A stretch of 64,000 nt of DNA, from assembly GCF_004295665.1 (NCBI RefSeq), contig NZ_CP034759.1, positions 1,550,001 through 1,614,000 of the forward strand. The letters run 5' to 3'. Source of the DNA: Litorilituus sediminis. Lineage in GTDB: Bacteria > Pseudomonadota > Gammaproteobacteria > Enterobacterales > Alteromonadaceae. Shown here one piece after another: positions 1 through 64,000 of the stretch (within the stretch, counting starts at the first letter, position 1; every line of letters begins with the position of its first letter). The notes beneath the pieces are model-generated. The model saw only the letters and a program-made list of their open reading frames with translations. It was not told where the DNA came from and searched no databases. A program made the translations under genes and the position numbers.

Positions 1-1
1 A

Positions 2-217
2 CCTAAATCGGTAGTCAAACGAGCAAAGCAACGTTTAGCTGAATTAGAATCATCACAAATGCCAAGTAGTCTACCAAGTCAAACGCAAGCTAATAACCAA
101 CTTAGCTTAATGGTTGAGGAGCATGTTATCGTTGAGCAACTAAAATCAATTGATGTCAATGACTTAAGCCCTCGACAAGCCCTTGATTTACTTTTTGAGT
201 TAAAAAGCAAAGTCTAA
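2..217 (+). CDS. mutS: DNA mismatch repair protein MutS, C-terminal end (partial)
   Basis: This is the last 71 codons of a plus-strand gene that enters from outside the window. The peptide opens PKSVVKRAKQRLAELE, like the end of the MutS ATPase domain, and finishes with the small helical C-terminal domain (LSPRQALDLLFELKSKV). That domain mediates MutS dimer/tetramer contacts. A QLSLM stretch about 38 residues from the end resembles the beta-clamp-binding motif found at this place in gammaproteobacterial MutS. MutS recognises mismatches and recruits MutL. mutS next to rpoS is a common gammaproteobacterial arrangement, which supports the call. Only the tail is visible, so nothing can be said about the catalytic part. 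Confidence 0.85.
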   Translation, partial: PKSVVKRAKQRLAELESSQMPSSLPSQTQANNQLSLMVEEHVIVEQLKSIDVNDLSPRQALDLLFELKSKV

Positions 218-251
218 CCAGTTAAAGTATAACCAGTTAGAACATGGCAAT

Positions 252-285
252 AAAAAAGCTATCAGAGCAATCTGATAGCTTTTTT
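252..285. terminator. Bidirectional intrinsic terminator between mutS and rpoS
   Basis: A perfect 10-bp stem AGCTATCAGA/TCTGATAGCT with a GCAA loop has an A-run on its left and a T-run on its right. It can therefore end both the plus-strand mutS transcript and the minus-strand rpoS transcript. Confidence 0.85.
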
Positions 286-322
286 GCTATTTTAATCTAA
301 TGAACTAGCTTAGCTTACCTTT

Positions 323-342
323 AATAGCAATTGAATTAACTA
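323..342. repeat. Terminal fragment of the fold-back repeat at the rpoS stop codon
   Basis: AATAGCAATTGAATTAACTA matches the first 20 bases around the start of the full repeat copy at 8997 (AATACCAATTGAATTAACTA) at 19 of 20 positions. It includes the complement of the rpoS TAG stop. The rest of the element is absent, so this is either a relic end or a chance AT-rich match. Confidence 0.4.
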
Positions 343-1248
343 GGCTTGAAAGATAGCTTCAATCGATAAGTTTTGCTGGCTAAGTATATCGCGAAGACGT
401 TTCAATGCCTCTACTTGAATTTGACGAACCCGTTCACGAGTTAAGCCAATTTCACTACCCACATCTTCTAACGTTGCAGCTTCATAGCCCATTAAGCCAA
501 AGCGGCGGGCAAGAACTTCTCGTTGCTTGCTGTTCAGTTCATTTAACCAGTGAATGATATTGTTGCTCATATCTTCTGATTGCAAGTCACCTTCTGGTCC
601 ACTACTTTTTTCATCAGCAATGACATCAAGTAGTGCTTTATCTGAATCACCAGCAAAAGGAGTATCTACCGAAGCGATACGCTCATTTAAGCGCAGCATT
701 TTATTTACATCGCTAACAGGCTTATCTAAATGCTCAGCAATATCTTCTGCGGTTGGTTCGTGATCTAATTTTTGCACTAGTTCACGAGAGGCTCGTAAAT
801 ATATATTGAGTTCTTTTACTACATGAATGGGTAAACGTATGGTGCGCGTTTGATTCATAATAGCGCGTTCTATGGTTTGGCGAATCCACCAAGTGGCGTA
901 GGTTGAAAAGCGAAAGCCGCGTTCTGGGTCAAATTTCTCTACTGCTCGAATTAAACCTAAATTACCTTCTTCAATTAAATCAAGTAAAGGTAAGCCTCGA
1001 TTATTATAACGTCTCGCTATTTTTACAACTAAGCGTAAATTACTTTCGATCATACGCTTTCTTGCAGCTTCATCCCCTTTTAGGGATAAACGTGAGAAAT
1101 AAACCTCTTCTTCTGCACTTAATAATGGCGAAAAACCAATTTCGCTTAGATAAATCTGAGTTGCGTCTAAATTTGACGAAACTTCTTCCTTAGATATTGT
1201 AGGCGCGTCTTCAGCTTCAACGATTTGTTCTTCTTTTAATGTGACCAT
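340..1248 (-). CDS. rpoS: RNA polymerase sigma factor RpoS (sigma-38)
   Basis: This 302-residue sigma-70-family factor directs core RNA polymerase to stationary-phase and general-stress promoters. Region 1.2 starts near residue 28 ([16 protein letters not shown]), region 2 covers about 62-135 with the -10 recognition helix [19 protein letters not shown], and region 4.2 carries the helix-turn-helix at about 257-283 ([18 protein letters not shown]). It lacks the long region 1.1 of RpoD, and its neighbour nlpD is the classical one. GGGAGAAGAG lies just before the ATG. In Enterobacteria the main rpoS promoter lies inside nlpD, and the 93-bp gap here would allow the same; that is inference. Confidence 0.96.
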
Positions 1249-1341
1249 GCTCTTCTCCCATAGATAGCAAAGCTAGATTCAATAGTTAAATATTCACGAT
1301 TACTCCGTCTGTTTTTTGGATTTAATATTATTTGTTATTAT

Positions 1342-2271
1342 TTATTGTTTTTTGGGTAAATAATTTAATGGATTTACCGACTTACCTCTAAAGCGTACTT
1401 CAAAATGAAGCATAACTTGTGTCGCATCAGTATCACCCATTTTTGCAACCACTTGTCCTGACTTAACAACTTGCTGCTCTTTAACCAAAATTTTATCATT
1501 ATGGGCATACGCACTAAGATAATCATCGTTATGCTTTATAATAATGAGCTTACCGTAACCTCGAAGCGCACTACCCGCATAAACTACCTTGCCCTCTGCT
1601 GCCGCTTTAATATTTGTTCCGCGACGCCCTGCAATATTAATCCCTTTATTGCCTTGTGCTCGAGTTGAAAAATACTCTATTATTTTGCCCTTTACTGGCC
1701 ATTGCCAACGACTTATTTTTTGTGAAAAATCACTTTGATTATCGCTCGCTTTTTTCGGTATTTTTTGACCTCTTACATTTTTACCATACGCCTGCTTTTT
1801 GGTTGATGCAATAGCCTTGTTTGAAGTTTTTATGCTGGTCTGACTAGAGCGATTAGTCGAATTTTTAACCAAAGCCTTGCTGGTACTCGCCTTAGCATCT
1901 TTAGCACTAGATTTAGCAACAAGTAATAATTTTTGCCCAGGATATATCCGATAAGGAGGATATATTTTATTCAATTTAGCTAATTGTCTAACATCGGAGT
2001 TTGCGCGCCAGGCAATTGAGTACAGGGTTTCGCCTGCTCGAACCACATATTCACTGGCGTTGATGGAGTTTTTAACACGCTCATTTAAAGGTACAGCGCT
2101 ATAAATTGACGCAACGGGTGCTGGTTTATCGCGAGTAGAGCAACCGGTCAAAAAAAACGCAATCATGATGTAACAAAATATATCTAACGATAAACGTTCA
2201 CACTTTATTCGTGGTTTTTTGCCACTATTAGCGTGCTTGTATATACATATCACCCTGTTACTTATGCACAT
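1342..2271 (-). CDS. nlpD: NlpD-like lipoprotein, murein hydrolase activator (LysM + degenerate M23)
   Basis: The product is a periplasm-facing lipoprotein that in relatives activates the amidase AmiC during cell separation. A lipobox LTGC ends an N-terminal hydrophobic stretch (about residues 35-44). A LysM domain follows at about 74-118 (YVVRAGETLYSIAWRA), then a Lys/Ser-rich linker, then a C-terminal M23/LytM domain. The usual zinc-binding HxxxD of active M23 enzymes is replaced by GINIAG, which is normal for NlpD-type activators. The start is uncertain: the ATG at 2271 gives an unusually long n-region, a GTG lies six codons later, and the Met at 2166 would leave almost no signal peptide. 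It sits between yqaA and rpoS in the conserved block. Confidence 0.9.
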   Translation of the reverse strand: MCISNRVICIYKHANSGKKPRIKCERLSLDIFCYIMIAFFLTGCSTRDKPAPVASIYSAVPLNERVKNSINASEYVVRAGETLYSIAWRANSDVRQLAKLNKIYPPYRIYPGQKLLLVAKSSAKDAKASTSKALVKNSTNRSSQTSIKTSNKAIASTKKQAYGKNVRGQKIPKKASDNQSDFSQKISRWQWPVKGKIIEYFSTRAQGNKGINIAGRRGTNIKAAAEGKVVYAGSALRGYGKLIIIKHNDDYLSAYAHNDKILVKEQQVVKSGQVVAKMGDTDATQVMLHFEVRFRGKSVNPLNYLPKKQ

Positions 2272-2300
2272 AAATAGAATAAAAACCCACCCAAGAAAAG

Positions 2301-2879
2301 CTACCTTAAGATTAAATACGCTATAACGATGGCGGCAACTACCCCCCAGCCTAGCACGTCAACCCATTGCCTTAACTTCTTCTCCATCGCTGTTCCGCCC
2401 CACTGAATCAAACCAGCAACTAAGAAAAATCTTAAGCCTCTCCCTATTGCTGAAGCAAGCATAAAGGGTAAAAAAGCCATCTGCAAAAAACCAGCACTGA
2501 CGGTAAATAATTTATACGGAATTGGTGAAAAACCGGCAATAAAAACAACCCAAACGCCCCAAGTAGCAAACCACTCCATCGCCGTATCAAATCGTTCTTG
2601 ATAACCAAATTCAGTAATCAATGGCTGTATCCAAGGTTCAAACATCCAGTAACCCAATAAGTAGCCTACCGCGCCACCAACAATAGAAGAAACTGTAGTC
2701 AAGGTTGCCAAAGACCAAGCTTTCTCTGGTTTAGCCAAAACCATAGGGGCAAGTAAAACATCCGGTGGAATAGGAAAAAACACTGACTCGGCAAAGGTGA
2801 TCACAGCTAACATACGCGGTGCTAACTTGTGCTCAGCCCAACGTAAAGTCCAATCATAAAGGGCAGAAAACAACTTCAC
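2301..2879 (-). CDS. yqaA: YqaA-family inner membrane protein (DedA/VTT-like)
   Basis: This 192-residue protein has four or five hydrophobic segments. It resembles the YqaA branch of the DedA/VTT superfamily, with the signature segment FAESVFFPIPPDVLLAPMVLAKP near residues 28-50 and a Gly-rich helix (VGGAVGYLLGYWMFEP). DedA relatives are involved in membrane lipid recycling, but the YqaA branch has no settled reaction. Its start overlaps the pcm stop by one base, so the two are translationally coupled inside the ftsB-to-rpoS block. Confidence 0.85.
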   Translation of the reverse strand: MKLFSALYDWTLRWAEHKLAPRMLAVITFAESVFFPIPPDVLLAPMVLAKPEKAWSLATLTTVSSIVGGAVGYLLGYWMFEPWIQPLITEFGYQERFDTAMEWFATWGVWVVFIAGFSPIPYKLFTVSAGFLQMAFLPFMLASAIGRGLRFFLVAGLIQWGGTAMEKKLRQWVDVLGWGVVAAIVIAYLILR

Positions 2880-3532
2880 TACAATAAATCTCCTGGAACT
2901 AAAGGTACAAAACGCACAGCTTCAATTTGCTCTTCGCTGTAGCTGTCTCCTGTACGGGTAATAATTTTTAATATTTGTGTTTGCTCCCCTACTGGGATAA
3001 CTAAGCGCCCACCATCAGCAAGTTGCTCAAGTAATGCTTCAGGTACTTGTGTTGGTGCCGCAGTAACGATAATAGCTTCAAAAGGAGCTTTACTTGCCCA
3101 GCCCAGCCAGCCATCGCCATGCTTCATTGAAACATTGTGCAAATCCATTGCCCTAAGACAGCGCTTAGCCTGCCATTGTAATGATTTGATTCGTTCAACT
3201 GAAAAGACTCTATCAGTCAGTTGCGCCAATATAGAGGTTTGATAGCCAGAGCCTGTGCCAATTTCTAAAATATTTTTTGGTCTACCGCCAGCCAATAGTA
3301 ATTCTGACATTTTAGCGACAATATAAGGCTGAGAAATGGTTTGTCCTTGCCCTATAGGCAGTGCAGTATTGTCATAAGCTTTATGCGCTAATATCTCTGG
3401 AATAAAAATATGCCGCGGTGAATTGGCAATTGCCTGCAACACTTGCGGGTTGCTAATACCTTCTGCCTGTAGCTTTTGTGCTAATAACTCTCCGCTACGT
3501 CTTGATTTCCCACTTACTCGGCTAGTTATCAT
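2879..3532 (-). CDS. pcm: Protein-L-isoaspartate O-methyltransferase
   Basis: Pcm methylates L-isoaspartyl residues in aged proteins using S-adenosylmethionine, which starts their repair to aspartate. At 217 residues it has the family length. The SAM-binding motif [14 protein letters not shown] lies at about 88-100, preceded by the substrate-loop signature [15 protein letters not shown] at 59-73. The C-terminus [12 protein letters not shown] is also typical. It overlaps surE by four bases upstream and yqaA by one base downstream, so it is part of a tight operon. Confidence 0.95.
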
Positions 3533-4278
3533 AACTTAAGCTCACTGATCCAATCTTTCATTTCATCTATGCTTTGATATGCAGTCATATCAACGGTTAA
3601 CGGAGTAACTGAGGCATAGCCATTGGCAACAGCATGAAAATCAGTACCTTCACCACCATCAAGCTCTTGTCCTAATAAACCATACCAATAAATATCTCGC
3701 TGCCATGGGTCTTGCATTTTTTGCATACTTTCCGCTTTATGCCTATGGCCTAAACGCGTCACCTTAATGCCTTTTAATTCACTCAGGGGAATATCGGGTA
3801 CATTGATATTTAAGATCTGATCAGCAGCTAAGGGGTGAGACGTTAATCTGTGAATCACTTTAGCAGTTACAATTGCCGCCGTTTCATAGTTTTTTTCATA
3901 CTTGCCAACAAGCGATACAGCTATTGCAGGCATGCCCATATGACGTCCCTCTGTTGCTGCTGCAACTGTGCCAGAATAGAGGGTATCGTCACCAAGATTA
4001 GCGCCTTTATTTATCCCTGCTACAACAAGCTCAACATCACAAAGCAACTGGCTAAGCCCTAAGTGAACAGAGTCAGTCGGCGTGCCATTAACAGAAACAA
4101 AGCCATTATCAAGTTCTTGTGCCCTAAGCGGATTTAACAAGGTCAGTGAATTACTCGCGCCACTACAATTTCTATCAGGGGCAACCACTGACACGTCAAA
4201 ATGTTTTGCCAATTCCTGATGTAAAACTTTAATGCCTAAGGCATGAACGCCATCATCATTACTTAAAAGAATTTTCAT
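3529..4278 (-). CDS. surE: 5'/3'-nucleotidase SurE
   Basis: SurE is a metal-dependent survival protein that dephosphorylates nucleoside monophosphates and exopolyphosphate. The 249-residue protein begins [15 protein letters not shown], with the paired metal-binding Asp residues at 8 and 9. It also carries [10 protein letters not shown] and [11 protein letters not shown], the standard active-site segments. Its stop overlaps pcm by four bases and its start touches the truD stop, so it is translated from the same polycistron. Confidence 0.95.
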
Positions 4279-5348
4279 TAGTGCTTTTCAGCCTCTTTCG
4301 CTTGTACCCTTTGTGTCATATCTTGATAATTAACTAGCTCACGTAACACTGTGGTGGCATAACAGCCCGCAGGCAGGAAAAAACTTACTTTAACCGTACT
4401 GTCTTGTTCTTGGTCATCAACAACAAGATCAATGTCCGCATCCGATATCACTAAGCGAATACGCCTTCTTTCCTGCTTTAAACCAAACTTTGCTAAGCCT
4501 TGGCAAAAACTCATATTTTGATCGGCCACGTTTTGCTCAAGCTCCTTTGGCTCAGCTAAAGTCAGCAACTCGCCAGCGCCCCACATAGGTGCGGTTATAT
4601 CAATATCATGTTCGCGAAAACGTTGATTAATTTCTTCATCAACTTCAGCTAGCTTAAAAACAGACTGGCTACCCGCAAGCATCATGACATCGCCTACTAA
4701 CGGCTGATTAAAGTTATTTTGTTTAATGCGCTGCTCAACAATTTGATTAAAAAGATAAGAGCGCGCAGCTGAAAGATAAATACCACGCTTTTTCTTATCT
4801 TTTACTTTAGTGCCAGCAAATAACGCTTCAGCCCGTGCAATATTACCGCCATCAATACCAAAACGTTGCTCACCAAAGTAGTTGGGTACGCCGCCTTGTG
4901 TTATCTCCTGCCAGCGCTTTGCTAAGGCGTTTAACTCAGTGACCTTTCGTAAAGTTAATTCAAAGCGATTACCACTCAGCGCACCTGTTCTTAGTTTTTT
5001 GTTATGGCGCTGAAAACTAAGTACCTCAACACCTTCAATATTTACATCTGATAAGTCGTAAGTTTGCTTGCCCGGCAGGTGTACTGCAAACCACTGCTCG
5101 GTAACAGCAAAGCGATCTTTAAGACCCGCATAAGAGACCAGCTGCTCTTTAACTTGAAAGTATTTTGCTAACTCACGAGCAACAAAGACAGTATTAGCGC
5201 CTGTTTTTCGAATATAAATATACAGGTGTTCCCCTTCGCCGCACGGTGAAAATGGTAATTGTTCAAATACTTTAAAATCACTCATTTGGCTACGTAATAA
5301 GCCAGAAGATTTAGGCTTACCATATAGGTAAGCAAATTCAGTGGTCAT
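4278..5348 (-). CDS. truD: tRNA pseudouridine(13) synthase TruD
   Basis: TruD converts U13 of tRNA-Glu to pseudouridine. The catalytic motif [15 protein letters not shown] places the active-site Asp at residue 78. The N-terminal signature [29 protein letters not shown] and the [12 protein letters not shown] segment are characteristic of the family. The length is 356 residues, against about 350 in E. coli. It lies between ispF and surE as in Shewanella and Vibrio. Confidence 0.95.
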
Positions 5349-5390
5349 GGTTTTTCTCTTTAATACAAGATAACTACAATAGTAATTTCA

Positions 5391-5903
5391 CTATATATGC
5401 TGTACTTCATCTGCCGGTGGCATAGCAGAGTCTTGAACGGTTAATAATACCACGCAGTGTGCAGCGACACCTTCTTTTCGGCCGGTGTAGCCTAAGCGCT
5501 CAGTAGTGGTTGCTTTAACGTTAACTTGCTCAATATCACAGAGCAGTTCTTCAGCTAAGGTGGCACGCATCTCCTGCAAAAATGGTGATACTTTAGGAGC
5601 TTGCGCAACAATAGTTAAATCAATATTACCAATTTGATAACCTTTTTCTTGCATTAAGCTAACCACATGACGTAATAAGATTCGGCTGGAAATATTCTCA
5701 TATTGGCCATCGGTATCAGGAAAGTGATTACCTATATCAGCCAAACACAATGCTCCTAAAATAGCATCACATAAAGCATGAATAGCCACATCGCCATCAG
5801 AATGTGCAATAAACCCTTGCTCAAACGGAACTTCTACACCCGCAAGAACTAATGGCCCTTGACCGCCAAATTTGTGTACATCAAACCCGTGCCCTATCCG
5901 CAT
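5391..5903 (-). CDS. ispF: 2-C-methyl-D-erythritol 2,4-cyclodiphosphate synthase IspF
   Basis: IspF catalyses the fifth step of the MEP isoprenoid pathway, releasing CMP and forming the cyclodiphosphate. The N-terminus [11 protein letters not shown] supplies the metal ligands Asp8 and His10, and [20 protein letters not shown] supplies the third His. [14 protein letters not shown] is the conserved C-terminal substrate loop. At 170 residues it is slightly longer than usual because of a short C-terminal tail. It starts 9 bases after ispD, its pathway partner. Confidence 0.96.
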
Positions 5904-5912
5904 AGTAAATCC

Positions 5913-6677
5913 TTATAAATTCTCATTCTTTGATGACTTACCCTTAGATAAGTTCTCACTTTGTCTATTTAAATAAAATTCAGCTAAGGCTAAATCATCA
6001 GGGTGAGTAATTTTTATATTCTCACTGCTCCCTAGCACCAAGTGGCTAGGTAATTGTGCCAATTCAATGGCTGATGATTCATCCGTTATTGTCAGATCAT
6101 TTGCCAAGGCTTGCTCAATTGCTTGCTTTAGCTCATTGGTTTTATACATTTGCGGGGTCAGTGCATGCCAAAGCTGTTCCCGCTCTACGGTATGCTTAAC
6201 GCAAGTATCGCCTTGCTGTTGATAACCACGCTTCATGGTATCTCGAACAGGCGCAGCCAATAGGCCGCCTTGCTCTAAGGTAAAACAGCATTCAATAAGC
6301 GCATCGATATCTTGATGGCTAACACAAGGTCTTGCCGCATCATGAACCAACACCCATGGATATTCATCTACATCAATTGCATGTAAAGCGTTTAAAACAG
6401 AATGAACTCGCTCTTTACCGCCATCAACTCGGACTATATCAGGGTGTGTTGCCAATTCAGACTCAGCAAAGTACTGATCTTCATGACCTAATGCTAAAAC
6501 AACATGGCTAATATTAGGGTGCGATAAAAGTCGTGTTACCGTATGGTGGAGAATGCTTTTACCGTTTATTTCTAAGTACTGCTTAGGGCAGTTTGCTTGC
6601 ATACGCTTGCCAACACCCGCTGCTGGCACAACCGCGACAACCTTTTGTTGAGACGATGCAATTAAAACCTTAGACAC
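5913..6677 (-). CDS. ispD: 2-C-methyl-D-erythritol 4-phosphate cytidylyltransferase IspD
   Basis: IspD joins MEP and CTP to give CDP-ME in the MEP pathway. The nucleotide-binding motif VVPAAGVGKRMQANCPKQYL lies at residues 16-35, VLVHDAARPCV near 108-118, and the closing ENIKITHPDDLALAE is standard. The 254-residue protein carries an extra polar C-terminal tail of about 16 residues. Its start touches the ftsB stop, and ftsB-ispD-ispF is a conserved operon order. Confidence 0.96.
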   Translation of the reverse strand: MSKVLIASSQQKVVAVVPAAGVGKRMQANCPKQYLEINGKSILHHTVTRLLSHPNISHVVLALGHEDQYFAESELATHPDIVRVDGGKERVHSVLNALHAIDVDEYPWVLVHDAARPCVSHQDIDALIECCFTLEQGGLLAAPVRDTMKRGYQQQGDTCVKHTVEREQLWHALTPQMYKTNELKQAIEQALANDLTITDESSAIELAQLPSHLVLGSSENIKITHPDDLALAEFYLNRQSENLSKGKSSKNENL

Positions 6678-6976
6678 TAAGGTGTTTCCTTTTGTTTAAT
6701 TTTATCTTTGGGAATGATGCGAAAAAATGTTTCGTTCTCTTTGATCATACCAAGCTCGTTTCGAGCTCGCTCTTCGATTGCTTCAACACCAAGTTTTAAA
6801 TCGTCGGTGTCAGCATACAAGAGTTTATTTCGCTGTCTTAACTTTTCATTGGCAGCCTGTTGGCGCGCTACATCTTCTTTTAATGCTAGGTAATCAGGCA
6901 CACTGTTTTTACCGAACCAAAGTCGGTATTGCAATAAAGAAAAAAGCACAAACAATATTGCGGTAAAGGCGCGCAT
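6677..6976 (-). CDS. ftsB: Cell division protein FtsB
   Basis: FtsB is a small bitopic divisome protein that pairs with FtsL and binds FtsQ. The 99 residues hold one N-terminal membrane helix (about 3-20, AFTAILFVLFSLLQYRLWFG). A periplasmic coiled coil follows (about 28-70), and then the conserved IEERARNELGMIKENETFFRII. It is probably the first gene of the block that runs to rpoS, since the 125 bases upstream are non-coding. Confidence 0.93.
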   Translation of the reverse strand: MRAFTAILFVLFSLLQYRLWFGKNSVPDYLALKEDVARQQAANEKLRQRNKLLYADTDDLKLGVEAIEERARNELGMIKENETFFRIIPKDKIKQKETP

Positions 6977-7101
6977 AACTACTCAATAATGAATGAATAA
7001 GCTCTTTAAAAAAGTGTTATTCATTAGCTAAAATTATTTGCCTTATTATACGCAAGCCACTTTAAATTGCGAGTACGACAAACGCGCTAAAGGAGTTTAG
7101 C

Positions 7102-7731
7102 TTACAGGGTCAGCGGTTTTTTAAAATTCTGCCAATTAATGCTACAAGAAAGTAACAATTCTCGCAGAGATAGCATAGACGGAGGGACTTTTTTATTATC
7201 TTGCCAGCGATGACCTGAGCAAGCCGCTTGCATAAGTTTCTTATTGGGTTTTAACAACTGATAGGCTTTTTTGCTACAAATGCTATTGTCACTTGCGCTA
7301 GCTGACAATGAAAACCAACCAGCCACATTGGTTCTTATACGTAAGTTTTCTCTATCAAGGCGATCAACACAATCGAGTAAAACTCTTTGTTGAAAATACA
7401 CAGGGACGACTAAACCTAAGCTAATATCTTTTGATAAGTACCAAGCACAAATAGACGCATGCTCTTGCCCTGACATAGGTAATTTACTCGCTTGTTTACT
7501 CGACCAACTGGCATTTTGCACATCAAGCTGCATCGGAGTTTGTGCTTGCACCATTAGGTGGGCTGCTCGACTAATATAGTGACTTAGGCTTAATAATCGC
7601 CCCTGCAAGACACTAATATTGTTAAATTCACCTTGAGCAAGTATGCGAACTTCTCGCTCATACAAAGCGTTACATAGCTCTGCATAATCAGAAGAGTTCG
7701 CTTGTTCTTGCCAAAGGCTCACTTGGGTCAT
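7102..7731 (-). CDS. Hypothetical protein next to a FabH-like synthase
   Basis: I do not recognise this 209-residue protein. It has no signal peptide or clear membrane segment. Its N-terminal half looks helical (SLWQEQANSSDYAELCNALYEREVRILAQ), and its C-terminal third is basic with several Cys and Trp residues. It lies 30 bases downstream of the ketoacyl-ACP synthase III-like gene on the same strand, so the two are probably cotranscribed. The reading frame is clean and the codon use looks like its neighbours, so it is a credible gene of unknown function. Confidence 0.7.
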   Translation of the reverse strand: MTQVSLWQEQANSSDYAELCNALYEREVRILAQGEFNNISVLQGRLLSLSHYISRAAHLMVQAQTPMQLDVQNASWSSKQASKLPMSGQEHASICAWYLSKDISLGLVVPVYFQQRVLLDCVDRLDRENLRIRTNVAGWFSLSASASDNSICSKKAYQLLKPNKKLMQAACSGHRWQDNKKVPPSMLSLRELLLSCSINWQNFKKPLTL

Positions 7732-7761
7732 AAAAGTGCCTCGAAGAGTTAATTCATGTTT

Positions 7762-8880
7762 TTACATATATTCTAGCAGTAAACAACAAGCAGAATAGCC
7801 AGCACCAAAAGAGCATAATACCGCTTTATCACCTGAGACTAAGCCTTGTTTATGCTTGTGCAATGCAATAATACAACCCGCTGAGCTGGTATTAGCATAT
7901 TCATCTAGAATGATTGGCGCTTCTTCAGGTAAAGGATCTCGTGCTAGTACTTTTTTAGCAATAAAGTTATTCATGTTGATATTGGCTTGATGCAAATACA
8001 AACGCTTAATATCTTGAGGAGCTAATGCCAGTTTACTCATTTGTTCAGCAATTAAATTACTTACCATAGGGAGTACTTCTTTAAATACTTTTCGCCCCTG
8101 CTGAATAAAGAACTTATCTGCTGCTAAAGCTGTCTCTGGTGTACAAACATTGGTATAACCGATATTGCTGCGAATATTATTAGAAAACTGCGTTATTGGT
8201 TGCTCAGCAATGATTTTAAAAACATGTTCACTAGTTGCCGTTGTTTCATCTTCAATAACACTTGCCGTAGCAACATCACCAAAAATAAAGTGGCTATCAC
8301 GATCGCGGTAATTAATTTGTGGCGAAAGTATTTCAGGATTAATCACTAAGACTGTTTTTGCTGTGCCGCTGCGAATCGCATTGGCGGCATTGATAATACC
8401 AAAAGTTGCCGCTGAACAGGCAACTAGCATATCAAATGCCCAACCACCACAGCCAAGTGCTTGTTGAATTTCAATCGCCATGGCAGGATATGAACGCTGC
8501 GTATAAGCACAAGCGACAATAATTAAATCTATATCATCAACACTTTTATTCGCCGCCTCTAGCGCCTGCTTTGCCGCCTTTACGCCAATTTCAGCTTGCA
8601 TAGACAATTCATCATTAGCGCGCTCAACAAAGCGCGGTGCCATAGTGTTAACGTCTAAAATATGCTTTTTCGCCATAACATAGCGGCTTTTGATCCCTGA
8701 AGCCTTTTCAATAAAAGCACTATCTGACGGTGAAAGCGCTTCAAGTTCACCCGCTGCAATAGCTTGATGATTTTCTTGATTAAATCTTTCAACGTACTCA
8801 TTAAAGCACTGAACTAATTCATCGTTTGAAATACTTTCAGGTGGTGTAAACAACCCGGTTCCACTAATGACCACAGACAT
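7762..8880 (-). CDS. Beta-ketoacyl-ACP synthase III family protein (FabH-like)
   Basis: This thiolase-fold condensing enzyme has 372 residues, longer than canonical FabH at about 317. The catalytic triad is visible: Cys155 in MLVACSAATFGI, His297 in LYLHQANINMN and Asn330 in EYANTSSAG. An insert of about 30 residues after the N-terminal strand (NEYVERFNQENHQAIAAGELEALSPSDSAF) is typical of a FabH-like branch seen in Shewanella and Vibrio, distinct from housekeeping FabH. Such enzymes condense an acyl-CoA with malonyl-ACP or a related extender. No fatty-acid operon surrounds it, only an unknown partner gene, so the substrate is unknown. Confidence 0.85.
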   Translation of the reverse strand: MSVVISGTGLFTPPESISNDELVQCFNEYVERFNQENHQAIAAGELEALSPSDSAFIEKASGIKSRYVMAKKHILDVNTMAPRFVERANDELSMQAEIGVKAAKQALEAANKSVDDIDLIIVACAYTQRSYPAMAIEIQQALGCGGWAFDMLVACSAATFGIINAANAIRSGTAKTVLVINPEILSPQINYRDRDSHFIFGDVATASVIEDETTATSEHVFKIIAEQPITQFSNNIRSNIGYTNVCTPETALAADKFFIQQGRKVFKEVLPMVSNLIAEQMSKLALAPQDIKRLYLHQANINMNNFIAKKVLARDPLPEEAPIILDEYANTSSAGCIIALHKHKQGLVSGDKAVLCSFGAGYSACCLLLEYM

Positions 8881-8996
8881 AATTGTTTCTCACGTTAAGG
8901 ATAACTAAATCACTAAATTTAATTTTAAATTGTTATGCTTAGGCACTGTATTTTATTTTACCGACGATGTCGATTTTTGCACAAATAAACTAATTA

Positions 8997-9259
8997 ATAC
9001 CAATTGAATTAACTATTTAATCATTCAGCGAGAATTAAAAGGCTTATAGGCAAGGCATTGATTGCAGAGAATGGTTATCCCTTGTCAAAATCAATAACAC
9101 AGCATATGAGCCTTTTAAACTCGCCCTTGGGAGCTTGTCAGGAAGATGATAATTTTACAAATTTCTTGGCTGGAGAATGACTACAGCGGCATAAATTTGC
9201 TTTATTCTCACCTCCCTGACATAGCTCTGAACTGGTCAAATAATTATTTCACTTGGTAT
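8997..9259 (-). repeat. Dispersed fold-back repeat, copy A (263 bp)
   Basis: The element is bounded by ATACCAATTGAATTAA and TTCACTTGGTAT. It is the reverse complement of the copy at 32451-32714, which matches it with few differences along the whole length, and it is related to the copy at 19958-20222. Internal long hairpins are present (arms such as GAGCTTGTCAGGAAGATGA and AGCGAGAATTAAAAGGC). It fills most of the 420-bp gap between the FabH-like gene and the ABC exporter. The other bases of that gap show nothing recognisable. Confidence 0.85.
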
Positions 9260-9300
9260 AGCTTATCGCCTGCACCGTAATAATTACACTACAAATAATA

Positions 9301-10311
9301 CTAGCGCTCGGTATTCCAACTAAAGAAATAAGAGCCTAACAGTAAAAATAGCGCACTCATCAGCAGTAAAATATTCACGTGATAACTAATATCAGCCAGC
9401 GTAGCGCCTTCTGTTATCACTTTTCTCGCGCCAGCAACCAAATGCGTTAACGGCAAAAAGTCAGCAAGTACTTTTAACGGCTCAGGTGCACCTTCTAAAC
9501 TAAACCAAACGCCAGATAACAACATCATTGGCCAGGACGCCATATTCAGTAAACCGCCAATCAATTCTTCACTTTTACTGCGACAAGCCACTAATAAACC
9601 TAGGCTAATCAAAGAAAAACCACCTAAAGCACCTATTACTAGTAAATCCCAATAACTACCTAGCATGAAAAAATCAAATAAGAAATTACAACCGAGATAC
9701 ACCACAGACGACATAAACATGACAATAAATAGTCGCGACAATAACTGAGCTGAGACAAACTCAAATGCTGACAGAGGCGTTGCTTTTAAGCGCTTTAATA
9801 CCGAATTTTTACGATAGCGAACAATGACGTAACCGACACCAAACAGACAGCTAAACATCATATTCATCCCTAAAACACCCGGTAAAACCCAGTCAACATA
9901 GCGAATACTCTTCCCTATGGTGACTAAACGCTGAAAATCTTGCTGCTCTGATAGAAAAATTTTCTCAACCAAGTAACTTTTTGACGACAGCTCATTAATC
10001 CAATACTGCTTATTGTCAAAATCAACCAGTAAGTCCAGCGCATGTCTGTTTAATTTAGCCTTAGCTTCATCTAAACCTTGATAGTTAATAAAATCAATAA
10101 AGCGCGTTTGAGTAAAAGCATGCCCAAGCACTTGGTCTTGTTCACTAATTATGCCAACTTTATAGGCAGAGCGACCATCTCCAGAAAAGATAAGTGACAT
10201 ACCAACCAGTAGTAATACGGGGAAAAACAAGTTCCAACCCAGTGAAGATTTATCTCGAAAAAACTCTATGTTTCGCGCTTTAAATACCGCCAAAAAACGA
10301 CTTAAATTCAT
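9301..10311 (-). CDS. ABC-2 type exporter, membrane subunit
   Basis: This 336-residue permease has an N-terminal membrane anchor near residues 25-43 and a soluble periplasmic loop (about 50-140). Five further membrane helices occupy the C-terminal half. That is the layout of the ABC-2 (DrrB/YhhJ-like) family. The segment VVRYRKNSVLKRLKATPLSAFEFVSAQLLSR, a cytoplasmic coupling helix, is characteristic. It lies 35 bases after its ATPase partner. The transported substrate cannot be told from sequence; relatives export drugs, lipids or polysaccharides. Confidence 0.87.
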   Translation of the reverse strand: MNLSRFLAVFKARNIEFFRDKSSLGWNLFFPVLLLVGMSLIFSGDGRSAYKVGIISEQDQVLGHAFTQTRFIDFINYQGLDEAKAKLNRHALDLLVDFDNKQYWINELSSKSYLVEKIFLSEQQDFQRLVTIGKSIRYVDWVLPGVLGMNMMFSCLFGVGYVIVRYRKNSVLKRLKATPLSAFEFVSAQLLSRLFIVMFMSSVVYLGCNFLFDFFMLGSYWDLLVIGALGGFSLISLGLLVACRSKSEELIGGLLNMASWPMMLLSGVWFSLEGAPEPLKVLADFLPLTHLVAGARKVITEGATLADISYHVNILLLMSALFLLLGSYFFSWNTER

Positions 10312-10346
10312 ATTGCGTCCCTAATAAGGTTTGCTTATAGCAATGG

Positions 10347-11228
10347 TTAAGATTGTAGCGAATGACCGGTTAACTTTAAAAATAAGTCATCTAAATTTGC
10401 AGACTTAACGTGTAAGCCATCAAGTGGTACTTTATTCTGCATTAATAAGGCAAGCGTTTGCTCAACATTACCACTACTTATTTCAATGCGATCAGATAAA
10501 ACGCACCAACCATGCTGCTCAATCAGGGCAGGATCAACTTGAGCAAGTGGCAAATAAATAAATACTTCTTGAAAATGTTTGCTTAATAATTGATGTGGCG
10601 TTCCCGTTTCTATGATCTTGCCTTTATCCATAATGACAATATCATCACATAACTGCTCGGCTTCATCCATGTAATGCGTTGTTAATATTATGGTTTTATT
10701 TTTCGCTTTAATGTTTTTTATCAATTGCCAAAAATTTCGGCGCGCATGAGGATCTAAACCTGTGGTTGGCTCATCTAAAAAGACTATTTGAGGATCATTA
10801 ATTAACGCCAGTGCCAATAACAATCGCTGTCTTTGACCGCCAGATAACAAGCGATTATCTCGATTTAAAAAATCACTTAAATCACAGATCTCAATTAAGG
10901 TTTCTTGCGGCAAGGTTTTATCATAAAACGATGCAAATAAATTCAAGGTTTCTTTTACCGTTAAAAAATCTTGCAATGCGGTATGCTGAAACTGAATACC
11001 AATTTGTTGTGAAATATGCTTATCGACTGCTTTTCCTTGATATAAAACCTGACCAGAGGTCGCGCTTATAATGCCTTCCATTATTTCAATGGTAGTTGTT
11101 TTTCCTGCGCCATTTGGCCCTAAAAGACCAAAACAATGACCTTGCTGAACTTCAAAGCTAACATTATCTACAGCACGAACTTCTTGATAATGTTTACTCA
11201 AGCCTTGAACAGATATTGCTGCACTCAT
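10347..11228 (-). CDS. ABC-2 type exporter, ATP-binding subunit
   Basis: This 293-residue ATPase of the DrrA/CcmA-like class energises the permease encoded just downstream. Walker A is GLLGPNGAGKTTTIE, the signature is LLSGGQRQRLLLA, Walker B is IVFLDEPTTGLDP and the H-loop is LTTHYMDEAEQ. A C-terminal extension of about 80 residues after the nucleotide-binding domain is usual for this class. A Fur-like box lies 175-195 bases upstream in the divergent region and could act on this gene or on the small gene opposite. Confidence 0.92.
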   Translation of the reverse strand: MSAAISVQGLSKHYQEVRAVDNVSFEVQQGHCFGLLGPNGAGKTTTIEIMEGIISATSGQVLYQGKAVDKHISQQIGIQFQHTALQDFLTVKETLNLFASFYDKTLPQETLIEICDLSDFLNRDNRLLSGGQRQRLLLALALINDPQIVFLDEPTTGLDPHARRNFWQLIKNIKAKNKTIILTTHYMDEAEQLCDDIVIMDKGKIIETGTPHQLLSKHFQEVFIYLPLAQVDPALIEQHGWCVLSDRIEISSGNVEQTLALLMQNKVPLDGLHVKSANLDDLFLKLTGHSLQS

Positions 11229-11250
11229 AGTAATTCCTTAGAAAGATAAA

Positions 11251-11301
11251 TAGGGCGTGTTGAGCTTTGTTTATAATATCAACAAAGCTCAAAACGCCCT
11301 A
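11251..11301. repeat. 51-bp near-perfect palindrome
   Basis: Two 21-base arms, TAGGGCGTGTTGAGCTTTGTT and its complement AACAAAGCTCAAAACGCCCTA less one mismatch, flank a 9-base loop. It lies upstream of the ABC exporter, where a terminator for that operon would not be expected. The GC-rich outer ends resemble insertion-sequence or MITE termini joined head to head; that is inference. Confidence 0.7.
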
Positions 11302-11402
11302 CCACCATTGTACTAAATAATGCCAAGATTGATAGTCAATCGACACTTAAGCTTATCCTGCCAAGCAGCAAATATATCCGATACATTTATTGATACAGAA
11401 CA

Positions 11403-11423
11403 AAATGATAACAATTATCATTT
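11403..11423. promoter_or_regulatory. Fur-box-like operator
   Basis: AAATGATAAC-A-ATTATCATTT is a palindrome with 9 of 10 matching arm positions. It fits the 7-1-7 Fur consensus core TGATAAT-A-ATTATCA with a single change. It lies 95 bases before the small plus-strand gene at 11519 and 175 bases before the divergent ABC exporter. Iron-responsive control of one or both is therefore likely, but not shown. Confidence 0.75.
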
Positions 11424-11518
11424 GCATAAAATAAAATTCTATTTTATTTTTAATTCATATTGACATGCAAACACGGCAGTTTGGCAAGTGCTCAATAATT
11501 AAATCACTAGGAGGGAAT

Positions 11519-11737
11519 ATGGCATTACCAGCATCAACAGAATTCACCCGTATAGAGAACTGGTTAACTTTATTGATAACCACTTATAAACAAACCCCTA
11601 GCTACGGCTTAGCGCAAACTATTTGTTATTACCTAAACAAATTACTTAATCATGATGATTTTAACTATTGCAAAAGCAAACGTTGCGATTATTTATCTAT
11701 GCAACGCTATTGGCGCTGGCAAAGTCAAAAACGCTAA
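11519..11737 (+). CDS. Small conserved-looking protein, probably Fur-controlled
   Basis: This 72-residue soluble protein contains RIENWLTLLITTYKQTPSYGLAQTICYYLNKLL and a basic aromatic end (YLSMQRYWRWQSQKR). I chose the ATG at 11519 over the upstream one at 11465 because AGGAGGGAAT sits directly before it. No domain is recognised. A Fur-like box 95 bases upstream suggests expression under iron limitation, so a role in iron homeostasis or siderophore physiology is possible. It converges with tmcA, leaving a 48-bp gap. Confidence 0.7.
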   Translation: MALPASTEFTRIENWLTLLITTYKQTPSYGLAQTICYYLNKLLNHDDFNYCKSKRCDYLSMQRYWRWQSQKR

Positions 11738-11785
11738 TAAGGCAAATAGTATTCGCCAAATATTATCTAAGTATGAATCTAAATA

Positions 11786-13963
11786 TTAATCTAGATATTT
11801 GGCGATATACTGCTGTATTGCTTGATTTAACGCCTTTTTACCTGATAAGTGATGTTTTTTACAGGTATCTGCAATGGTGTGCTTTTGCATTAACCTTGCT
11901 ACTAAAAACAAACACTCTGCTTGCTGCGCTTTACTCGCGCCAAGTAAATGCTGTTTAAACCACAAGTACAAGCTATAAACACAATGACTGTATTGCCGAT
12001 AACCTTGGCAAAAATCCTTAACGCTTTCACTATCATGCTCACTTAACTTGGCATTAAGCTCTTTTGGGCAACTAGCTAAGATCATGGCGATAAGCGCACT
12101 ATCGACTAACTGATACTCATCAACGAGCAAATGATAAAAGCTTAAATAAAACTGACTCGCTAAAGTGTTAAGCACAGACTTGGCCTTATGATCAGTTGCG
12201 TTAAGCACTAAGGCAGAATGTTCACCGCTAGCCTTATCTTTACTAAAACCTAGCTTTACCATATGGAAACCTTGCTGCAACCAAAAGCTTAATAAATCTG
12301 CATTAGCAGCAAAACTTGCCCCAACAAAATCATAGCCTTGCTTATGCGCATAAGCTTTCACTTGTGACATCAACAAAGCCCCTAATCCTTGCTGCTGCAT
12401 CTGCGGATGAATTGCAATGCGCATTACCCGCAAATAATCAAAATTAAAGGCATTACCATAGCCGCATTGGCTTAATAAAGCTTGTGGTAAAAACTGGCTC
12501 TTAAAGCGCCTTTTACCTTGTTTTATTGCCAAAACATCTTTTGCAGTTAAGCCTGCGCTCTTGCCTTCTTTTAATAATAAGGCAACCCCGACAACTTGTG
12601 ACGAAGCTGCCTTGGTGCGCATGATAATAAGTCGAACACTTGGGTTATCGAGCAACAATTTTAAATCACTTGGCTTAGTTTGATAGTGAGCAGTCACCAA
12701 CACTGAAAACACCTGGGCTAATAAAGCCTCATCTGCTGCTAGTTGAGCTATGTCTATTTGCTGAAAGTGATATGAGCTATCAGCAGAATCGCTTTGAGCT
12801 GAATCATTTGTTTTGCCTAACGGCTCAATCTCTGTCAGTTGAGCGTTTAACAAGCCGACCTTAAAAACGAGTGCTTCTAAAGGGTCATTATTACCCCAAC
12901 GAATGGGGTCATTAATATGATATTTTTGCCACTGCGGCGTTTTTGTAGCAAGTTCTTTGGTAAATTTTAACGTAAAACCGCGCCCAGCACCTTCATAACC
13001 ATGCACAGTGCTTGAAAAAACCAAACGGTGATAATGCCCTAACAATGCTGATAATAAATAAACAGGAATAGCGGCCGCTTCATCTACTAAGAGCAAACTT
13101 AATTGCCTAGGTGTTTGAATAACATCATCAATGGCAAAAAACTCTATTTGACCATGTTCATGTATAACACGATTTTGTACCACTTGAGATGCAGGTAAAC
13201 TCCGTTGTAATTGCGCATAAAACACTGACAGTGACTGTTTATCGGGGGCAGTAATACCAATATGCAAATTTTCCTGATTATCACCTTTAGTTAATAACAA
13301 CTGCGCACAAGCAATTGCAAGGGCAGAAGACTTACCACGTCCCCTATCAGCAGTTAATACTAAAGGACGCTTTCTATGCCCCCGATAAACATTAACAATG
13401 GCCTGTACCGCACAGCTCTGCTCCTGGGTAATACTACCATTTTCATCATGTGATAAAGCGGTGAGCTTAGAATCTAAGTGATGATTTTCAGATAAATTAA
13501 GGGCCTGATTAAGAGGGTCATTTTCGCTGTGTTGTTTAAGATATATATGTCTACTATCTAAGCTGACAAAATGCAGAAATCGTTGTAAAAAAAGACTTTT
13601 GGCGTCTTGTTGCGCTGGTGAAATAACGACAAACATTAGGCCACCGGCTTTAATCGTGCCAGAAAGTGCAGCAAAAGCATCAATATTAAATTGTGAATCA
13701 GCAAACACAATAGTGCGGCTTTCAGTGCCTAAATGATCATGAAACCTTTGATAAGAAACATTGGCAGGAAAGACTTGGCTATCACCATAAACCAGTAATG
13801 CAGAGTCAGCTTTTATCTGTAAGAAAGAACAGATAGGCGTTATAAATGACTTAGCCCATAACTCATCACCTGCTAATACCATCAGACGGCGCTCATTACT
13901 TACCCAAGGCAACTTAAAAAAGTCATCACACCAAGCAGACATTTGCTGACTGACCATAAACAC
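11786..13963 (-). CDS. tmcA: tRNA(Met) cytidine acetyltransferase TmcA
   Basis: TmcA makes N4-acetylcytidine at the wobble base of elongator tRNA-Met using acetyl-CoA and ATP. The 725-residue protein has an N-terminal DUF1726-like region. An RNA-helicase-like ATPase core follows, with Walker A TADRGRGKSS near 204-213 and Walker B LLLVDEAAAIPV, then VFSSTVHGYEGAGRGF. A GNAT acetyltransferase domain (RIAIHPQMQQQGLGALLM, about 515-540) and a helical C-terminal domain complete it. The apparent start is a GTG at 13963 preceded by AGG; an ATG two codons later is equally usable. Confidence 0.93.
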   Translation of the reverse strand: MFMVSQQMSAWCDDFFKLPWVSNERRLMVLAGDELWAKSFITPICSFLQIKADSALLVYGDSQVFPANVSYQRFHDHLGTESRTIVFADSQFNIDAFAALSGTIKAGGLMFVVISPAQQDAKSLFLQRFLHFVSLDSRHIYLKQHSENDPLNQALNLSENHHLDSKLTALSHDENGSITQEQSCAVQAIVNVYRGHRKRPLVLTADRGRGKSSALAIACAQLLLTKGDNQENLHIGITAPDKQSLSVFYAQLQRSLPASQVVQNRVIHEHGQIEFFAIDDVIQTPRQLSLLLVDEAAAIPVYLLSALLGHYHRLVFSSTVHGYEGAGRGFTLKFTKELATKTPQWQKYHINDPIRWGNNDPLEALVFKVGLLNAQLTEIEPLGKTNDSAQSDSADSSYHFQQIDIAQLAADEALLAQVFSVLVTAHYQTKPSDLKLLLDNPSVRLIIMRTKAASSQVVGVALLLKEGKSAGLTAKDVLAIKQGKRRFKSQFLPQALLSQCGYGNAFNFDYLRVMRIAIHPQMQQQGLGALLMSQVKAYAHKQGYDFVGASFAANADLLSFWLQQGFHMVKLGFSKDKASGEHSALVLNATDHKAKSVLNTLASQFYLSFYHLLVDEYQLVDSALIAMILASCPKELNAKLSEHDSESVKDFCQGYRQYSHCVYSLYLWFKQHLLGASKAQQAECLFLVARLMQKHTIADTCKKHHLSGKKALNQAIQQYIAKYLD

Positions 13964-14113
13964 AAAAAACCTAAGGCAAAGTAAAATTAGCCTAAGTTTA
14001 TCAAGCTATTGATAATAGACCAATATATAAGCATTTAATCAGTTACAAAAAAATGTTTGAAAATACCCTTGTATTTGCCTATGTTGATACATATCTATCA
14101 TAATTATTTTTAA

Positions 14114-14163
14114 GGGCTAGTTGAGCTCTGCTGTTCGCTTTAGCAACAAAGTGCAATTAGCCC
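14114..14163. repeat. Imperfect hairpin upstream of the PA3496-like gene
   Basis: GGGCTAGTTG and CAATTAGCCC pair at 9 of 10 positions across a 30-base loop, ending 34 bases before the next start codon. It could be a 5' leader structure, or the terminator of nothing visible. No T-run follows. Confidence 0.4.
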
Positions 14164-14197
14164 AGTTAACCACCATGAAAATGATAAGGCAGAAACA

Positions 14198-14410
14198 ATG
14201 GTAAATGATATTGACGATGACTTCTCTGATGATTTGAGCACTGATAGTGAATCAGCAGATAGTACTGACACCAATATAGAAAGCAGTACACTTGCAGATA
14301 AAAAAGCGCAAGAACAAGCACAAAAGAATGTGCTTGCCAGAAAAAAAATTGATGAATTAATGGAGAAAAAGCGCCTAAAAGAACTTTTAGACGACAGTGA
14401 AGACTGGTAA
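14198..14410 (+). CDS. PA3496-like small acidic protein
   Basis: This is a 70-residue protein with a strongly acidic N-terminal half (DDDFSDDLSTDSESADSTD) and a charged helical C-terminus (RKKIDELMEKKRLKELLDD). That C-terminus resembles the RRxIExxxExxRLxxxLxD pattern of PA3496-family putative envelope integrity proteins. A purine-rich stretch AAGGCAGAAACA precedes the ATG. It has no signal peptide or membrane segment. It stands alone upstream of pdxH, and its function is not established. Confidence 0.6.
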   Translation: MVNDIDDDFSDDLSTDSESADSTDTNIESSTLADKKAQEQAQKNVLARKKIDELMEKKRLKELLDDSEDW

Positions 14411-14583
14411 TTGATGACCCGCTTCACAAGCTAAACAAAAAATTCCCTGCAAGTGTTAAACACGACAAAGCACTTGCAGTTATCTCCTCTCAAACAAATC
14501 TGAAGCTAAAGCAGCTTTACTATTGCAATCATAGTTTTAATATCTAAAATACACCTACTTTGTTGTACAAATACACACAAGCT

Positions 14584-15237
14584 ATGACTCTTTTTGAAAA
14601 ACTCCGCTGCTTATTCACGTTTGGTCAAGGTGTCGCACTACCCTTACCTAAAATATCAGCAAACACTAGCCCGCTTGAGCTCTTTGAGCACTGGTTTGAG
14701 GATGCCAACAAATCAGGTATTTTATTGCCCGAATCAATGTCAGTAAGCTCCTGTGGCAATGATGGTCAACCGAGTTCTCGTATGGTTTTACTAAAAAGCT
14801 ATGACGATGCAGGTTTTGTTTTTTATACCAATTACGCCAGTCGAAAGAGCCAAGAGTTACAAGATAACAGCAAGGTTGCCTTACTGTTTCATTGGAACGT
14901 GCTACAAAGGCAAGTTCGCATAGAAGGTACAGTAGAGAAAGTAAGTGCACAAGAATCAGCAAACTACTTTCACAGTCGTGATAGAGGCAGCCAAGTCGGT
15001 GCATGGGCTTCAAAACAAAGCCAAAAGCTTGAACACGATAATGAACTAAGCGAACGTATGGCACACTTTAGTGAAAAGTTTGCTACAGGTGAAGTACCAC
15101 ACCCTGAGTTTTGGGGGGGCTGGCGAGTAAAACCACATTATATTGAGTTCTGGCAAGGGCGCGCTAACCGCTTGCATGACAGAGTGTGTTTTCAGTTAGT
15201 TGATGGCAACTGGCAACAGCATAAACTGCATCCCTAA
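14584..15237 (+). CDS. pdxH: Pyridoxamine/pyridoxine 5'-phosphate oxidase PdxH
   Basis: PdxH is the FMN enzyme that oxidises PNP or PMP to pyridoxal 5'-phosphate in vitamin B6 synthesis and salvage. FMN- and substrate-binding segments are clear: SSRMVLLKSYDDAGFVFYTNYASRKSQEL, QVRIEGTVEKVS, and the closing FWGGWRVKPHYIEFWQGRANRLHDR. I chose the ATG at 14584, which gives 217 residues close to the family norm. The open frame also offers a TTG eight codons earlier. The C-terminus WQQHKLHP replaces the more usual arginine-containing RLAP-like ending. Confidence 0.93.
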   Translation: MTLFEKLRCLFTFGQGVALPLPKISANTSPLELFEHWFEDANKSGILLPESMSVSSCGNDGQPSSRMVLLKSYDDAGFVFYTNYASRKSQELQDNSKVALLFHWNVLQRQVRIEGTVEKVSAQESANYFHSRDRGSQVGAWASKQSQKLEHDNELSERMAHFSEKFATGEVPHPEFWGGWRVKPHYIEFWQGRANRLHDRVCFQLVDGNWQQHKLHP

Positions 15238-15251
15238 TATTAACGCTATGA

Positions 15252-15284
15252 CGATAAACGTGTTTACTAATAACACGTTTATCG
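15252..15284. terminator. Convergent hairpin between pdxH and the M48 peptidase
   Basis: A perfect 13-bp stem CGATAAACGTGTT/AACACGTTTATCG has a 7-base loop. It sits between the ends of two converging genes. It lacks a clear T-run but is well placed to end both transcripts. Confidence 0.65.
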
Positions 15285-15305
15285 AATAATGTTATTATTC
15301 TTCCT

Positions 15306-16136
15306 TTACCCTAACTTTTCCTTAGCTGCAGGCGGCTTAGGAATGACTTTAGGCTTTTTACAGTTAGGACTATTTTCTTGCTGATATAACGGCATTGACT
15401 GTGCTAAATGTGCATTTAATTGCTTGATCCGTGTCTGGTTTGACGGGTGCGTAGACATAAACTCTGCTGGTGCATTACCACCTAACTTATCCATATTTTG
15501 CCATAGCTTAATACTCGCCTTGGGATTGAAGCCAGACTTTGCCATCAACTCTTGACCAACAATATCCGCTTCACTTTCATGTGAACGGCTATAAGGCATA
15601 ATAACGCCATATTGCAAGCCAACACCAAGACCCGCCATCCATAAGCCTTTATTTTCTAGATCACTGGCGCCAACAGCAACCGTCGCCACCGCCATACCTA
15701 TGTTAGATAACTTATTGGCAGATAAACGCTCATTTGAATGATGTTCAATTACATGACCAACCTCATGACCTATAATGGCGCCTAATTGGTCTTGATCTTC
15801 CGTTACATTTAAAATGCCAGTGTAAACACCTATTTTGCCACCAGGTAAAGCAAAGGCATTAACTTGCGCCGAATCAAAAACCACCACTTCCCACTCGCCC
15901 TTATGAGCAGAAGCAGGCACATTTTTGGTAATCGCACTTGCGACACATTGAACGAATTCATTGGTTGCTTTATGGCTACTTATCGGCGTTTGCTTTTTCA
16001 TATCTTCAAACGAAGCTGCGCCCATTTTACTCAGCTCAGTTTCTGAAAATAACATCACTTGCTTTCTACCTGTCGTCGAGGTTGAACAAGCGCTTAAGGC
16101 AAGTAAAGCAATGCAAGCGAGAGAGGCTGTTTTCAT
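15306..16136 (-). CDS. M48-family zinc metallopeptidase lipoprotein
   Basis: This periplasm-facing lipoprotein peptidase has a signal peptide with lipobox LSAC, so Cys near residue 17 would be lipidated. The zinc-binding motif HEVGHVIEHHSNE and the third-ligand region HESEADIVGQELM are intact. It resembles E. coli LoiP/YcaL, which act in outer-membrane protein quality control. I place the start at 16136, where GGA lies eight bases upstream. The Met two codons earlier has no spacing from that purine stretch. It is probably monocistronic. Confidence 0.9.
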   Translation of the reverse strand: MKTASLACIALLALSACSTSTTGRKQVMLFSETELSKMGAASFEDMKKQTPISSHKATNEFVQCVASAITKNVPASAHKGEWEVVVFDSAQVNAFALPGGKIGVYTGILNVTEDQDQLGAIIGHEVGHVIEHHSNERLSANKLSNIGMAVATVAVGASDLENKGLWMAGLGVGLQYGVIMPYSRSHESEADIVGQELMAKSGFNPKASIKLWQNMDKLGGNAPAEFMSTHPSNQTRIKQLNAHLAQSMPLYQQENSPNCKKPKVIPKPPAAKEKLG

Positions 16137-16233
16137 AATCATTCCATCTTTATCAAAGTATCGCTATTTTAAAAACTAATTCACTAAATTACTATATGCC
16201 ACTGAGGTAAAATTTTTACCAAGACCATAAAAC

Positions 16234-16262
16234 AAAAAGCTCAGCCTAATGCTGAGCTTTTC
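16234..16262. terminator. Intrinsic terminator after oadB
   Basis: AAAAGCTCAGC and GCTGAGCTTTT form a perfect stem with a CTAAT loop, 39 bases past the oadB stop on the minus strand. A/T runs on both flanks make it usable in both directions. Confidence 0.8.
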
Positions 16263-16288
16263 ATCTTTCAGATATAGCTTAACTGGCT

Positions 16289-16305
16289 ATACCAATCGAA
16301 TTAAC
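16289..16305. repeat. Terminal fragment of the fold-back repeat at the oadB stop codon
   Basis: ATACCAATCGAATTAAC matches the first 17 bases of repeat copy A at 16 positions. The TAA stop of oadB lies within it. No further element sequence follows. It may be a relic end, or convergence on a short AT-rich string. Confidence 0.4.
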
Positions 16306-17434
16306 CACCAACTAAAGCCAATAAAATACCCGCAGCAACCGCAGAGCCAAGAACACCGGCGACATTGGGTCCCATGGCATGCATCAATAAGAAGTTATGC
16401 GGATTTGCCTCTAAACCAACTTTATTAGCAACCCTTGCCGCCATAGGTACCGCAGATACACCGGCCGCACCAATTAGCGGGTTAATCGGCTCTTTAGAGA
16501 ACTTATTCATCACTTTAGCCATTAATACCCCCGATGCTGTACCAATTGAGAAGGCAACCGCACCTAAAGCTAAAATACCTAGCGTTTCTACATTTAGGAA
16601 TGATTCAGCACTTAGTTTCGAACCTACACCTAATCCTAAGAAAATGGTCGTAATGTTAATTAACTCATTTTGTGCGGTAGAGCTTAAGCGATCAACAACA
16701 CCAGCTTCACGCATTAAGTTACCCAAACAAAACATACCTACAAGCGGTGTTGCTGCGGGTAAGAAAAATATTGTCATTAACAACACACCCAATGGGAAGA
16801 TGATTTTCTCAATCTTAGTTACATGACGTAACTGCGCCATTTCAATCTTACGCTCTTCTTCATTAGTTAACGCTTTCATAATTGGCGGCTGAATAATGGG
16901 TACTAAAGCCATATACGAGTAGGCTGCTACTGCAATGGCGCCCAATAGTTCAGGAGCTAATTTCGAGGCTAGAAAGATCGCTGTTGGTCCATCTGCACCA
17001 CCAATAATGGCAATAGCAGAGGCATCTTTTAAGGTAAATTCAATCCCCGGGATCACATTTAAAGCGATAGCACCAAATAAGGTGGCAAAAATACCAAATT
17101 GCGCAGAAGCACCTAACAGCAAGGTTTTCGGGTTTGCTATCAAGGCACCAAAGTCAGTCATAGCACCCACGCCCATAAAGATGATCAGTGGAAAAATCCC
17201 CGTATCAATACCAGCGTAGTAAATATAGTGTAATAACCCGCCTACTTCTGAAAAGCCAGCCACAGGAATATTCGTTAAAATGGCACCAAAGCCCATAGGC
17301 AATAACAACAGCGGCTCAAAATTCCTAGCTATAGCTAAATACAGCAAGCCACAGCCAACGAGCATCATAATCACTTGGCCTGTTTCAAAGTTAGCTAGGC
17401 CCGTTGACATCCACAATGTATATAATGAATCCAT
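16301..17434 (-). CDS. oadB: Na+-pumping oxaloacetate decarboxylase, beta subunit
   Basis: OadB is the membrane subunit that couples decarboxylation of carboxybiotin to sodium export. The 377-residue protein has about nine hydrophobic segments and the conserved catalytic segment [21 protein letters not shown], whose Asp is essential in homologues. [19 protein letters not shown] is the second family signature. It lies eight bases after oadA. Together with oadG it forms a complete OadGAB pump, giving pyruvate and a sodium gradient, which is common in marine bacteria. Confidence 0.95.
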
Positions 17435-17442
17435 GCTAACTC

Positions 17443-19230
17443 CTATGAAAAGCCTAGCAAGGCATCACCAACAGCAACCGAGTCGCCTTCTTTGGTGTAT
17501 AAGGATACAATCTGACCTGACGTTGAGGCGCGCACTTCTGTTTCCATTTTCATCGCTTCCATAATGATGACAACGTCACCCGCTTCAACATGATCACCTT
17601 CACTCACAAGCACTTTAAAGATATTACCGGCAAGTGGCGCGTTTAATGTTTCTTCTGCCGAAATAGAAGCTGACTGTTTAATTGCTTCATCACCAACAGG
17701 GACACTAACCGACTCAATAGAGCCGCCAGGAGCAACGACAACATCGTATACTTTACCATCAACACTAACGGCATAACTTTCTGGCGCAGTAGCTGATGCA
17801 GACGCTTTAGACGCTGGCTCACTAGTTTTAACTGCTGCTTGTTTTGTTGGCACTGGCTCAAACGCTTCTGGGTTATTTCTATTCTCTAAGAACTTCAAGC
17901 CTATTTGCGGGAACAGTGCATAAGTTAATACGTCATCAATAACATCATCAGCTAAAGTAATATTCTTTTCTGACGCTAGCTCTTGTAGTTCACTTGATAG
18001 CTTATCCACTTCTGGATCAAGTAAGTCAGCAGGGCGACAAGTAATGACGTCATTACCATCAAGCACTCTGTTTTGTAAATCTGCATTCACTGGTGCTGCA
18101 GTGGCGCCGTATTCGCCTTTTAATACACCTGAGGTTTCTTTGGTAATAGACTTATAACGCTCACCTGTTAGTACATTTAACACCGCCTGCGTACCGACTA
18201 TTTGCGAGGTTGGTGTCACCAGCGGGATGTAACCTAAATCTTTTCTCACTTTCGGAATTTCAGTCAGCACTTCATCGAACTTATCAGCAGCACCTTGTTC
18301 TTTTAATTGGTTTTCCATGTTAGTTAACATGCCGCCAGGAACTTGCGCACTTAAAATTCGCGCATCAATACCTTTTAAGCTGCCTTCAAACTGTGCATAC
18401 TTTTCTCTAACATCACGAAAATAAGCGGCAACCTCAGCAAGTTTATCAACATTCAAACCCGTAGCACGTTCTGTACCTTCAACAATTGAAGCTATGGTTT
18501 CGGTAGGTGAATGACCATAAGTCATACTCATAGAAGAAATTGAGGTATCAATAACATCAACGTCACTATCAATGGCTTTCATTTGCGTAGCAACACTTAA
18601 GCCTGTTGTTGCATGACAATGTAAAGCAACCGGTAATGACACCGTTTCTTTTAATTGACTAATCAACTCTTGCGCATCATAAGGCTTTAACAAACCAGAC
18701 ATATCTTTGATACATAGAGAGTGTGCGCCCATATCTTCAAGCTGCTTAGCCATAGTTAGCCAGCCTTCTAAAGTATGCACAGGACTTTCAGTGTAACTTA
18801 ACGTCCCTTGTGCATGAGCACCTACTTTTACTGCGGCTTTAATCGATGTTTGCAAATTACGTACATCATTCATGGCATCAAAAATACGGAAAACATCAAT
18901 ACCATTTACATGAGCGCGCTCAACAAACTTTTCTACCACATCATCAGCATAGTGACGGTAACCTAAAATATTTTGACCACGAAACAGCATTTGTTGCTTA
19001 GTATTTGGCATAGCCTTTTTTAATTCGCGGATACGGTGCCAAGGATCTTCACCCAAATAACGAATACAAGAATCAAACGTTGCTCCCCCCCAAGATTCAA
19101 TTGACCAGTAGCCCACTTCGTCCAGTGTTTTGGCAATTGGCAACATATCTTCAAGTCTCAACCTAGTTGCAAGCAACGATTGGTGCCCGTCTCTTAATAC
19201 AACTTCAGTAATTCCTAATGGTTTGCTCAT
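17443..19230 (-). CDS. oadA: Oxaloacetate decarboxylase, alpha (biotin carboxyl-carrier) subunit
   Basis: OadA transfers the carboxyl group of oxaloacetate to biotin. It has an N-terminal carboxyltransferase TIM barrel ([15 protein letters not shown] near residue 7) and a PYC_OADA domain in the middle. An Ala/Ser/Pro-rich linker leads to a C-terminal biotinyl domain with EAMKMETEV, where the Lys carries biotin. I place the start at 19230 ([11 protein letters not shown]), which has AAAGGG seven bases upstream. The open frame extends another 34 codons upstream but would overlap oadG and lacks family similarity. The mature length is 595 residues. Confidence 0.95.
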
Positions 19231-19249
19231 GATAGTACCCTTTATAATT

Positions 19250-19525
19250 TTATGATTTAGGTTGCGAGTGTTGCTGACGATAGCGTGTAACAGCACTACT
19301 GATGGCAGCAACAACGGCAGGAGAAACCTCACCTTGCGCTAATTTTTTCGGTTTGCGATCTGAACGAGCTTTTGGTTTGGCAACCGGATCAGGAAACTTA
19401 ACCGATAACTTGGCCAAAACCGTATTAATAAAAATAATTAGTAAGCTTAAAAAAGCGAATACAAATACCATACCGGCTAACATTAATGTGCCAGCTTCGA
19501 TAAATTGCAGCTGCATATTGTCCAT
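19250..19525 (-). CDS. oadG: Oxaloacetate decarboxylase, gamma subunit
   Basis: OadG is the small membrane anchor that binds zinc and holds the alpha and beta subunits together. The 91 residues have one N-terminal membrane helix (about 10-34, [23 protein letters not shown]). A Lys/Pro-rich linker and a conserved C-terminal helix [19 protein letters not shown] follow. It is first in the oadGAB operon. The gene could start at Met4 instead. Confidence 0.9.
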
Positions 19526-19957
19526 TTTTTAGTCTCATTCAAAATTTGTACAATTAGAATAATCACTCCAATCACTAAATTGCAAATGGTTTTAGTCCGT
19601 TTCAGAAAAATAATTCCCCGTCAATAGCAAAAAACGCATTTATTCAGGCTTTTTTCAATAAATATGCATGCAATTTCGCATATCTTAATATTGTATACAT
19701 TATCACTTATATGAATAACAAGACTTTCAAGAGAAAATAACACAATTGGATACAATATACATGCAGACTCACTTTATTCACAAAGCGTGAATATTATTTC
19801 ACACATGCGTTTTAAAAATAAGCAAGTTTTATCAACTATCCTATATAGAACTAAGAGAGTTAGCAGTGAAAATAACCTAGGTTTGTTTTAAACATAGAGC
19901 AAGTTAATCTGCTTTTAATAAAAGCAATACAAGTGGCAAGATATTCATTTACATCTT
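19526..19957. other. Non-coding upstream region of oadGAB
   Basis: No convincing gene is visible. On the minus strand, an imperfect hairpin (AATAAATGC pairing with GCATATTTATT) ends in a T-run near 19627-19667 and could be a leader terminator. Two similar GntR-like sites, TTGTATACAT at 19691 and TTGGATACAA at 19746, lie 55 bases apart and might be operators for oadGAB. All of this is inference from sequence pattern. Confidence 0.35.
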
Positions 19958-20222
19958 ATACCAATTTGATTAAATATTTAGTCACTTAGAGTTACAAGAA
20001 TAGCATTAGAACAAACAAGGTTTATGAAGATATAGTCGTTCTACATCAAGTAAATATTGTGCAGTTATCATGTTATTCTTGAACTCCCAAAGGGCGAGTT
20101 TAAAAAGCTTATATGCAGCGTTGCTAATTTTAACAATGGAATAACCATTCTTTGCAATTAGCGCCTTGCCTATAAGCTTTTTAATTCTCGCTAAATGATC
20201 AAATACTTAATTAACTTGGTAT
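19958..20222 (+). repeat. Dispersed fold-back repeat, copy B (265 bp, diverged)
   Basis: It has the same boundaries (ATACCAA to TTGGTAT) and the same orientation as the copy at 32451. The right half is similar to that copy, but the left half is much diverged. Both internal stems are kept by paired changes: GAGTTACAAGAATAGCAT (19989-20006) still pairs with ATGTTATTCTTGAACTC (20070-20086). AAAGC/GCTTT replaces the AAGGC/GCCTT of the other copies. It lies between oadG and the tRNA cluster. Confidence 0.8.
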
Positions 20223-20322
20223 TAATTTCTCATGCAATGCGCTTGTCTCAATAGAAAGTGAGCAAGAAGTTGTTTGAAGCGCAGATATTTAGCTGGCTAG
20301 TCGAATGGGAATTTCAGGCAAA

Positions 20323-20350
20323 AAAAAACCTAGCTAAAAGCTAGGTTTCT
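20323..20350 (-). terminator. Terminator of the tRNA-Ser/tRNA-Arg transcript
   Basis: AAACCTAGCT and AGCTAGGTTT form a 10-bp stem. On the minus strand it is followed by a run of eight T residues. It lies just after the last tRNA gene of the cluster. Confidence 0.85.
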
Positions 20351-20354
20351 TATG

Positions 20355-20431
20355 TGGCGGACGCGGCAGGAGTCGAACCTGCGACCGCCTGGTTCGTAGC
20401 CAGGTACTCTATCCAGCTGAGCTACGCGTCC
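20355..20431 (-). tRNA. tRNA-Arg (ACG), copy 2
   Basis: A 77-nt cloverleaf is readable on the minus strand. The acceptor pairs GGACGCG with CGCGTCC, CCA is encoded, the anticodon loop is CTACGAA with anticodon ACG, and the T-arm is GCAGGTTCGACTCCTGC. It is identical to the copy 78 bases upstream in transcription order. tRNA-Arg(ACG), read with inosine after TadA editing, decodes CGN codons. Confidence 0.96.
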
Positions 20432-20509
20432 GCGGTATGAAAATTTCTTTAGTCAGCCTTAACATTAGCTGATTTGCCATTGATTGCCACTTAAATTGCT
20501 AAATAAAAG

Positions 20510-20586
20510 TGGCGGACGCGGCAGGAGTCGAACCTGCGACCGCCTGGTTCGTAGCCAGGTACTCTATCCAGCTGAGCTACGCGTCC
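20510..20586 (-). tRNA. tRNA-Arg (ACG), copy 1
   Basis: It has the same 77-nt sequence and cloverleaf as the other tRNA-Arg, with encoded CCA and anticodon ACG. It lies four bases after the tRNA-Ser gene, so the three tRNAs are probably cut from one transcript. Confidence 0.96.
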
Positions 20587-20588
20587 GC

Positions 20589-20682
<94 letters not shown>

Positions 20683-20896
20683 AGTGGGTGCGAATATTAA
20701 TGGATCTCAGAAATAAGTCAAACATTTTTTAGCATTTATTTGTCTTTTTGAATCGTTTGCTGACAATTCAAACAATAATGCTAGTTTTTAACCATTCTGC
20801 TACTAATGACCAGTAAAAAGACAGCTACTGAGAGAGCTTTTTGTCCTTAGTATATCGATCATAAATTGTGTATAAATTAGCACTCTAGAAAAATAG

Positions 20897-20927
20897 GCAA
20901 AAAAAAGCACCACATAATGTGGCGCTT
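20897..20927 (-). terminator. Terminator of csrA
   Basis: On the minus strand, AAGCGCCACAT and ATGTGGTGCTT form a stem (one G-U pair) followed by a run of eight T residues, 25 bases beyond the csrA stop. Confidence 0.85.
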
Positions 20928-20951
20928 CTATGGGTAATATCACTCAATAAA

Positions 20952-21149
20952 TTAAAGCTTATTACCAGATACTTCCGTATCACCTTTTTCAGCTTGTATA
21001 CGCATGTAAATTTCTTCACGGTGTACTGAAATCTCTTTTGGCGCATTAACACCTATTCTTACTTGATTTCCTTTAACGCCTAAAACAGTTACGGTGACTT
21101 CATCACCTATCATTAAAGTTTCACCTACGCGTCGTGTTAATATAAGCAT
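20952..21149 (-). CDS. csrA: Carbon storage regulator CsrA
   Basis: CsrA is an RNA-binding homodimer that controls translation and stability of many mRNAs by binding GGA motifs. The 65 residues start [40 protein letters not shown], with the conserved Arg44-like position in VHREEIY. AAGGAAGATATA precedes the ATG. It sits between alaS and the tRNA-Ser/Arg cluster as in many relatives. The aspartokinase gene that often separates alaS from csrA is absent here. Confidence 0.97.
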
Positions 21150-21510
21150 TATATCTTCCTTTTCTAAAAAATGAGAATCACTAAAAAAATATATATAAGC
21201 TAGTAATATATAGAATTAGTTTCTTTTTACTCAACTCCCTATTAAGTAATAGTAAAGTTTTCATAAAAAATCATATTTCATCAAAATTACTTTATTCCCA
21301 AAGCAAAATTAATGAGCTTTAATCAACTGACAAAAACCAAACTAAGGTTGTCAGTTTAGTAAGCGGCATATTAACAAGCTTTCTATGCCCTTGAATAGTT
21401 TTATAGCGACTTTTTAACCGTAAAACTGTTATTTATTGTCCTGAATCAGTGTTTCTTTGTACTGTTTTAACTACAAGGTTAATTTCGTTAACATTAGCTT
21501 TACAAGAGAC
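21150..21510. other. Non-coding region between alaS and csrA
   Basis: There is no gene. The region holds the csrA leader and an AT-rich stretch. A 9-bp perfect hairpin lies at 21325-21356 (AACTGACAA/TTGTCAGTT, 14-base loop). No riboswitch or RNA family is recognised. Confidence 0.4.
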
Positions 21511-21538
21511 AAAAAAAGGAAGCCAAGGCTTCCTTTTT
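21511..21538. terminator. Terminator of alaS
   Basis: AAAAAGGAAGCC and GGCTTCCTTTTT form a 12-bp stem with a two-base loop and flanking A and T runs. It lies 37 bases beyond the alaS stop on the minus strand. Confidence 0.85.
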
Positions 21539-21574
21539 ACTGTTGATAACTTTTTATAGCTTTAACAGGAAAGA

Positions 21575-24205
21575 TTAGCCTAACTTTTCTGTTAACCAAG
21601 GCTGTACTGATGCTAAAGCACTAGCGATATTTTCTGGCTGACTACCACCTGCTTGAGCCATATCAGGACGACCGCCCCCTTTACCGCCAACCTGTTGAGC
21701 AACCATATTCACTAACTCACCCGCTTTCACTTGAGCAACTAAATCTTTAGTTACGCCGGCAATCAAGCCCACTTTACCGCCATTTGCCGTTGCCAGCATA
21801 ATAATACCTGATTGCATCTTATTCTTAAGCTCATCAACCATACCACGTAAGGCTTTGCTTTCTACACCATCTAAGTCAGCAATAAGCACTTTCACACCAT
21901 TAATTTCTATGGTGTTGCTTAGCAAGTCTGAACCAGCCTGCGCCGCTAATTCTTGCTTTAATTGGCTAATTTCTTTTTCAAGCTGCTTAGTACGGCCAAT
22001 TAATTGCTCAACCTTAGTAGCAACATTAGCAACATCAGTCTTAACTAAAGAAGCGACACCAGATAAGGTTTCCGCTTGTTGGTTAATAAAATCTAAAGCG
22101 GCATTCGCAGTGACCGCTTCAATGCGTCGCACCCCTGCGGCAATACCTGATTCTGATACTATTTTCAGTAAGCCTATATCACCGGTGCGCTCAACATGAA
22201 CACCACCACATAATTCAATTGAGAAATCACCTAAGGTAACCACGCGAACTTCATCATCGTATTTCTCACCAAACAATGCCATAGCACCTTTCGCTTTGGC
22301 TTCTTCGATATACATAGATTCTGTTTCTTTCACGTGATTTCGGCGAATTTCCTCATTTACCATGCGCTCAATAGTTTCTAGCTCCTCGGCTGTTACCCCT
22401 TCAAAATGCGAGAAGTCAAAACGAAGCTTTTCAGCATCACATAAAGAGCCTTTCTGAGTTACATGCTCACCTAACACTTTGCGTAGTGTCGCGTGTAATA
22501 AGTGAGTTGCTGTATGGTTTTTAACAATCGCCGCTCGACGTTCAACATCAATTTCAGCTTTAACGCGACGATTAACGCCCATATCAGTACGAGCAACGCC
22601 TCGGTGAGCAAAAGCATCACCTAGTTTTACCGTATCTTTAACTTCAAAAACGCCGCCATCTAAATGTAATAAGCCTGTATCACCTACTTGACCACCAGAC
22701 TCGGCATAAAATGGCGTTCTATCTAAAATAACAATGCCTTCTTCACCTGCATTAAGCTGGCTTACTGGCTCCTGATCTTTGTTATTAAATAATTCAACAA
22801 TCGTTGCTGAGTATGAATCGTTATCGTAGCCTTTAAAGCCCGTTTTATGATCTGATTTTAACTGTTGATTGTAATCAGTACCAAATTGGCTCGCCTGTTG
22901 AGCTCGCTCACGTTGCAGCCCCATAGCAACATCAAAACCATTATGATCAATATTAAGCTGGCGCTCTCTGGCAATATCTGCAGTTAAATCAGCCGGGAAG
23001 CCGTATGTGTCATACAGTTTAAAGACATCATCACCACTGATAGTATCGCCTTCTAGGTTTTCTAGAATCTCTTCTAGCAACATCATGCCGCGATCCAGCG
23101 TGCGACCAAATTGCTCTTCTTCAATACGCAATAATTTTTCAATAATATGCTGTTGTTGTACCAACTCAGGATAAGCTTCGCCCATTTGCTCAATCAGTGA
23201 AGCCACTAATTTGTGGAAGAAATGCCCTTTCGCTTCAAGTTTATGACCATGGCGAATGGCGCGACGAATAATACGACGTAGTACATAACCACGACCTTCA
23301 TTAGACGGGACAACACCATCAACGATTAAGAAACAACAAGAACGAATATGATCACTAATTACACGTAATGATTTATTATCTAAGTCATTACAATCAAGCA
23401 AAGCGGCAGTATCTTTAATTAATGCTTGGAATAAATCGATTTCATAGTTGCTGTGCACATCCTGCATAATGGCAGAAATACGTTCTAAGCCCATGCCGGT
23501 ATCAATCGATGGATTCGGTAATGGCTCCATATCACCATTGGCTTGGCGATTAAACTGCATGAAAACAATGTTCCAGATTTCAATAAATCTATCACCATCT
23601 TCATCTGGTGAACCCGGAGGACCACCAAAGATTTCTTCACCGTGATCATAAAAGATTTCAGAGCAAGGTCCACATGGGCCAGTATCACCCATAGACCAGA
23701 AATTATCTGATTCATATTTCTTATTTGGTGATTTATCGCCAATACGAATGATCTTTTCTTCTGGAACGCCTATGTTATTTTTCCAAAATGAAAAAGCTTC
23801 TTCATCGGTTTCATAAACAGTAACTAATAGCTTTTCTTTTGGTAAGCCTAACACCTCGGTTAAAAATTCCCACGCATAGCTAATGGCATCTTCTTTAAAG
23901 TAATCACCAAAACTAAAATTACCTAACATTTCAAAAAACGTATGATGGCGTGCAGTATAACCAACATTTTCTAAATCATTATGCTTGCCGCCTGCTCGCA
24001 CACAACGCTGTGCTGAGGTTGCTCTGGTATAACTGCGCTTCTCAGCGCCTAAAAACACATCTTTAAATGGCACCATACCAGCATTGGTAAATAGTAAAGT
24101 TGCATCATTACCAGGAACAAGAGAGCTACTCTTGACTATTTGATGCTGTTTGGTGGCAAAAAAGTCTAAAAATGCCTGACGTACTTCGGCGGTGCTTCTA
24201 ATCAT
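21575..24205 (-). CDS. alaS: Alanyl-tRNA synthetase
   Basis: AlaS attaches alanine to tRNA-Ala and edits mischarged Ser and Gly. The 876-residue protein has the class II catalytic core (motif 1 around [28 protein letters not shown], motif 2 [16 protein letters not shown], motif 3 GMGLERI). An editing domain carries zinc ligands HTATHLLH and [10 protein letters not shown]. The C-terminal DHHA1/C-Ala domain ends in [11 protein letters not shown]. It is followed upstream by recX, a common pairing (recA-recX-alaS); recA itself is not in the window. Confidence 0.97.
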
Positions 24206-24275
24206 GGGGTTCTCAATAATTCAATCTATTAAAACTGGGTACTGCTTTCTCTTTACAGTAACTTATCTATTTTGC

Positions 24276-24725
24276 TTAATAAGCTTGCTCACTGGCATTA
24301 ATTACCGTCATGGTTTCTTCGTGAGAAAAGCCACGGTATTGTAAAAAGCGAATTCTTTTGGCTTTATCTTTCTGATCGCTAATGGTCTTTATACCAAAAC
24401 GCTTATTATACGCAAGCTCGGCTTGAAGATACCAATCAATTTCACAGTTTTTACGCAAATCGTGAATAATTGTTGAACAAACCCCTTTTTGTTGTAACTC
24501 GTTAGCAATATATCGCCAGCCATAACCCCGACTTGCTCGATACCGACAAACACTTTCGGCATATCTTTCATCTGACAGATAGTTTTTTTCTAGCAATATG
24601 CTCATTGCATCATCTATTTCTTGCTCATTGAACTCGCGCTGGCGTAATTTTTGTGCCAGTTCATGTTCAGAATGTTCGCGCCGAGCTAACAAGCCAACAG
24701 CACATTGTAAGGCAGTTTGCTTCAC
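24276..24725 (-). CDS. recX: Recombination regulator RecX
   Basis: RecX inhibits RecA filament growth and activity. The 149 residues contain the tandem three-helix repeats of the family (ALQCAVGLLARREHSEHELAQKL, then DDAMSILLEKNYLSDERYAES, and RIRFLQYRGFSHEETMTVI at the end). It lies 70 bases upstream of alaS. In many relatives recA precedes recX; here the upstream neighbour is a truncated dinB remnant instead. That suggests rearrangement at this spot. Confidence 0.9.
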   Translation of the reverse strand: MKQTALQCAVGLLARREHSEHELAQKLRQREFNEQEIDDAMSILLEKNYLSDERYAESVCRYRASRGYGWRYIANELQQKGVCSTIIHDLRKNCEIDWYLQAELAYNKRFGIKTISDQKDKAKRIRFLQYRGFSHEETMTVINASEQAY

Positions 24726-24745
24726 TGTGGGTTCTTCTTCGTGGG

Positions 24746-24991
24746 TTAAAAATCAGGTAGGGACAGCTGCTGCTCACGCTGTTGGCTCTCTTCAAAACCT
24801 AGCGTTAAACCAATTAAACGAACTCCTCTTGAGTTAGCTCGCTTATAAGCTTTAATAAATAAATCCTTAAACAATGGCTCAAAACAACGGTTAGATTGCT
24901 GCTCCACCGTGGTTTGATTAAAGTCAGTAAATTTTAGTTTAATCCCCTGTCGCACTATAATTCGTTCATTGTACTTATCAAGTCTTTTTAA
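24746..24991 (-). pseudogene. Remnant of dinB (DNA polymerase IV), little-finger domain only
   Basis: About 80 codons match the C-terminal little-finger domain of DinB. KRLDKYNERIIVRQGIKLKF starts it, NQTTVEQQ and GVRLIGLTLGFEE follow, and it ends QQLSLPDF, which fits the beta-clamp-binding motif. An in-frame stop lies just upstream, and the catalytic palm, fingers and thumb are missing. An intact, clearly different dinB lies at 30130-31194 (its tail reads VKVKFNDFQQTTKDQ). A GTG at 24955 could in principle start a 69-residue peptide, but no ribosome-binding site is evident. Confidence 0.8.
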
Positions 24992-25118
24992 TTACTTTTG
25001 ATACAAGCTAGCTATCAAGCTTAAGCTTTCTTCTTGATTATCTATATCTCGTGCCAGGTCGTTTCAATTACCAAAGGTTTACACTGCCTACTCACTTCTC
25101 ATGCTCACAAACAAAATA

Positions 25119-25143
25119 AAAGCGACACTAAGGTCGCTTTCTT
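25119..25143. terminator. Intrinsic terminator upstream of the dinB remnant
   Basis: AAAGCGAC and GTCGCTTT form an 8-bp stem with a six-base loop, followed by a short T-rich run. On the minus strand it lies downstream of the gene ending at 25216. Confidence 0.6.
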
Positions 25144-25215
25144 AAATTTATGTGATGTGATAATAGCTTCTATTCTTCGAGGTCAAGGATAAATACAGTA
25201 ACCCCTACTAAACTA

Positions 25216-25422
25216 TCAATCATAATATGAATAATCATCTAATTCCGTTTGTCTCTTGAGTATCGCTTCATCTTTAAGCTGCTCAATCTTTTGCCATAAT
25301 GGTATTACTTTTTTTCGACGAGTTCTCATTGGAGAAGGTTTACCCGTTGTGTATGAAATTTGGAATTTATCTTCCCACTCCTCTTCCTCTTCCTCATCGT
25401 AATCAAAGTCTTCAATGCTCAT
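25216..25422 (-). CDS. Small acidic-N, basic-C hypothetical protein
   Basis: This 68-residue protein has a run of Glu/Asp (DYDEEEEEEWED) followed by a basic patch (RTRRKKVIPLW) and a helical end (QKIEQLKDEAILKRQTEL). The second half loosely resembles the RKxWREIExLKDxxRLxKEL pattern of DUF3545 small proteins of Alteromonadales and Vibrio; that link is tentative. AAAGAG precedes the ATG. It has no signal peptide or membrane helix. Confidence 0.55.
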   Translation of the reverse strand: MSIEDFDYDEEEEEEWEDKFQISYTTGKPSPMRTRRKKVIPLWQKIEQLKDEAILKRQTELDDYSYYD

Positions 25423-25464
25423 GCTCTTTATCTCTTAATTGAATTAATCAAACTATTGGTAATT

Positions 25465-25674
25465 TTACCCGTTTAAATTTTTAATAAGCTCGACGTTCTG
25501 TGCATAAGACAAAAGATTGTTGTCATTTGCTTCAAGCTCATTTTTAATACAAACTACTAAGTAATCGATTAGCTCGTTTTCATCAATCTCCCATTCTTTG
25601 GTATCTATGATGCCTAACGATAGAATTTCCTTAGCTAACTTCAACTCATTACTCATATGTTGTTCGTTATTCAT
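25465..25674 (-). CDS. Hypothetical small protein
   Basis: The roughly 69-residue acidic protein (MNNEQHMSNELKLAKEILSL, later ELIDYLVVCIKNELEANDN) is predicted mostly helical and is not recognised. The start is a choice between GTG at 25677, ATG at 25674 and ATG at 25656; AAAGG lies just before the first two. It overlaps the end of the secreted small protein gene upstream by about eight bases, so the two are probably cotranscribed and coupled. Confidence 0.5.
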   Translation of the reverse strand: MNNEQHMSNELKLAKEILSLGIIDTKEWEIDENELIDYLVVCIKNELEANDNNLLSYAQNVELIKNLNG

Positions 25675-25927
25675 CACCCTTTTTATTTATGTGAGCTATC
25701 ATTTCAGCGTATGTCGAAAATTGCTTAAAGCCTGAATCAACTAGCTGATAATTAACACAGTTCAAGATATGCTCATCAGTACCTTCCTCATCAGACAGTG
25801 TATCAGTACAGTAATAGAAATATTCCTCTACCTGAGACGGCGGAGCTAAATTTTCTGATCCAATTTCTGTCGCAACTGCATTTAGTGTCACTAACAAACT
25901 AAACACGATTAATTTGCTAAGTTTCAT
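25667..25927 (-). CDS. Small secreted hypothetical protein
   Basis: This 86-residue protein has an N-terminal signal peptide (MKLSKLIVFSLLVTLNAVATE, cleavage likely after AVA). The mature part contains two Cys (YYCTDTL and LNCVNYQ), which could form a disulfide in the periplasm. AAGGAAAAGCA precedes the ATG, a good ribosome-binding site. No family is recognised. It heads a set of three small genes that look like accessory content beside the decayed dinB. Confidence 0.55.
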   Translation of the reverse strand: MKLSKLIVFSLLVTLNAVATEIGSENLAPPSQVEEYFYYCTDTLSDEEGTDEHILNCVNYQLVDSGFKQFSTYAEMIAHINKKGDE

Positions 25928-26338
25928 TGCTTTTCCTTAGGGATTAAATTTATGGCTAAATCTATGGCTGAGCTTGAAAAAAGAAAAGCAAATAATAATT
26001 GTCGATGTGACAAAATTTATTTAGCTTCATGAAAGGGCAATTAGCTAACCTGATGTGATAATCTCCTCCCTTATTCGACATCAAGGTGTCATGATTGAAG
26101 TGTAAACAAACAATCAAAGCTGAAGTTAACTATGAAATGCAATAAATACATTAGCCGCATCAATGTAAAAATGCTCACCTAAAGCTTGTCGTCCCTGCAA
26201 CATTAAGTAAGTCATATCCGACCTATATGTTAACGTGATTGACTCTGTTATCAGCAAACAAGGCATTGTAAAATATGTTAACTTTATTAGGTAACAAAGC
26301 AAAAACAACTAAAAGCTTAGCAGGGTAAAGTCTTCAAT
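25928..26338. other. Mostly non-coding gap with a possible micro-ORF
   Basis: The only sensible candidate gene is a 26-codon plus-strand ORF at 25952-26032 (MAKSMAELEKRKANNNCRCD and six more residues), with AGGGA nine bases before its ATG. A minus-strand open frame at 26126-26308 has no ribosome-binding site. Nothing else is recognisable. Confidence 0.3.
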
Positions 26339-27220
26339 ATGAATGTGAAAAAACTAAATCAATTAGCAATTTATAGTGGCTCTATTGAAATAGCCAACTG
26401 GGTTACTTCTACACTCAATTTAACCTCATTAATTATCGACAATATCTACAAGTTTGAAAAAGCAAGTGATTTAGCCGATAAAAAATTCTCACTTATTATT
26501 GTTACTCAAGAGAAATTCAAACCTCTTCATAATCACCTATCTAAAACAGGAAAATTATTACCTATCCTAGTAATTACCAATGAATTTGACGGTTTTAACC
26601 TACCAAAACACAGTAAGTTAACCATCGATACCATTCCATTACCAGCAATTACCATAAGATTACTTGAACATGGTATCAAGTCTGTTATGCAAGATTTCAG
26701 GCTAAATCAAAAGCTTACCAACTTGGCTCATTATGACCCCCTGACAGGGGCTGCTAATCGCTTATTATTTAAAGATAGATTGACGCAAACATTAAAATCA
26801 GCAAAGCGAAATAAACGAGCCGTAAGCCTACTTTACTTTGATTTAGATGATTTTAAACCTGTTAATGATCTGTACGGTCATGACGTTGGTGATGAGCTAC
26901 TAAAAAGGTTTGTCAAGTTAGTATCATCGGTATCTAGAGAAACAGATACCATAGCTCGGTTCGGTGGCGACGAATTTGTACTATTACTGCCTGACACCTT
27001 AAAACCTGAATTAGAATTAATGGCAAAAAAAATAGTCAAGTGTCTATCTAAGTCACAACAAATTAACAACCTAGATATCGAAATAAAATGTTCAATCGGT
27101 GCAACTTCTATAGCGATTATTGGCGAACTAACAAAAGCATCAAAAGAGTTATTAGAATCAGCTGATAAAGCTGTTTATCAAGCTAAAAAAATTAAAGGCA
27201 CTCATTACATTATTAATTAA
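26339..27220 (+). CDS. Diguanylate cyclase with degenerate receiver-like N-terminus
   Basis: This 293-residue protein would make cyclic di-GMP from two GTP. The C-terminal GGDEF domain (about 130-290) has an intact active site in RFGGDEFVLLLP. The inhibitory I-site RETD stands five residues before it, so product feedback is expected. Residues 1-115 look like an alpha/beta receiver fold, but lack the acidic pocket and phospho-Asp. This is probably a pseudo-receiver. No histidine kinase or phosphodiesterase gene is nearby. Confidence 0.88.
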   Translation: MNVKKLNQLAIYSGSIEIANWVTSTLNLTSLIIDNIYKFEKASDLADKKFSLIIVTQEKFKPLHNHLSKTGKLLPILVITNEFDGFNLPKHSKLTIDTIPLPAITIRLLEHGIKSVMQDFRLNQKLTNLAHYDPLTGAANRLLFKDRLTQTLKSAKRNKRAVSLLYFDLDDFKPVNDLYGHDVGDELLKRFVKLVSSVSRETDTIARFGGDEFVLLLPDTLKPELELMAKKIVKCLSKSQQINNLDIEIKCSIGATSIAIIGELTKASKELLESADKAVYQAKKIKGTHYIIN

Positions 27221-27334
27221 TTTAAGGCGAACATCACCATCAAAAATTATTGTCGTTAGGTTAATTATTTTTAGCTTTTCAATTAAATACTTAGCCACTA
27301 AAGTTATCTAACTTAAACGTAAATGAGTATATCT

Positions 27335-27424
27335 ATGAAGTGGCTAAAAATTAATACAGTCGATATTGCTTTGCTACTATTTCTATTAATAAGTTATTTA
27401 ATTGCAACATATTTTACTGCCTAA
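27335..27424 (+). CDS. Candidate 29-residue membrane micro-protein
   Basis: A short frame reads MKWLKINTVDIALLLFLLISYLIATYFTA: a basic N-terminus followed by a single hydrophobic helix, the usual look of bacterial small membrane proteins. A weak GAG lies nine bases before the ATG. It ends 12 bases before the converging mgtE stop. No homologue is known to me and it may be fortuitous. Confidence 0.3.
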   Translation: MKWLKINTVDIALLLFLLISYLIATYFTA

Positions 27425-27435
27425 GCTTTGGTGTA

Positions 27436-28776
27436 TTAACTTAAGAAAATTAAAGTTGCACCGCCTAAAAAGACAAAAAATCCCACAACATCAGTTACTG
27501 TCGTTAATATCACAGAGCCAGCAATAGCAGGATCTACCCCAAATTTTTCTAGAACTACAGGAATGTAAACACCTGATAACGAAGCGACAAGCATATTTAT
27601 AACAATTGAAACCGCGAGAATGAGAGCTAACGTAGCGTTTTCAAACCAATAATGGCAAACAAAAGCAACAAGTAAAGCCCAAAACAAACTGTTTATTAAG
27701 GCAACTAAAAACTCTTTATTTCTTAATACACTCAAGTTACCTTTACTTATTTGACCTGTCGCCAAACCTCTTATCGTTAAGGTTAGCGATTGGCTTCCGG
27801 TGATCCCTCCCATGCTTGCTACGATTGGCATTAATACCGCTAGCGCGACAACTTCAAGTAACACCTTATCAAATACGCCGATTACAATTGACGCTAAAAA
27901 TGCAGTAATTAAGTTAATTCCAAGCCATACAGCTCTTCTTCTAGAACTAAGTAGCACTGGAGAAAATAAATCCTCATCACTTACGTTACCCATATGGGCA
28001 ACTTGTGCTTCATAAAAAACTTGGAAAACATCTAAAGCGTCTTGGATTGAAAATATACCGACAAAGCGCCCATCATTACTTATAACGGGCAAGTAGTTTC
28101 TTTGACTTTCTTTTACTAAATTAGATGCATCTAATAGTAGTTGAAGATCATTTAATGTTGAATCGCTTGTATTGACCAATTCAGCGATTTTTTCTTTATT
28201 TTTTGCGTTTAACAGCTCATTGATAGAAATTTCACCTATGAAGTGCATATCTTTATTAACAACAATAAAATTGCTTGATTCTAATGTGTTTTCACCACTT
28301 TTAATTTCAGCGATAACTTCTGCAACATTTTCATTTTCGTCAATGGTATAAACTTGTTGATTCGCGTAACGTCCAACCTGATCTTCTTTATAACTAAATG
28401 ATACTTTTACTTGAGATTGCGCTTCAGGAGATAGCTTTTTAACAATCCTACGAGCAGTTTTTTGAGGAAGTGCTTCTAATATTTCAACAGTTTCTACCTG
28501 CGTACTGGAACAAACGGTTTTTTCTATCGACTTTTGCGGAAGTACAGCAAGAAATTGCTGCAAGGTATCTTCATGAAGTTCCACTAAAATGGCACTGTTT
28601 AACGACGCATCAATATGCGGCCACAGTTTTAACCTAATATCATTAGTTAAGCCTTCCAAAATGCGCGCCCACTGCCCAGCATTAAGCTCGCTATAATGTG
28701 AAGGTAACTGAACTTGCTCCTGCTCTAGTAACTCTATAAGCTCATTAATTTCAGTTATCTCTGTTAAACCTTCCAC
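27436..28776 (-). CDS. mgtE: Magnesium transporter MgtE
   Basis: MgtE is a homodimeric Mg2+ channel of the inner membrane, gated by its cytosolic domain. It has an N-terminal superhelical MgtE_N domain (about 20-130) and two CBS domains (about 140-255, with IGEISINELL and VGIFSIQDALD). Five C-terminal membrane helices carry the pore signature VLMPIVASMGGITGSQSLTL. I place the start at GTG 28776 (VEGLTEITE) because AGGAGAGTATTT precedes it. The frame stays open to 28815 but without support. The length is then 446 residues, matching the family. Confidence 0.92.
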   Translation of the reverse strand: MEGLTEITEINELIELLEQEQVQLPSHYSELNAGQWARILEGLTNDIRLKLWPHIDASLNSAILVELHEDTLQQFLAVLPQKSIEKTVCSSTQVETVEILEALPQKTARRIVKKLSPEAQSQVKVSFSYKEDQVGRYANQQVYTIDENENVAEVIAEIKSGENTLESSNFIVVNKDMHFIGEISINELLNAKNKEKIAELVNTSDSTLNDLQLLLDASNLVKESQRNYLPVISNDGRFVGIFSIQDALDVFQVFYEAQVAHMGNVSDEDLFSPVLLSSRRRAVWLGINLITAFLASIVIGVFDKVLLEVVALAVLMPIVASMGGITGSQSLTLTIRGLATGQISKGNLSVLRNKEFLVALINSLFWALLVAFVCHYWFENATLALILAVSIVINMLVASLSGVYIPVVLEKFGVDPAIAGSVILTTVTDVVGFFVFLGGATLIFLS

Positions 28777-28790
28777 AAATACTCTCCTAA

Positions 28791-29116
28791 TTAATGCTGC
28801 AAGCAGTGATTCCAAATTTCAAAAAAATCAGTCGTCAGTTTTTGTTCAATCTCAATGGCATCCTCAATAGGACAAAATGAACTAAAGGACCCCTTAATCT
28901 TGCCTATGTCTGTTGTTGATACCTTAACACTTGGCTCAAGGCCTGCAATCTTACATCGAGCCTATTTTCAATTAATGCGTTATAACGCTTTGCAACCTCT
29001 TTAAACCCACTACAATACTCTTGCGGTTTACCTTTTAATTGAACAACTAATTCGATTGGCATTATACCAGTGTCTTCTCGAATAATGTCAAAAGAGTGAT
29101 TGACATTGAGCCTCAT
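28791..29116 (-). pseudogene. Apparently frameshifted small gene upstream of mgtE
   Basis: Two adjacent open frames look like parts of one protein of about 105 residues. The first (29116 to 28904) reads MRLNVNHSFDIIREDTG, then IELVVQLKGKPQEYCSGFKE and NALIENRLDV. The second, in another frame (28961 to 28791), reads KIAGLEPSVKVSTTDIGKIK and ends FFEIWNHCLQH. Its TAA comes just before the mgtE ribosome-binding site, as a real upstream gene would end. Neither half is recognised. A one-base indel near 28945-28960, real or from sequencing, would explain it. Confidence 0.45.
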
Positions 29117-29120
29117 AAAA

Positions 29121-29966
29121 TTAAGGTTTTTTATTGACGGCAATCTTTACAAAAAGCTCCTTCAGCCTATTAATTAAATCTTCATTGTTATTGTTTTTTC
29201 TATAAACCATAAAAATTGAACGCTTAATTTGAACAGGGGCTTCTATTTCAAATAACTCGTATGATTCAACATACTCCTTAATCAGCTCTGTCGGCAAATA
29301 GGCAAATCCCCCTTTTGACATAATAACTTCAAGGGCAATCATTGCCGCAGTGGTTTTAAAATGAGGCGTGACTTTATGATGTAAAGCATGCTCCTTTTTA
29401 AAAGTAATTCCCCAATCAACTAATATGTAATCTTCAACATTTTTGTCAAATTCAGGTTGACTACCGACGAGAGATAAATCGAAATGCCCAATAAGTTCGT
29501 TAGTAAAATCATCGTCTTTTATTGGATCCATTAAGAGTCCAACATCTAAACTTTTATCATCTAATTTTCTTTGAATGACTTCTCTAACCGAAATTTCAGT
29601 GCCTAGTGCAACATTGACAAAGAGCTCCATCGCATCATGAATACGATTACTAAAAAATGCATCCCATACATTCGGCGTAGCTGCAATGTTGAAAGAAGTT
29701 TTTTGGTGGTTGGCTAATGAAATTGCTAGTTTAGATTGCTCCATTTGACTCACCATCAAATAGGCATGAGCAATCAATGCTTCGCCTGAGGGCGTGAGAC
29801 GTAAATTGTTTTTCTCTCTTACAAACAATTGAGTAGAGTAAAATTCTTCTAACTGTTTTATACGAGCGCTTACCGCCGCTTGAGTGATATATAAGGTTTC
29901 AGCAGCACGGCCAAAGTGCTTATTTTCTGCTACCGCTATGAAAGTCTTAAAAACTCGGGTATCCAT
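29121..29966 (-). CDS. LysR-family transcriptional regulator (HdfR-like)
   Basis: This 281-residue regulator has the winged helix-turn-helix at residues 1-60 (MDTRVFKTFIAVAENKHFGR, TLYITQAAVSARIKQLEE) and a LysR substrate-binding domain after residue 90. The N-terminal MDTxxFKTFxxVAExxHFGRAAExLYxTQ pattern resembles E. coli HdfR, a regulator of flhDC. The ligand and targets are unknown here. It ends four bases before the next minus-strand frame. Confidence 0.85.
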   Translation of the reverse strand: MDTRVFKTFIAVAENKHFGRAAETLYITQAAVSARIKQLEEFYSTQLFVREKNNLRLTPSGEALIAHAYLMVSQMEQSKLAISLANHQKTSFNIAATPNVWDAFFSNRIHDAMELFVNVALGTEISVREVIQRKLDDKSLDVGLLMDPIKDDDFTNELIGHFDLSLVGSQPEFDKNVEDYILVDWGITFKKEHALHHKVTPHFKTTAAMIALEVIMSKGGFAYLPTELIKEYVESYELFEIEAPVQIKRSIFMVYRKNNNNEDLINRLKELFVKIAVNKKP

Positions 29967-30129
29967 TTGTTATGTCCGTCATTCATCAATGTCGCTAATG
30001 TAATTAAAAGTAGTCGTGGCAACAAATATTTTTTAATGAATGTCTTTTCTCTTACATTCTGCAAACACTATTTAGGTTTGCTTTTGTGAAAAGATTAACT
30101 CTGTTTTTATATATGGCTAAGGTTTAGTA

Positions 30130-31194
30130 TTAGTCAAACTCTAAGCCGAGCTGGACGCTATTTTCCTCAGGCTCTTTTAACCCGATATGAATACCAAGTA
30201 ACCTTACAGGCTTTCCCTTTCCCCTACTCATTGCTTCCAATAACAATACTTTTAACAAATCTAAACTAATTTCACTAGCTTTCTGATCTTTTGTTGTTTG
30301 TTGAAAGTCGTTAAATTTAACCTTTACGCCAAGCTTACTCATAGCACGAGTCTCAAGGTACTTCGATGAACGACGCCTCAATTCTGGCAATAACTTGTCA
30401 ACTATTATCGATTCAAGTTCACTCTGCTCACTGATGTCAAACTCAAAAGTTCTCTCAACCCCTACGGACTTTCGTATATGTGATACTTGCACCTCTCTAT
30501 CATCTATTCCGTGACTTCGCTTCCATAGTACGTGACCATACTTTCCAAACTTGCTTGCCAAGAAACCTTCATCAGAACGCCTTATATCACCGCAAGTTTC
30601 AAACCCAAGCTCCTTAAGCTTATCAAAAGTTACCTTACCTACACCGGGGATCTTTTTTAGTGGCAACGTTTCTAAAAACTGCCATATATTCTCTGGTACA
30701 ATGGTACATTGACCATTGGGTTTGTTAAGATCGGAAGCGATTTTAGCGACAAATTTAAGCGGAGCAATCCCTGCCGAAGCTGTTAAGCCTGTAGCCTTTA
30801 GAATCTCCTCTCTTATTTCCTGGGCAATTAAGGTCGCAGATCCTTGATGAAGTGAGGATTCAGATAAATCTAAATAGGCTTCATCGAGTGACAATGGCTC
30901 GATTTTATCTGTGTATTTTTCAAATATGCTATGAATAATTTGGCTAGTCTCTTTATACACCTCCATTCTTCCCTGGACGACAACAAGATCAGGGCATTTT
31001 TTAAGTGCCAATCCAATTGGCATCGCCGAGCTAACGCCATACTGTCTTGCAATATAATTGCAGGTTGAGAGAACCCCTCTTCGATTAGATTTACCGCCAA
31101 CAGCAACTGGCTTATTAGCTAAAGATGGATTGTCTCTGATTTCAATCGAGACATAGTATGCATCCATATCAATGTGCGCGATCTTTTTCTGCAT
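30130..31194 (-). CDS. dinB: DNA polymerase IV
   Basis: DinB is a Y-family error-prone polymerase for translesion synthesis, usually SOS-controlled. The catalytic residues are seen in HIDMDAYYVSIE and SLDEAYLD. The steric-gate region, thumb helix-hairpin-helix (PLKKIPGVGKVTFDKLKELG) and little finger follow. The C-terminus VQLGLEF is the beta-clamp-binding motif. I chose the ATG at 31194, giving 354 residues; the open frame runs ten codons further to a TTG. A second, truncated dinB tail lies 5 kb away beside recX. Confidence 0.95.
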   Translation of the reverse strand: MQKKIAHIDMDAYYVSIEIRDNPSLANKPVAVGGKSNRRGVLSTCNYIARQYGVSSAMPIGLALKKCPDLVVVQGRMEVYKETSQIIHSIFEKYTDKIEPLSLDEAYLDLSESSLHQGSATLIAQEIREEILKATGLTASAGIAPLKFVAKIASDLNKPNGQCTIVPENIWQFLETLPLKKIPGVGKVTFDKLKELGFETCGDIRRSDEGFLASKFGKYGHVLWKRSHGIDDREVQVSHIRKSVGVERTFEFDISEQSELESIIVDKLLPELRRRSSKYLETRAMSKLGVKVKFNDFQQTTKDQKASEISLDLLKVLLLEAMSRGKGKPVRLLGIHIGLKEPEENSVQLGLEFD

Positions 31195-31393
31195 GAAGTT
31201 AATAAGAGGGCATTTGATGATCAAAAACTTATGTACGCATATATTTTTTTGACATTAACGATTTATATCGATACACATAATCTTTCTGCTCTTTGCCTTT
31301 ACCCTCGCCACCAAACACTGTATGTAAAAACAGTATACGATGAATTTCAAAATTGGCAAGTACTTCTATTGTTTATTTATATAAGGCTATAAA

Positions 31394-32431
31394 TTACTTA
31401 CATGCCGAATTGAGCGCTGGCTGTAATACATCAACAATGGCATCAATATGATCATCACGCTCATTTAACGCAGCAATATAATGGTACTGCTTACCACCTG
31501 CCTCAATGAAAACTTCTTTATTCTCACAAATAAGCTCTTCAAGGGTTTCTAAACAATCAGCACTAAAGGCAGGGCTCAAAATAGCAATATGCTTACTACC
31601 TTGCTGCGGTAATTGCTCTAAAACCTCATCCGTATAAGGCTGTAACCAGGGCGCATTACCAAAACGAGATTGAAAACAGCTAAGAAAGCATTCTTCAGAA
31701 ATGTTAATGGTTTTATTAACTTGTGCAACAAGCAACTTAGTCGTTTCAAGACATTTGTCATAATAGGGATCTCCCCACTGACGAAATGCTTCTGGCATAC
31801 CATGGTACGACAAAACAAATTTATCTGGCTGACCGTGTTGCTCAACATGTTCAATAATTGAATTGGCTAATGCGGCAATATACTTTTTATTAGTATGATA
31901 ACCACTTAAAAAATGAATATTAGGCAGCCATCGCCACTGAGTTAACTCTCGACTAATGGCATCAAAGGTTGAGCCTGTTGTTGGTGACGCATATTGAGGA
32001 TACAGGGGCAAGACAATAATATTTTCAACGCCCTGTTGTCTTAACTTTTGTAAAGCACTGCTAATGCTTGGCTGACCATAACGCATAGCAAGTTCAACCA
32101 CCACATCTTCACCATACTCAGCTTGAAGGCGCGTAGCGACTTTATCACGCTGCTTTTTGCTTATTTCAATCAAAGGTGCGCCATTATCTGTCCAAATACT
32201 TTGGTATAACTTGGCAGACTTTGCTGGCCTTACTCGTAAAATAATACCGTGTAAAATAATCAGCCAGATAATGCGAGGGATTTCCACCACGCGCGGATCT
32301 GATAAAAACTCGCGCAAATAACTACGCAAAGCTGGCGCTGTTGGCGCTTCTGGAGAACCTAAATTAGTAAGTAAAACGCCTGTTTTTACCTTAGAGGTAA
32401 CACCTAGGGCAGCGGAAAATCTAGACTTCAT
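31394..32431 (-). CDS. hemH: Ferrochelatase HemH
   Basis: HemH inserts Fe2+ into protoporphyrin IX, the last step of protoheme synthesis. The 345-residue protein starts with the typical GVLLTNLGSPEAPTAPALRSYLREFLSDPRV. It has the catalytic His in VLSYHGMPEAF and the FQSRFGNAPWLQPYTDE segment. The metal-site acidic run ETLEELI follows. Its position next to the ccm genes (after repeat copy C) makes functional sense, because heme is the substrate of cytochrome c maturation. Confidence 0.96.
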   Translation of the reverse strand: MKSRFSAALGVTSKVKTGVLLTNLGSPEAPTAPALRSYLREFLSDPRVVEIPRIIWLIILHGIILRVRPAKSAKLYQSIWTDNGAPLIEISKKQRDKVATRLQAEYGEDVVVELAMRYGQPSISSALQKLRQQGVENIIVLPLYPQYASPTTGSTFDAISRELTQWRWLPNIHFLSGYHTNKKYIAALANSIIEHVEQHGQPDKFVLSYHGMPEAFRQWGDPYYDKCLETTKLLVAQVNKTINISEECFLSCFQSRFGNAPWLQPYTDEVLEQLPQQGSKHIAILSPAFSADCLETLEELICENKEVFIEAGGKQYHYIAALNERDDHIDAIVDVLQPALNSACK

Positions 32432-32450
32432 TATTATTGTTCCAAAAAAT

Positions 32451-32714
32451 ATACCAAGTGAAATAGTTATTTGACCAGTTCAGAGCTGTGTCAGGGAGGT
32501 GAGAATAAAGCAAATTGATGCCGCTGTAGTCATTCTCCAGCCAAGAAATTTGTGAAATTATCATCTTCCTGACAAGCTCCCAAGGGCGAGTTTAAAAGGC
32601 ATATATGCTGTGTTATTGATTTTGACAAGGGAATAACCATTCTCTGCAATCAATGCCTTGCCTATAAGCCTTTTAATTCTCGCTGAATGATCAAATAATT
32701 AATTCAATTGGTAT
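32451..32714 (+). repeat. Dispersed fold-back repeat, copy C (264 bp)
   Basis: It is bounded by ATACCAAGTGAAATAG and AATTCAATTGGTAT, imperfect terminal inverted repeats of about 24 bases. The left hairpin arms are GAGCTGTGTCAGGGAGGTGA (32483-32502) and TCATCTTCCTGACAAGCTC (32561-32579). The right hairpin arms are GCGAGTTTAAAAGGC (32586-32600) and GCCTTTTAATTCTCGC (32668-32683), with an inner ATTGATT/AATCAAT stem. It is the reverse complement of copy A and fills the gap between hemH and ccmI. No coding frame is visible inside. Confidence 0.85.
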
Positions 32715-32765
32715 TCAAGGCGACTCATGCCGCCCTTATAAAAATGCCGAAATAACAAGTATTAA

Positions 32766-34034
32766 TTACTCTACTTGATGATCTATAGATAACTCAATGA
32801 TTTCTTGAGAATTCACGTCGATATTAAGTAACTGTCCTTTAAAGTCACCAGGCTTGATACCAACACCACCTTGACTAGAAACTATCGCATATAAGTGGAC
32901 ATTCTCGACACTACTTAAGTTAGTTTCAGGTGTCATAGCTTGTTGATTACTCAAGACAACTTGAGTGGGCAAATCACTCGACATCATTTTTACTACCGCA
33001 AGTGGTACGCGGCGACCATCAGTCGGTACAGCATAAACAAACACGACTTTATCTTCACTTTGCTCTAGCTGCTTAGCTATGCTATCTGACAAGGTAACAT
33101 TCAGCTTAAGCTGCGGACCTGCAACGGCCTGCTGCTGACTTTGTGGCATATTCATGCGCTTATTCGCTTCTGCAATCGCTTCTTGCAACGCTGCGGTATT
33201 AACGCCAGGTTTATTTGCATCAATTACTAATTGCCAATGCACGATTGCCTGCTGGAAATTGCCCTCAATAAAGTTATGCATACCCAGTAATATATTGGTA
33301 GAAGGATCTGCCGGATCTAACGCTAACGCTTTATCTATATATTGCTGGACTTGCTCATCAATCTGTTGATTATTGCGATAATAACTTGCTTGCGCCTTAG
33401 TACCAATTAAATCAGCATGCTCACCTTCAATGCGAATTACTTGGTCAATCGCGGCAATGGCGGCATCAAAATCAGCAACGCTGATTAATGTTTGCCCTAA
33501 GTTATACCAAGCTTCACCGTCGTTCGGGTTATCTTTTAAGTGCAATTTCAATTCATCAATATAGGCCAATGCTTGTTGTGCTCTTTGCTCTTGGCTTTGC
33601 TGTGCAGACATATGTTGGCTATCTGCTGGCGCTTGACGGGTCAAGGTTTCATAAGTGCCTTGCTTGGTATATAAAGCAAATGAAAATGCTAATATAAATA
33701 AGCTTATGCCAACAGGCCAAAATATCGAAAATACTTGCTTATTAGCTTGTGTCGCCGCTTGCGTTGACTCTAAGTCATTGTTTTCAATATCTTGCAATAA
33801 GGTGCTGTCTAGCTCAGCTAATAAATATTGATAGTTCTCTTCATCGATACCACCATCAGCATAGTCTTGCTCAATTTCTTTCTTATGCTCGTGATATAAA
33901 TCTATGTTGGTTTGCTTGCGTAAGCCAACATCTACACTGCTTTGATTTGCTTGCTTATATTGTTTAAAAAAAGGTCGCCAAACAACGGCTAACAACAAAA
34001 TTAAACAACCAAGGCTTATCAGTACGAATTCCAT
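32766..34034 (-). CDS. ccmI: Cytochrome c biogenesis protein CcmI (TPR)
   Basis: CcmI holds apocytochrome c for the CcmFH heme lyase. Residues 1-20 form a membrane helix and about 95-115 a second one. Between them lies the conserved cytoplasmic loop QTNIDLYHEHKKEIEQDYADGGID. The periplasmic part has TPR repeats (DGEAWYNLGQTLISVADFDAAIAAIDQVI) and a C-terminal beta-rich domain (VFVYAVPTDGRRVPLAVVKM). The length is 422. It is last in the minus-strand ccmFGHI operon, 16 bases after ccmH. Confidence 0.92.
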   Translation of the reverse strand: MEFVLISLGCLILLLAVVWRPFFKQYKQANQSSVDVGLRKQTNIDLYHEHKKEIEQDYADGGIDEENYQYLLAELDSTLLQDIENNDLESTQAATQANKQVFSIFWPVGISLFILAFSFALYTKQGTYETLTRQAPADSQHMSAQQSQEQRAQQALAYIDELKLHLKDNPNDGEAWYNLGQTLISVADFDAAIAAIDQVIRIEGEHADLIGTKAQASYYRNNQQIDEQVQQYIDKALALDPADPSTNILLGMHNFIEGNFQQAIVHWQLVIDANKPGVNTAALQEAIAEANKRMNMPQSQQQAVAGPQLKLNVTLSDSIAKQLEQSEDKVVFVYAVPTDGRRVPLAVVKMMSSDLPTQVVLSNQQAMTPETNLSSVENVHLYAIVSSQGGVGIKPGDFKGQLLNIDVNSQEIIELSIDHQVE

Positions 34035-34050
34035 AATAGTATCTACTTCT

Positions 34051-34542
34051 CTACTTATCTTTTAATAGCTGCTTTAGCTTATCTTGTTGCTCTGAGCTTA
34101 ATGCCAGTTTTTCTTTGTTGGCCGGTTTTCTGCGAACGACAACAATCACGACAATAATTGCTAACAGCACTAACACCGCAGGACCAAACCACAATACATA
34201 GGTTAATTCAGATACTTTTGGACGATATAACACGAACTCGCCGTAGCGATTCACCATAAAGTCAACAATTTCACTATCTGCCTTACCTTGCTTTAATAAA
34301 TCATACAGCTCGCGTCTTAAATCAGCGGCAATAGGTGAATTGGAATCAGCCAAGTTTTGGTTTTGACATTTAGGGCAACGTAGCTCTTTACTTAATGCCT
34401 GAAAACGAATCTTCATCACTTCATCTTCAAACACATAAGTATCTACCGGGCTTGCATTCGCTGTGCCGATAGCAGCTATTACTAGATAAAATGCAGTACA
34501 CATCACTAAGATGCTTGATAATGTTTTATTCATCATAGTCAT
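34051..34542 (-). CDS. ccmH: Cytochrome c biogenesis protein CcmH
   Basis: CcmH is a membrane-anchored thioredoxin-like oxidoreductase that reduces the apocytochrome CXXC. Its own motif LRCPKCQNQNLADSNSPIAADLRREL is intact. A signal peptide precedes it, and a C-terminal membrane helix (WFGPAVLVLLAIIVVIVVV) follows. I use the ATG at 34542, which has AAGGAA upstream. An earlier in-frame Met at 34569 would overlap ccmG further. The protein is the short form because the TPR part is the separate CcmI. Confidence 0.93.
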   Translation of the reverse strand: MTMMNKTLSSILVMCTAFYLVIAAIGTANASPVDTYVFEDEVMKIRFQALSKELRCPKCQNQNLADSNSPIAADLRRELYDLLKQGKADSEIVDFMVNRYGEFVLYRPKVSELTYVLWFGPAVLVLLAIIVVIVVVRRKPANKEKLALSSEQQDKLKQLLKDK

Positions 34543-34546
34543 TAAG

Positions 34547-35095
34547 TTACTTTCCTTGCTGCTTTTCACTAATAAGCTGTGCGATCAAAGGCTCAAACTC
34601 TTTACGCCAAACACGAGTATCAATAGCACCTGCAAAGCGTTTACGAATAATACCGTGATGATCAATGACAAAGGTCTCTGGCGCACCATAAACACCTAAA
34701 TCTAAACCTAAGGTACCTACGTCATCAAAAATAGAGAACATATAAGGGTCTTCATATACGGTCAGCCATTCTTGTGCTGCAGCGCGTTCATCTTTGTAGT
34801 TAAGGCCATACAGCTTTAACTGTGGATTTTTAGCAATATCAACTAAATATGGGTGCTCATATTTACACGTTGGACACCAAGTTGCCCAAACATTCAGTAA
34901 AACAATATCCCCTTTTAAATCAGCACTGGTGACAATTCTCTCGCTATTATTTAAGGTAGGTAAAGAAAACTGCGGCATAGGCTTGCCTACCAAGGCAGAA
35001 GGCATATCTTGTGGGTTTAATGACAAGCCACGATATAACACCACACCTAAAGCAATCACTAAAATAAGCGGTAAAAAACGAATTAACTTACCCAT
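34547..35095 (-). CDS. ccmG: Thiol:disulfide interchange protein CcmG/DsbE
   Basis: CcmG is a membrane-anchored periplasmic thioredoxin that keeps the apocytochrome heme-binding thiols reduced. It has an N-terminal anchor (IRFLPLILVIALGVVLYRGL), the active site WATWCPTCKYEHP near residues 70-82 and the cis-Pro in GAPETFVID. The 182 residues match the family. It starts three bases after ccmF, so the genes are tightly coupled. Confidence 0.95.
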   Translation of the reverse strand: MGKLIRFLPLILVIALGVVLYRGLSLNPQDMPSALVGKPMPQFSLPTLNNSERIVTSADLKGDIVLLNVWATWCPTCKYEHPYLVDIAKNPQLKLYGLNYKDERAAAQEWLTVYEDPYMFSIFDDVGTLGLDLGVYGAPETFVIDHHGIIRKRFAGAIDTRVWRKEFEPLIAQLISEKQQGK

Positions 35096-35098
35096 AGT

Positions 35099-37123
35099 TT
35101 ATGCCTCCGATGGCTGTTGATTGATCACTTTATTAGTCACAGCATCAGCCACTACCGTTTTATTGGCTTTTGCTGACTTTCTTTGACGATAACGCTTATC
35201 AAACATAGATAAAATACCGCCAATACTCATAAAGATCGCCCCTAACCAAATCCAGCGGACAAATGGCTTGTAATGAATACGTACTGCCCAAGCACCATCA
35301 GGAAGTGGGTCACCTAGAGCAACATATACGTCCCTAAATAAGCCAGGATCAATACCTGCTTCAGTCATGCCCATAGTTTGTACGCGATAAGCACGGCGTT
35401 CAGGTTTTAATAAAGCAACAAAGTCACCATTTTTATAAACATTAATTTGACCTTGCTCAGCACTATAGTTAGGGCCTTCAACATGCTTAATGCCTTTAAA
35501 TTCAATTTCATAACCTGATACCGACAGTTTCTCATCAACGGCCATTTTCACGTTCACTTCGTTCTCGTACATAGAAACGATGGTGACACCGACAATAGTG
35601 AACGCAATACCCGCATGAGCAACCGCCATACCTATATGACTCATGGTTAGCTTGCCAGTTTGCTTGTATTGATTACGTACTTCTTTCACGACAACTAGGA
35701 ATACCCAGATAGCTAAAATCATGCCCATAGAAACTAGCGCATTAAACTCACCGCCATAAATAAACGGGAAAGCAATACCAGTAACAATACTGATAACTGA
35801 TGGTTTTAAAATTTGCTTGCTTAACTCACCTTGTTTAGCTTTTTTCCAGCGAATCAGTGGACCTATGCCCATAACAATAAAGAGCAAGCTCATAATAGGG
35901 ATAAATACCGCATTAAAGTACGGAGGACCAACAGAGATTTTACCGTAACCTAAGGCATCAATTAATAGCGGATACAAGGTACCTAGTAACACAGTTACTG
36001 TCGCAACCACTAAAATAACATTACATAAAAGCAAGGCAGTTTCGCGGGAGAAAAACGCAAAACGTGAAAAACTTGCCACGGTATTTGCTCTAAAGGCATA
36101 TAAGGTTAATGATGCGCCCATGGCAATGGCTAGTAGCATTAAGATAAAGATACCACGAGATGGGTCTGCCGCAAACGAGTGCACAGAGGTGATGACGCCA
36201 GAACGTACTAAGAAAGTACCTAACAAGCTTAAACCAAAGGCAAATATAGCAAGAAGAATGGTCCAGTTTCTAAAAGTACCACGTTTTTCGGTCACGGCGA
36301 GCGAGTGAATTAACGCAGTACCAACTAACCACGGCATAAATGAAGCATTCTCAACTGGATCCCAGAACCACCAGCCGCCCCAGCCAAGTTCATAGTAAGC
36401 CCACCAACTTCCAAGCGCGATACCTAAGGTTAAGAACATCCAAGCGGCAACTGTCCATGGACGAGACCAACGTGCCCATGCAGCATCCATTTTACCAGAC
36501 ATCAACGCCGCAACAGCAAAAGCAAAAGCTACGGCAAAACCAACATAACCTAGATACAGTAACGGCGGGTGAACAATTAAACCAACATCTTGTAATAGTG
36601 GGTTTAAGTCTCTGCCTTCTACCGGTACATTTGGCCATAATCGTTCAAATGGGTTTGAAGTAAGTAAAGTAAAGGCGATAAAACCAACGGCTATCATGCC
36701 CATTACCGCTAATACACGTGTTATAAACTCTTCCTCAATACCATTTGAATATTTAGCAACAGCCATTGTCCAAGCGGTTAACGAAAATACCCAGAGTAAT
36801 AATGAACCTTCATGTCCGCCCCATACAGCACTAATCTTAAAATAATAAGGTAAGTGACTATTTGAGTGACTGGCAATATATTTGACAGAAAAGTCATCGA
36901 CAACAAAGCTATAAGCTAAGATAACTAAACTGATGGCAGTAAATATAAACATGCCAAAGGTTAATGGCTTAGCAAAGGTCATTAGTTTTCTAAGACCGCT
37001 ATCTTGTGCACATTGCAAACCAATTAATGGCACTATGCTTAAACAAACCGCAAAAGCAAGCGCAATAATTAACGCAAAATGTCCGAGCTCAGGAATGAGG
37101 ATTGGTACCAAATCAGGTATCAT
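35099..37123 (-). CDS. ccmF: Cytochrome c heme lyase subunit CcmF
   Basis: CcmF receives heme from holo-CcmE and ligates it to apocytochrome c together with CcmH and CcmI. The 674-residue polytopic protein carries the heme-handling WWD domain GWGGWWFWDPVENASFMPW and about 14 membrane helices. A periplasmic domain lies near the C-terminus (VDEKLSVSGYEIEFKGIKHVEGPNY). It is first in the minus-strand operon. The 285-base gap to the divergent ccmA carries promoters for both operons but no recognisable operator. Confidence 0.96.
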   Translation of the reverse strand: MIPDLVPILIPELGHFALIIALAFAVCLSIVPLIGLQCAQDSGLRKLMTFAKPLTFGMFIFTAISLVILAYSFVVDDFSVKYIASHSNSHLPYYFKISAVWGGHEGSLLLWVFSLTAWTMAVAKYSNGIEEEFITRVLAVMGMIAVGFIAFTLLTSNPFERLWPNVPVEGRDLNPLLQDVGLIVHPPLLYLGYVGFAVAFAFAVAALMSGKMDAAWARWSRPWTVAAWMFLTLGIALGSWWAYYELGWGGWWFWDPVENASFMPWLVGTALIHSLAVTEKRGTFRNWTILLAIFAFGLSLLGTFLVRSGVITSVHSFAADPSRGIFILMLLAIAMGASLTLYAFRANTVASFSRFAFFSRETALLLCNVILVVATVTVLLGTLYPLLIDALGYGKISVGPPYFNAVFIPIMSLLFIVMGIGPLIRWKKAKQGELSKQILKPSVISIVTGIAFPFIYGGEFNALVSMGMILAIWVFLVVVKEVRNQYKQTGKLTMSHIGMAVAHAGIAFTIVGVTIVSMYENEVNVKMAVDEKLSVSGYEIEFKGIKHVEGPNYSAEQGQINVYKNGDFVALLKPERRAYRVQTMGMTEAGIDPGLFRDVYVALGDPLPDGAWAVRIHYKPFVRWIWLGAIFMSIGGILSMFDKRYRQRKSAKANKTVVADAVTNKVINQQPSEA

Positions 37124-37408
37124 GTATTTCTCCGCTTTACTTCAAGAAAATGAATAACATTCTATTTCTTAACAAGCTATTTCAATCTAAGTTTAAAAAG
37201 AATGCCGATTTTAGCATTTTCGTCGCAAAAATATTAACTCAATTATCATGGTCAAGTTGTTTCATAATGTTACATCTTTACACATGTTAATTTAGTTTGC
37301 ATTTCGCTGGCTATGGTATGATATCATGCAAAGTGATTATACGATCCATATCAAGAATTATTCGACAAACATGGGTTAATATTTGCCACAGCCTTTTAGA
37401 TATAAGCT

Positions 37409-38095
37409 TTGAAAGAAATAACAGACGTGACCCAAGCACAAAAAAACATCGATAAAAATAAGCAAGTTAGTTTACTCAGTGGCGTAAATTTAACCTGCAT
37501 TAGAGAAGAGCGTTTATTATTTGACGAGCTCAATCTAGCAATTAATGCCGGTGATATTGTGCAAGTTGAAGGGCCAAACGGCTCAGGAAAAACCAGTTTA
37601 TTACGTATACTGGCCGGTTTATCGCAACCCTATGATGGTGATGTTTGCTTTAAAAACACGCCAATTAGTCATTGTCGTGAAGAATATCATCAGCACTTAC
37701 TCTACTTTGGTCACTTACCCGGCGTAAAAGGTGAGATGAGCGCAGAAGAAAATCTTAACTTTAATCTAGCACTGCACGGCATAGATACCTCACAATGCTT
37801 AGAAAACCTAACCAAAGTCAACTTACTCGGCTTTGAAGATAGCCTAGCATCACACTTAAGTGCAGGCCAACACAGACGCATTGCTTTAGCACGCTTATAC
37901 CAAAGTAGCGCACCAATTTGGATATTAGATGAGCCATTTACCGCCATCGACAAACAAGGTGTTGCCAGTTTAGAAGCGCTTTTTTCGGCACATGCAGCAC
38001 GCGGAGGCTGTGTTATATTAACGACGCATCAAGATTTAATCACCATACCTGCTGAGCAAGTTAAGAAAGTCACCCTAGAATATGCTTTTGAGTAA
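37409..38095 (+). CDS. ccmA: Heme exporter ATPase CcmA
   Basis: CcmA is the ATPase of the CcmABCD complex that releases holo-CcmE from CcmC. Walker A is [18 protein letters not shown], the signature is [13 protein letters not shown], and Walker B is [12 protein letters not shown]. The 228-residue frame begins with TTG at 37409; a GTG at 37427 is another possible start, and neither has a strong ribosome-binding site. It opens the plus-strand ccmABCDE operon, divergent from ccmFGHI. Confidence 0.95.
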
Positions 38096-38114
38096 GCGAT
38101 GAGACATTACGCAG

Positions 38115-38873
38115 ATGAATAGCAAAGCAGAACTAAGCCATAATCAAGAGCACACTATAATGACCAAGCAAAGTGACAAACAACAATCTTTGCCAACACT
38201 GTCTTATCGTCACGCCTTCTTACTGGTATTAAAGCGTGATTTAACCATCGCCTTGCGCCATCGTGATGATATTATCAACCCACTACTATTTTTTATTATT
38301 GTCGTGACTTTATTCCCGCTAGGAATTGGTCCTGAACAGCAAACACTCAGTAGAATTGCCCCTGGTATTATTTGGGTGGCCGCGCTTTTAGCCACGCTAT
38401 TATCGCTTGATAGACTATTTAAATCTGATTACGCTGATGGCTCGTTAGAACAAATGCTACTTAGCCCTCACCCAGTCTTTTTGCTCGTGCTTGCAAAAGT
38501 TATTGCCCACTGGCTAATTACCGGTTTGCCGCTGATTTTTATCGCCCCCTTGCTAGCAGTATTACTCCACTTAGATGAGCAAAGTTATGGCGCGTTAATG
38601 TTAACTCTGCTACTTGGCACGCCGGTATTAAGCTTACTTGGCGCGGTAGGTGTCGCCTTAACGGTTGGCATAAAAAAAGGCGGCGTGTTACTCAGCTTGC
38701 TGGTTTTACCGCTTTATATTCCTGTATTGATTTTTGCCACCAGCGCAATTGATACCGCAGCACTAGGCCTTCCTTATAGCGGACAACTAGCTATTATTGC
38801 AGCACTATTTTTTGGTTCTATTACATTAGCCCCATTTGCTGTTGGGGCAGCTTTAAAAGTGAGTACAAACTAA
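38115..38873 (+). CDS. ccmB: Heme exporter protein CcmB
   Basis: CcmB is the six-helix membrane partner of CcmA. FLLVLKRDLTIALRHRDDIINPLLFF and the SLDRLFKSDYADGSLEQMLLSP segment are family signatures. The frame from 38115 gives 252 residues, longer than the usual 220. The Met at 38160 (MTKQSDKQQS) would give 237 and is also plausible. Its stop overlaps the ccmC start by one base (TAATG). Confidence 0.95.
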   Translation: MNSKAELSHNQEHTIMTKQSDKQQSLPTLSYRHAFLLVLKRDLTIALRHRDDIINPLLFFIIVVTLFPLGIGPEQQTLSRIAPGIIWVAALLATLLSLDRLFKSDYADGSLEQMLLSPHPVFLLVLAKVIAHWLITGLPLIFIAPLLAVLLHLDEQSYGALMLTLLLGTPVLSLLGAVGVALTVGIKKGGVLLSLLVLPLYIPVLIFATSAIDTAALGLPYSGQLAIIAALFFGSITLAPFAVGAALKVSTN

Positions 38874-39619
38874 TGTGGAAATGGTTACATCCTTACGCAA
38901 ACCCTGAAGTATCTTATCACTTCACTGGACGCTTATTACCTTGGTTTAGTGGCTTAGCCGCGATACTGCTTTCAATTGGTCTGGTTTGGGCATTATTATT
39001 CGCACCTGCTGATTATCAGCAAGGGGAAAGTTTCCGCATTTTTTACATTCATGTCCCTGCTGCTTCACTTTCAATGGGCATATATCTGGGTATGGCTATT
39101 GCCGCTTTTTGTAGCCTTGTTTGGCAACTAAAACTGGCTGACGCCTCTGCTGCTGCTATGGCGCCAGTAGGTGCAGTATTCACTGCAATCGCTTTAATTA
39201 CCGGTGCTGCCTGGGGTAAACCTATGTGGGGTACTTGGTGGATTTGGGATGCCAGATTAACCTCAGAGCTTATTTTACTGTTTTTATATTTAGGTGTTAT
39301 CGCCTTACACAGCGCTTTTGAAGATAAAAACTTAGCAGGTAAAGCGGCTGGCATTTTAACCTTAGTAGGCTCAATTAATTTACCTATCATTAAATACTCT
39401 GTTGAGTGGTGGAATACCCTTCATCAAGGCTCAACCGTAAGTAAATTAGGTAAGCCTGCCATGTCGTTAGATATGCTATGGCCTTTCTTATTTTGCTTCT
39501 TAGGTTTTTCAATGTTGGTGGCTGTGATTGTTTGTTTACGCTTTAGAAGTGAAATTTTAGCACGTAATAGTATTCGTCCTTGGGTACGTGAATTAGTTAG
39601 TGAACAAGCAACTAAATAA
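38873..39619 (+). CDS. ccmC: Heme handling protein CcmC
   Basis: CcmC loads heme onto the chaperone CcmE. The 248-residue six-helix protein has the tryptophan-rich WWD motif WGKPMWGTWWIWDARLTSELIL. Two conserved His flank it, in FYIHVPAA and the later VEWWNTLHQG. It is translationally coupled to ccmB. Confidence 0.96.
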   Translation: MWKWLHPYANPEVSYHFTGRLLPWFSGLAAILLSIGLVWALLFAPADYQQGESFRIFYIHVPAASLSMGIYLGMAIAAFCSLVWQLKLADASAAAMAPVGAVFTAIALITGAAWGKPMWGTWWIWDARLTSELILLFLYLGVIALHSAFEDKNLAGKAAGILTLVGSINLPIIKYSVEWWNTLHQGSTVSKLGKPAMSLDMLWPFLFCFLGFSMLVAVIVCLRFRSEILARNSIRPWVRELVSEQATK

Positions 39620-39661
39620 GTTAATTTATAATTAAGGCTAGCGAATAGCTGGAGAGAGCAC

Positions 39662-39889
39662 ATGCAATTTAGTAGTTTTAGTGAATTTATCAATATGGGT
39701 GGTTATGGCTTTTATGTCTGGCTTTCTTTCGGTGTCGCTGCCTTGCTACTTGTTATCCTGTTCTTAGACTCAAAATCAGGACATCAAAGAACCATAAACA
39801 ATATTGCCAAACGCAAGCAACGTGAAGATAAACTGCGCCAAGCGCGTGAGCAACGTAAACAACAGCAAAGCCAGCAAGCAGCGCCTTAA
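39662..39889 (+). CDS. ccmD: Heme exporter protein CcmD
   Basis: CcmD is a small membrane protein that stabilises the CcmC-CcmE and CcmAB interactions. The 75 residues carry the N-terminal FSEFINMGGYGFYVWLSFG signature and one membrane helix. A basic, Gln-rich cytoplasmic tail (RKQREDKLRQAREQRKQQQ) follows. GGAGAGAGCAC precedes the ATG. It lies between ccmC and ccmE as expected. Confidence 0.93.
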   Translation: MQFSSFSEFINMGGYGFYVWLSFGVAALLLVILFLDSKSGHQRTINNIAKRKQREDKLRQAREQRKQQQSQQAAP

Positions 39890-39948
39890 TAGCTTGTTAA
39901 ATAGTTGGCTTACTAACCAGTTTTAAATTTTGTAATTGAGGTAAACCC

Positions 39949-40476
39949 ATGAACCCACGTCGTAAAAAGCGTCTTGCCATAGTAGGCTCAGTGTTGATAG
40001 GCATAGGTGCCGTTGCCGGCCTAGTACTTTTTGCATTAAGCCAAAACATTGATCTTTTCTTTACCCCTTCTGAAATCACTCAAGGTAAAAAAGATACAGG
40101 TATGAAGCCAAGTATTGGTCAACGTATTCGTATTGGTGGCCTAGTTGTACCTGGCTCGGTTAAGCGTGATCCAGAAAGCTTAAAAGTAAGCTTTAAGCTA
40201 TCTGATATGAAAACCCCAATGACTTTTGATGAAGGTGAGCCAAGAATAACTGTGTACTATGAAGGAATCTTGCCTGATTTATTTCGTGAAGGGCAAGGTA
40301 TTGTTGCCAACGGCGAACTGGTTAAACATAACTTAACTGGGCTAAGTGTTGAAGCAACAGAAGTACTTGCTAAGCATGATGAAAACTATATGCCGGCCGA
40401 ATTAGCAGAGGCTGAAGGTAAAGGTCATCACAAAGCAACTTACTCTGAAAAACAGCTAGAGAAAACACCTAACTAG
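39949..40476 (+). CDS. ccmE: Cytochrome c-type biogenesis heme chaperone CcmE
   Basis: CcmE binds heme covalently and carries it to CcmF. It has an N-terminal basic anchor ([20 protein letters not shown]), an OB-fold body ([23 protein letters not shown]) and the heme-binding motif [10 protein letters not shown], where the His forms the covalent bond. The 175 residues fit the family. It ends the ccmABCDE operon. Confidence 0.96.
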
Positions 40477-40480
40477 CAAT

Positions 40481-40512
40481 AAAAAAGCGCTAGCTAAATG
40501 CTTAGCTAGCGC
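40481..40512 (-). terminator. Terminator after the TIGR02922-like gene
   Basis: GCGCTAGCTAA and TTAGCTAGCGC form an 11-bp stem with a four-base loop. The T-run follows on the minus strand, so it mainly serves the gene ending at 40550. It may also end the ccmABCDE transcript from the other side. Confidence 0.75.
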
Positions 40513-40549
40513 AACATATCAAGTCATACTCTTTAAGCAAATTAAGCTA

Positions 40550-40759
40550 CTAATAATCGCTTATTAGCCTATCACCAAGGCTATTGATCACTTCAACATC
40601 ACCTTCACATAGCGCGACAATTGTCTTTCCTTGTTTAAAATCTTGCGGAATAATCATATCGCCGTAGGCATTCACCGCAAAGCTCTTCGTCTTTCGGTAT
40701 AAGGTTAATTCACCATCACTACAATAAATGACTGTTACTTTGCGCTGCGCTTCACACAT
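40550..40759 (-). CDS. TIGR02922-like small protein
   Basis: This 69-residue protein reads VTVIYCSDGELTLYRKTKSF, then NAYGDMIIPQDFKQGKTIVALCEGDVEVIN and LGDRL. It resembles the TIGR02922 family of short proteins, found in several paralogues in Colwellia and Pseudoalteromonas and without known function. It is beta-rich and soluble, with no signal peptide. Only the general family likeness supports this. It faces ccmE and has its own terminator. Confidence 0.6.
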   Translation of the reverse strand: MCEAQRKVTVIYCSDGELTLYRKTKSFAVNAYGDMIIPQDFKQGKTIVALCEGDVEVINSLGDRLISDY

Positions 40760-40793
40760 ATATATTCAACCTCAGCTTCACATAAGCCATGTG

Positions 40794-40899
40794 TTTCTAG
40801 CAGTTATTTTTACTGACTTCTGCGTTACTTTGAAGAGAAATAGCCAGCTATTCCTACTTCAAAAAGCCTTGAATTCAGACAAAAATATCTAGCTAGAAA
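40794..40899. repeat. 106-bp imperfect fold-back
   Basis: Outer arms TTTCTAGCAGTTATTTTTAC at 40794 and, at 40871-40899, GAATTCAGAC through CTAGCTAGAAA are near complements (small bulges). An inner stem of TTTGAAG/CTTCAAA with AATAGC/GCTATT fills the middle. It is a different sequence from the 264-bp repeat. No other copy is visible in the window. Confidence 0.55.
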
Positions 40900-41351
40900 T
40901 AACAAACAACAATAACTTTTTGATTCGGTTAGTTTTAGCACCATTTCTTATGCAAACCTGAGGTTGTTCAGCTAATCATGCTGGTTACCAGTTACGCGTA
41001 TATTTCTATACATGGTCTTAGCACATTATGGTACGACCAGTTAGTCGACAACTAGTACAACCAGAAACCCATATTTAAAACACCAAAAAGCAATAACATG
41101 TATCCTATGTGAATATACTGTTTAACTCAGCAAAAATAAGGCATAAAAAAACCTCGGGCTAGCAAGCTAAACCCGAGGTCGATCAACTGACCGTTTAACG
41201 CACCCTCAACGGCTTAGCTTGTTAAACCACATGAAAGCCTAACAAACTAAACACTAGAGCAGATAACTAAGTAAAACGCCCCCGTAGTACTTAGCTAAAA
41301 ATCACTTGTACCTTAACGACAAGCTTAAATAACAAATAAACAACAAAAACT
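40900..41351. other. Non-coding region downstream of nagP, possible 3' UTR or sRNA
   Basis: No gene is visible. On the minus strand the 200 bases after the nagP stop contain two potential hairpins (CTAAGT/ACTTAG, GTTTAAC/GTTAAAC). They end in a strong terminator at 41144-41180. The rest, 40900-41140, shows nothing recognisable. Confidence 0.35.
41144..41180 (-). terminator. Terminator of the nagK-nagA-nagP transcript
   Basis: On the minus strand ACCTCGGG and CCCGAGGT pair around a loop, and a run of seven T residues follows. It lies about 170 bases beyond the nagP stop, which leaves an unusually long 3' UTR. Confidence 0.75.
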
Positions 41352-42659
41352 TTATTTCCAAGAGCGCATTTTGCAGCCTTTTACTGCATAAAATAAAATA
41401 AACAGATAACAAGGTAGCATAACGATATAACCACCTTGTTGACCCATTGAGGTACCGCTTGCTAAGCCCCAAAATAAAGGACCAAATGCGCCGCCAGAGA
41501 TACCCATCACAAGTAATGCCGAACCAACACTGGTTAACTTGCCCATACCAGAAAGTGCTAATGGAAATACTGCTGGCCAGACAATTGCGTTAGCTAAACC
41601 CAGAAAGGCAATCAAAATTAAGGTATCAGGGAATGCAACATCACCTAAAATAAACGATAAGGCATTAGCAATGGCAAAAGAGTTATTATCCCCTAAGACA
41701 ACACCTAAACTAAGTACTACACCTAAAGCTGCCGAGACCATCAACGCAGTTTGTTGAGAGACATAACGAGGGATTAAGACAATACCTAAGATATAACCAA
41801 TAACCATACAGCCCATAGTATAAGAGGTCATAACACTATAGTTTTCAACACCTAGTGATAGTGCAAAAGTACCTATGGTATCACCTGCAATCACCTCAAC
41901 CGCGACATAGAAAAATAATGCCAGTACACCAAGTGCCAAGTTAGGGTGAGATAAGGCTTCTTTGATATGACCTTTGTTATCGCCCTCATCAGCTTCCTTT
42001 TCTAATTCTGGTAGAGGAGACTTTTTAACCGCAAAACCTAATAAACCAATAAATAGCGCCATACCTAAATACGGGAACACTAAAGCATTTGCCATAGCGT
42101 CAATCTTTTCTTGTGATAAATCACCACTGGCGGTATCACTAAAGCCACTTAAAATCAACGCGGTAAACACAATAGGCGCCACCACACCTGCACCTTTATT
42201 TAAAATTCCCATAATGGAAATACGCGCTGCTGCTGACTCTTCTGGCCCGATACGGACAACGTATGGGTTAACAGCAGTTTGCAATAAGGTTTGCCCTGCC
42301 CCCATAACTAATTGCGCAAATAAAAATAGCGCAAAGACTTGAGTTTTCGCCGCAGGAATAAACAATAATCCGGCAAGCATCATAGTTGCCATACCTAACG
42401 CCATACCATTTTTATAGCCAACTCTGCGGATAATGGCGGCAGAAGGTAATGCGGTAAAAGTAACCGCAATATAAAATGAAAACAGAATTAACGAAGCTTG
42501 AAATGGCGTTAATTGCAAAATTTGTTTTAAATAAGGCATCAATGAGCCATTGAGCCAAGTGGCAAAGCCTAAGATAAAAAACAGCCCTGCCACGATAATC
42601 ATGGGTAAGGCATTACTTTTCTGCTTCTCTTGCTTATCTTGCGTAAGTGACATTTCCAT
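41352..42659 (-). CDS. nagP: N-acetylglucosamine permease NagP (MFS, FucP-like)
   Basis: This 435-residue sugar:H+ symporter-like protein has 12 predicted membrane helices in the FucP branch of the MFS. It shows GFATWLNGSLMPYLKQILQLTPFQASLI near the start and the GQTLLQTAVNPYVVRIGP motif. Shewanella NagP has the same type and imports GlcNAc across the inner membrane. GAGGAAGTT precedes the ATG. It is last in the nagK-nagA-nagP operon, whose context fixes the substrate better than sequence alone does. Confidence 0.9.
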   Translation of the reverse strand: MEMSLTQDKQEKQKSNALPMIIVAGLFFILGFATWLNGSLMPYLKQILQLTPFQASLILFSFYIAVTFTALPSAAIIRRVGYKNGMALGMATMMLAGLLFIPAAKTQVFALFLFAQLVMGAGQTLLQTAVNPYVVRIGPEESAAARISIMGILNKGAGVVAPIVFTALILSGFSDTASGDLSQEKIDAMANALVFPYLGMALFIGLLGFAVKKSPLPELEKEADEGDNKGHIKEALSHPNLALGVLALFFYVAVEVIAGDTIGTFALSLGVENYSVMTSYTMGCMVIGYILGIVLIPRYVSQQTALMVSAALGVVLSLGVVLGDNNSFAIANALSFILGDVAFPDTLILIAFLGLANAIVWPAVFPLALSGMGKLTSVGSALLVMGISGGAFGPLFWGLASGTSMGQQGGYIVMLPCYLFILFYAVKGCKMRSWK

Positions 42660-42720
42660 AACTTCCTCGTAATTATTCGGTTATTGAGTATTTATAATTA
42701 TTGTTATCTTGTATTTGTTT

Positions 42721-43851
42721 TTACAGTGCTTTACCTGAAATCCAGGTTTGTGACACAGTTAAGTCATCATTTAAAATGAGAAAATCTGCTTGCTTACCCA
42801 CTTTCAGTTCACCGCGAACAACCTCTTTACCTTGATAGATATACTGAGCTGGATATAAAGCTGCCATTTTCAACGATTCATCAAGGCTGATACCTAGACC
42901 TTGATAGGTATTTTTTACCGCAGTTGCCATATCAAGTGATGAGCCAGCTAATTCACCCGTGGTTGATGTTAACTTGCCATCTTCCACATATACGGTGCGA
43001 TCATACAAGGCAAACTGAGTTTGCTCTGTTCCTACTGGTGGCATGGCATCAGTCACTAAAAAAACTTTCCCTTGAGGTTTTGCCTTAATTGCGAGCTTAC
43101 AGCTGGCATAATCAACATGGTGACCATCAACGATCAAACCACAACTTGTAGCATCGTTTAATAGTGCACAACCAACAACCCCCGGCTCACGCCCTTGTAG
43201 TGGTGACATGGCATTAAATAAATGAGTAAAACCACTGGCACCGGCATTGACCGCTTGCTCAGCTGTTTGGTAATCCGCATTAGTATGGCCGAGGCAAACC
43301 TTAATGCCGAGCTCAACCATGCGCTGAATTTCTGCTGGCGATACCGTTTCTGGTGCAATAGTTACCATCACCTCACCAATATCTTGGCGAGAAAGCACCT
43401 GCCACTCTTCATCTGAAATTGCTCGAATATAATCCGCGCAATGAGTGCCTTTTTTAGCAACAGATAAGTGCGGCCCTTCAAAATGCACGCCAATAATACC
43501 CGGAACATTTTCTTTAATTGCTTGAGCAATAGCATCGGCAGCTTGTGCCATAACCGACACTTTATCGGTAATTAATGTTGGCAGCATAGCGGTAGTACCA
43601 AACTTGGCATGTGCCGCCATAATAGTTTTTAACTTTGCTACGCTGGGCTGATCATTAAATAAGGCACCGCCACCGCCATTGACTTGCAAATCAATATAAC
43701 CTGGCACAACTAATCCGCTAGCAACAATATCTACTTGGCTGGTATCTTCATCAATAGCCAAAATCTTGCCATCAGCAATAGTTAACACTTGCTCTTGTAA
43801 AAAGCGTTCACCATCAAATAATTTTGGCGTATGAATGCGTAATTGTGTCAT
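42721..43851 (-). CDS. nagA: N-acetylglucosamine-6-phosphate deacetylase NagA
   Basis: NagA hydrolyses GlcNAc-6-P to GlcN-6-P and acetate in the cytoplasm. The 376-residue amidohydrolase has the PGYIDLQVNGGGGALFND segment and the HFEGPHLSVAKKGTH metal region. CLGHTNADYQTAEQAVNAG, FTHLFNAMSPLQGREPG and the catalytic Asp in LVTDAMPPVG follow. AGGATCATAA precedes the ATG. It lies between nagK and nagP. Confidence 0.95.
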   Translation of the reverse strand: MTQLRIHTPKLFDGERFLQEQVLTIADGKILAIDEDTSQVDIVASGLVVPGYIDLQVNGGGGALFNDQPSVAKLKTIMAAHAKFGTTAMLPTLITDKVSVMAQAADAIAQAIKENVPGIIGVHFEGPHLSVAKKGTHCADYIRAISDEEWQVLSRQDIGEVMVTIAPETVSPAEIQRMVELGIKVCLGHTNADYQTAEQAVNAGASGFTHLFNAMSPLQGREPGVVGCALLNDATSCGLIVDGHHVDYASCKLAIKAKPQGKVFLVTDAMPPVGTEQTQFALYDRTVYVEDGKLTSTTGELAGSSLDMATAVKNTYQGLGISLDESLKMAALYPAQYIYQGKEVVRGELKVGKQADFLILNDDLTVSQTWISGKAL

Positions 43852-43911
43852 TTATGATCCTAAAATTATGCTCTATTTAAACTAGTGTTTGAGTATACCA
43901 ACTTAATAGCA

Positions 43912-44814
43912 TTACGCTTGAAGTTTAGCGTGTTGCTTACGGGCAAATAAAACTGAACCAACCTCTGGCGGACTTAACGGCTCAGACAGTTGCGCTTGAA
44001 TCTCTTTTGCAAGCCATGGCTTTAATCGCGGGGTTAAACCGCCAATCATTGACATGCGCTTTGGATTCTTAGCCCAAAGCGTTCTTGCAATACTGTTAAT
44101 GTATTCGGCGCCTTCTTCTACTATACCAAGCGCAACCTTATCGCCTGCTTCAGCAGCATCAAAAACAAGATTCGCCAGTTGTGCATAATAGGTCGCCACT
44201 TTACCTGCGATGGCTTCGACTAATTCGGTATCATCTTTACAATTAAGCTTCTTAAGTAGTACTTGGTTCATGCTTGATGGTTCAATAACACCGTCAATTG
44301 AGAGCAATACATGTTTAGCCGCTTGTAAACCAAACCATGCACCACTGCCTTTATCACCATGTGGGAAACCGTGTGCACCAATAATAAACTCTTCATCGTC
44401 TATGCATGAGAAACCGCACGAACCGGTGCCTGAAATCATTACAGCACCATCTTGGCCTTGATGCGCGCCTAAGCAAGCAATAAGCAAATCTGTTGCTAAA
44501 TACATGTGCTTAAACGGATGTTGCCATGATTGCATTTTGTCAAAGAGTACAGGTAAATTAACGCCTGCTAAACCGACACCAGCTATAAGCTCATTTAATT
44601 CAATATGCGCTAAGCCTGCATCTTCTAAGGCCAGCTTGGCTGATTCGGTAATTGAGTTGGTTGCTTGTTCAAATCCATGTAAAGGGTTACCTGGGCCTGC
44701 AATGCCAGTACCAAGTATTTGGTTATCTTTATTCATAACAATGGCTTTACACTTACTGCCGCCACCATCAATACCTAAAAATAACTCATTGTCTATATCA
44801 CTGCTTTTCAGCAT
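43912..44814 (-). CDS. nagK: GlcNAc kinase NagK (BadF/BadG/BcrA ATPase type)
   Basis: NagK phosphorylates GlcNAc to GlcNAc-6-P. The 300-residue protein has the ASKHA nucleotide-binding phosphate-1 motif LGIDGGGSKCKAIVM. The second motif ISGTGSCGF and the adenosine-region MSMIGGLTPRLKPW follow. It belongs to the BadF/BcrA-type kinases that replace classical NagK in Shewanella. It heads the operon, and a NagR palindrome lies 111 bases upstream of its start. Confidence 0.9.
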   Translation of the reverse strand: MLKSSDIDNELFLGIDGGGSKCKAIVMNKDNQILGTGIAGPGNPLHGFEQATNSITESAKLALEDAGLAHIELNELIAGVGLAGVNLPVLFDKMQSWQHPFKHMYLATDLLIACLGAHQGQDGAVMISGTGSCGFSCIDDEEFIIGAHGFPHGDKGSGAWFGLQAAKHVLLSIDGVIEPSSMNQVLLKKLNCKDDTELVEAIAGKVATYYAQLANLVFDAAEAGDKVALGIVEEGAEYINSIARTLWAKNPKRMSMIGGLTPRLKPWLAKEIQAQLSEPLSPPEVGSVLFARKQHAKLQA

Positions 44815-44924
44815 ACCAACCTCTAACTAACTATGTTGTCTCAATATAGTTTTCACAAACATACTCACCTAATATTTGGGAAAAATATATCGCTCACTTT
44901 TTGATTGTTTTCATCTTATCGCCA

Positions 44925-44942
44925 AATGACAGCGTTGTCATT
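44925..44942. promoter_or_regulatory. NagR operator upstream of nagK
   Basis: AATGACAGCGTTGTCATT is a palindrome with a single central mismatch. It is very close to the NagR motif described in Shewanella GlcNAc regulons. It probably controls nagK-nagA-nagP. Confidence 0.85.
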
Positions 44943-44996
44943 TACTTTTTTTACAAATTCAGCGCTTTTTTTACATTCTGCCAAATAAAAGAAGTA

Positions 44997-45028
44997 ACCA
45001 GTTGATAATTAAATAATTATCAACTGGT
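44997..45028. terminator. Perfect 15-bp inverted repeat after hex
   Basis: ACCAGTTGATAATTA, two bases, then its exact complement TAATTATCAACTGGT, 16 bases past the hexosaminidase stop. On the minus strand a loose T-rich stretch follows, so it is probably a weak terminator. It could also be a protein-binding palindrome. Confidence 0.5.
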
Positions 45029-45043
45029 ATGATTTCGAAAAAC

Positions 45044-47731
45044 TTAACCTGCTTGCTTAACTGATGTGGTACGGCCTGCTCGATTACCATTTAGGCTACG
45101 GCTGCGTACTTTCACATCACCTGTCACTTCAACTGGCCCTTGATAGCGTTGCCACTGTCCATCTGCCACTTGATACTCAATCGTTAAGCCTGGAAAAGCA
45201 ATGTTGGCATGTAATTTACCTGCTTTGATTATCGCGCCTACCGTCGGTAAACGATAATCAATATTAGCCAACTCTAACTTGGCAAATTCTTTTTGCCCTA
45301 AGGTTTGTGCAAACACGCGCCATTGCTTATCGCGCTGTTGCTGCATTTCACTAGTAAAGGCATTCGTGTCTTGGCTATATTTCGCCCCTTGATAATTGTA
45401 AGGTACAGCCCAATCAGCTAAATGCCATGCTCTTTCAGCAAGTGCTAATAAACGTGGGAAGACTTTATGTTCTACCGTATTATCGGTGCGAGTATTTTCA
45501 CTCCATAACTGGCCTTGAATTCCTAAAAAGCGTGTACCGCTGACCAAAGGTGTTTTAGTGTCATCAGCTTCATATGGGTTTTCATTTCTATCAAACCAGA
45601 ACTCCGCATGTACTGGCAAATTGTCGGGCATAAACTGGAAAACTTTTTCAGTGTTAGTTTGACGAGATGCCCAGTAATAGCCATGCTCTTTCGGATCTGC
45701 TTCATACGGGAAGTCAAAATACAGTGCATCTGGGCTTGAGATAACCACTTGCCAATCACGATTTGCTAAGCCATGTACTTTTGAGTGACCGCCCCAAAAT
45801 AACGCATCCCAAGCATTAGCCTGTACAATGGCTGGCATATTCTCTTTGCGCGTATGCTCCATGCCATCGCTCCAGCCAGCGGTTTCAATATCAAGATCAG
45901 ATAAGATACCCGCAACACGTTCAATAAAATAAGCGCCCAACTCTTTCATATCGGTAACGCCTTTATCATTGTTAGCAACAAAGGCTTTACAAGCAGGCGA
46001 ATCAACCCAAGCACCCGCGGTTTCATCAGCGCCAATATGATAACGGGTCAGTGGCTGACCAGCCTCAGCGTGAATTTTCTTCACTTGCGTCATCACTTCA
46101 ATAACGAAATCATATGAAGACTCTAAACAAACATTAATGGTGTTATCACCATAAAACTGAACAGAAGAGTATTTGGTGGTATCGTCAAAATCATCAAGTA
46201 AAAATTGTTTCGCTTTAGCTTCATCTTCTTGCGCTTGGTATTTTTTATAACGCGCCGTCATAGCTTTAACCGATGAACGCGAATGTCCTGGCATATCTAA
46301 CGATGGGATAACCTGAATATGACGTGCTGTTGCCGCCTTTAATATCTCTTGATAATCAGCAACTGAGTAGTAGCCATTGACTGAACTGTTTTCATCAACA
46401 CCAGCACCAAGCTGTGGCATTAAGCAATTTTGCTCTTGGGTATCAAAACAGCGTTTAGCGCCAATTTGTGTCAGCTCAGGTAGGCTTGGTATTTCTAAAC
46501 GCCAACCTTCATCGTCACCAAGGTGTAAGTGTAATTTGTTTAACTTATATGCCGCCATTTGATCGAGTAAATCAAGAATAAATGCTTTCGAGTGAAAGTT
46601 TCGAGCAACGTCGACTAACATACCACGAAAGGCATAATGCGGCTCATCAACCACCTCAAGCAAAGGCAATGAATTTGAGCCTAAAGTAACCAATGAGGCA
46701 AGCGACATTAAACCATTAAACACGCCAGTTTCATCAACACCTTCAACGGCAATCCCCGAAGCGGTTACCGATAAATGATAACTACCTATCGGCTTACTAT
46801 CATCCGCAGCAATATTAAGCACCAAGGGTAAGGCATCTTTTGCAGAGCTAATATTTACAGATAAATCAGCTAATCTTGCTAAAGCTGCATCAACACCTTG
46901 CTGGGAGACATTGCCCAAATCTAATTTCAAACCTTTTGCTACATCAACTGTCGCGCCGTTATCTCTATAAGTCACCGACTTAGGCGTAGGAATTATTTGC
47001 TTGGCTATAGTAGGCTGTAAAGCTAGCTTATGACTATCAAACATCTCAGCGTTACGCTGGTATAAAGATGCGCTATTTAGCCATTGGGTCTTATCTTTGG
47101 CATTACGCTTAAACTGTTTTTCATGATCAGTAATAGCGACAACATGCGACAGCATTTCTAAGCCAGTTTCTTCGTCAATATAAGGTTTAGTACTTTCAAT
47201 AACATGCGCTTTGCTATTATCAGCACTGACGATATAGTTTGGCATCGCATCAGATTCAGCCAGTGACCAGTATTGTGCTCTAAAGCGCAAGCGCTTAGTT
47301 TCACCCTGGGCAAAACCTGTAAAGTTATCCTTTAAAGTGAGCAAATGTAAATCACCATTAAGGTGTTTAACACTTAGCTGGTCACTTTCGTAAGACTGAA
47401 TGGGTGATATTTGACTAAAATGAATACGCCAATCTTTAGCGCTAATGGCTTTAGTTGCAGTAAAAGCAATTTCAGCTTCAAAACAAAGGCCATCGGCAAT
47501 ATCTTTATTACACTGCTCAGACGGAATATTGGTTAATACTTGATATTTAACCTGCAAACTTTCAGCAATTGCTTTAACATCTTTTTCAGTCGCAGAATGT
47601 AAAGCTATTAACGGATGTTCTGCCTGCTTAGTTTCACTGTTAACGCTGTTTTCACTGGCAGGCGTATTCGAGTCACATGCCATTAAAGTTAAGCTTGATG
47701 CGATAGCTAATGCTAAAAATCTTTTCTTCAT
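45044..47731 (-). CDS. Beta-N-acetylhexosaminidase, GH20 lipoprotein
   Basis: This 895-residue enzyme splits chitobiose and longer GlcNAc oligomers into GlcNAc. A lipobox LMAC places Cys at about residue 19, so it is anchored in the outer membrane or periplasm. The domains are an N-terminal carbohydrate-binding CHB_HEX domain (about 45-190), a GH20b domain and a GH20 barrel with YRGMLVDVARNFHSKAFILD-like and HIGADETAGAW (catalytic Asp-Glu) motifs. A C-terminal CHB_HEX domain ends the protein. GGAAGATATA precedes the ATG. It is divergent from sapC across a shared NagR palindrome. Confidence 0.94.
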   Translation of the reverse strand: MKKRFLALAIASSLTLMACDSNTPASENSVNSETKQAEHPLIALHSATEKDVKAIAESLQVKYQVLTNIPSEQCNKDIADGLCFEAEIAFTATKAISAKDWRIHFSQISPIQSYESDQLSVKHLNGDLHLLTLKDNFTGFAQGETKRLRFRAQYWSLAESDAMPNYIVSADNSKAHVIESTKPYIDEETGLEMLSHVVAITDHEKQFKRNAKDKTQWLNSASLYQRNAEMFDSHKLALQPTIAKQIIPTPKSVTYRDNGATVDVAKGLKLDLGNVSQQGVDAALARLADLSVNISSAKDALPLVLNIAADDSKPIGSYHLSVTASGIAVEGVDETGVFNGLMSLASLVTLGSNSLPLLEVVDEPHYAFRGMLVDVARNFHSKAFILDLLDQMAAYKLNKLHLHLGDDEGWRLEIPSLPELTQIGAKRCFDTQEQNCLMPQLGAGVDENSSVNGYYSVADYQEILKAATARHIQVIPSLDMPGHSRSSVKAMTARYKKYQAQEDEAKAKQFLLDDFDDTTKYSSVQFYGDNTINVCLESSYDFVIEVMTQVKKIHAEAGQPLTRYHIGADETAGAWVDSPACKAFVANNDKGVTDMKELGAYFIERVAGILSDLDIETAGWSDGMEHTRKENMPAIVQANAWDALFWGGHSKVHGLANRDWQVVISSPDALYFDFPYEADPKEHGYYWASRQTNTEKVFQFMPDNLPVHAEFWFDRNENPYEADDTKTPLVSGTRFLGIQGQLWSENTRTDNTVEHKVFPRLLALAERAWHLADWAVPYNYQGAKYSQDTNAFTSEMQQQRDKQWRVFAQTLGQKEFAKLELANIDYRLPTVGAIIKAGKLHANIAFPGLTIEYQVADGQWQRYQGPVEVTGDVKVRSRSLNGNRAGRTTSVKQAG

Positions 47732-47823
47732 TATATCTTCCGTCTTGAAATCAGCAGCAGTGATGAAACTATCAATGTGCTTATGCGCTGAAAAAAACCA
47801 GCCTGATATTTATACTATTCCAC

Positions 47824-47847
47824 AGTTTTGACAGCGCTGTCAAAACT
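47824..47847. promoter_or_regulatory. NagR operator between hex and sapC
   Basis: A perfect 24-bp palindrome has core TTTTGACAGCGCTGTCAAAA. It is centred 104 bases upstream of hex and about 111 bases upstream of sapC, so one site can control both divergent genes. Confidence 0.88.
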
Positions 47848-47946
47848 AATTATGCTTAAGCAAGTAAAAACATTGGCGGATGAGTTCATTTATGTTGAAA
47901 TGTTGAGTTCATCCGTAAAATTAATCAAATAGAATGGCTGTTCCCT

Positions 47947-48654
47947 ATGAGTAATAAAACCCCACTGCATAACGAAGCACATAAAGCGTTAAAAGTAACG
48001 GCAAGTAACGATTTTAGCCGTTTTAAGGCACAACACTTAATACCCGTTGTTGTACAAGAGTTTGCTCCTTTAGCTGCTGAATTCCCGATTGTGTTTGTTA
48101 AAAATTCAGACAATGGCCAATTTATTCCTGTTGCTTTAATGGGTTTAAAAGAAGGGGAAAACTTATACTGTCAAACAAACGAATGGCATAGCCCAGTGAC
48201 ACCGCTTGGCTTTAGAAACGCCCCGTTTTCTTTAGCTAAAGCTAGTGAGGATAGTAACGAAGCTACTGTTTGCATTGACTTAGATGATCCTCAAGTCAAC
48301 TCAGAAGATGGTCAGGCACTGTTTGATGATAAGGGTGAGCAAACTGAATTCTTAAAAAATCGTTCAAATGCGTTACTTGAGCTAGCACAATTCTCTCAAC
48401 AAACCACGGCCATCACGCAATATTTCGCACAAAAAGACTTGCTTGTATCACAACAATTAACCGTGAAATTAAATGAGCAACCGCTTACTATTAATGGCTT
48501 ATATTTAATTGACGAGAAGAAACTAGCTGAGCTAGCAACGCCAGAATTTGAAGACATACGAAGCAAGGGCTTATTACCATTAATTTATGCCCACCTAAAC
48601 TCTTTGCACCAAATCAACCGCTTAACCATGAAGCAACTGCAAAAAGACAAGTAA
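47947..48654 (+). CDS. SapC-family protein
   Basis: This 235-residue protein resembles the SapC family found beside TonB-dependent receptor genes in Alteromonadales and Caulobacter. It has IPVVVQEFAPLAAEFPIVFVKN near the start, then FIPVALMGLKEGENLYC. NGLYLIDEKKLAEL and LLPLIYAHLNSLHQINRL near the end are also family-like. It has no signal peptide. Its biochemical role is not established; co-occurrence suggests a part in GlcNAc sensing or uptake. It is divergent from hex and shares its NagR operator, though the ATG has no strong ribosome-binding site. Confidence 0.82.
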   Translation: MSNKTPLHNEAHKALKVTASNDFSRFKAQHLIPVVVQEFAPLAAEFPIVFVKNSDNGQFIPVALMGLKEGENLYCQTNEWHSPVTPLGFRNAPFSLAKASEDSNEATVCIDLDDPQVNSEDGQALFDDKGEQTEFLKNRSNALLELAQFSQQTTAITQYFAQKDLLVSQQLTVKLNEQPLTINGLYLIDEKKLAELATPEFEDIRSKGLLPLIYAHLNSLHQINRLTMKQLQKDK

Positions 48655-48707
48655 TACGATACAGCACCTGTTGATTTAGCCTATGACAACTCTAGGCTAA
48701 ATCATCA

Positions 48708-49355
48708 CTAACGTGGTGGAAAACCAACCTCGATAATAATGCAACTACGTGGCAAGTCGCTATTATGCACGCTAGTTGCATGAAAGGCTTTAGCATCATG
48801 ACACACTAAACGCCCTGCTTTTGATGCAATTTTATATTGCTTGTCTAGGGGGTATTCCTTAGCGCTAGCCCCCCGCATTAGCTCAAAATTATCATCATCG
48901 ATAAAAATCAAATCAGCACTCTCATCAGGAACCTGAGTGTAGAATATGGCCACTAAATGCGGAATAGACCAATCTTCACCAGCATGGCGATGGGCAACGG
49001 CATCACAACCTTTTGTCATTCGATTAACCCAAGTACGATGATACTTCATTTTTTTAATATTGCGGGTTTTATCCAAACCCAATGCTTGCGCTGATTGATA
49101 TAGGTTTCTTAGAATCCAAACTCCTAAGCGGGTTTGCTTAAAGTTTAGAATTTCTGGGATCACTAAACTTTGCGATAAATGCACTGTGGAAAATGCCCTA
49201 CCCCCTTGAGCATCATCAACATTTTCTTTGTTAATCACTTCAGGTAAAGCAAATAATTCATCGAGAATATTGTCCATGGCGACTTTTGTTTCAAGCTGAG
49301 CGTAATCGTCAAAATCATACACACAAATAGTTTGATTAAATACCTGTTGCTGCAT
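48708..49355 (-). CDS. Putative 2OG-Fe(II) oxygenase-like protein
   Basis: This 215-residue protein appears to have a double-stranded beta-helix core. The segments are YHRTWVNRMTKGCDAVAHRHAGEDWSIPHL-like, then LVAIFYTQVP, ADLIFIDDDN, and GRLVCHDAKAFHATSVH with RSCIIIEVGF. The spacing of His residues fits Fe(II)/2-oxoglutarate enzymes, but I cannot confirm a complete HxD..H triad. Such genes travel with sapC, halogenase and TonB receptors. AAGGTAACGCTT precedes the ATG. It is downstream of the halogenase by 32 bases. Confidence 0.65.
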   Translation of the reverse strand: MQQQVFNQTICVYDFDDYAQLETKVAMDNILDELFALPEVINKENVDDAQGGRAFSTVHLSQSLVIPEILNFKQTRLGVWILRNLYQSAQALGLDKTRNIKKMKYHRTWVNRMTKGCDAVAHRHAGEDWSIPHLVAIFYTQVPDESADLIFIDDDNFELMRGASAKEYPLDKQYKIASKAGRLVCHDAKAFHATSVHNSDLPRSCIIIEVGFPPR

Positions 49356-49387
49356 AAGCGTTACCTTTTGATCTTACCATGCTTCAA

Positions 49388-50911
49388 TTAACGAGCTTGC
49401 ATCGCTGCTTTTAAGCCCAACAGCCAATCTTTATGTTTCATTAAATGCTCTGGTGCTTTGGCAACTAAGTCATCATTTTGCAGCAACAAGCTTTTGCTGT
49501 GTTGTTGCTCTGCATCTGATATAGCAAGGGCTTTGGTCTGATATTTCATACCATAAAGCACATAGAGAAAGTTTTTATCATCGAACATATCAAAACGGCT
49601 AAAAAAATCTGACTGCTGTGGTGGTTTAGATTTAAACTTATTAAGCCTTTGAATTAGCTCATCGGAGTAAGTTGCCGGATCGCGATTTTCACACCAAAAT
49701 GCCGAGTCGGTCTTGTCAGATAAGCAATAGTGCAATTTAATAAAATCGACAGTGCGTTGCCACGCATAGCTAACCACCTCATTATAGTAGGGAGTTGTTG
49801 AATCAATCTCTGCTAACTCACGCGGAAAGTTACGGGCTAACAATTCCGCGGAAAAATCAGATAACAATATTGACGTTGCTTCTAAAGGCTCTAAAAAGCC
49901 TTGCGCTAAGCCTAAGGCGACACAGTTGTTTTGCCAGAAGGTTTCTCGATAGCCAATTTTCATAGGCAACTTTCTAGGATTAAAATCTTTACTATCAATG
50001 CCAAGGTACTCGGCATAAAGCGCTTTGGCTTCTTGTTCATCCATATGACGACTGGAGTAAACAAAGCCAGTACCACGCCTAGTGGTTAATGGAATATCCC
50101 AAATCCAGCCTGCTTTATGTGCTGTGGCGGTAGTATATGGGTTTAATGCTTCCTCTTCTGAAATAGGGACTTGTTGTACCAACACCGTATCGGTTAGTAG
50201 CTCATCAGCCTTAGAGATAAAAGGTACCTTTAAGGCTTTATCGATTAAAATTGAGGAAAAACCGCTACAATCAACATAAAAATCATAAGCAAGTAGCTCA
50301 CCCTGCTTAGTTTCTAAGTGGCTAATATTGCCCTTATCACACAATTTTGCTCCGGTCACCGTGGCAAATTGATGCTGTACTTTAAATCTTTGTTTGGCAT
50401 TATTGGCTAATAGCTGGGCAAACTTTGCCGCATCAAAATGATACGCGTACGACAACTGCCCTTGATACTCACCTGAACTCTTTAGCTTGGGCGCAAGCCC
50501 TAATTCACATACTCGCGCTTGTATACCGACATCATCAAATGGTCTGTGTTGTTCGTGAGCAAGCCAGTAAGGCGTGGCATTAAAGCCTTGCGGATATGGC
50601 GCATCAAATGGGTGATAGTAATAATTATCCTGACCATGCTTTTCGCTGTCTAGCCAATTAACAAACTTAATACCTTGCTTAAAGGTGGCATCGCAACTGA
50701 CTAAAAGCTCAGCTTCAGAGATACCAAAGCGTTCTAATCCTTTCATGATATAAGGCACTGTGCCTTCACCAACACCAATAGTCGGTACATCTGGCGATTC
50801 AATGACGGTAATTTCAATATTTTCTTCTGCGTTAAGCTCTGAGCCTAAGTGGTTTGCCGCCAACCAACCGGCAGTGCCAGCCCCAACAATGGCAATTCGT
50901 TTTATTTGCAT
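49388..50911 (-). CDS. Tryptophan-halogenase-like FAD-dependent protein
   Basis: This 507-residue flavoprotein has the FAD motif IAIVGAGTAGWLAANHLG at residues 6-23 and the halogenase signature GWIWDIPL (WxWxIP). TFKQGIKFVNW carries the Lys position that is catalytic in PrnA. YVDCSGFSSILI and VALGLAQGFLEPLEATSI are further family motifs. In TonB-receptor loci these proteins are common but their halide and substrate are unknown; indole chlorination need not be the real reaction. GAGGACGTT precedes the ATG. Confidence 0.85.
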   Translation of the reverse strand: MQIKRIAIVGAGTAGWLAANHLGSELNAEENIEITVIESPDVPTIGVGEGTVPYIMKGLERFGISEAELLVSCDATFKQGIKFVNWLDSEKHGQDNYYYHPFDAPYPQGFNATPYWLAHEQHRPFDDVGIQARVCELGLAPKLKSSGEYQGQLSYAYHFDAAKFAQLLANNAKQRFKVQHQFATVTGAKLCDKGNISHLETKQGELLAYDFYVDCSGFSSILIDKALKVPFISKADELLTDTVLVQQVPISEEEALNPYTTATAHKAGWIWDIPLTTRRGTGFVYSSRHMDEQEAKALYAEYLGIDSKDFNPRKLPMKIGYRETFWQNNCVALGLAQGFLEPLEATSILLSDFSAELLARNFPRELAEIDSTTPYYNEVVSYAWQRTVDFIKLHYCLSDKTDSAFWCENRDPATYSDELIQRLNKFKSKPPQQSDFFSRFDMFDDKNFLYVLYGMKYQTKALAISDAEQQHSKSLLLQNDDLVAKAPEHLMKHKDWLLGLKAAMQAR

Positions 50912-50953
50912 AACGTCCTCACATCATGAAAAAATCAGTAATTTCGGATATAA

Positions 50954-50979
50954 AAAAACCCAGCCGAAACTGGGTTTTT
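50954..50979. terminator. Terminator between the TonB receptor and the halogenase-like gene
   Basis: AAAAACCCAG and CTGGGTTTTT form a 10-bp stem with loop CCGAAA. It follows the receptor stop by 18 bases on the minus strand and may weaken read-through into the halogenase and oxygenase genes. Confidence 0.85.
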
Positions 50980-50996
50980 ATTTCAACTAGTTAAGA

Positions 50997-53654
50997 TTAG
51001 AAGTTAAAGCTAACACCTAACTTGTACGTAGTTTCACCACTAAATGACCACGTTGGGTAACCATCTTGTAGTGCTGGTTTAACATCAGTACCTGGAGCTG
51101 CTGCACCGTATTGGATATCGTCTTCACCCGTTAAGTTAACTACTTCTAACTTAACTAAGATGTTATCAGTTGCATTCCAACCTAAGGTAAGATCTAAAGT
51201 ACCAAAGTCATCATGCATACGGTTACCATAGTATTTACCGTATTCACGAACCATGTACTCTGAACGCCAGTTATAAGCAGCACGTGCAGAGAAGTCATCA
51301 TTTTCCCAGTAACCTACTAAGTTAGCGGTATGGTCTGAAGACTCAGTAAATACACCAATATTATCAGTGTAAACTTCAGCAGGAGCGGCACCGTCAGTGA
51401 AGGTATAGTTAGCGTTTACACCAAAACCGTTATCCCACGCATGGTTAATTTGTAGCTCGATACCATCGATAGTACCACCGCCAGCATTTTCGTACTGGTG
51501 AATAGTCCAGCTATCAACATTACCTTCAGGGTCAATATCTAAGTTTGGTACACCAATTTGTTGGTCAAACTCAGTTGATGCAACGATAAAGTTACTGATG
51601 TCTTTAACAAAGTAAGTTGCAGACACTAAGTTACCGTCACCGTAGTAGTACTCGATACTTAAATCAGCTTGCGAAGATTTCATCGGTAATAAACCTGGGC
51701 TACCGTAAGTGATTTCTTCGTTACCTTGACGATCATCTGGATAACCAGAAATCGCTGATAAGAATAAGTTATCATAGCTAGGACGCGTAATCGCTTGTGC
51801 AGCAGAGAAACGTAATAGTACGTCTTGTGCTAAGTCAAATGACACGTTAAAGCTTGGTAATACATCGTTATAGCTTTCGTTATGGCTAATAACTTCTTCA
51901 CTCCAACCTGCGTTTGCTGGTAAGTCATCCTCTGGTGAGTTATCAATTTCATGACCATGTGAAGTTACATCTGTGTAGATATAACGTAAACCGAAGTTAC
52001 CGCGGAAACCGTCACCTTCAAAAGTGAACATACCGTATAATGAGAAGTTATCTTCTTCAATTAAACCGTAACCTGGACGGTTGTATGTAAAGTGGTCAAC
52101 TAAATCTAAAGTGCCATTAATCATAGCATCTAGGTTTGCTTTTGGAATCGTGTACTCAGCAGCGCCTAGCTTCATTGTACCTGAGTATAAATCTTCAGTA
52201 TTAAATGAGTTAGGAGCATCGGTATAACGTGCATTGTAGAAAGACTTCTTAAATTCGTGCGAAGTATAACGAACACCCGTTTCAAACTTAGTGATTGCGC
52301 CTAAGTCTAAGTCGAAATCTACATCTAATTGAACGTATTTTTCTTCATCTGAGTTAGGACCTTGTACACCAGTCCACTGTGACGTACCAACAGTAGTATC
52401 TAATTGATCACGTGTGAAGCTCATATCACGACCGTTAATCGCAATTTGCTTACCAGTTGCGTCAACTTTACCAGCCCATTTCACTTGACCGAAGTTGTCA
52501 CCCCACCAACCGTAACCAAAGTTTGCACTCATTTGAGTACCACCTTCAGCAGATGTGTTACCAGCTACAGCTGCGATAGCGAAACCATCACCTTCATAAT
52601 TTACGTTAAATTCGAACGTCTCTGAAGTCATTTCACCTTTACGTGCCCAGTTTTGGAAGAACACATCAGTTGGTGCGCTTTCTGGCGTATCACTAATAGT
52701 ACACACACCAGCATTGTTAAATTGTTGACAGTTTGACTCACCAGCACCCCAGTTAGTGTCAGTGTTGATGTACATGTTGGCACCGATGCTGTCTGCACCT
52801 AGCTCAAGAGATAACATGTGGAAGCCAAACTCTAGGTTATCAGTAGGACGATACTGAATAGTTGCATCTAATGCGGTACGCTCTTGGTTTTGTAAGAAGC
52901 TTGATGGCTGAATAGAAGAACGACCACCCCAGTCTAAATCAGACTCAGTACCTACACGTAAATATTCACGATCTACGTATGAACCAGCAACTAAAATACC
53001 AAATGTTTCAGAATCGTTTTTCCAGCTATATAAACCAGAGAACTCAGGAGAAACTGTTTCATTGATTGAACCGTACTCACCTTTTAAGCCAGCAAATACA
53101 GTGTTGGCATCCATATCTAATGGCTTACGTGTTTTAACGATTACCGTACCACCAATACCACCTTCTACTAGGTTTGCTTGGCTTGACTTATAAACTTCCA
53201 TGCCACCAATTAACTCAGACGGTAACATTGAGTAGTTAAATGAACGGTCAATGTTTAATTGATCGTACCAACCAGTTGAGGCAACATTTTGACCGTTTAA
53301 GGTAGTTAATGTCATCACAGGATCTGTACCACGAATTGATACTGATGCACCTTGACCAAATGAACGGCCTACAGTAACACCAGGAATACGACCTAAGGCT
53401 TGACCAACATCTGAATCAGGGAACTGACCAATATCTTCTGCAGAAACAGCATCTACAACTGCATCAGCAAAACGCTTAGCATTTACGCTAGCACGGTTAG
53501 AACCACGAATACCAGTAACTTGAATTACTTCAACTTCGTCTTTGTTTATTTCGGCATTAGCTTCATCAGCAGCAATAGCTTGCGATGATGCGCCAGCTAA
53601 GATCATAGCAATTGAACTTGCTAGCATGCCTTTTTTAAATGTTTTTGATGACAT
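50997..53654 (-). CDS. TonB-dependent outer-membrane receptor (GlcNAc/chitooligosaccharide)
   Basis: This outer-membrane transporter of about 885 residues has a signal peptide (MSSKTFKKGMLASSIAMILA, cleavage after SQAIA). A TonB-box-like VEVIQVTGIRGS leads into the plug domain (VDAVSAEDIGQFPDSDVGQALGRIPG). A 22-strand barrel follows and ends in VSFNF. The type belongs to the TBDR group that pairs with SapC and halogenase. The NagR operators and neighbours point to GlcNAc or its oligomers. I use the ATG at 53654 with GGGAAAG before it; the frame extends six codons to a GTG at 53672. Confidence 0.9.
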   Translation of the reverse strand: MSSKTFKKGMLASSIAMILAGASSQAIAADEANAEINKDEVEVIQVTGIRGSNRASVNAKRFADAVVDAVSAEDIGQFPDSDVGQALGRIPGVTVGRSFGQGASVSIRGTDPVMTLTTLNGQNVASTGWYDQLNIDRSFNYSMLPSELIGGMEVYKSSQANLVEGGIGGTVIVKTRKPLDMDANTVFAGLKGEYGSINETVSPEFSGLYSWKNDSETFGILVAGSYVDREYLRVGTESDLDWGGRSSIQPSSFLQNQERTALDATIQYRPTDNLEFGFHMLSLELGADSIGANMYINTDTNWGAGESNCQQFNNAGVCTISDTPESAPTDVFFQNWARKGEMTSETFEFNVNYEGDGFAIAAVAGNTSAEGGTQMSANFGYGWWGDNFGQVKWAGKVDATGKQIAINGRDMSFTRDQLDTTVGTSQWTGVQGPNSDEEKYVQLDVDFDLDLGAITKFETGVRYTSHEFKKSFYNARYTDAPNSFNTEDLYSGTMKLGAAEYTIPKANLDAMINGTLDLVDHFTYNRPGYGLIEEDNFSLYGMFTFEGDGFRGNFGLRYIYTDVTSHGHEIDNSPEDDLPANAGWSEEVISHNESYNDVLPSFNVSFDLAQDVLLRFSAAQAITRPSYDNLFLSAISGYPDDRQGNEEITYGSPGLLPMKSSQADLSIEYYYGDGNLVSATYFVKDISNFIVASTEFDQQIGVPNLDIDPEGNVDSWTIHQYENAGGGTIDGIELQINHAWDNGFGVNANYTFTDGAAPAEVYTDNIGVFTESSDHTANLVGYWENDDFSARAAYNWRSEYMVREYGKYYGNRMHDDFGTLDLTLGWNATDNILVKLEVVNLTGEDDIQYGAAAPGTDVKPALQDGYPTWSFSGETTYKLGVSFNF

Positions 53655-53726
53655 CGACTTTCCCTTACACACGTTTTGTTTTTTAAAATATTTTTTAATA
53701 ACTAGGTATAATAATTTTCATGTTTT

Positions 53727-53742
53727 ACGACAGCGCTGTCAT
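53727..53742. promoter_or_regulatory. NagR operator 1 upstream of the TonB receptor
   Basis: ACGACAGCGCTGTCAT holds the perfect 12-bp core GACAGCGCTGTC, 73 bases upstream of the receptor start codon. It is one of two close copies. Confidence 0.85.
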
Positions 53743-53748
53743 CAATTC

Positions 53749-53764
53749 ATGACAACGCTGTCAT
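53749..53764. promoter_or_regulatory. NagR operator 2 upstream of the TonB receptor
   Basis: ATGACAACGCTGTCAT is a palindrome with one central mismatch. It is centred 22 bases (about two helical turns) from operator 1, an arrangement that would favour cooperative repressor binding. Confidence 0.82.
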
Positions 53765-54018
53765 AAGACACCTAAAACCATACCGTTTATTTTTACATTT
53801 GGCTAGATTAAATTAACAAAAAATTGCCTGAAAACAGTCGAAAACAACATAAGTACCTGATTTTATTAAATTTTAAATATTGTAACTTTTGTATTATTTT
53901 TCAAGTTTTAAGAAAAAACAGCCAAAAAACGTCTAAAAAAACAACTCGATATTCACATATTTGCATATAAATTCAATTATAAAGGATGAATTTTCACAAG
54001 GTAAACTGTTCTTTACAC
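53765..54018. other. AT-rich upstream region without recognised features
   Basis: There is no gene, and no further operator or RNA element is visible in the 250 bases between the NagR sites and the pgi terminator. The region is very AT-rich and probably carries promoter upstream sequence. Confidence 0.4.
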
Positions 54019-54057
54019 AAAAAAGCCAATTGTTAGCTTAGTAACAATTGGCTTTTT
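54019..54057. terminator. Terminator of pgi
   Basis: AAAAGCCAATTGTTA and TAACAATTGGCTTTT form a perfect 15-bp stem with a six-base loop and flanking A and T runs. It lies about 75 bases after the pgi stop. Confidence 0.85.
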
Positions 54058-54129
54058 AAAACAATAATCACAACAAAATGACAACAAATGAACAGATAAC
54101 GCGCTAATCCTGTTCATCTAATTTAGAAA

Positions 54130-55770
54130 CTACTTTGCCTTTTGATAAAATCTCATCAAGCTAGCAGTTGAACAGTCATGATGCTCAGAAATAGCATCAT
54201 TTTCGAGTTCATGCTGAATGTCAGCCGCTAAACCTTTACCTAATTCAACGCCCCATTGGTCAAATGAACAGATTTGCAAAATAATACCTTGAACAAAAAT
54301 TTTGTGCTCATAGGCGGCAATAAGGCTACCTAACGTTTTCGGATCAATACGTTTTAATAAAATCGTATTGGTTGGTCTATTGCCCTTATGCACTTTATGT
54401 GGTGCTACTTTATCAATGTAGTCAGCTGTGCGCCCTTTCGCTTTTAAATCCGCTCTTACTTGCTTCTCGTCAACCCCGGCCATTAATGCTTGAGTTTGGG
54501 CAAAAAAGTTAGCCATTAAGGTTTCATGATGACCTTTAACTGGCGTGACACTCTCCACTGAGCCAATAAAATCAGCCGGAACAACATTATTGCTTTGGTG
54601 TAAGTACTGATAAAACGCATGTTGACCATTAATTCCTAACTCCCCCCAAATCGAAGGAACGGTTGCGTAATCAACTTCGTCGCCATGCCAAGTTACTGAC
54701 TTACCATTACTTTCCATTTCAGCTTGTTGTAAATACGCCGTCAGCATATGTAAGGTTTGATCATAAGGTAAAATGGCTTGTGATTGAGAGCCTAAGAATG
54801 TGGTATTCCACACGCTAATAAGCGCCATAATTGCCGGCATATTGTCTTTTAGTGGCGCCTTGATAAAGTGCTGATCCATATCGTGCGCACCTTCGAGTAG
54901 CTCCTTAAACTTCTCAAAGCCTAAATCAAGTGCAATGGCTAAACCTATGGCAGACCAAAGGGAGAAGCGGCCACCAACCCAATCCCACATATCAAAAATA
55001 TTGTCTTCTTCAATACCAAAGCTCATGGCATTTTCTTTATTCGCCGTTACCGCAACAAAGTGCTTAGCAACAGAAGATTCATCGAAAGAAGAGCTGGTTA
55101 ACCAATTAATTGCCGTTCTTGCATTGGTCATGGTTTCAGTTGTGGTAAAGGTTTTACTTGAGACAATAAAAAGTACTTTCTCAGGATCTAAAGGACGTAA
55201 AATTTCGACAATTTGCGCACCATCAACATTAGAAACATAGTGCACATTAACACTATTATCACTGTAATGTTTTAAGGCCTCAGTGACCATTTGCGGCCCT
55301 AAATTTGAGCCACCTACACCAATATTAACAATATCGGTAATGCGCTTACCTGAATAACCTTGCCAATGGCCTTCACGTACTTTATTAACAAACGCTTCCA
55401 TTTTTACCAACTGTTGCTGAACATGTTCAGTGATATTTTCGCCATCAAGTATTAACGGCTCATCACTTTGACGACGCAGCGCGGTATGCAGTACAGCGCG
55501 ATCTTCGGTTTTATTGATTTTATCACCACGAAACATGCGCTCACGCCACTGCTCAACTTCAGTCTCTTTGGCAAGTGCCAATAAGCTATCAATCGTTTCG
55601 CTATCAATTAAGTTTTTCGAGTAATCAAGCAGCATATTGGGCAATTCAATAGAAAACTTATTAAAACGGTCACTATCCTCGGCAAACAATGTATTCATAT
55701 GCTGAGACTTTTTCACCTGCGCGAGTTGTTGCAACTTCTTCCAACTGGCTAATGTTTGACGAGCTGACAT
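54130..55770 (-). CDS. pgi: Glucose-6-phosphate isomerase
   Basis: Pgi interconverts glucose-6-P and fructose-6-P. The 546 residues have DIVNIGVGGSNLGPQMVTEAL and VSSKTFTTTETMTNA (phosphate loop). GELGINGQHAFYQYLHQ and DQWGVELGKGLA, with the catalytic residues, follow. AGGAAAAAAT precedes the ATG. A NagR palindrome lies 135 bases upstream, so this isomerase is probably induced with GlcNAc use. It lies between nagR and the receptor gene. Confidence 0.96.
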   Translation of the reverse strand: MSARQTLASWKKLQQLAQVKKSQHMNTLFAEDSDRFNKFSIELPNMLLDYSKNLIDSETIDSLLALAKETEVEQWRERMFRGDKINKTEDRAVLHTALRRQSDEPLILDGENITEHVQQQLVKMEAFVNKVREGHWQGYSGKRITDIVNIGVGGSNLGPQMVTEALKHYSDNSVNVHYVSNVDGAQIVEILRPLDPEKVLFIVSSKTFTTTETMTNARTAINWLTSSSFDESSVAKHFVAVTANKENAMSFGIEEDNIFDMWDWVGGRFSLWSAIGLAIALDLGFEKFKELLEGAHDMDQHFIKAPLKDNMPAIMALISVWNTTFLGSQSQAILPYDQTLHMLTAYLQQAEMESNGKSVTWHGDEVDYATVPSIWGELGINGQHAFYQYLHQSNNVVPADFIGSVESVTPVKGHHETLMANFFAQTQALMAGVDEKQVRADLKAKGRTADYIDKVAPHKVHKGNRPTNTILLKRIDPKTLGSLIAAYEHKIFVQGIILQICSFDQWGVELGKGLAADIQHELENDAISEHHDCSTASLMRFYQKAK

Positions 55771-55904
55771 ATTTTTTCCTGTAAATAAAATAAGTTTTCG
55801 ATTAAATGATACATTGAACTAGCGGCTAACACATCAACAAGCCACCCCAAATGTTCAACTGAGCCATTATGTATTTTTATTGATTTTATGCTACCCTATT
55901 AAAT

Positions 55905-55922
55905 AATGACAGCGCTGTCAAT
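55905..55922. promoter_or_regulatory. NagR operator between pgi and nagR
   Basis: AATGACAGCGCTGTCAAT is an almost perfect palindrome in the divergent region. It lies 135 bases from the pgi start and 163 from the nagR start, and may mediate control of pgi plus autoregulation of nagR. Confidence 0.85.
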
Positions 55923-56084
55923 TGCTATTCTTGCTTAAATAATGGTAATTTTGCATGATATGGCATAATAATTTAGATAAAAATTGCATTAGTTATTGCC
56001 GCTTTGCGCAGGAAACACTACCCTATTGCCGCTAATAACAAGATAGTATACAAAAAATAATAACGAGTAAGGCTTAGTCAACCC

Positions 56085-57107
56085 ATGAAAGCGACGATAA
56101 ACGATGTAGCAAAACACGCGGGAGTCTCGATAAAAACAGTATCTCGAGTCATAAATAATGAGCCATCCGTTAGGCAATTAACACGGGAAAAAGTACAAGC
56201 TGCTGTTGATGAATTAAATTATCAACCCAATTTATCTGCAAGAAATCTCGCGGGTACTAAATCATTCAGTATCACCTATGTCTACGACAACCCGAATGCC
56301 TACTATGTTATTGATATGCAAGAAGGTATTTTATCAGCCTGTCGTCAACAAGGCTTCGAGTTGCTGATCCACCCATGTGATGCAAAAAATGCCAATATCG
56401 CTGATGAAGTGGTTAACATGGTCAAACACTCGCGCACCGCAGGTTTAATCTTAACCCCCCCTTTTTCAGAGATGCCTGAATTCGTTAAACGTATGACAGA
56501 GCTTGATGTCAAGGTTGTTCGTATTATGTCGGGCGATATCGCGCCAGATGAATTAACTCCATGTGTTATGGTAAATGATAGGGAAGCGGCGCAAACCATA
56601 ACTCAACACTTAATTGACCTTGGCCATAAGAAAATTGGCTTTCTCGCGGGTGATGCTGAGCATATGTCAACCATTGAACGATATAAAGGCTATCGACGAG
56701 CATTAAAAGCTAATGATATCGCTTTTGATAAACGACTAGTCGTTGAAGGTGAGTACTCATTTGAATCAGGCGTACAAGGAGCAAAGCAACTTATGTCGGC
56801 AAGCTCAGCTGATGATATTACCCCAACAGCCGTATTCTCATGTAACGATGAAATTGCTGCCGGTGCTTTATTTGCAGCAAGATTAATGAATATTGCTATA
56901 CCTGAGCAACTTTCAATTGCTGGCTTTGAGAACAGCCCCTTCTCGCGTCAAACCTGGCCTAAGTTAACCACGGCCGATCAACCGAACAAAGAAATTGCTC
57001 AAGATGCTGCCAACTTATTGATTGCCCAAGTACGTAAACAAGAAAGCAAAACCACCACTAGCCAGTATATTCCACAACTGGTTGTTAGAGACTCAACCTC
57101 TGCGTAA
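56085..57107 (+). CDS. nagR: LacI-family repressor of the GlcNAc genes (NagR)
   Basis: This 340-residue LacI/GalR regulator starts with the helix-turn-helix INDVAKHAGVSIKTVSRVIN and the hinge helix region NYQPNLSARNLAG. The sugar-binding domain (about 62-335, FSITYVYDNPNAYYVIDMQEG to LVVRDSTS) follows. In Shewanella a LacI-type NagR recognises the same palindrome seen here five times, with GlcN-6-P or GlcNAc-6-P as the likely effector. Direct evidence is lacking. It is divergent from pgi. Confidence 0.88.
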   Translation: MKATINDVAKHAGVSIKTVSRVINNEPSVRQLTREKVQAAVDELNYQPNLSARNLAGTKSFSITYVYDNPNAYYVIDMQEGILSACRQQGFELLIHPCDAKNANIADEVVNMVKHSRTAGLILTPPFSEMPEFVKRMTELDVKVVRIMSGDIAPDELTPCVMVNDREAAQTITQHLIDLGHKKIGFLAGDAEHMSTIERYKGYRRALKANDIAFDKRLVVEGEYSFESGVQGAKQLMSASSADDITPTAVFSCNDEIAAGALFAARLMNIAIPEQLSIAGFENSPFSRQTWPKLTTADQPNKEIAQDAANLLIAQVRKQESKTTTSQYIPQLVVRDSTSA

Positions 57108-57131
57108 TAACGCTTAAACAGCAACTAAGCT

Positions 57132-57172
57132 TGTCCCGTCCTGAAATGTGTTTACACTTTTAGGACGGGACA
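57132..57172. repeat. 41-bp palindrome after nagR
   Basis: TGTCCCGTCCT and its exact complement AGGACGGGACA flank an inner GAAATGTGTTTACACTTTT that can also pair. The GC-rich symmetric ends look like two insertion-sequence termini meeting. A terminator role is also possible because it follows nagR by 25 bases. Confidence 0.55.
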
Positions 57173-57182
57173 GCTAAAAACA

Positions 57183-57211
57183 AAAAAGCTAACCAGTTTG
57201 GTTAGCTTTTT
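57183..57211. terminator. Terminator between nagR and the small membrane protein gene
   Basis: AAAAAGCTAACC and GGTTAGCTTTTT form a 12-bp stem with a five-base loop. It serves the converging nagR and the 57234-57410 gene. Confidence 0.85.
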
Positions 57212-57233
57212 GCTCTATAAAGTTCAATGTAAT

Positions 57234-57410
57234 TCAATACTTGCGATGAAAACTTTCTCTTGGATTAAAGGTTTCATCTATTTTTCGCATCCGCTCTACA
57301 TGATTTAAGTGCGCCCTGCGAGCTGCAAAAATAAAAATAGCGAAGATAATAAAAACCAATGCAAATAATACAACTGGCTCGTGCAACAAGGCACCTTGAA
57401 TCCATTCCAT
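57234..57410 (-). CDS. 58-residue small membrane protein
   Basis: The frame reads MEWIQGALLHEPVVLFALVF, then IIFAIFIFAARRAHLNHVER and MRKIDETFNPRESFHRKY. It encodes a single membrane helix (about 11-30) followed by a basic, positive-inside cytoplasmic tail. AAGGAG stands seven bases before the ATG, a strong ribosome-binding site. No family is recognised. It lies between nagR and rraB on the minus strand. Confidence 0.7.
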   Translation of the reverse strand: MEWIQGALLHEPVVLFALVFIIFAIFIFAARRAHLNHVERMRKIDETFNPRESFHRKY

Positions 57411-57491
57411 GGCAAAACTCCTTTATTTATGATCAACAATGCATCAATCAATGCTCAATTTATTCTAGCCTATTATAGATTATTTATTCAA

Positions 57492-57842
57492 TTATTCTTC
57501 GAAGTAAGTTCCCCAGCCGTCATAATCAACCTGACACTGCTGAGCAAGCTCATACATTTTTTCTGTTTCTTGCTTAAGTATTTTCACATCAAGCATTTGC
57601 TCGGTAACAATATCAAAAGCAAAGATTTTAGCGCCATTTTCTAGCTCAGCTTCTTCTGGCTCTTCAACATCTAGCCCTAATTTAAACGCAGCAATTGCGG
57701 CTTTTTCTAGCGTATCAAAATTACTGCTAGCAAAATGATGCTCGATAGTGTGATAAACTTCATCATTCGTACCGTCTTCTAACAACTCTTGAATCAGCTG
57801 TTCTGTGTGCTCTAACCAATGCTGTAGCTCTTCATTTTTCAT
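57492..57842 (-). CDS. rraB: Ribonuclease E activity regulator RraB
   Basis: RraB binds the scaffold part of RNase E and lowers its activity. The 116 residues carry the family ending CQVDYDGWGTYFEE and an acidic middle (LGLDVEEPEEAELENGAKI). It is a little shorter than E. coli RraB (138). It follows plsC by 24 bases on the same strand. Confidence 0.85.
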   Translation of the reverse strand: MKNEELQHWLEHTEQLIQELLEDGTNDEVYHTIEHHFASSNFDTLEKAAIAAFKLGLDVEEPEEAELENGAKIFAFDIVTEQMLDVKILKQETEKMYELAQQCQVDYDGWGTYFEE

Positions 57843-57866
57843 GTTTGTACCTAATGTTATCTAATA

Positions 57867-58604
57867 TTATGTCAATGATGGCTTATCTTCTAACGCCGCT
57901 TCAGCTGATAATTGAGCTATCTTTTCTTTCATCAAAGCATGGACAATATCAGCGGTATTACGTATACCTTCTCGAGAGCCATCATCAGCATAAATCGGCG
58001 CAAGAAACTCTATAATAACTTTACCATTATGCCAACGATTTAACTTAATATTGCCCTGTTGATTACTCGCGCAAATAGGCACTATGGGGACGTTAGCTTG
58101 AATGGCTGTTCTAAAAGCGCCAGTTTTAAACGGTAATAAACCTCGGCCATTACTTCGAGTCCCTTCTGGGAATAACCAAACAGATAAACGCTTTTCGCGA
58201 ATCTTTTCTGCGGTCATGCTGATGGTATTAATCGCCTTACTGGTATTGACTCGATCAATTAAAATATTGCCTGTTAACCAATACATTTGACCAAAAAAGG
58301 GAATCCATTTTAAACTTTTTTTACCCACACTTACCGTTGAAGGTCTGACTGCGTGGCTCATGGTAAGTAAATCATAATTGTTTTGATGATTAGCGACATA
58401 AACCACGGGAGATAGCTGAGCAATCTCTTTAGAGATCCTCACTTCTACTTCTATTCCCACCAGTTTACTTAAAAGGCTCACGCCTCTGGCAGCATGATAT
58501 ACATTATCGCGGTGAAATGGTTTAAACAAACAATAACAGCACGAAATAATGCTTATCAATATCATGGCAATCGCCATTAATAATAGGCGTACAACAGCTA
58601 GCAA
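57867..58604 (-). CDS. plsC: 1-acyl-sn-glycerol-3-phosphate acyltransferase PlsC
   Basis: PlsC acylates lysophosphatidic acid to phosphatidic acid in phospholipid synthesis. The 245-residue protein has an N-terminal membrane helix (VVRLLLMAIAMILISIISCC) and the HX4D catalytic motif in VANHQNNYDLL. The substrate motif VWLFPEGTRSNGRGLLPFKTG follows. The start codon is TTG at 58604 with GGGAGC five bases upstream. Confidence 0.92.
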   Translation of the reverse strand: MLAVVRLLLMAIAMILISIISCCYCLFKPFHRDNVYHAARGVSLLSKLVGIEVEVRISKEIAQLSPVVYVANHQNNYDLLTMSHAVRPSTVSVGKKSLKWIPFFGQMYWLTGNILIDRVNTSKAINTISMTAEKIREKRLSVWLFPEGTRSNGRGLLPFKTGAFRTAIQANVPIVPICASNQQGNIKLNRWHNGKVIIEFLAPIYADDGSREGIRNTADIVHALMKEKIAQLSAEAALEDKPSLT

Positions 58605-58868
58605 TTAAAGCTCCCAAAGCATCAATACAAAAACAAGAGAGCGAGTATACAGAAAAACAACTGTTTTGGGTAAATTTACTCTGTCAAAGATATTTAAAAT
58701 TCTTTTTAGCTAGGTAACTTTTTAATTCAACAAGTTAGTTAAATTTGCCTATATTTAAAGTAAAAAATCTGCAAATTAGTTCTCTTTTAGCCAGCATTTT
58801 TATCAAGCTTGGCTATAGTTAGAAAGACCACAATAAAAAACATTATAATAATACCAGCAGGGAATAAC

Positions 58869-59399
58869 ATGAGACTAGTAATTGCAATTTTAGCGGTAAT
58901 GCACTCGTTTGCTGCGTATTCTTTGGAGCTTGAAGATAATGCACCAATGGTTCGTAACTTAAGCTTAACGTCAGTCACAGCAACACAAACAAGCCAAGCA
59001 AGCTTTGCCAAACTGGCTATTGATACCAGCTATACAAGTAATGCTGATATCCAGCAGCTGCTTGTTGCGCCATTGGAGATATCAAACGAGAGTTTTCACT
59101 TTTCCGGACAATTAACCATACATAAAACTGACAATTTTAATATTGCCATGACAGCAAACCACAACCCAGAATTAAATAATCAAAGTACTTCTTTAAGTCA
59201 GCATTTAAATCATAAGCAATTATCTATTGAACGACAAAATACCAGTCACTATGGCTTAGTTGGTAGCTATTTATTAACACCGTCATGGCAAGTAAGTGGT
59301 GGTATTGTTCACTCAGTACCAACAACAGAGCTTAATAGAGCCTACCAAGGCGAAAACACTAACAGCATCGCCTTGATAGGAACAAGCTATTCGTTCTAA
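58869..59399 (+). CDS. Secreted/outer-membrane-like hypothetical protein
   Basis: This 176-residue protein has a signal peptide (MRLVIAILAVMHSFAAYS). Alternating strands (FHFSGQLTIHKTDNFNIAMTA, SHYGLVGSYLLTPSWQVSGG) and a terminal Phe (LIGTSYSF) suggest a small outer-membrane beta-barrel or a barrel fragment. I use the ATG at 58869, preceded by AGGGAATAAC, rather than the upstream frame start at 58809. No family is recognised. It converges with the response regulator gene. Confidence 0.55.
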   Translation: MRLVIAILAVMHSFAAYSLELEDNAPMVRNLSLTSVTATQTSQASFAKLAIDTSYTSNADIQQLLVAPLEISNESFHFSGQLTIHKTDNFNIAMTANHNPELNNQSTSLSQHLNHKQLSIERQNTSHYGLVGSYLLTPSWQVSGGIVHSVPTTELNRAYQGENTNSIALIGTSYSF

Positions 59400-59423
59400 A
59401 CACTAGCTCAACCTTAGCTCGGC

Positions 59424-60179
59424 TTAATTTAACTTAGTTAGCATGTAACCTTGTCCCCAAATGGTTTCAATCTGTACTTGCTTTAAGCCTTCAAGCGCTA
59501 ACTTTTCTCTAAGTTGCGACATTCTTACATCCACAGTACGCTCAACACCGTTATATGCGCGCCCAAGCAACTGAGTATATATCGCATCCCGCGTTAAAAT
59601 CCTACCTTCATGCTGCATTAGTAATTTCAGTAAGTTGAACTCAAATCCCGTTAACTTAACCGCTTTACCGCTAACAAAGCACTTTTGCGATTTAGGCTGT
59701 AACAATATCTCGGCTAAAGATATATCACTAGCTTCATTGTAATCTACTCTATCTTGTTGTCGTCGAAATAGTGACGTAATCCGAGCCGTTAGAATATTTA
59801 TTGAAATAGGTTTCACTAAATAATCATCAGCCCCTAAGTTAAAGGCTTTAACTTGCTCTGCTTCACTATCGCGAGAAGTCAGTACAATCAGTAAACCGGT
59901 AAAGGTTTCACGGATCTCTTTAATTATTGACAGCTGTTCAAGGCTAACAAAGCCAATATCAAGCAATACCATATCTGCTTGTGCGCTGGTAATAACCTCA
60001 TTCAAATCGGCCTGATGGCGCGTTTGTTCTACCTCAAAGCCTTTTCTAGATAAAAATGACTTAAGAGAATTTGATAGAAACAAATCATTCTCAATAAGCA
60101 AGATATTACCTTGAGGGGCAAGTTGTTTTGGAGCCTGATACATTGACTCTTTTTCAATAAGGTTTGTATATGCAGTCAT
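59424..60179 (-). CDS. OmpR/PhoB-type response regulator (orphan)
   Basis: This 251-residue transcription regulator has a receiver domain at about 24-140, with phospho-Asp at 74 (VLLDIGFVS), Thr101 and Lys123. A winged-helix DNA-binding domain follows at about 155-248 (LTGFEFNLLKLLMQHEGRILTRDAI). One residue of the acidic pocket is Asn31 (IEND) where relatives usually have Asp, so metal binding may be weaker. No histidine kinase gene is adjacent. AAGGAG precedes the ATG at 60179. Confidence 0.92.
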   Translation of the reverse strand: MTAYTNLIEKESMYQAPKQLAPQGNILLIENDLFLSNSLKSFLSRKGFEVEQTRHQADLNEVITSAQADMVLLDIGFVSLEQLSIIKEIRETFTGLLIVLTSRDSEAEQVKAFNLGADDYLVKPISINILTARITSLFRRQQDRVDYNEASDISLAEILLQPKSQKCFVSGKAVKLTGFEFNLLKLLMQHEGRILTRDAIYTQLLGRAYNGVERTVDVRMSQLREKLALEGLKQVQIETIWGQGYMLTKLN

Positions 60180-60353
60180 AACTTTTCTCCTTAAACATTC
60201 AGTTCAAAACAAAAGCGCATAAGGAAAAGCACTTGCTTTGAGATTATTTTTTCTACACTGAAATGATAAGAGAAAGCTAAGCGCTACATTGTAAGATGTT
60301 GTAACGCCTGTGTAACACTTAGTAGAATGTCAATATGACAGTAAAAGTCATCA

Positions 60354-60962
60354 TCACTGACGGGGATCGGTTTGCTCAATGATTAACTTAAACTCTCCTT
60401 GTAAACTTTGTTGATAAAATGCCGATAGATGCGGAAATGGCTCAACATCATATAAAGCTCGAAAACGAATCCAATCAAGTAAACAAAATAAACAGATACT
60501 TGGATATGACCAGCTTGAAAACGCTTGCTTAGCGGCATCTTTTTCCAGCTCAGTTAGCACAGTCTCTATCCGCTCACGCTGTAAATTAAAAAACAGCTTA
60601 TCATCTTTGACATCATGGCCTGAACGCGTTGAAAGCAATAAGCTAACAAAGGAGTCATTAGCGGCATCAATTAATGTTAATAGGTTCTCTTGCTGCCAAG
60701 TCAGTGGCTCTTGATTAAAGTGCTGTTGCAGGTATCTAAAAATAACACGTGAATCATAAATGCAATCAACCTCTTGGCTGTCATTATTATCCAGCACAAG
60801 CGCAGGCACTTTTTGTGCAGGATTATTCTCGGTCAGTACTTCCCTGTCATTGGGCGAAAAAATATCAAGATTAATAAACTGATAATCATGATGTTGCAGA
60901 CTGGCTAAATAGAGCCTAATACGGCGTACATAGGGTGATGTTATCGAACCAATAAGTTTCAT
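60354..60962 (-). CDS. Glutathione S-transferase family protein
   Basis: This 202-residue protein has an N-terminal thioredoxin-like GST domain (MKLIGSITSPYVRRIRLYLA, NPAQKVPALVLDN) and an all-helical C-terminal domain. The substrate is unknown. The TSPYVRRIR motif, with Ser and Pro near the active-site helix, resembles bacterial YfcG/GST-N families. It stands alone between the response regulator and the iron transporter. Confidence 0.88.
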   Translation of the reverse strand: MKLIGSITSPYVRRIRLYLASLQHHDYQFINLDIFSPNDREVLTENNPAQKVPALVLDNNDSQEVDCIYDSRVIFRYLQQHFNQEPLTWQQENLLTLIDAANDSFVSLLLSTRSGHDVKDDKLFFNLQRERIETVLTELEKDAAKQAFSSWSYPSICLFCLLDWIRFRALYDVEPFPHLSAFYQQSLQGEFKLIIEQTDPRQ

Positions 60963-61060
60963 ATCCTTAAACCTTATTTTTTAATCTTTATTCCCTAGCC
61001 TGTGTTAACACAACGAGAATTGATTACTATAAAAACACCAAAATAAACAAAAATCGACTA

Positions 61061-62125
61061 CTAGACAATATCTTCTTTGGCAAATAATAATAAATTATCG
61101 GATTCGACCTTAATCGCAACCGCCTGTTTTATCGCGAGTACCTGATCACTGTAAAAACTGAGTTTATCAAAGTGTAAGTCATGTTCATCACTTATGCTGG
61201 CAAGATGATAATGATAGCCCTGCTCAGTAACACTGATATGTTCAACATAAGCATTAGCCTCTGCATCACTGACAAGCATTAAGTTCTGCGGCTTAATTAA
61301 TACCTGATGATGATTAGCTTGAGGGATCTCTGTATTTTTCGGTAATGCTACTTCCCCTAACGCGCTATGTGCTTTGCCATCAAGAATTCGACAAGGCAAC
61401 CAAGAGCCAAGCTGTAAGAAATCTGCTACTTGCCAACTGTTAGGCTTTTGGCAAATCATCGCCGGGCTATCAAGCTGTAATAATTTACCTTGTGACATCA
61501 AGGCCATTTTATCTGCAAAAGTAAACACTTCATCTTTGTTGTGGGTAACAAAAATGGCCGTTGTATTAAATTGCTTGAGTAGCTGTCGAATCTCTAACAT
61601 CAACTCAGTTCTTAATCTAGCGTCGATATTCGAGAACGGCTCATCCAGTAACAGTAATTTAGGCTGAGGAGCTAACGCCCTCGCTATTGCCACTCTTTGC
61701 TGTTGACCACCTGAAAGCTGGTGAATATATTTATCGCCATGCTCTGAAAGCTTCAATAAGTTAAGTAGATTATCAATTTGAACAGCTTGTTGCTCGGCTG
61801 ACAATTTCGCGATACCAAAAGCAATATTTTCGCGCACAGTTAAATGAGGAAATAAGGCATAATCTTGAAATATCATACCTACATGTCGCTTTTCCGCCGC
61901 GATAAAAGTACTGTCACTGACAATATCAACACCATCAATATTAATAAAGCCCATGCTTGGCTCAATAAAGCCAGCAATAACATTTAACAAGGTTGTTTTA
62001 CCGCAACCACTTGGTCCCACTAAACCGAGAATATCCCCTTGAGCAAGTGTTAGCTGTAAATCTTGCAAAATACTCTTATCTTGTAAATTAACGCTGAGTT
62101 GGTTAATCGTTAGCAACGCTGTCAT
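61061..62125 (-). CDS. fbpC: Ferric iron ABC transporter, ATP-binding protein
   Basis: This 354-residue ATPase energises iron(III) import. Walker A is GLVGPSGCGKTTLLNVIAG, the signature is HQLSGGQQQRVAIARAL, Walker B is LLLLDEPFSNID, and the H-loop is FVTHNKDEVFT. A C-terminal regulatory domain follows, as in FbpC/CysA-type ATPases. Its start touches the permease stop, so the genes form one operon. The substrate is inferred from the neighbouring FbpA-like protein. Confidence 0.93.
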   Translation of the reverse strand: MTALLTINQLSVNLQDKSILQDLQLTLAQGDILGLVGPSGCGKTTLLNVIAGFIEPSMGFINIDGVDIVSDSTFIAAEKRHVGMIFQDYALFPHLTVRENIAFGIAKLSAEQQAVQIDNLLNLLKLSEHGDKYIHQLSGGQQQRVAIARALAPQPKLLLLDEPFSNIDARLRTELMLEIRQLLKQFNTTAIFVTHNKDEVFTFADKMALMSQGKLLQLDSPAMICQKPNSWQVADFLQLGSWLPCRILDGKAHSALGEVALPKNTEIPQANHHQVLIKPQNLMLVSDAEANAYVEHISVTEQGYHYHLASISDEHDLHFDKLSFYSDQVLAIKQAVAIKVESDNLLLFAKEDIV

Positions 62126-63750
62126 CAGGTTTCCTTAGTTCGGTTTAATAAAACAATGGGCAATAAACCAAATAAAACAATTAAAATAGCACCTAAAGCG
62201 CCTTGCTCTAACATTTCATCTGAAATCAATTGATATATCTGACTACTTAAGGTTTCAAAATTAAACGGTCTGAGAATTAATACCGCGGCCAGCTCTTTCA
62301 TCGACTCAACAAACACCAATAACCAGGCAACCAAAATAGCCGGTTTAAGTAGTGGCATATGCACTCGCTGTATGGCTTTATTTAAGCTCACGCCAAGCGT
62401 TGCCGGGGCGTAATCTAATGACGGTGGAATTTGTTTTATCGCACTGGTTATCGTGCCGTTAGCTATCGCCGAAAATCGAACCACAAAGGCAAATATCATC
62501 GCAAACATGGTGCCCGATAAAATCAAACCTGGCGCTTGTAGGCCAAATGACTCCATTATATCGTTTAACCAATGATCTAGCGGTCCAAAAGTCGATAACA
62601 TCGCCATAGCTAAGACAGTACCGGGTATCGCATAACCAAAGCCAGAAACTTGAATAGGTAAATGACGAAACTTATCAGCGTGTAACCTTTGATACAAACC
62701 GAGCAGCAAAGCAATGGCGACTGCTGCTGTTGCCGCAATAACAGAAACTTTAATACTATTTAAGCCAGTTTCTAGCAATACTTCTAACTGTGCTAAGGTG
62801 CTGTACTCAACCGCCATAGCAAGCAACAAAGCAAACGGCAGTACAAAGCCTAAAACAACCAGCAACCAACAAAAACTACTTGCCAGTATTTGCGTCACAA
62901 CACCAAGCTTAATAATATCTCTATTATGGTTTGGTCTGGCACTTTGATGACGAAGCCCGGCTCTACTGCGCTGCTCCATAACAATCACAAAAAGTACTAA
63001 CAGCATTAAAATGCTCGCCAGTGCATTAGCCGCTGCCATATCACCATAACCAAGCCAGGTATCATAGACAGCAGTTGTTAAGGTATTAACGGCAAAGTAC
63101 TGTACTGTGGCAAAATCAGCTAAGGTCTCCATTAACACTAAACTGGCCGATACCGCAATTGCCGGTCGTGCAAGCGGTAATGCCACTTTAAAAAAGCTCT
63201 GCTTAGTCGTTAACCCTAGCAACCTGCTTGCGCGAGCCAAGCTTTGATCTTGCTGCTCAAAAGCCCCACGAGTGATCATATAAATATAAGGAAATAATAC
63301 CAGTGCCAGCATAAGTGCGGCACCAGGAAGTGTTCGAATATCAAAAAACCAGTAGTCCGCCGGGCTTTGCCAGTTAAAGCTGGCTCTAAGCCAACGTTGC
63401 ACAGGGCCGGCATAATCAAATAAGTCGGTATAAATATAGGCGACTAAATAAGCGGGCATTGCCAGTGGTAGCAATAACATCCAGCGCAAATAGCGCTTAA
63501 AGAGAACATTAGTCTGGCTGATAATCGCGGCGCTAATGACACCAAAGATTAACGAAAAAAACACCACTAATGCCGCTAGCATTAGGGTGTTTTGTAAATA
63601 AGTAGGTAACACAGTTTGCCATAAATGAGCAAATAACTGTGTTGAGGAGCCTACACCACCAATTAACATAACCAACACTGGCACCATAAGTACCAGAGCG
63701 GCTAAATAACTAATAAATTTCCATTTTTTACTATGATAGAGGGATATCAC
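62125..63750 (-). CDS. fbpB: Ferric iron ABC transporter, permease
   Basis: This 541-residue protein is made of two fused six-helix halves (12 membrane segments), the FbpB/SfuB layout. It carries two EAA-type coupling loops (ASRLLGLTTKQSFFKVALPLARPAI and APATLGVSLNKAIQRVHMPLLKPAI). It overlaps the binding-protein gene by four bases and the ATPase gene by one base. It moves Fe3+ across the inner membrane. Confidence 0.94.
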   Translation of the reverse strand: MISLYHSKKWKFISYLAALVLMVPVLVMLIGGVGSSTQLFAHLWQTVLPTYLQNTLMLAALVVFFSLIFGVISAAIISQTNVLFKRYLRWMLLLPLAMPAYLVAYIYTDLFDYAGPVQRWLRASFNWQSPADYWFFDIRTLPGAALMLALVLFPYIYMITRGAFEQQDQSLARASRLLGLTTKQSFFKVALPLARPAIAVSASLVLMETLADFATVQYFAVNTLTTAVYDTWLGYGDMAAANALASILMLLVLFVIVMEQRSRAGLRHQSARPNHNRDIIKLGVVTQILASSFCWLLVVLGFVLPFALLLAMAVEYSTLAQLEVLLETGLNSIKVSVIAATAAVAIALLLGLYQRLHADKFRHLPIQVSGFGYAIPGTVLAMAMLSTFGPLDHWLNDIMESFGLQAPGLILSGTMFAMIFAFVVRFSAIANGTITSAIKQIPPSLDYAPATLGVSLNKAIQRVHMPLLKPAILVAWLLVFVESMKELAAVLILRPFNFETLSSQIYQLISDEMLEQGALGAILIVLFGLLPIVLLNRTKET

Positions 63751-64000
63751 AAATCAAACTTGGCTTTGTCTAACAACATGAGCGCAAGTTTACGATTTTT
63801 TGCCACTTCTTCCAATGGTAATGTGTCAGCTTTATAACTTCCCCACGAGGCAACTAATGGTGAAACCTTAACTCCCGCGCGTACTGGATATTCCATATTT
63901 GTTTCAGCGTACATTTTTTGCGCTGATTCAGATACTAAGAACTCCATCAGTGCTTTGGCATTAGCACTATTTGGTGCATATTTTGCCATAGCGACGCCAG
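63747..64000 (-). CDS. fbpA: Ferric iron ABC transporter, periplasmic binding protein (3' part)
   Basis: The last 84 codons of a periplasmic binding protein run past the window end. The visible part begins GVAMAKYAPNSANAKALMEF. It continues LVSESAQKMYAETNMEYPVR, the segment that in FbpA/IdiA proteins holds the conserved EYPV before the final helices. It would deliver Fe3+ to FbpB. The signal peptide and iron ligands lie outside the window. Confidence 0.85.
   Translation of the reverse strand, partial: GVAMAKYAPNSANAKALMEFLVSESAQKMYAETNMEYPVRAGVKVSPLVASWGSYKADTLPLEEVAKNRKLALMLLDKAKFDL

Follow-up and report, generated by a model that had tools for sequence, protein, structure and literature searches.

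The window analysed here is a stretch of 64 kb from contig NZ_CP034759.1. The four genes of interest, encoding a SapC-family protein, a 2OG-Fe(II)-oxygenase-like protein, a halogenase and a TonB receptor, are intact open reading frames and lie where the first-pass annotation had placed them. Profile matches give the surrounding gene order as NagP-NagA-NagK-Hex on one side and PGI-LacI on the other. The features are as follows:

41352-42659, minus strand: nagP (NagP_SO3503 equivalog, over cut-off)
42721-43851, minus strand: nagA (TIGR00221, over cut-off)
43912-44814, minus strand: nagK (NagK_SO3507 equivalog, over cut-off)
44924-44943, unstranded: operator upstream of nagK-nagA-nagP
45044-47731, minus strand: hex, GH20 (Glyco_hydro_20)
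47826-47845, unstranded: perfect 20-bp palindromic operator TTTTGACAGCGCTGTCAAAA, common to hex (minus) and SapC (plus)
47947-48654, plus strand: SapC-family protein, 235 aa (PF07277, 1.1e-69, 235 bits)
48708-49355, minus strand: 2OG-Fe(II)-oxygenase-like protein, 215 aa (PF13759 2OG-FeII_Oxy_5, 36.7 bits, cut-off 27)
49388-50911, minus strand: BrvH-like flavin-dependent halogenase, 507 aa (Trp_halogenase PF04820, 8e-128, 427 bits)
50997-53654, minus strand: TonB-dependent receptor, TIGR01782 (Xanthomonas-Caulobacter) class (598.6 bits, cut-off 310)
53727-53764, unstranded: two NagR-type operators, ACGACAGCGCTGTCAT and ATGACAACGCTGTCAT, ahead of the receptor-halogenase-oxygenase operon
54130-55770, minus strand: phosphoglucose isomerase (PGI), context gene (PF00342)
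55905-55922, unstranded: operator between the LacI-type regulator and PGI
56085-57107, plus strand: LacI-family, NagR-like regulator, context gene (LacI and Peripla_BP_3 profiles; operator context)

The Pfam and TIGR matches and the NagR-type neighbours agree with the earlier view that the halogenase-like, SapC and 2OG-like genes sit inside a GlcNAc uptake locus, and the receptor is predicted to take up GlcNAc or chito-oligosaccharides. An alternative GTG start for the receptor is present at 53672. The operator TGACAGCGCTGTCA occurs five times in the 64-kb window against 0.13 copies expected (14-bp core, at most 2 mismatches allowed), and was found again in Litorilituus and in a second family. 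The divergent gap between hex and SapC measures 215 bp and contains the perfect 20-bp palindrome, in line with the annotation of SapC under a shared hex operator. NagR control is thus predicted to be common to the receptor-halogenase-oxygenase operon and the hex/SapC promoter.

Relatives of the halogenase in the PDB are 9lu2, 9ltb, 2pyx and 6frl. The FAD and WxWxIP motifs, reported as intact by the first-pass annotation, are both present (GAGTAGW and WIWDIP), with the qualification that the last residue of the latter is P, G or A among 59 aligned relatives. K78 (the catalytic Lys), E344 (Glu), W269, W271 and I273 are invariant in all 59; the halide-site loop is variable in this alignment (T/S, then S/A/G). 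By motifs and catalytic residues, the protein fits the flavin-dependent halogenase family. At the positions of the indole wall of BrvH (M442/F443/S447 type) the window protein has M442, F443 and N447; the equivalent of BrvH F443 is F in 56/59 relatives and that of S447 is S or N in 55/59. The pocket is therefore predicted to be open and BrvH-like, with a short lid and a largely kept indole wall. No counterpart of RebH Y454, Y455, E461 and F465 was seen in the lid region, neither in the SttH/BorH alignments nor in the 59-row alignment. In RebH these residues form the clamp that binds the amino and carboxyl groups of Trp, and they are absent in BrvH (PMC5945002). With the clamp missing, the protein would not be a free-tryptophan halogenase of the RebH/PrnA type.

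The association between halogenase and receptor extends well beyond this locus. Among 119 genomes of the order, 28 carry both the halogenase and a TIGR01782 receptor, 2 the halogenase only, 4 the receptor only and 85 neither (Fisher 1e-20, the genomes not being phylogenetically independent); in both halogenase-only genomes the gene still adjoins a TonB receptor, which scores below the search threshold. At genus level both are present in 35 genomes, and the same 4 genomes lack both. Of 103 halogenases, 70 lie just downstream of a TIGR01782 receptor, on the same strand and within 6 kb, against 0.4 expected; in the genus set, a receptor is encoded no more than 6 kb away from 58 of 61 halogenases. 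L006, L029 and L036 carry orphan halogenases that lack a receptor, and up to 18 halogenase copies are found in one genome. Co-divergence of the halogenase and receptor trees is seen in each of the two clades (Mantel r 0.70 and 0.65, p 0.0005). The claim that these genes recur with TonB receptors thus stands far above chance for the order, and co-occurrence, co-orientation, predicted co-regulation and co-divergence together support the idea that the proteins act with the receptor. For Caulobacter, where recurrence had been claimed too, the check covered family presence only: PF04820, SapC and PF13759 are all present in C. vibrioides.

Describing the set as part of a GlcNAc locus proved too narrow, since the module accompanies this class of receptor in other loci as well, beta-glucoside loci among them. 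The GlcNAc locus L027 encodes another type of receptor and its halogenase differs accordingly, which suggests that the enzyme follows the receptor and not the sugar. Moreover, the module is accessory, because a complete GlcNAc (nag) locus without it exists (L157). In L046 the halogenase is present, and in L149 and L151 absent, between the same receptor and aldo-keto-reductase-like gene. The halogenase also evolves faster than the receptor (74% against 96% identity to Litorilituus); dN/dS was left unused because synonymous sites are saturated in most pairs.

The other two genes are less constant. SapC matches PF07277 over its full length (220/220 positions, 235 bits) and its AF2 model reaches a pLDDT of 91.6. 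The PDB holds no useful structural counterpart (Foldseek E 0.26 at best, VIA Z 3.3), which does not establish a new fold. Its one near-invariant Trp is W80, absent in the GlcNAc-locus SapC of Litorilituus (L008) and in that of L031, both with a halogenase. SapC is present in 3/16 clade B loci, and both SapC and halogenase genes exist as stand-alone genes. The 2OG-like gene, earlier counted as a member of the recurring set, is better seen as a rare optional extra: it is found in 2/395 genomes and is absent from Litorilituus. A nag locus of another family (L137) encodes a 51% identical protein in the equivalent slot, in which H122, H124, D128, H186, H192 and R203 are kept; the AF2 model, set against the double-stranded beta-helix fold and His/carboxylate/His iron site expected of the family, is unusable (pLDDT 31.7).

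The receptor itself, or a peptide partner, had been proposed as the target of modification. Acting with the receptor is supported as described above, but modification is not, as neither Trp position nor Trp content discriminates between receptors. No Trp column separates receptors with a halogenase from those without (lowest p 0.0135 across 205 tests), both groups are equally rich in Trp (1.27 vs 1.24%), and in the two closest pairs the sister receptors without an adjacent halogenase retain nearly all the same Trp residues. The plug residue W135, common to all GlcNAc receptors, was rejected as a target mark: it also occurs in the receptor of L157, whose locus has no halogenase. When all residue types are considered, Y633 stands out most, with clade A (p 1.4e-5), but this was not counted as evidence because the receptors are related. 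As to a dedicated peptide partner in the locus, 127 intergenic gaps yielded 246 candidate peptides (ATG starts only, at least 18 codons), none of them from a conserved small ORF. The gene set would accordingly differ from a peptide-modifying RiPP system, which has a linked precursor gene, and the receptor is left as the only constant encoded partner. A few repeats occur upstream of receptors; they lie on both strands, for which reason they were set aside as precursor peptides, and resemble promoter conservation.

Our tentative reading, to which we give clearly less than even chances, is an oxygenase module coupled to the receptor, whose target would be indole carried by a peptide, and in all likelihood by the receptor itself. 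The halogenase would be the core of an accessory module travelling with TIGR01782-class sugar receptors. It would make HOBr or HOCl using FADH2 from a cell reductase and spend it on polypeptide-borne indole, by analogy with MibH. The likeliest polypeptide would be the receptor encoded alongside, which would be modified in the cytoplasm prior to export, with SapC as a putative helper and 2OG/JmjC-type oxygenases possibly adding optional hydroxylations.

Several other explanations have to be weighed against this. Co-divergence and co-occurrence may only mirror one-operon inheritance and a common lifestyle. The gene might be a passenger of sugar-receptor operons, inherited together with the receptor, with a weak or conditional benefit and a substrate unrelated to uptake. 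Its occurrence between shared flanking genes in L046 but not in L149/L151, the complete nag locus without it and a halogenase dN above the receptor dN would all fit; nonetheless, invariant catalytic residues in 59/59 relatives, near-perfect co-occurrence with one receptor class and placement downstream of predicted NagR operators make a passenger distinctly unlikely. The enzyme might also work in vivo not as a halogenase but as a flavin oxidase or HOX releaser, protecting or sensing during carbohydrate bursts. The variable halide-site loop is compatible with this, as is the finding that no flavin reductase gene was recognised within the module, but the halogenase-typical Lys/Glu pair and WxWxI are invariant and bromination activity is established for the related BrvH (PMC5945002), so that we consider such a role improbable.

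The enzyme might instead make a small halogenated aromatic compound such as an indole (a signal, an antimicrobial or siderophore-like) when sugar is present and be linked to the receptor through regulation only, which would agree with the intact catalytic residues and would account for the orphan copies. BrvH indeed brominates free indole at C3, yet with a low turnover, and the authors of that work question indole as the natural substrate (PMC5945002). As up to 18 copies per genome and receptor-matched divergence sit badly with a single shared product, and no recurring biosynthetic gene set surrounds the halogenase, this too is unlikely. Finally, the target might be another common cell protein, such as SapC itself, a TonB/ExbB part or an export chaperone. 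In its favour, receptor sequences reveal no halogenase-dependent Trp, and SapC and halogenase genes also stand alone; against this, W80 of SapC is missing in L008 and L031 despite the halogenase, and most clade B loci have no SapC. We regard it as rather improbable.

Returning to the receptor as target, sugar-binding proteins often hold their ligands by stacking on aromatic residues, and an altered Trp could therefore, as a conjecture, tune ligand binding or block phage or bacteriocin attachment. It is doubtful, though conceivable, that we are dealing with a widespread, receptor-matched system in which cytoplasmic flavin halogenases, SapC and 2OG/JmjC oxygenases edit receptor aromatics before export, altering ligand binding or shielding the receptors from phages and bacteriocins. 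For halogenases like BrvH, which still lack an assigned natural substrate, the near one-to-one tie to one sugar-receptor class narrows the search to a testable candidate. If receptor modification is true, it would represent a new control layer of Gram-negative nutrient uptake and also a protein halogenation of a new class; if it is not, the module is still a common, unexplained investment of sugar-scavenging bacteria, with as many as 18 copies in a genome.

RegPrecise reportedly lists such genes in Alteromonadales sugar regulons. The main text of the Shewanella NagR study (PMC2996990) does not mention halogenases, and halogenase and SapC both go unmentioned in a regulon paper of 2016 (PMC5343134). 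Among the papers searched, none was found that treats these genes and TonB receptors as one module; earlier notice is possible, for example in a Xanthomonas halogenase study (Ismail 2019, cited in PMC8269204).

Compared to known systems, the free-tryptophan halogenases RebH, PrnA, Thal and SttH are alike in fold family, Lys/Glu pair and WxWxIP, but have a long lid with the Tyr-Tyr-Glu-Phe clamp that the window halogenase does not have. MibH, the Trp halogenase of the lanthipeptide NAI-107, is alike in its open pocket, a comparison drawn for BrvH in PMC5945002; it acts on Trp within a peptide and serves a peptide gene cluster, whereas no precursor peptide was found in the window locus. The Shewanella NagR regulon (nagP, nagK, nagA, nagB-II and omp-Nag; PMC2996990) is similar in its catabolic genes, TonB receptor and LacI-type NagR. 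Brevundimonas BrvH (PDB 6frl) and the relatives 9lu2, 9ltb and 2pyx are alike in family, catalytic residues, short lid and indole-wall positions; what sets the window gene apart from BrvH is that its neighbours are SapC and a 2OG-like gene and that the surrounding GlcNAc locus is of the NagR type.

The observed pairing of a BrvH-like halogenase module with one sugar-receptor class holds up, and it is wider than the first-pass annotation had described. The source genome (4.28 Mb, single contig) contributes bases 1550001-1614000 to the window. All four genes noted earlier are intact and in place, and profile searches identify them as follows:

47947-48654, forward strand: SapC
48708-49355, reverse strand: 2OG-FeII_Oxy_5
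49388-50911, reverse strand: Trp_halogenase
50997-53654, reverse strand: TIGR01782 TonB-dependent receptor

The receptor, halogenase and 2OG genes are co-directional with intergenic gaps of 85 and 32 bases, and SapC reads towards them from the side of hex. The SapC model (47947-48654) is confident (pLDDT 91.6); a PDB search gave no useful match. The surrounding transporter and kinase match the equivalog models NagP_SO3503 and NagK_SO3507, which bears out the placement inside a GlcNAc uptake locus. As a description of scope this is too narrow, since other halogenase-receptor loci span several sugar types.

Five copies of the 14-bp palindrome TGACAGCGCTGTCA lie in the window, where chance would give 0.13; all are at promoter positions of the GlcNAc locus, and the palindrome is found again in Litorilituus lipolyticus and in one genome of another family. 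The putative operators are located:

before nagK
between hex and SapC, a perfect palindrome of 20 bp
before the receptor, two copies
between PGI and LacI

The second agrees with the proposal that SapC is under a shared hex operator, here a predicted one. The regulator of the locus belongs to the LacI family, like NagR of Shewanella (PMC2996990).

Halogenase family and TIGR01782 receptor class go together throughout the 39 congeners: 35 have both and the remaining four have neither. An even sample of 119 order genomes has 28 with both, 85 with neither, four with the receptor only and two with the halogenase only; in these two the halogenase adjoins a receptor scoring below threshold. That the set recurs with TonB receptors is confirmed by position: at least 70 of 103 halogenases lie within 6 kb downstream of a TIGR01782 receptor on the same strand (0.4 expected) and at least 42 within 400 bp, both lower bounds with seven receptor candidates scored per genome. 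Up to 18 halogenase copies occur per genome. They split into two deep clades, within each of which halogenase and receptor trees co-diverge; SapC is near the halogenase in 14/17 loci of clade A, to which the GlcNAc-locus halogenase belongs, against 3/16 of clade B. Outside the order, similar arrangements are TBDT-SapC-Cupin_8-halogenase-DUF6445 (L173) and, in a GlcNAc locus (L186), TBDT-SapC-two halogenases-Hex; near some of the halogenases there, no receptor was recognised.

Several single loci were also observed. One 16 kb region (L043, 93-16410) carries five halogenases, two receptors and one Cupin_8 gene. The window's own genome has an orphan clade A halogenase (L006, C1:969628-971004) beside radical SAM and MFS genes, syntenic in a congener (L029) and with no TonB receptor within 6 kb; another halogenase without a receptor (L036) is also near a radical SAM gene of this type. 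A second SapC gene of the same genome (C1:2509283-2509939; L007, 7185-7964) has no halogenase or receptor nearby.

The oxygenase is the variable member. Across 395 order genomes, just one besides the window's own has a relative of the window 2OG gene; it occupies the corresponding slot of a GlcNAc locus in another family. The gene is absent from the comparison genome Litorilituus. Several congeners have DUF6445 near this position instead, which matches a 2OG profile below the cut-off only, and Cupin_8 (JmjC-like) proteins take part in the module elsewhere. Because different 2OG-type families joined the same module, we suggest that they provide optional oxidative tailoring.

The first-pass annotation proposed the receptor, its peptide partner or an unseen substrate as possible targets. 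The peptide partner is not borne out: a search for small ORFs of at least 18 codons with ATG starts turned up none conserved across the module loci, so that the receptor alone is left as a constant encoded partner. In the receptor tree, receptors that have a halogenase neighbour interleave with those lacking one, and the two groups are therefore directly comparable. No Trp column of the receptor alignment separates the two groups, their Trp content is equal, and the two closest pairs differ by two Trp or none. Moreover, one congener has a GlcNAc locus (L157) with NagP, NagA, NagK, Hex, receptor and putative operators and no halogenase, SapC or 2OG gene; its receptor retains the GlcNAc-type plug Trp. 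The module is thus accessory, and these sequence comparisons argue against one conserved Trp target in the receptor. Variable sites may be targets instead. Since a second GlcNAc locus of that congener (L027) has a halogenase and SapC, this halogenase may also act in trans on the L157 receptor. The Trp tests lend the receptor proposal no support, and the receptor is kept as the likeliest candidate target.

A natural presence/absence pair is seen elsewhere: in one species the halogenase gene lies between a receptor and an aldo-keto-reductase-like gene (L046, 5966-11830), and two others, one being the window's own genome, have the same slot without it (L149, 5454-9530; L151, 6754-10852). The window receptor (50997-53654) is 96% identical to that of the Litorilituus GlcNAc locus (L008, 3530-6205) at a dS of 0.69, whereas its neighbours are 65-93% identical with mostly saturated synonymous sites; either recent recombination or strong codon constraint could account for this.

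Our tentative reading, which we consider somewhat more doubtful than probable, is that the module would act on an indole carried by a peptide, the receptor being its likeliest bearer. Rival readings would keep the module and move its target to another protein, or have the halogenase make a small molecule. Others would regard it as a passenger, or give the enzyme a non-halogenating role; the catalytic Lys, catalytic Glu and WxWxI core are kept in 59/59 aligned relatives.

The closest solved relatives of the window halogenase are 9lu2, 9ltb and 2pyx, followed by Trp halogenases. Compared with free-tryptophan halogenases, it lacks the residues by which free tryptophan is held at its amino and carboxyl groups. 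BrvH (PDB 6frl), a relative that has been characterised, brominates indole slowly, does not accept tryptophan and has a solvent-open pocket; its authors propose larger substrates and liken it to the peptide halogenase MibH (PMC5945002). The window protein largely matches BrvH at the indole-wall positions and has a short lid. Judged from these residues, the substrate is unlikely to be free tryptophan; a Trp inside a larger molecule is plausible.
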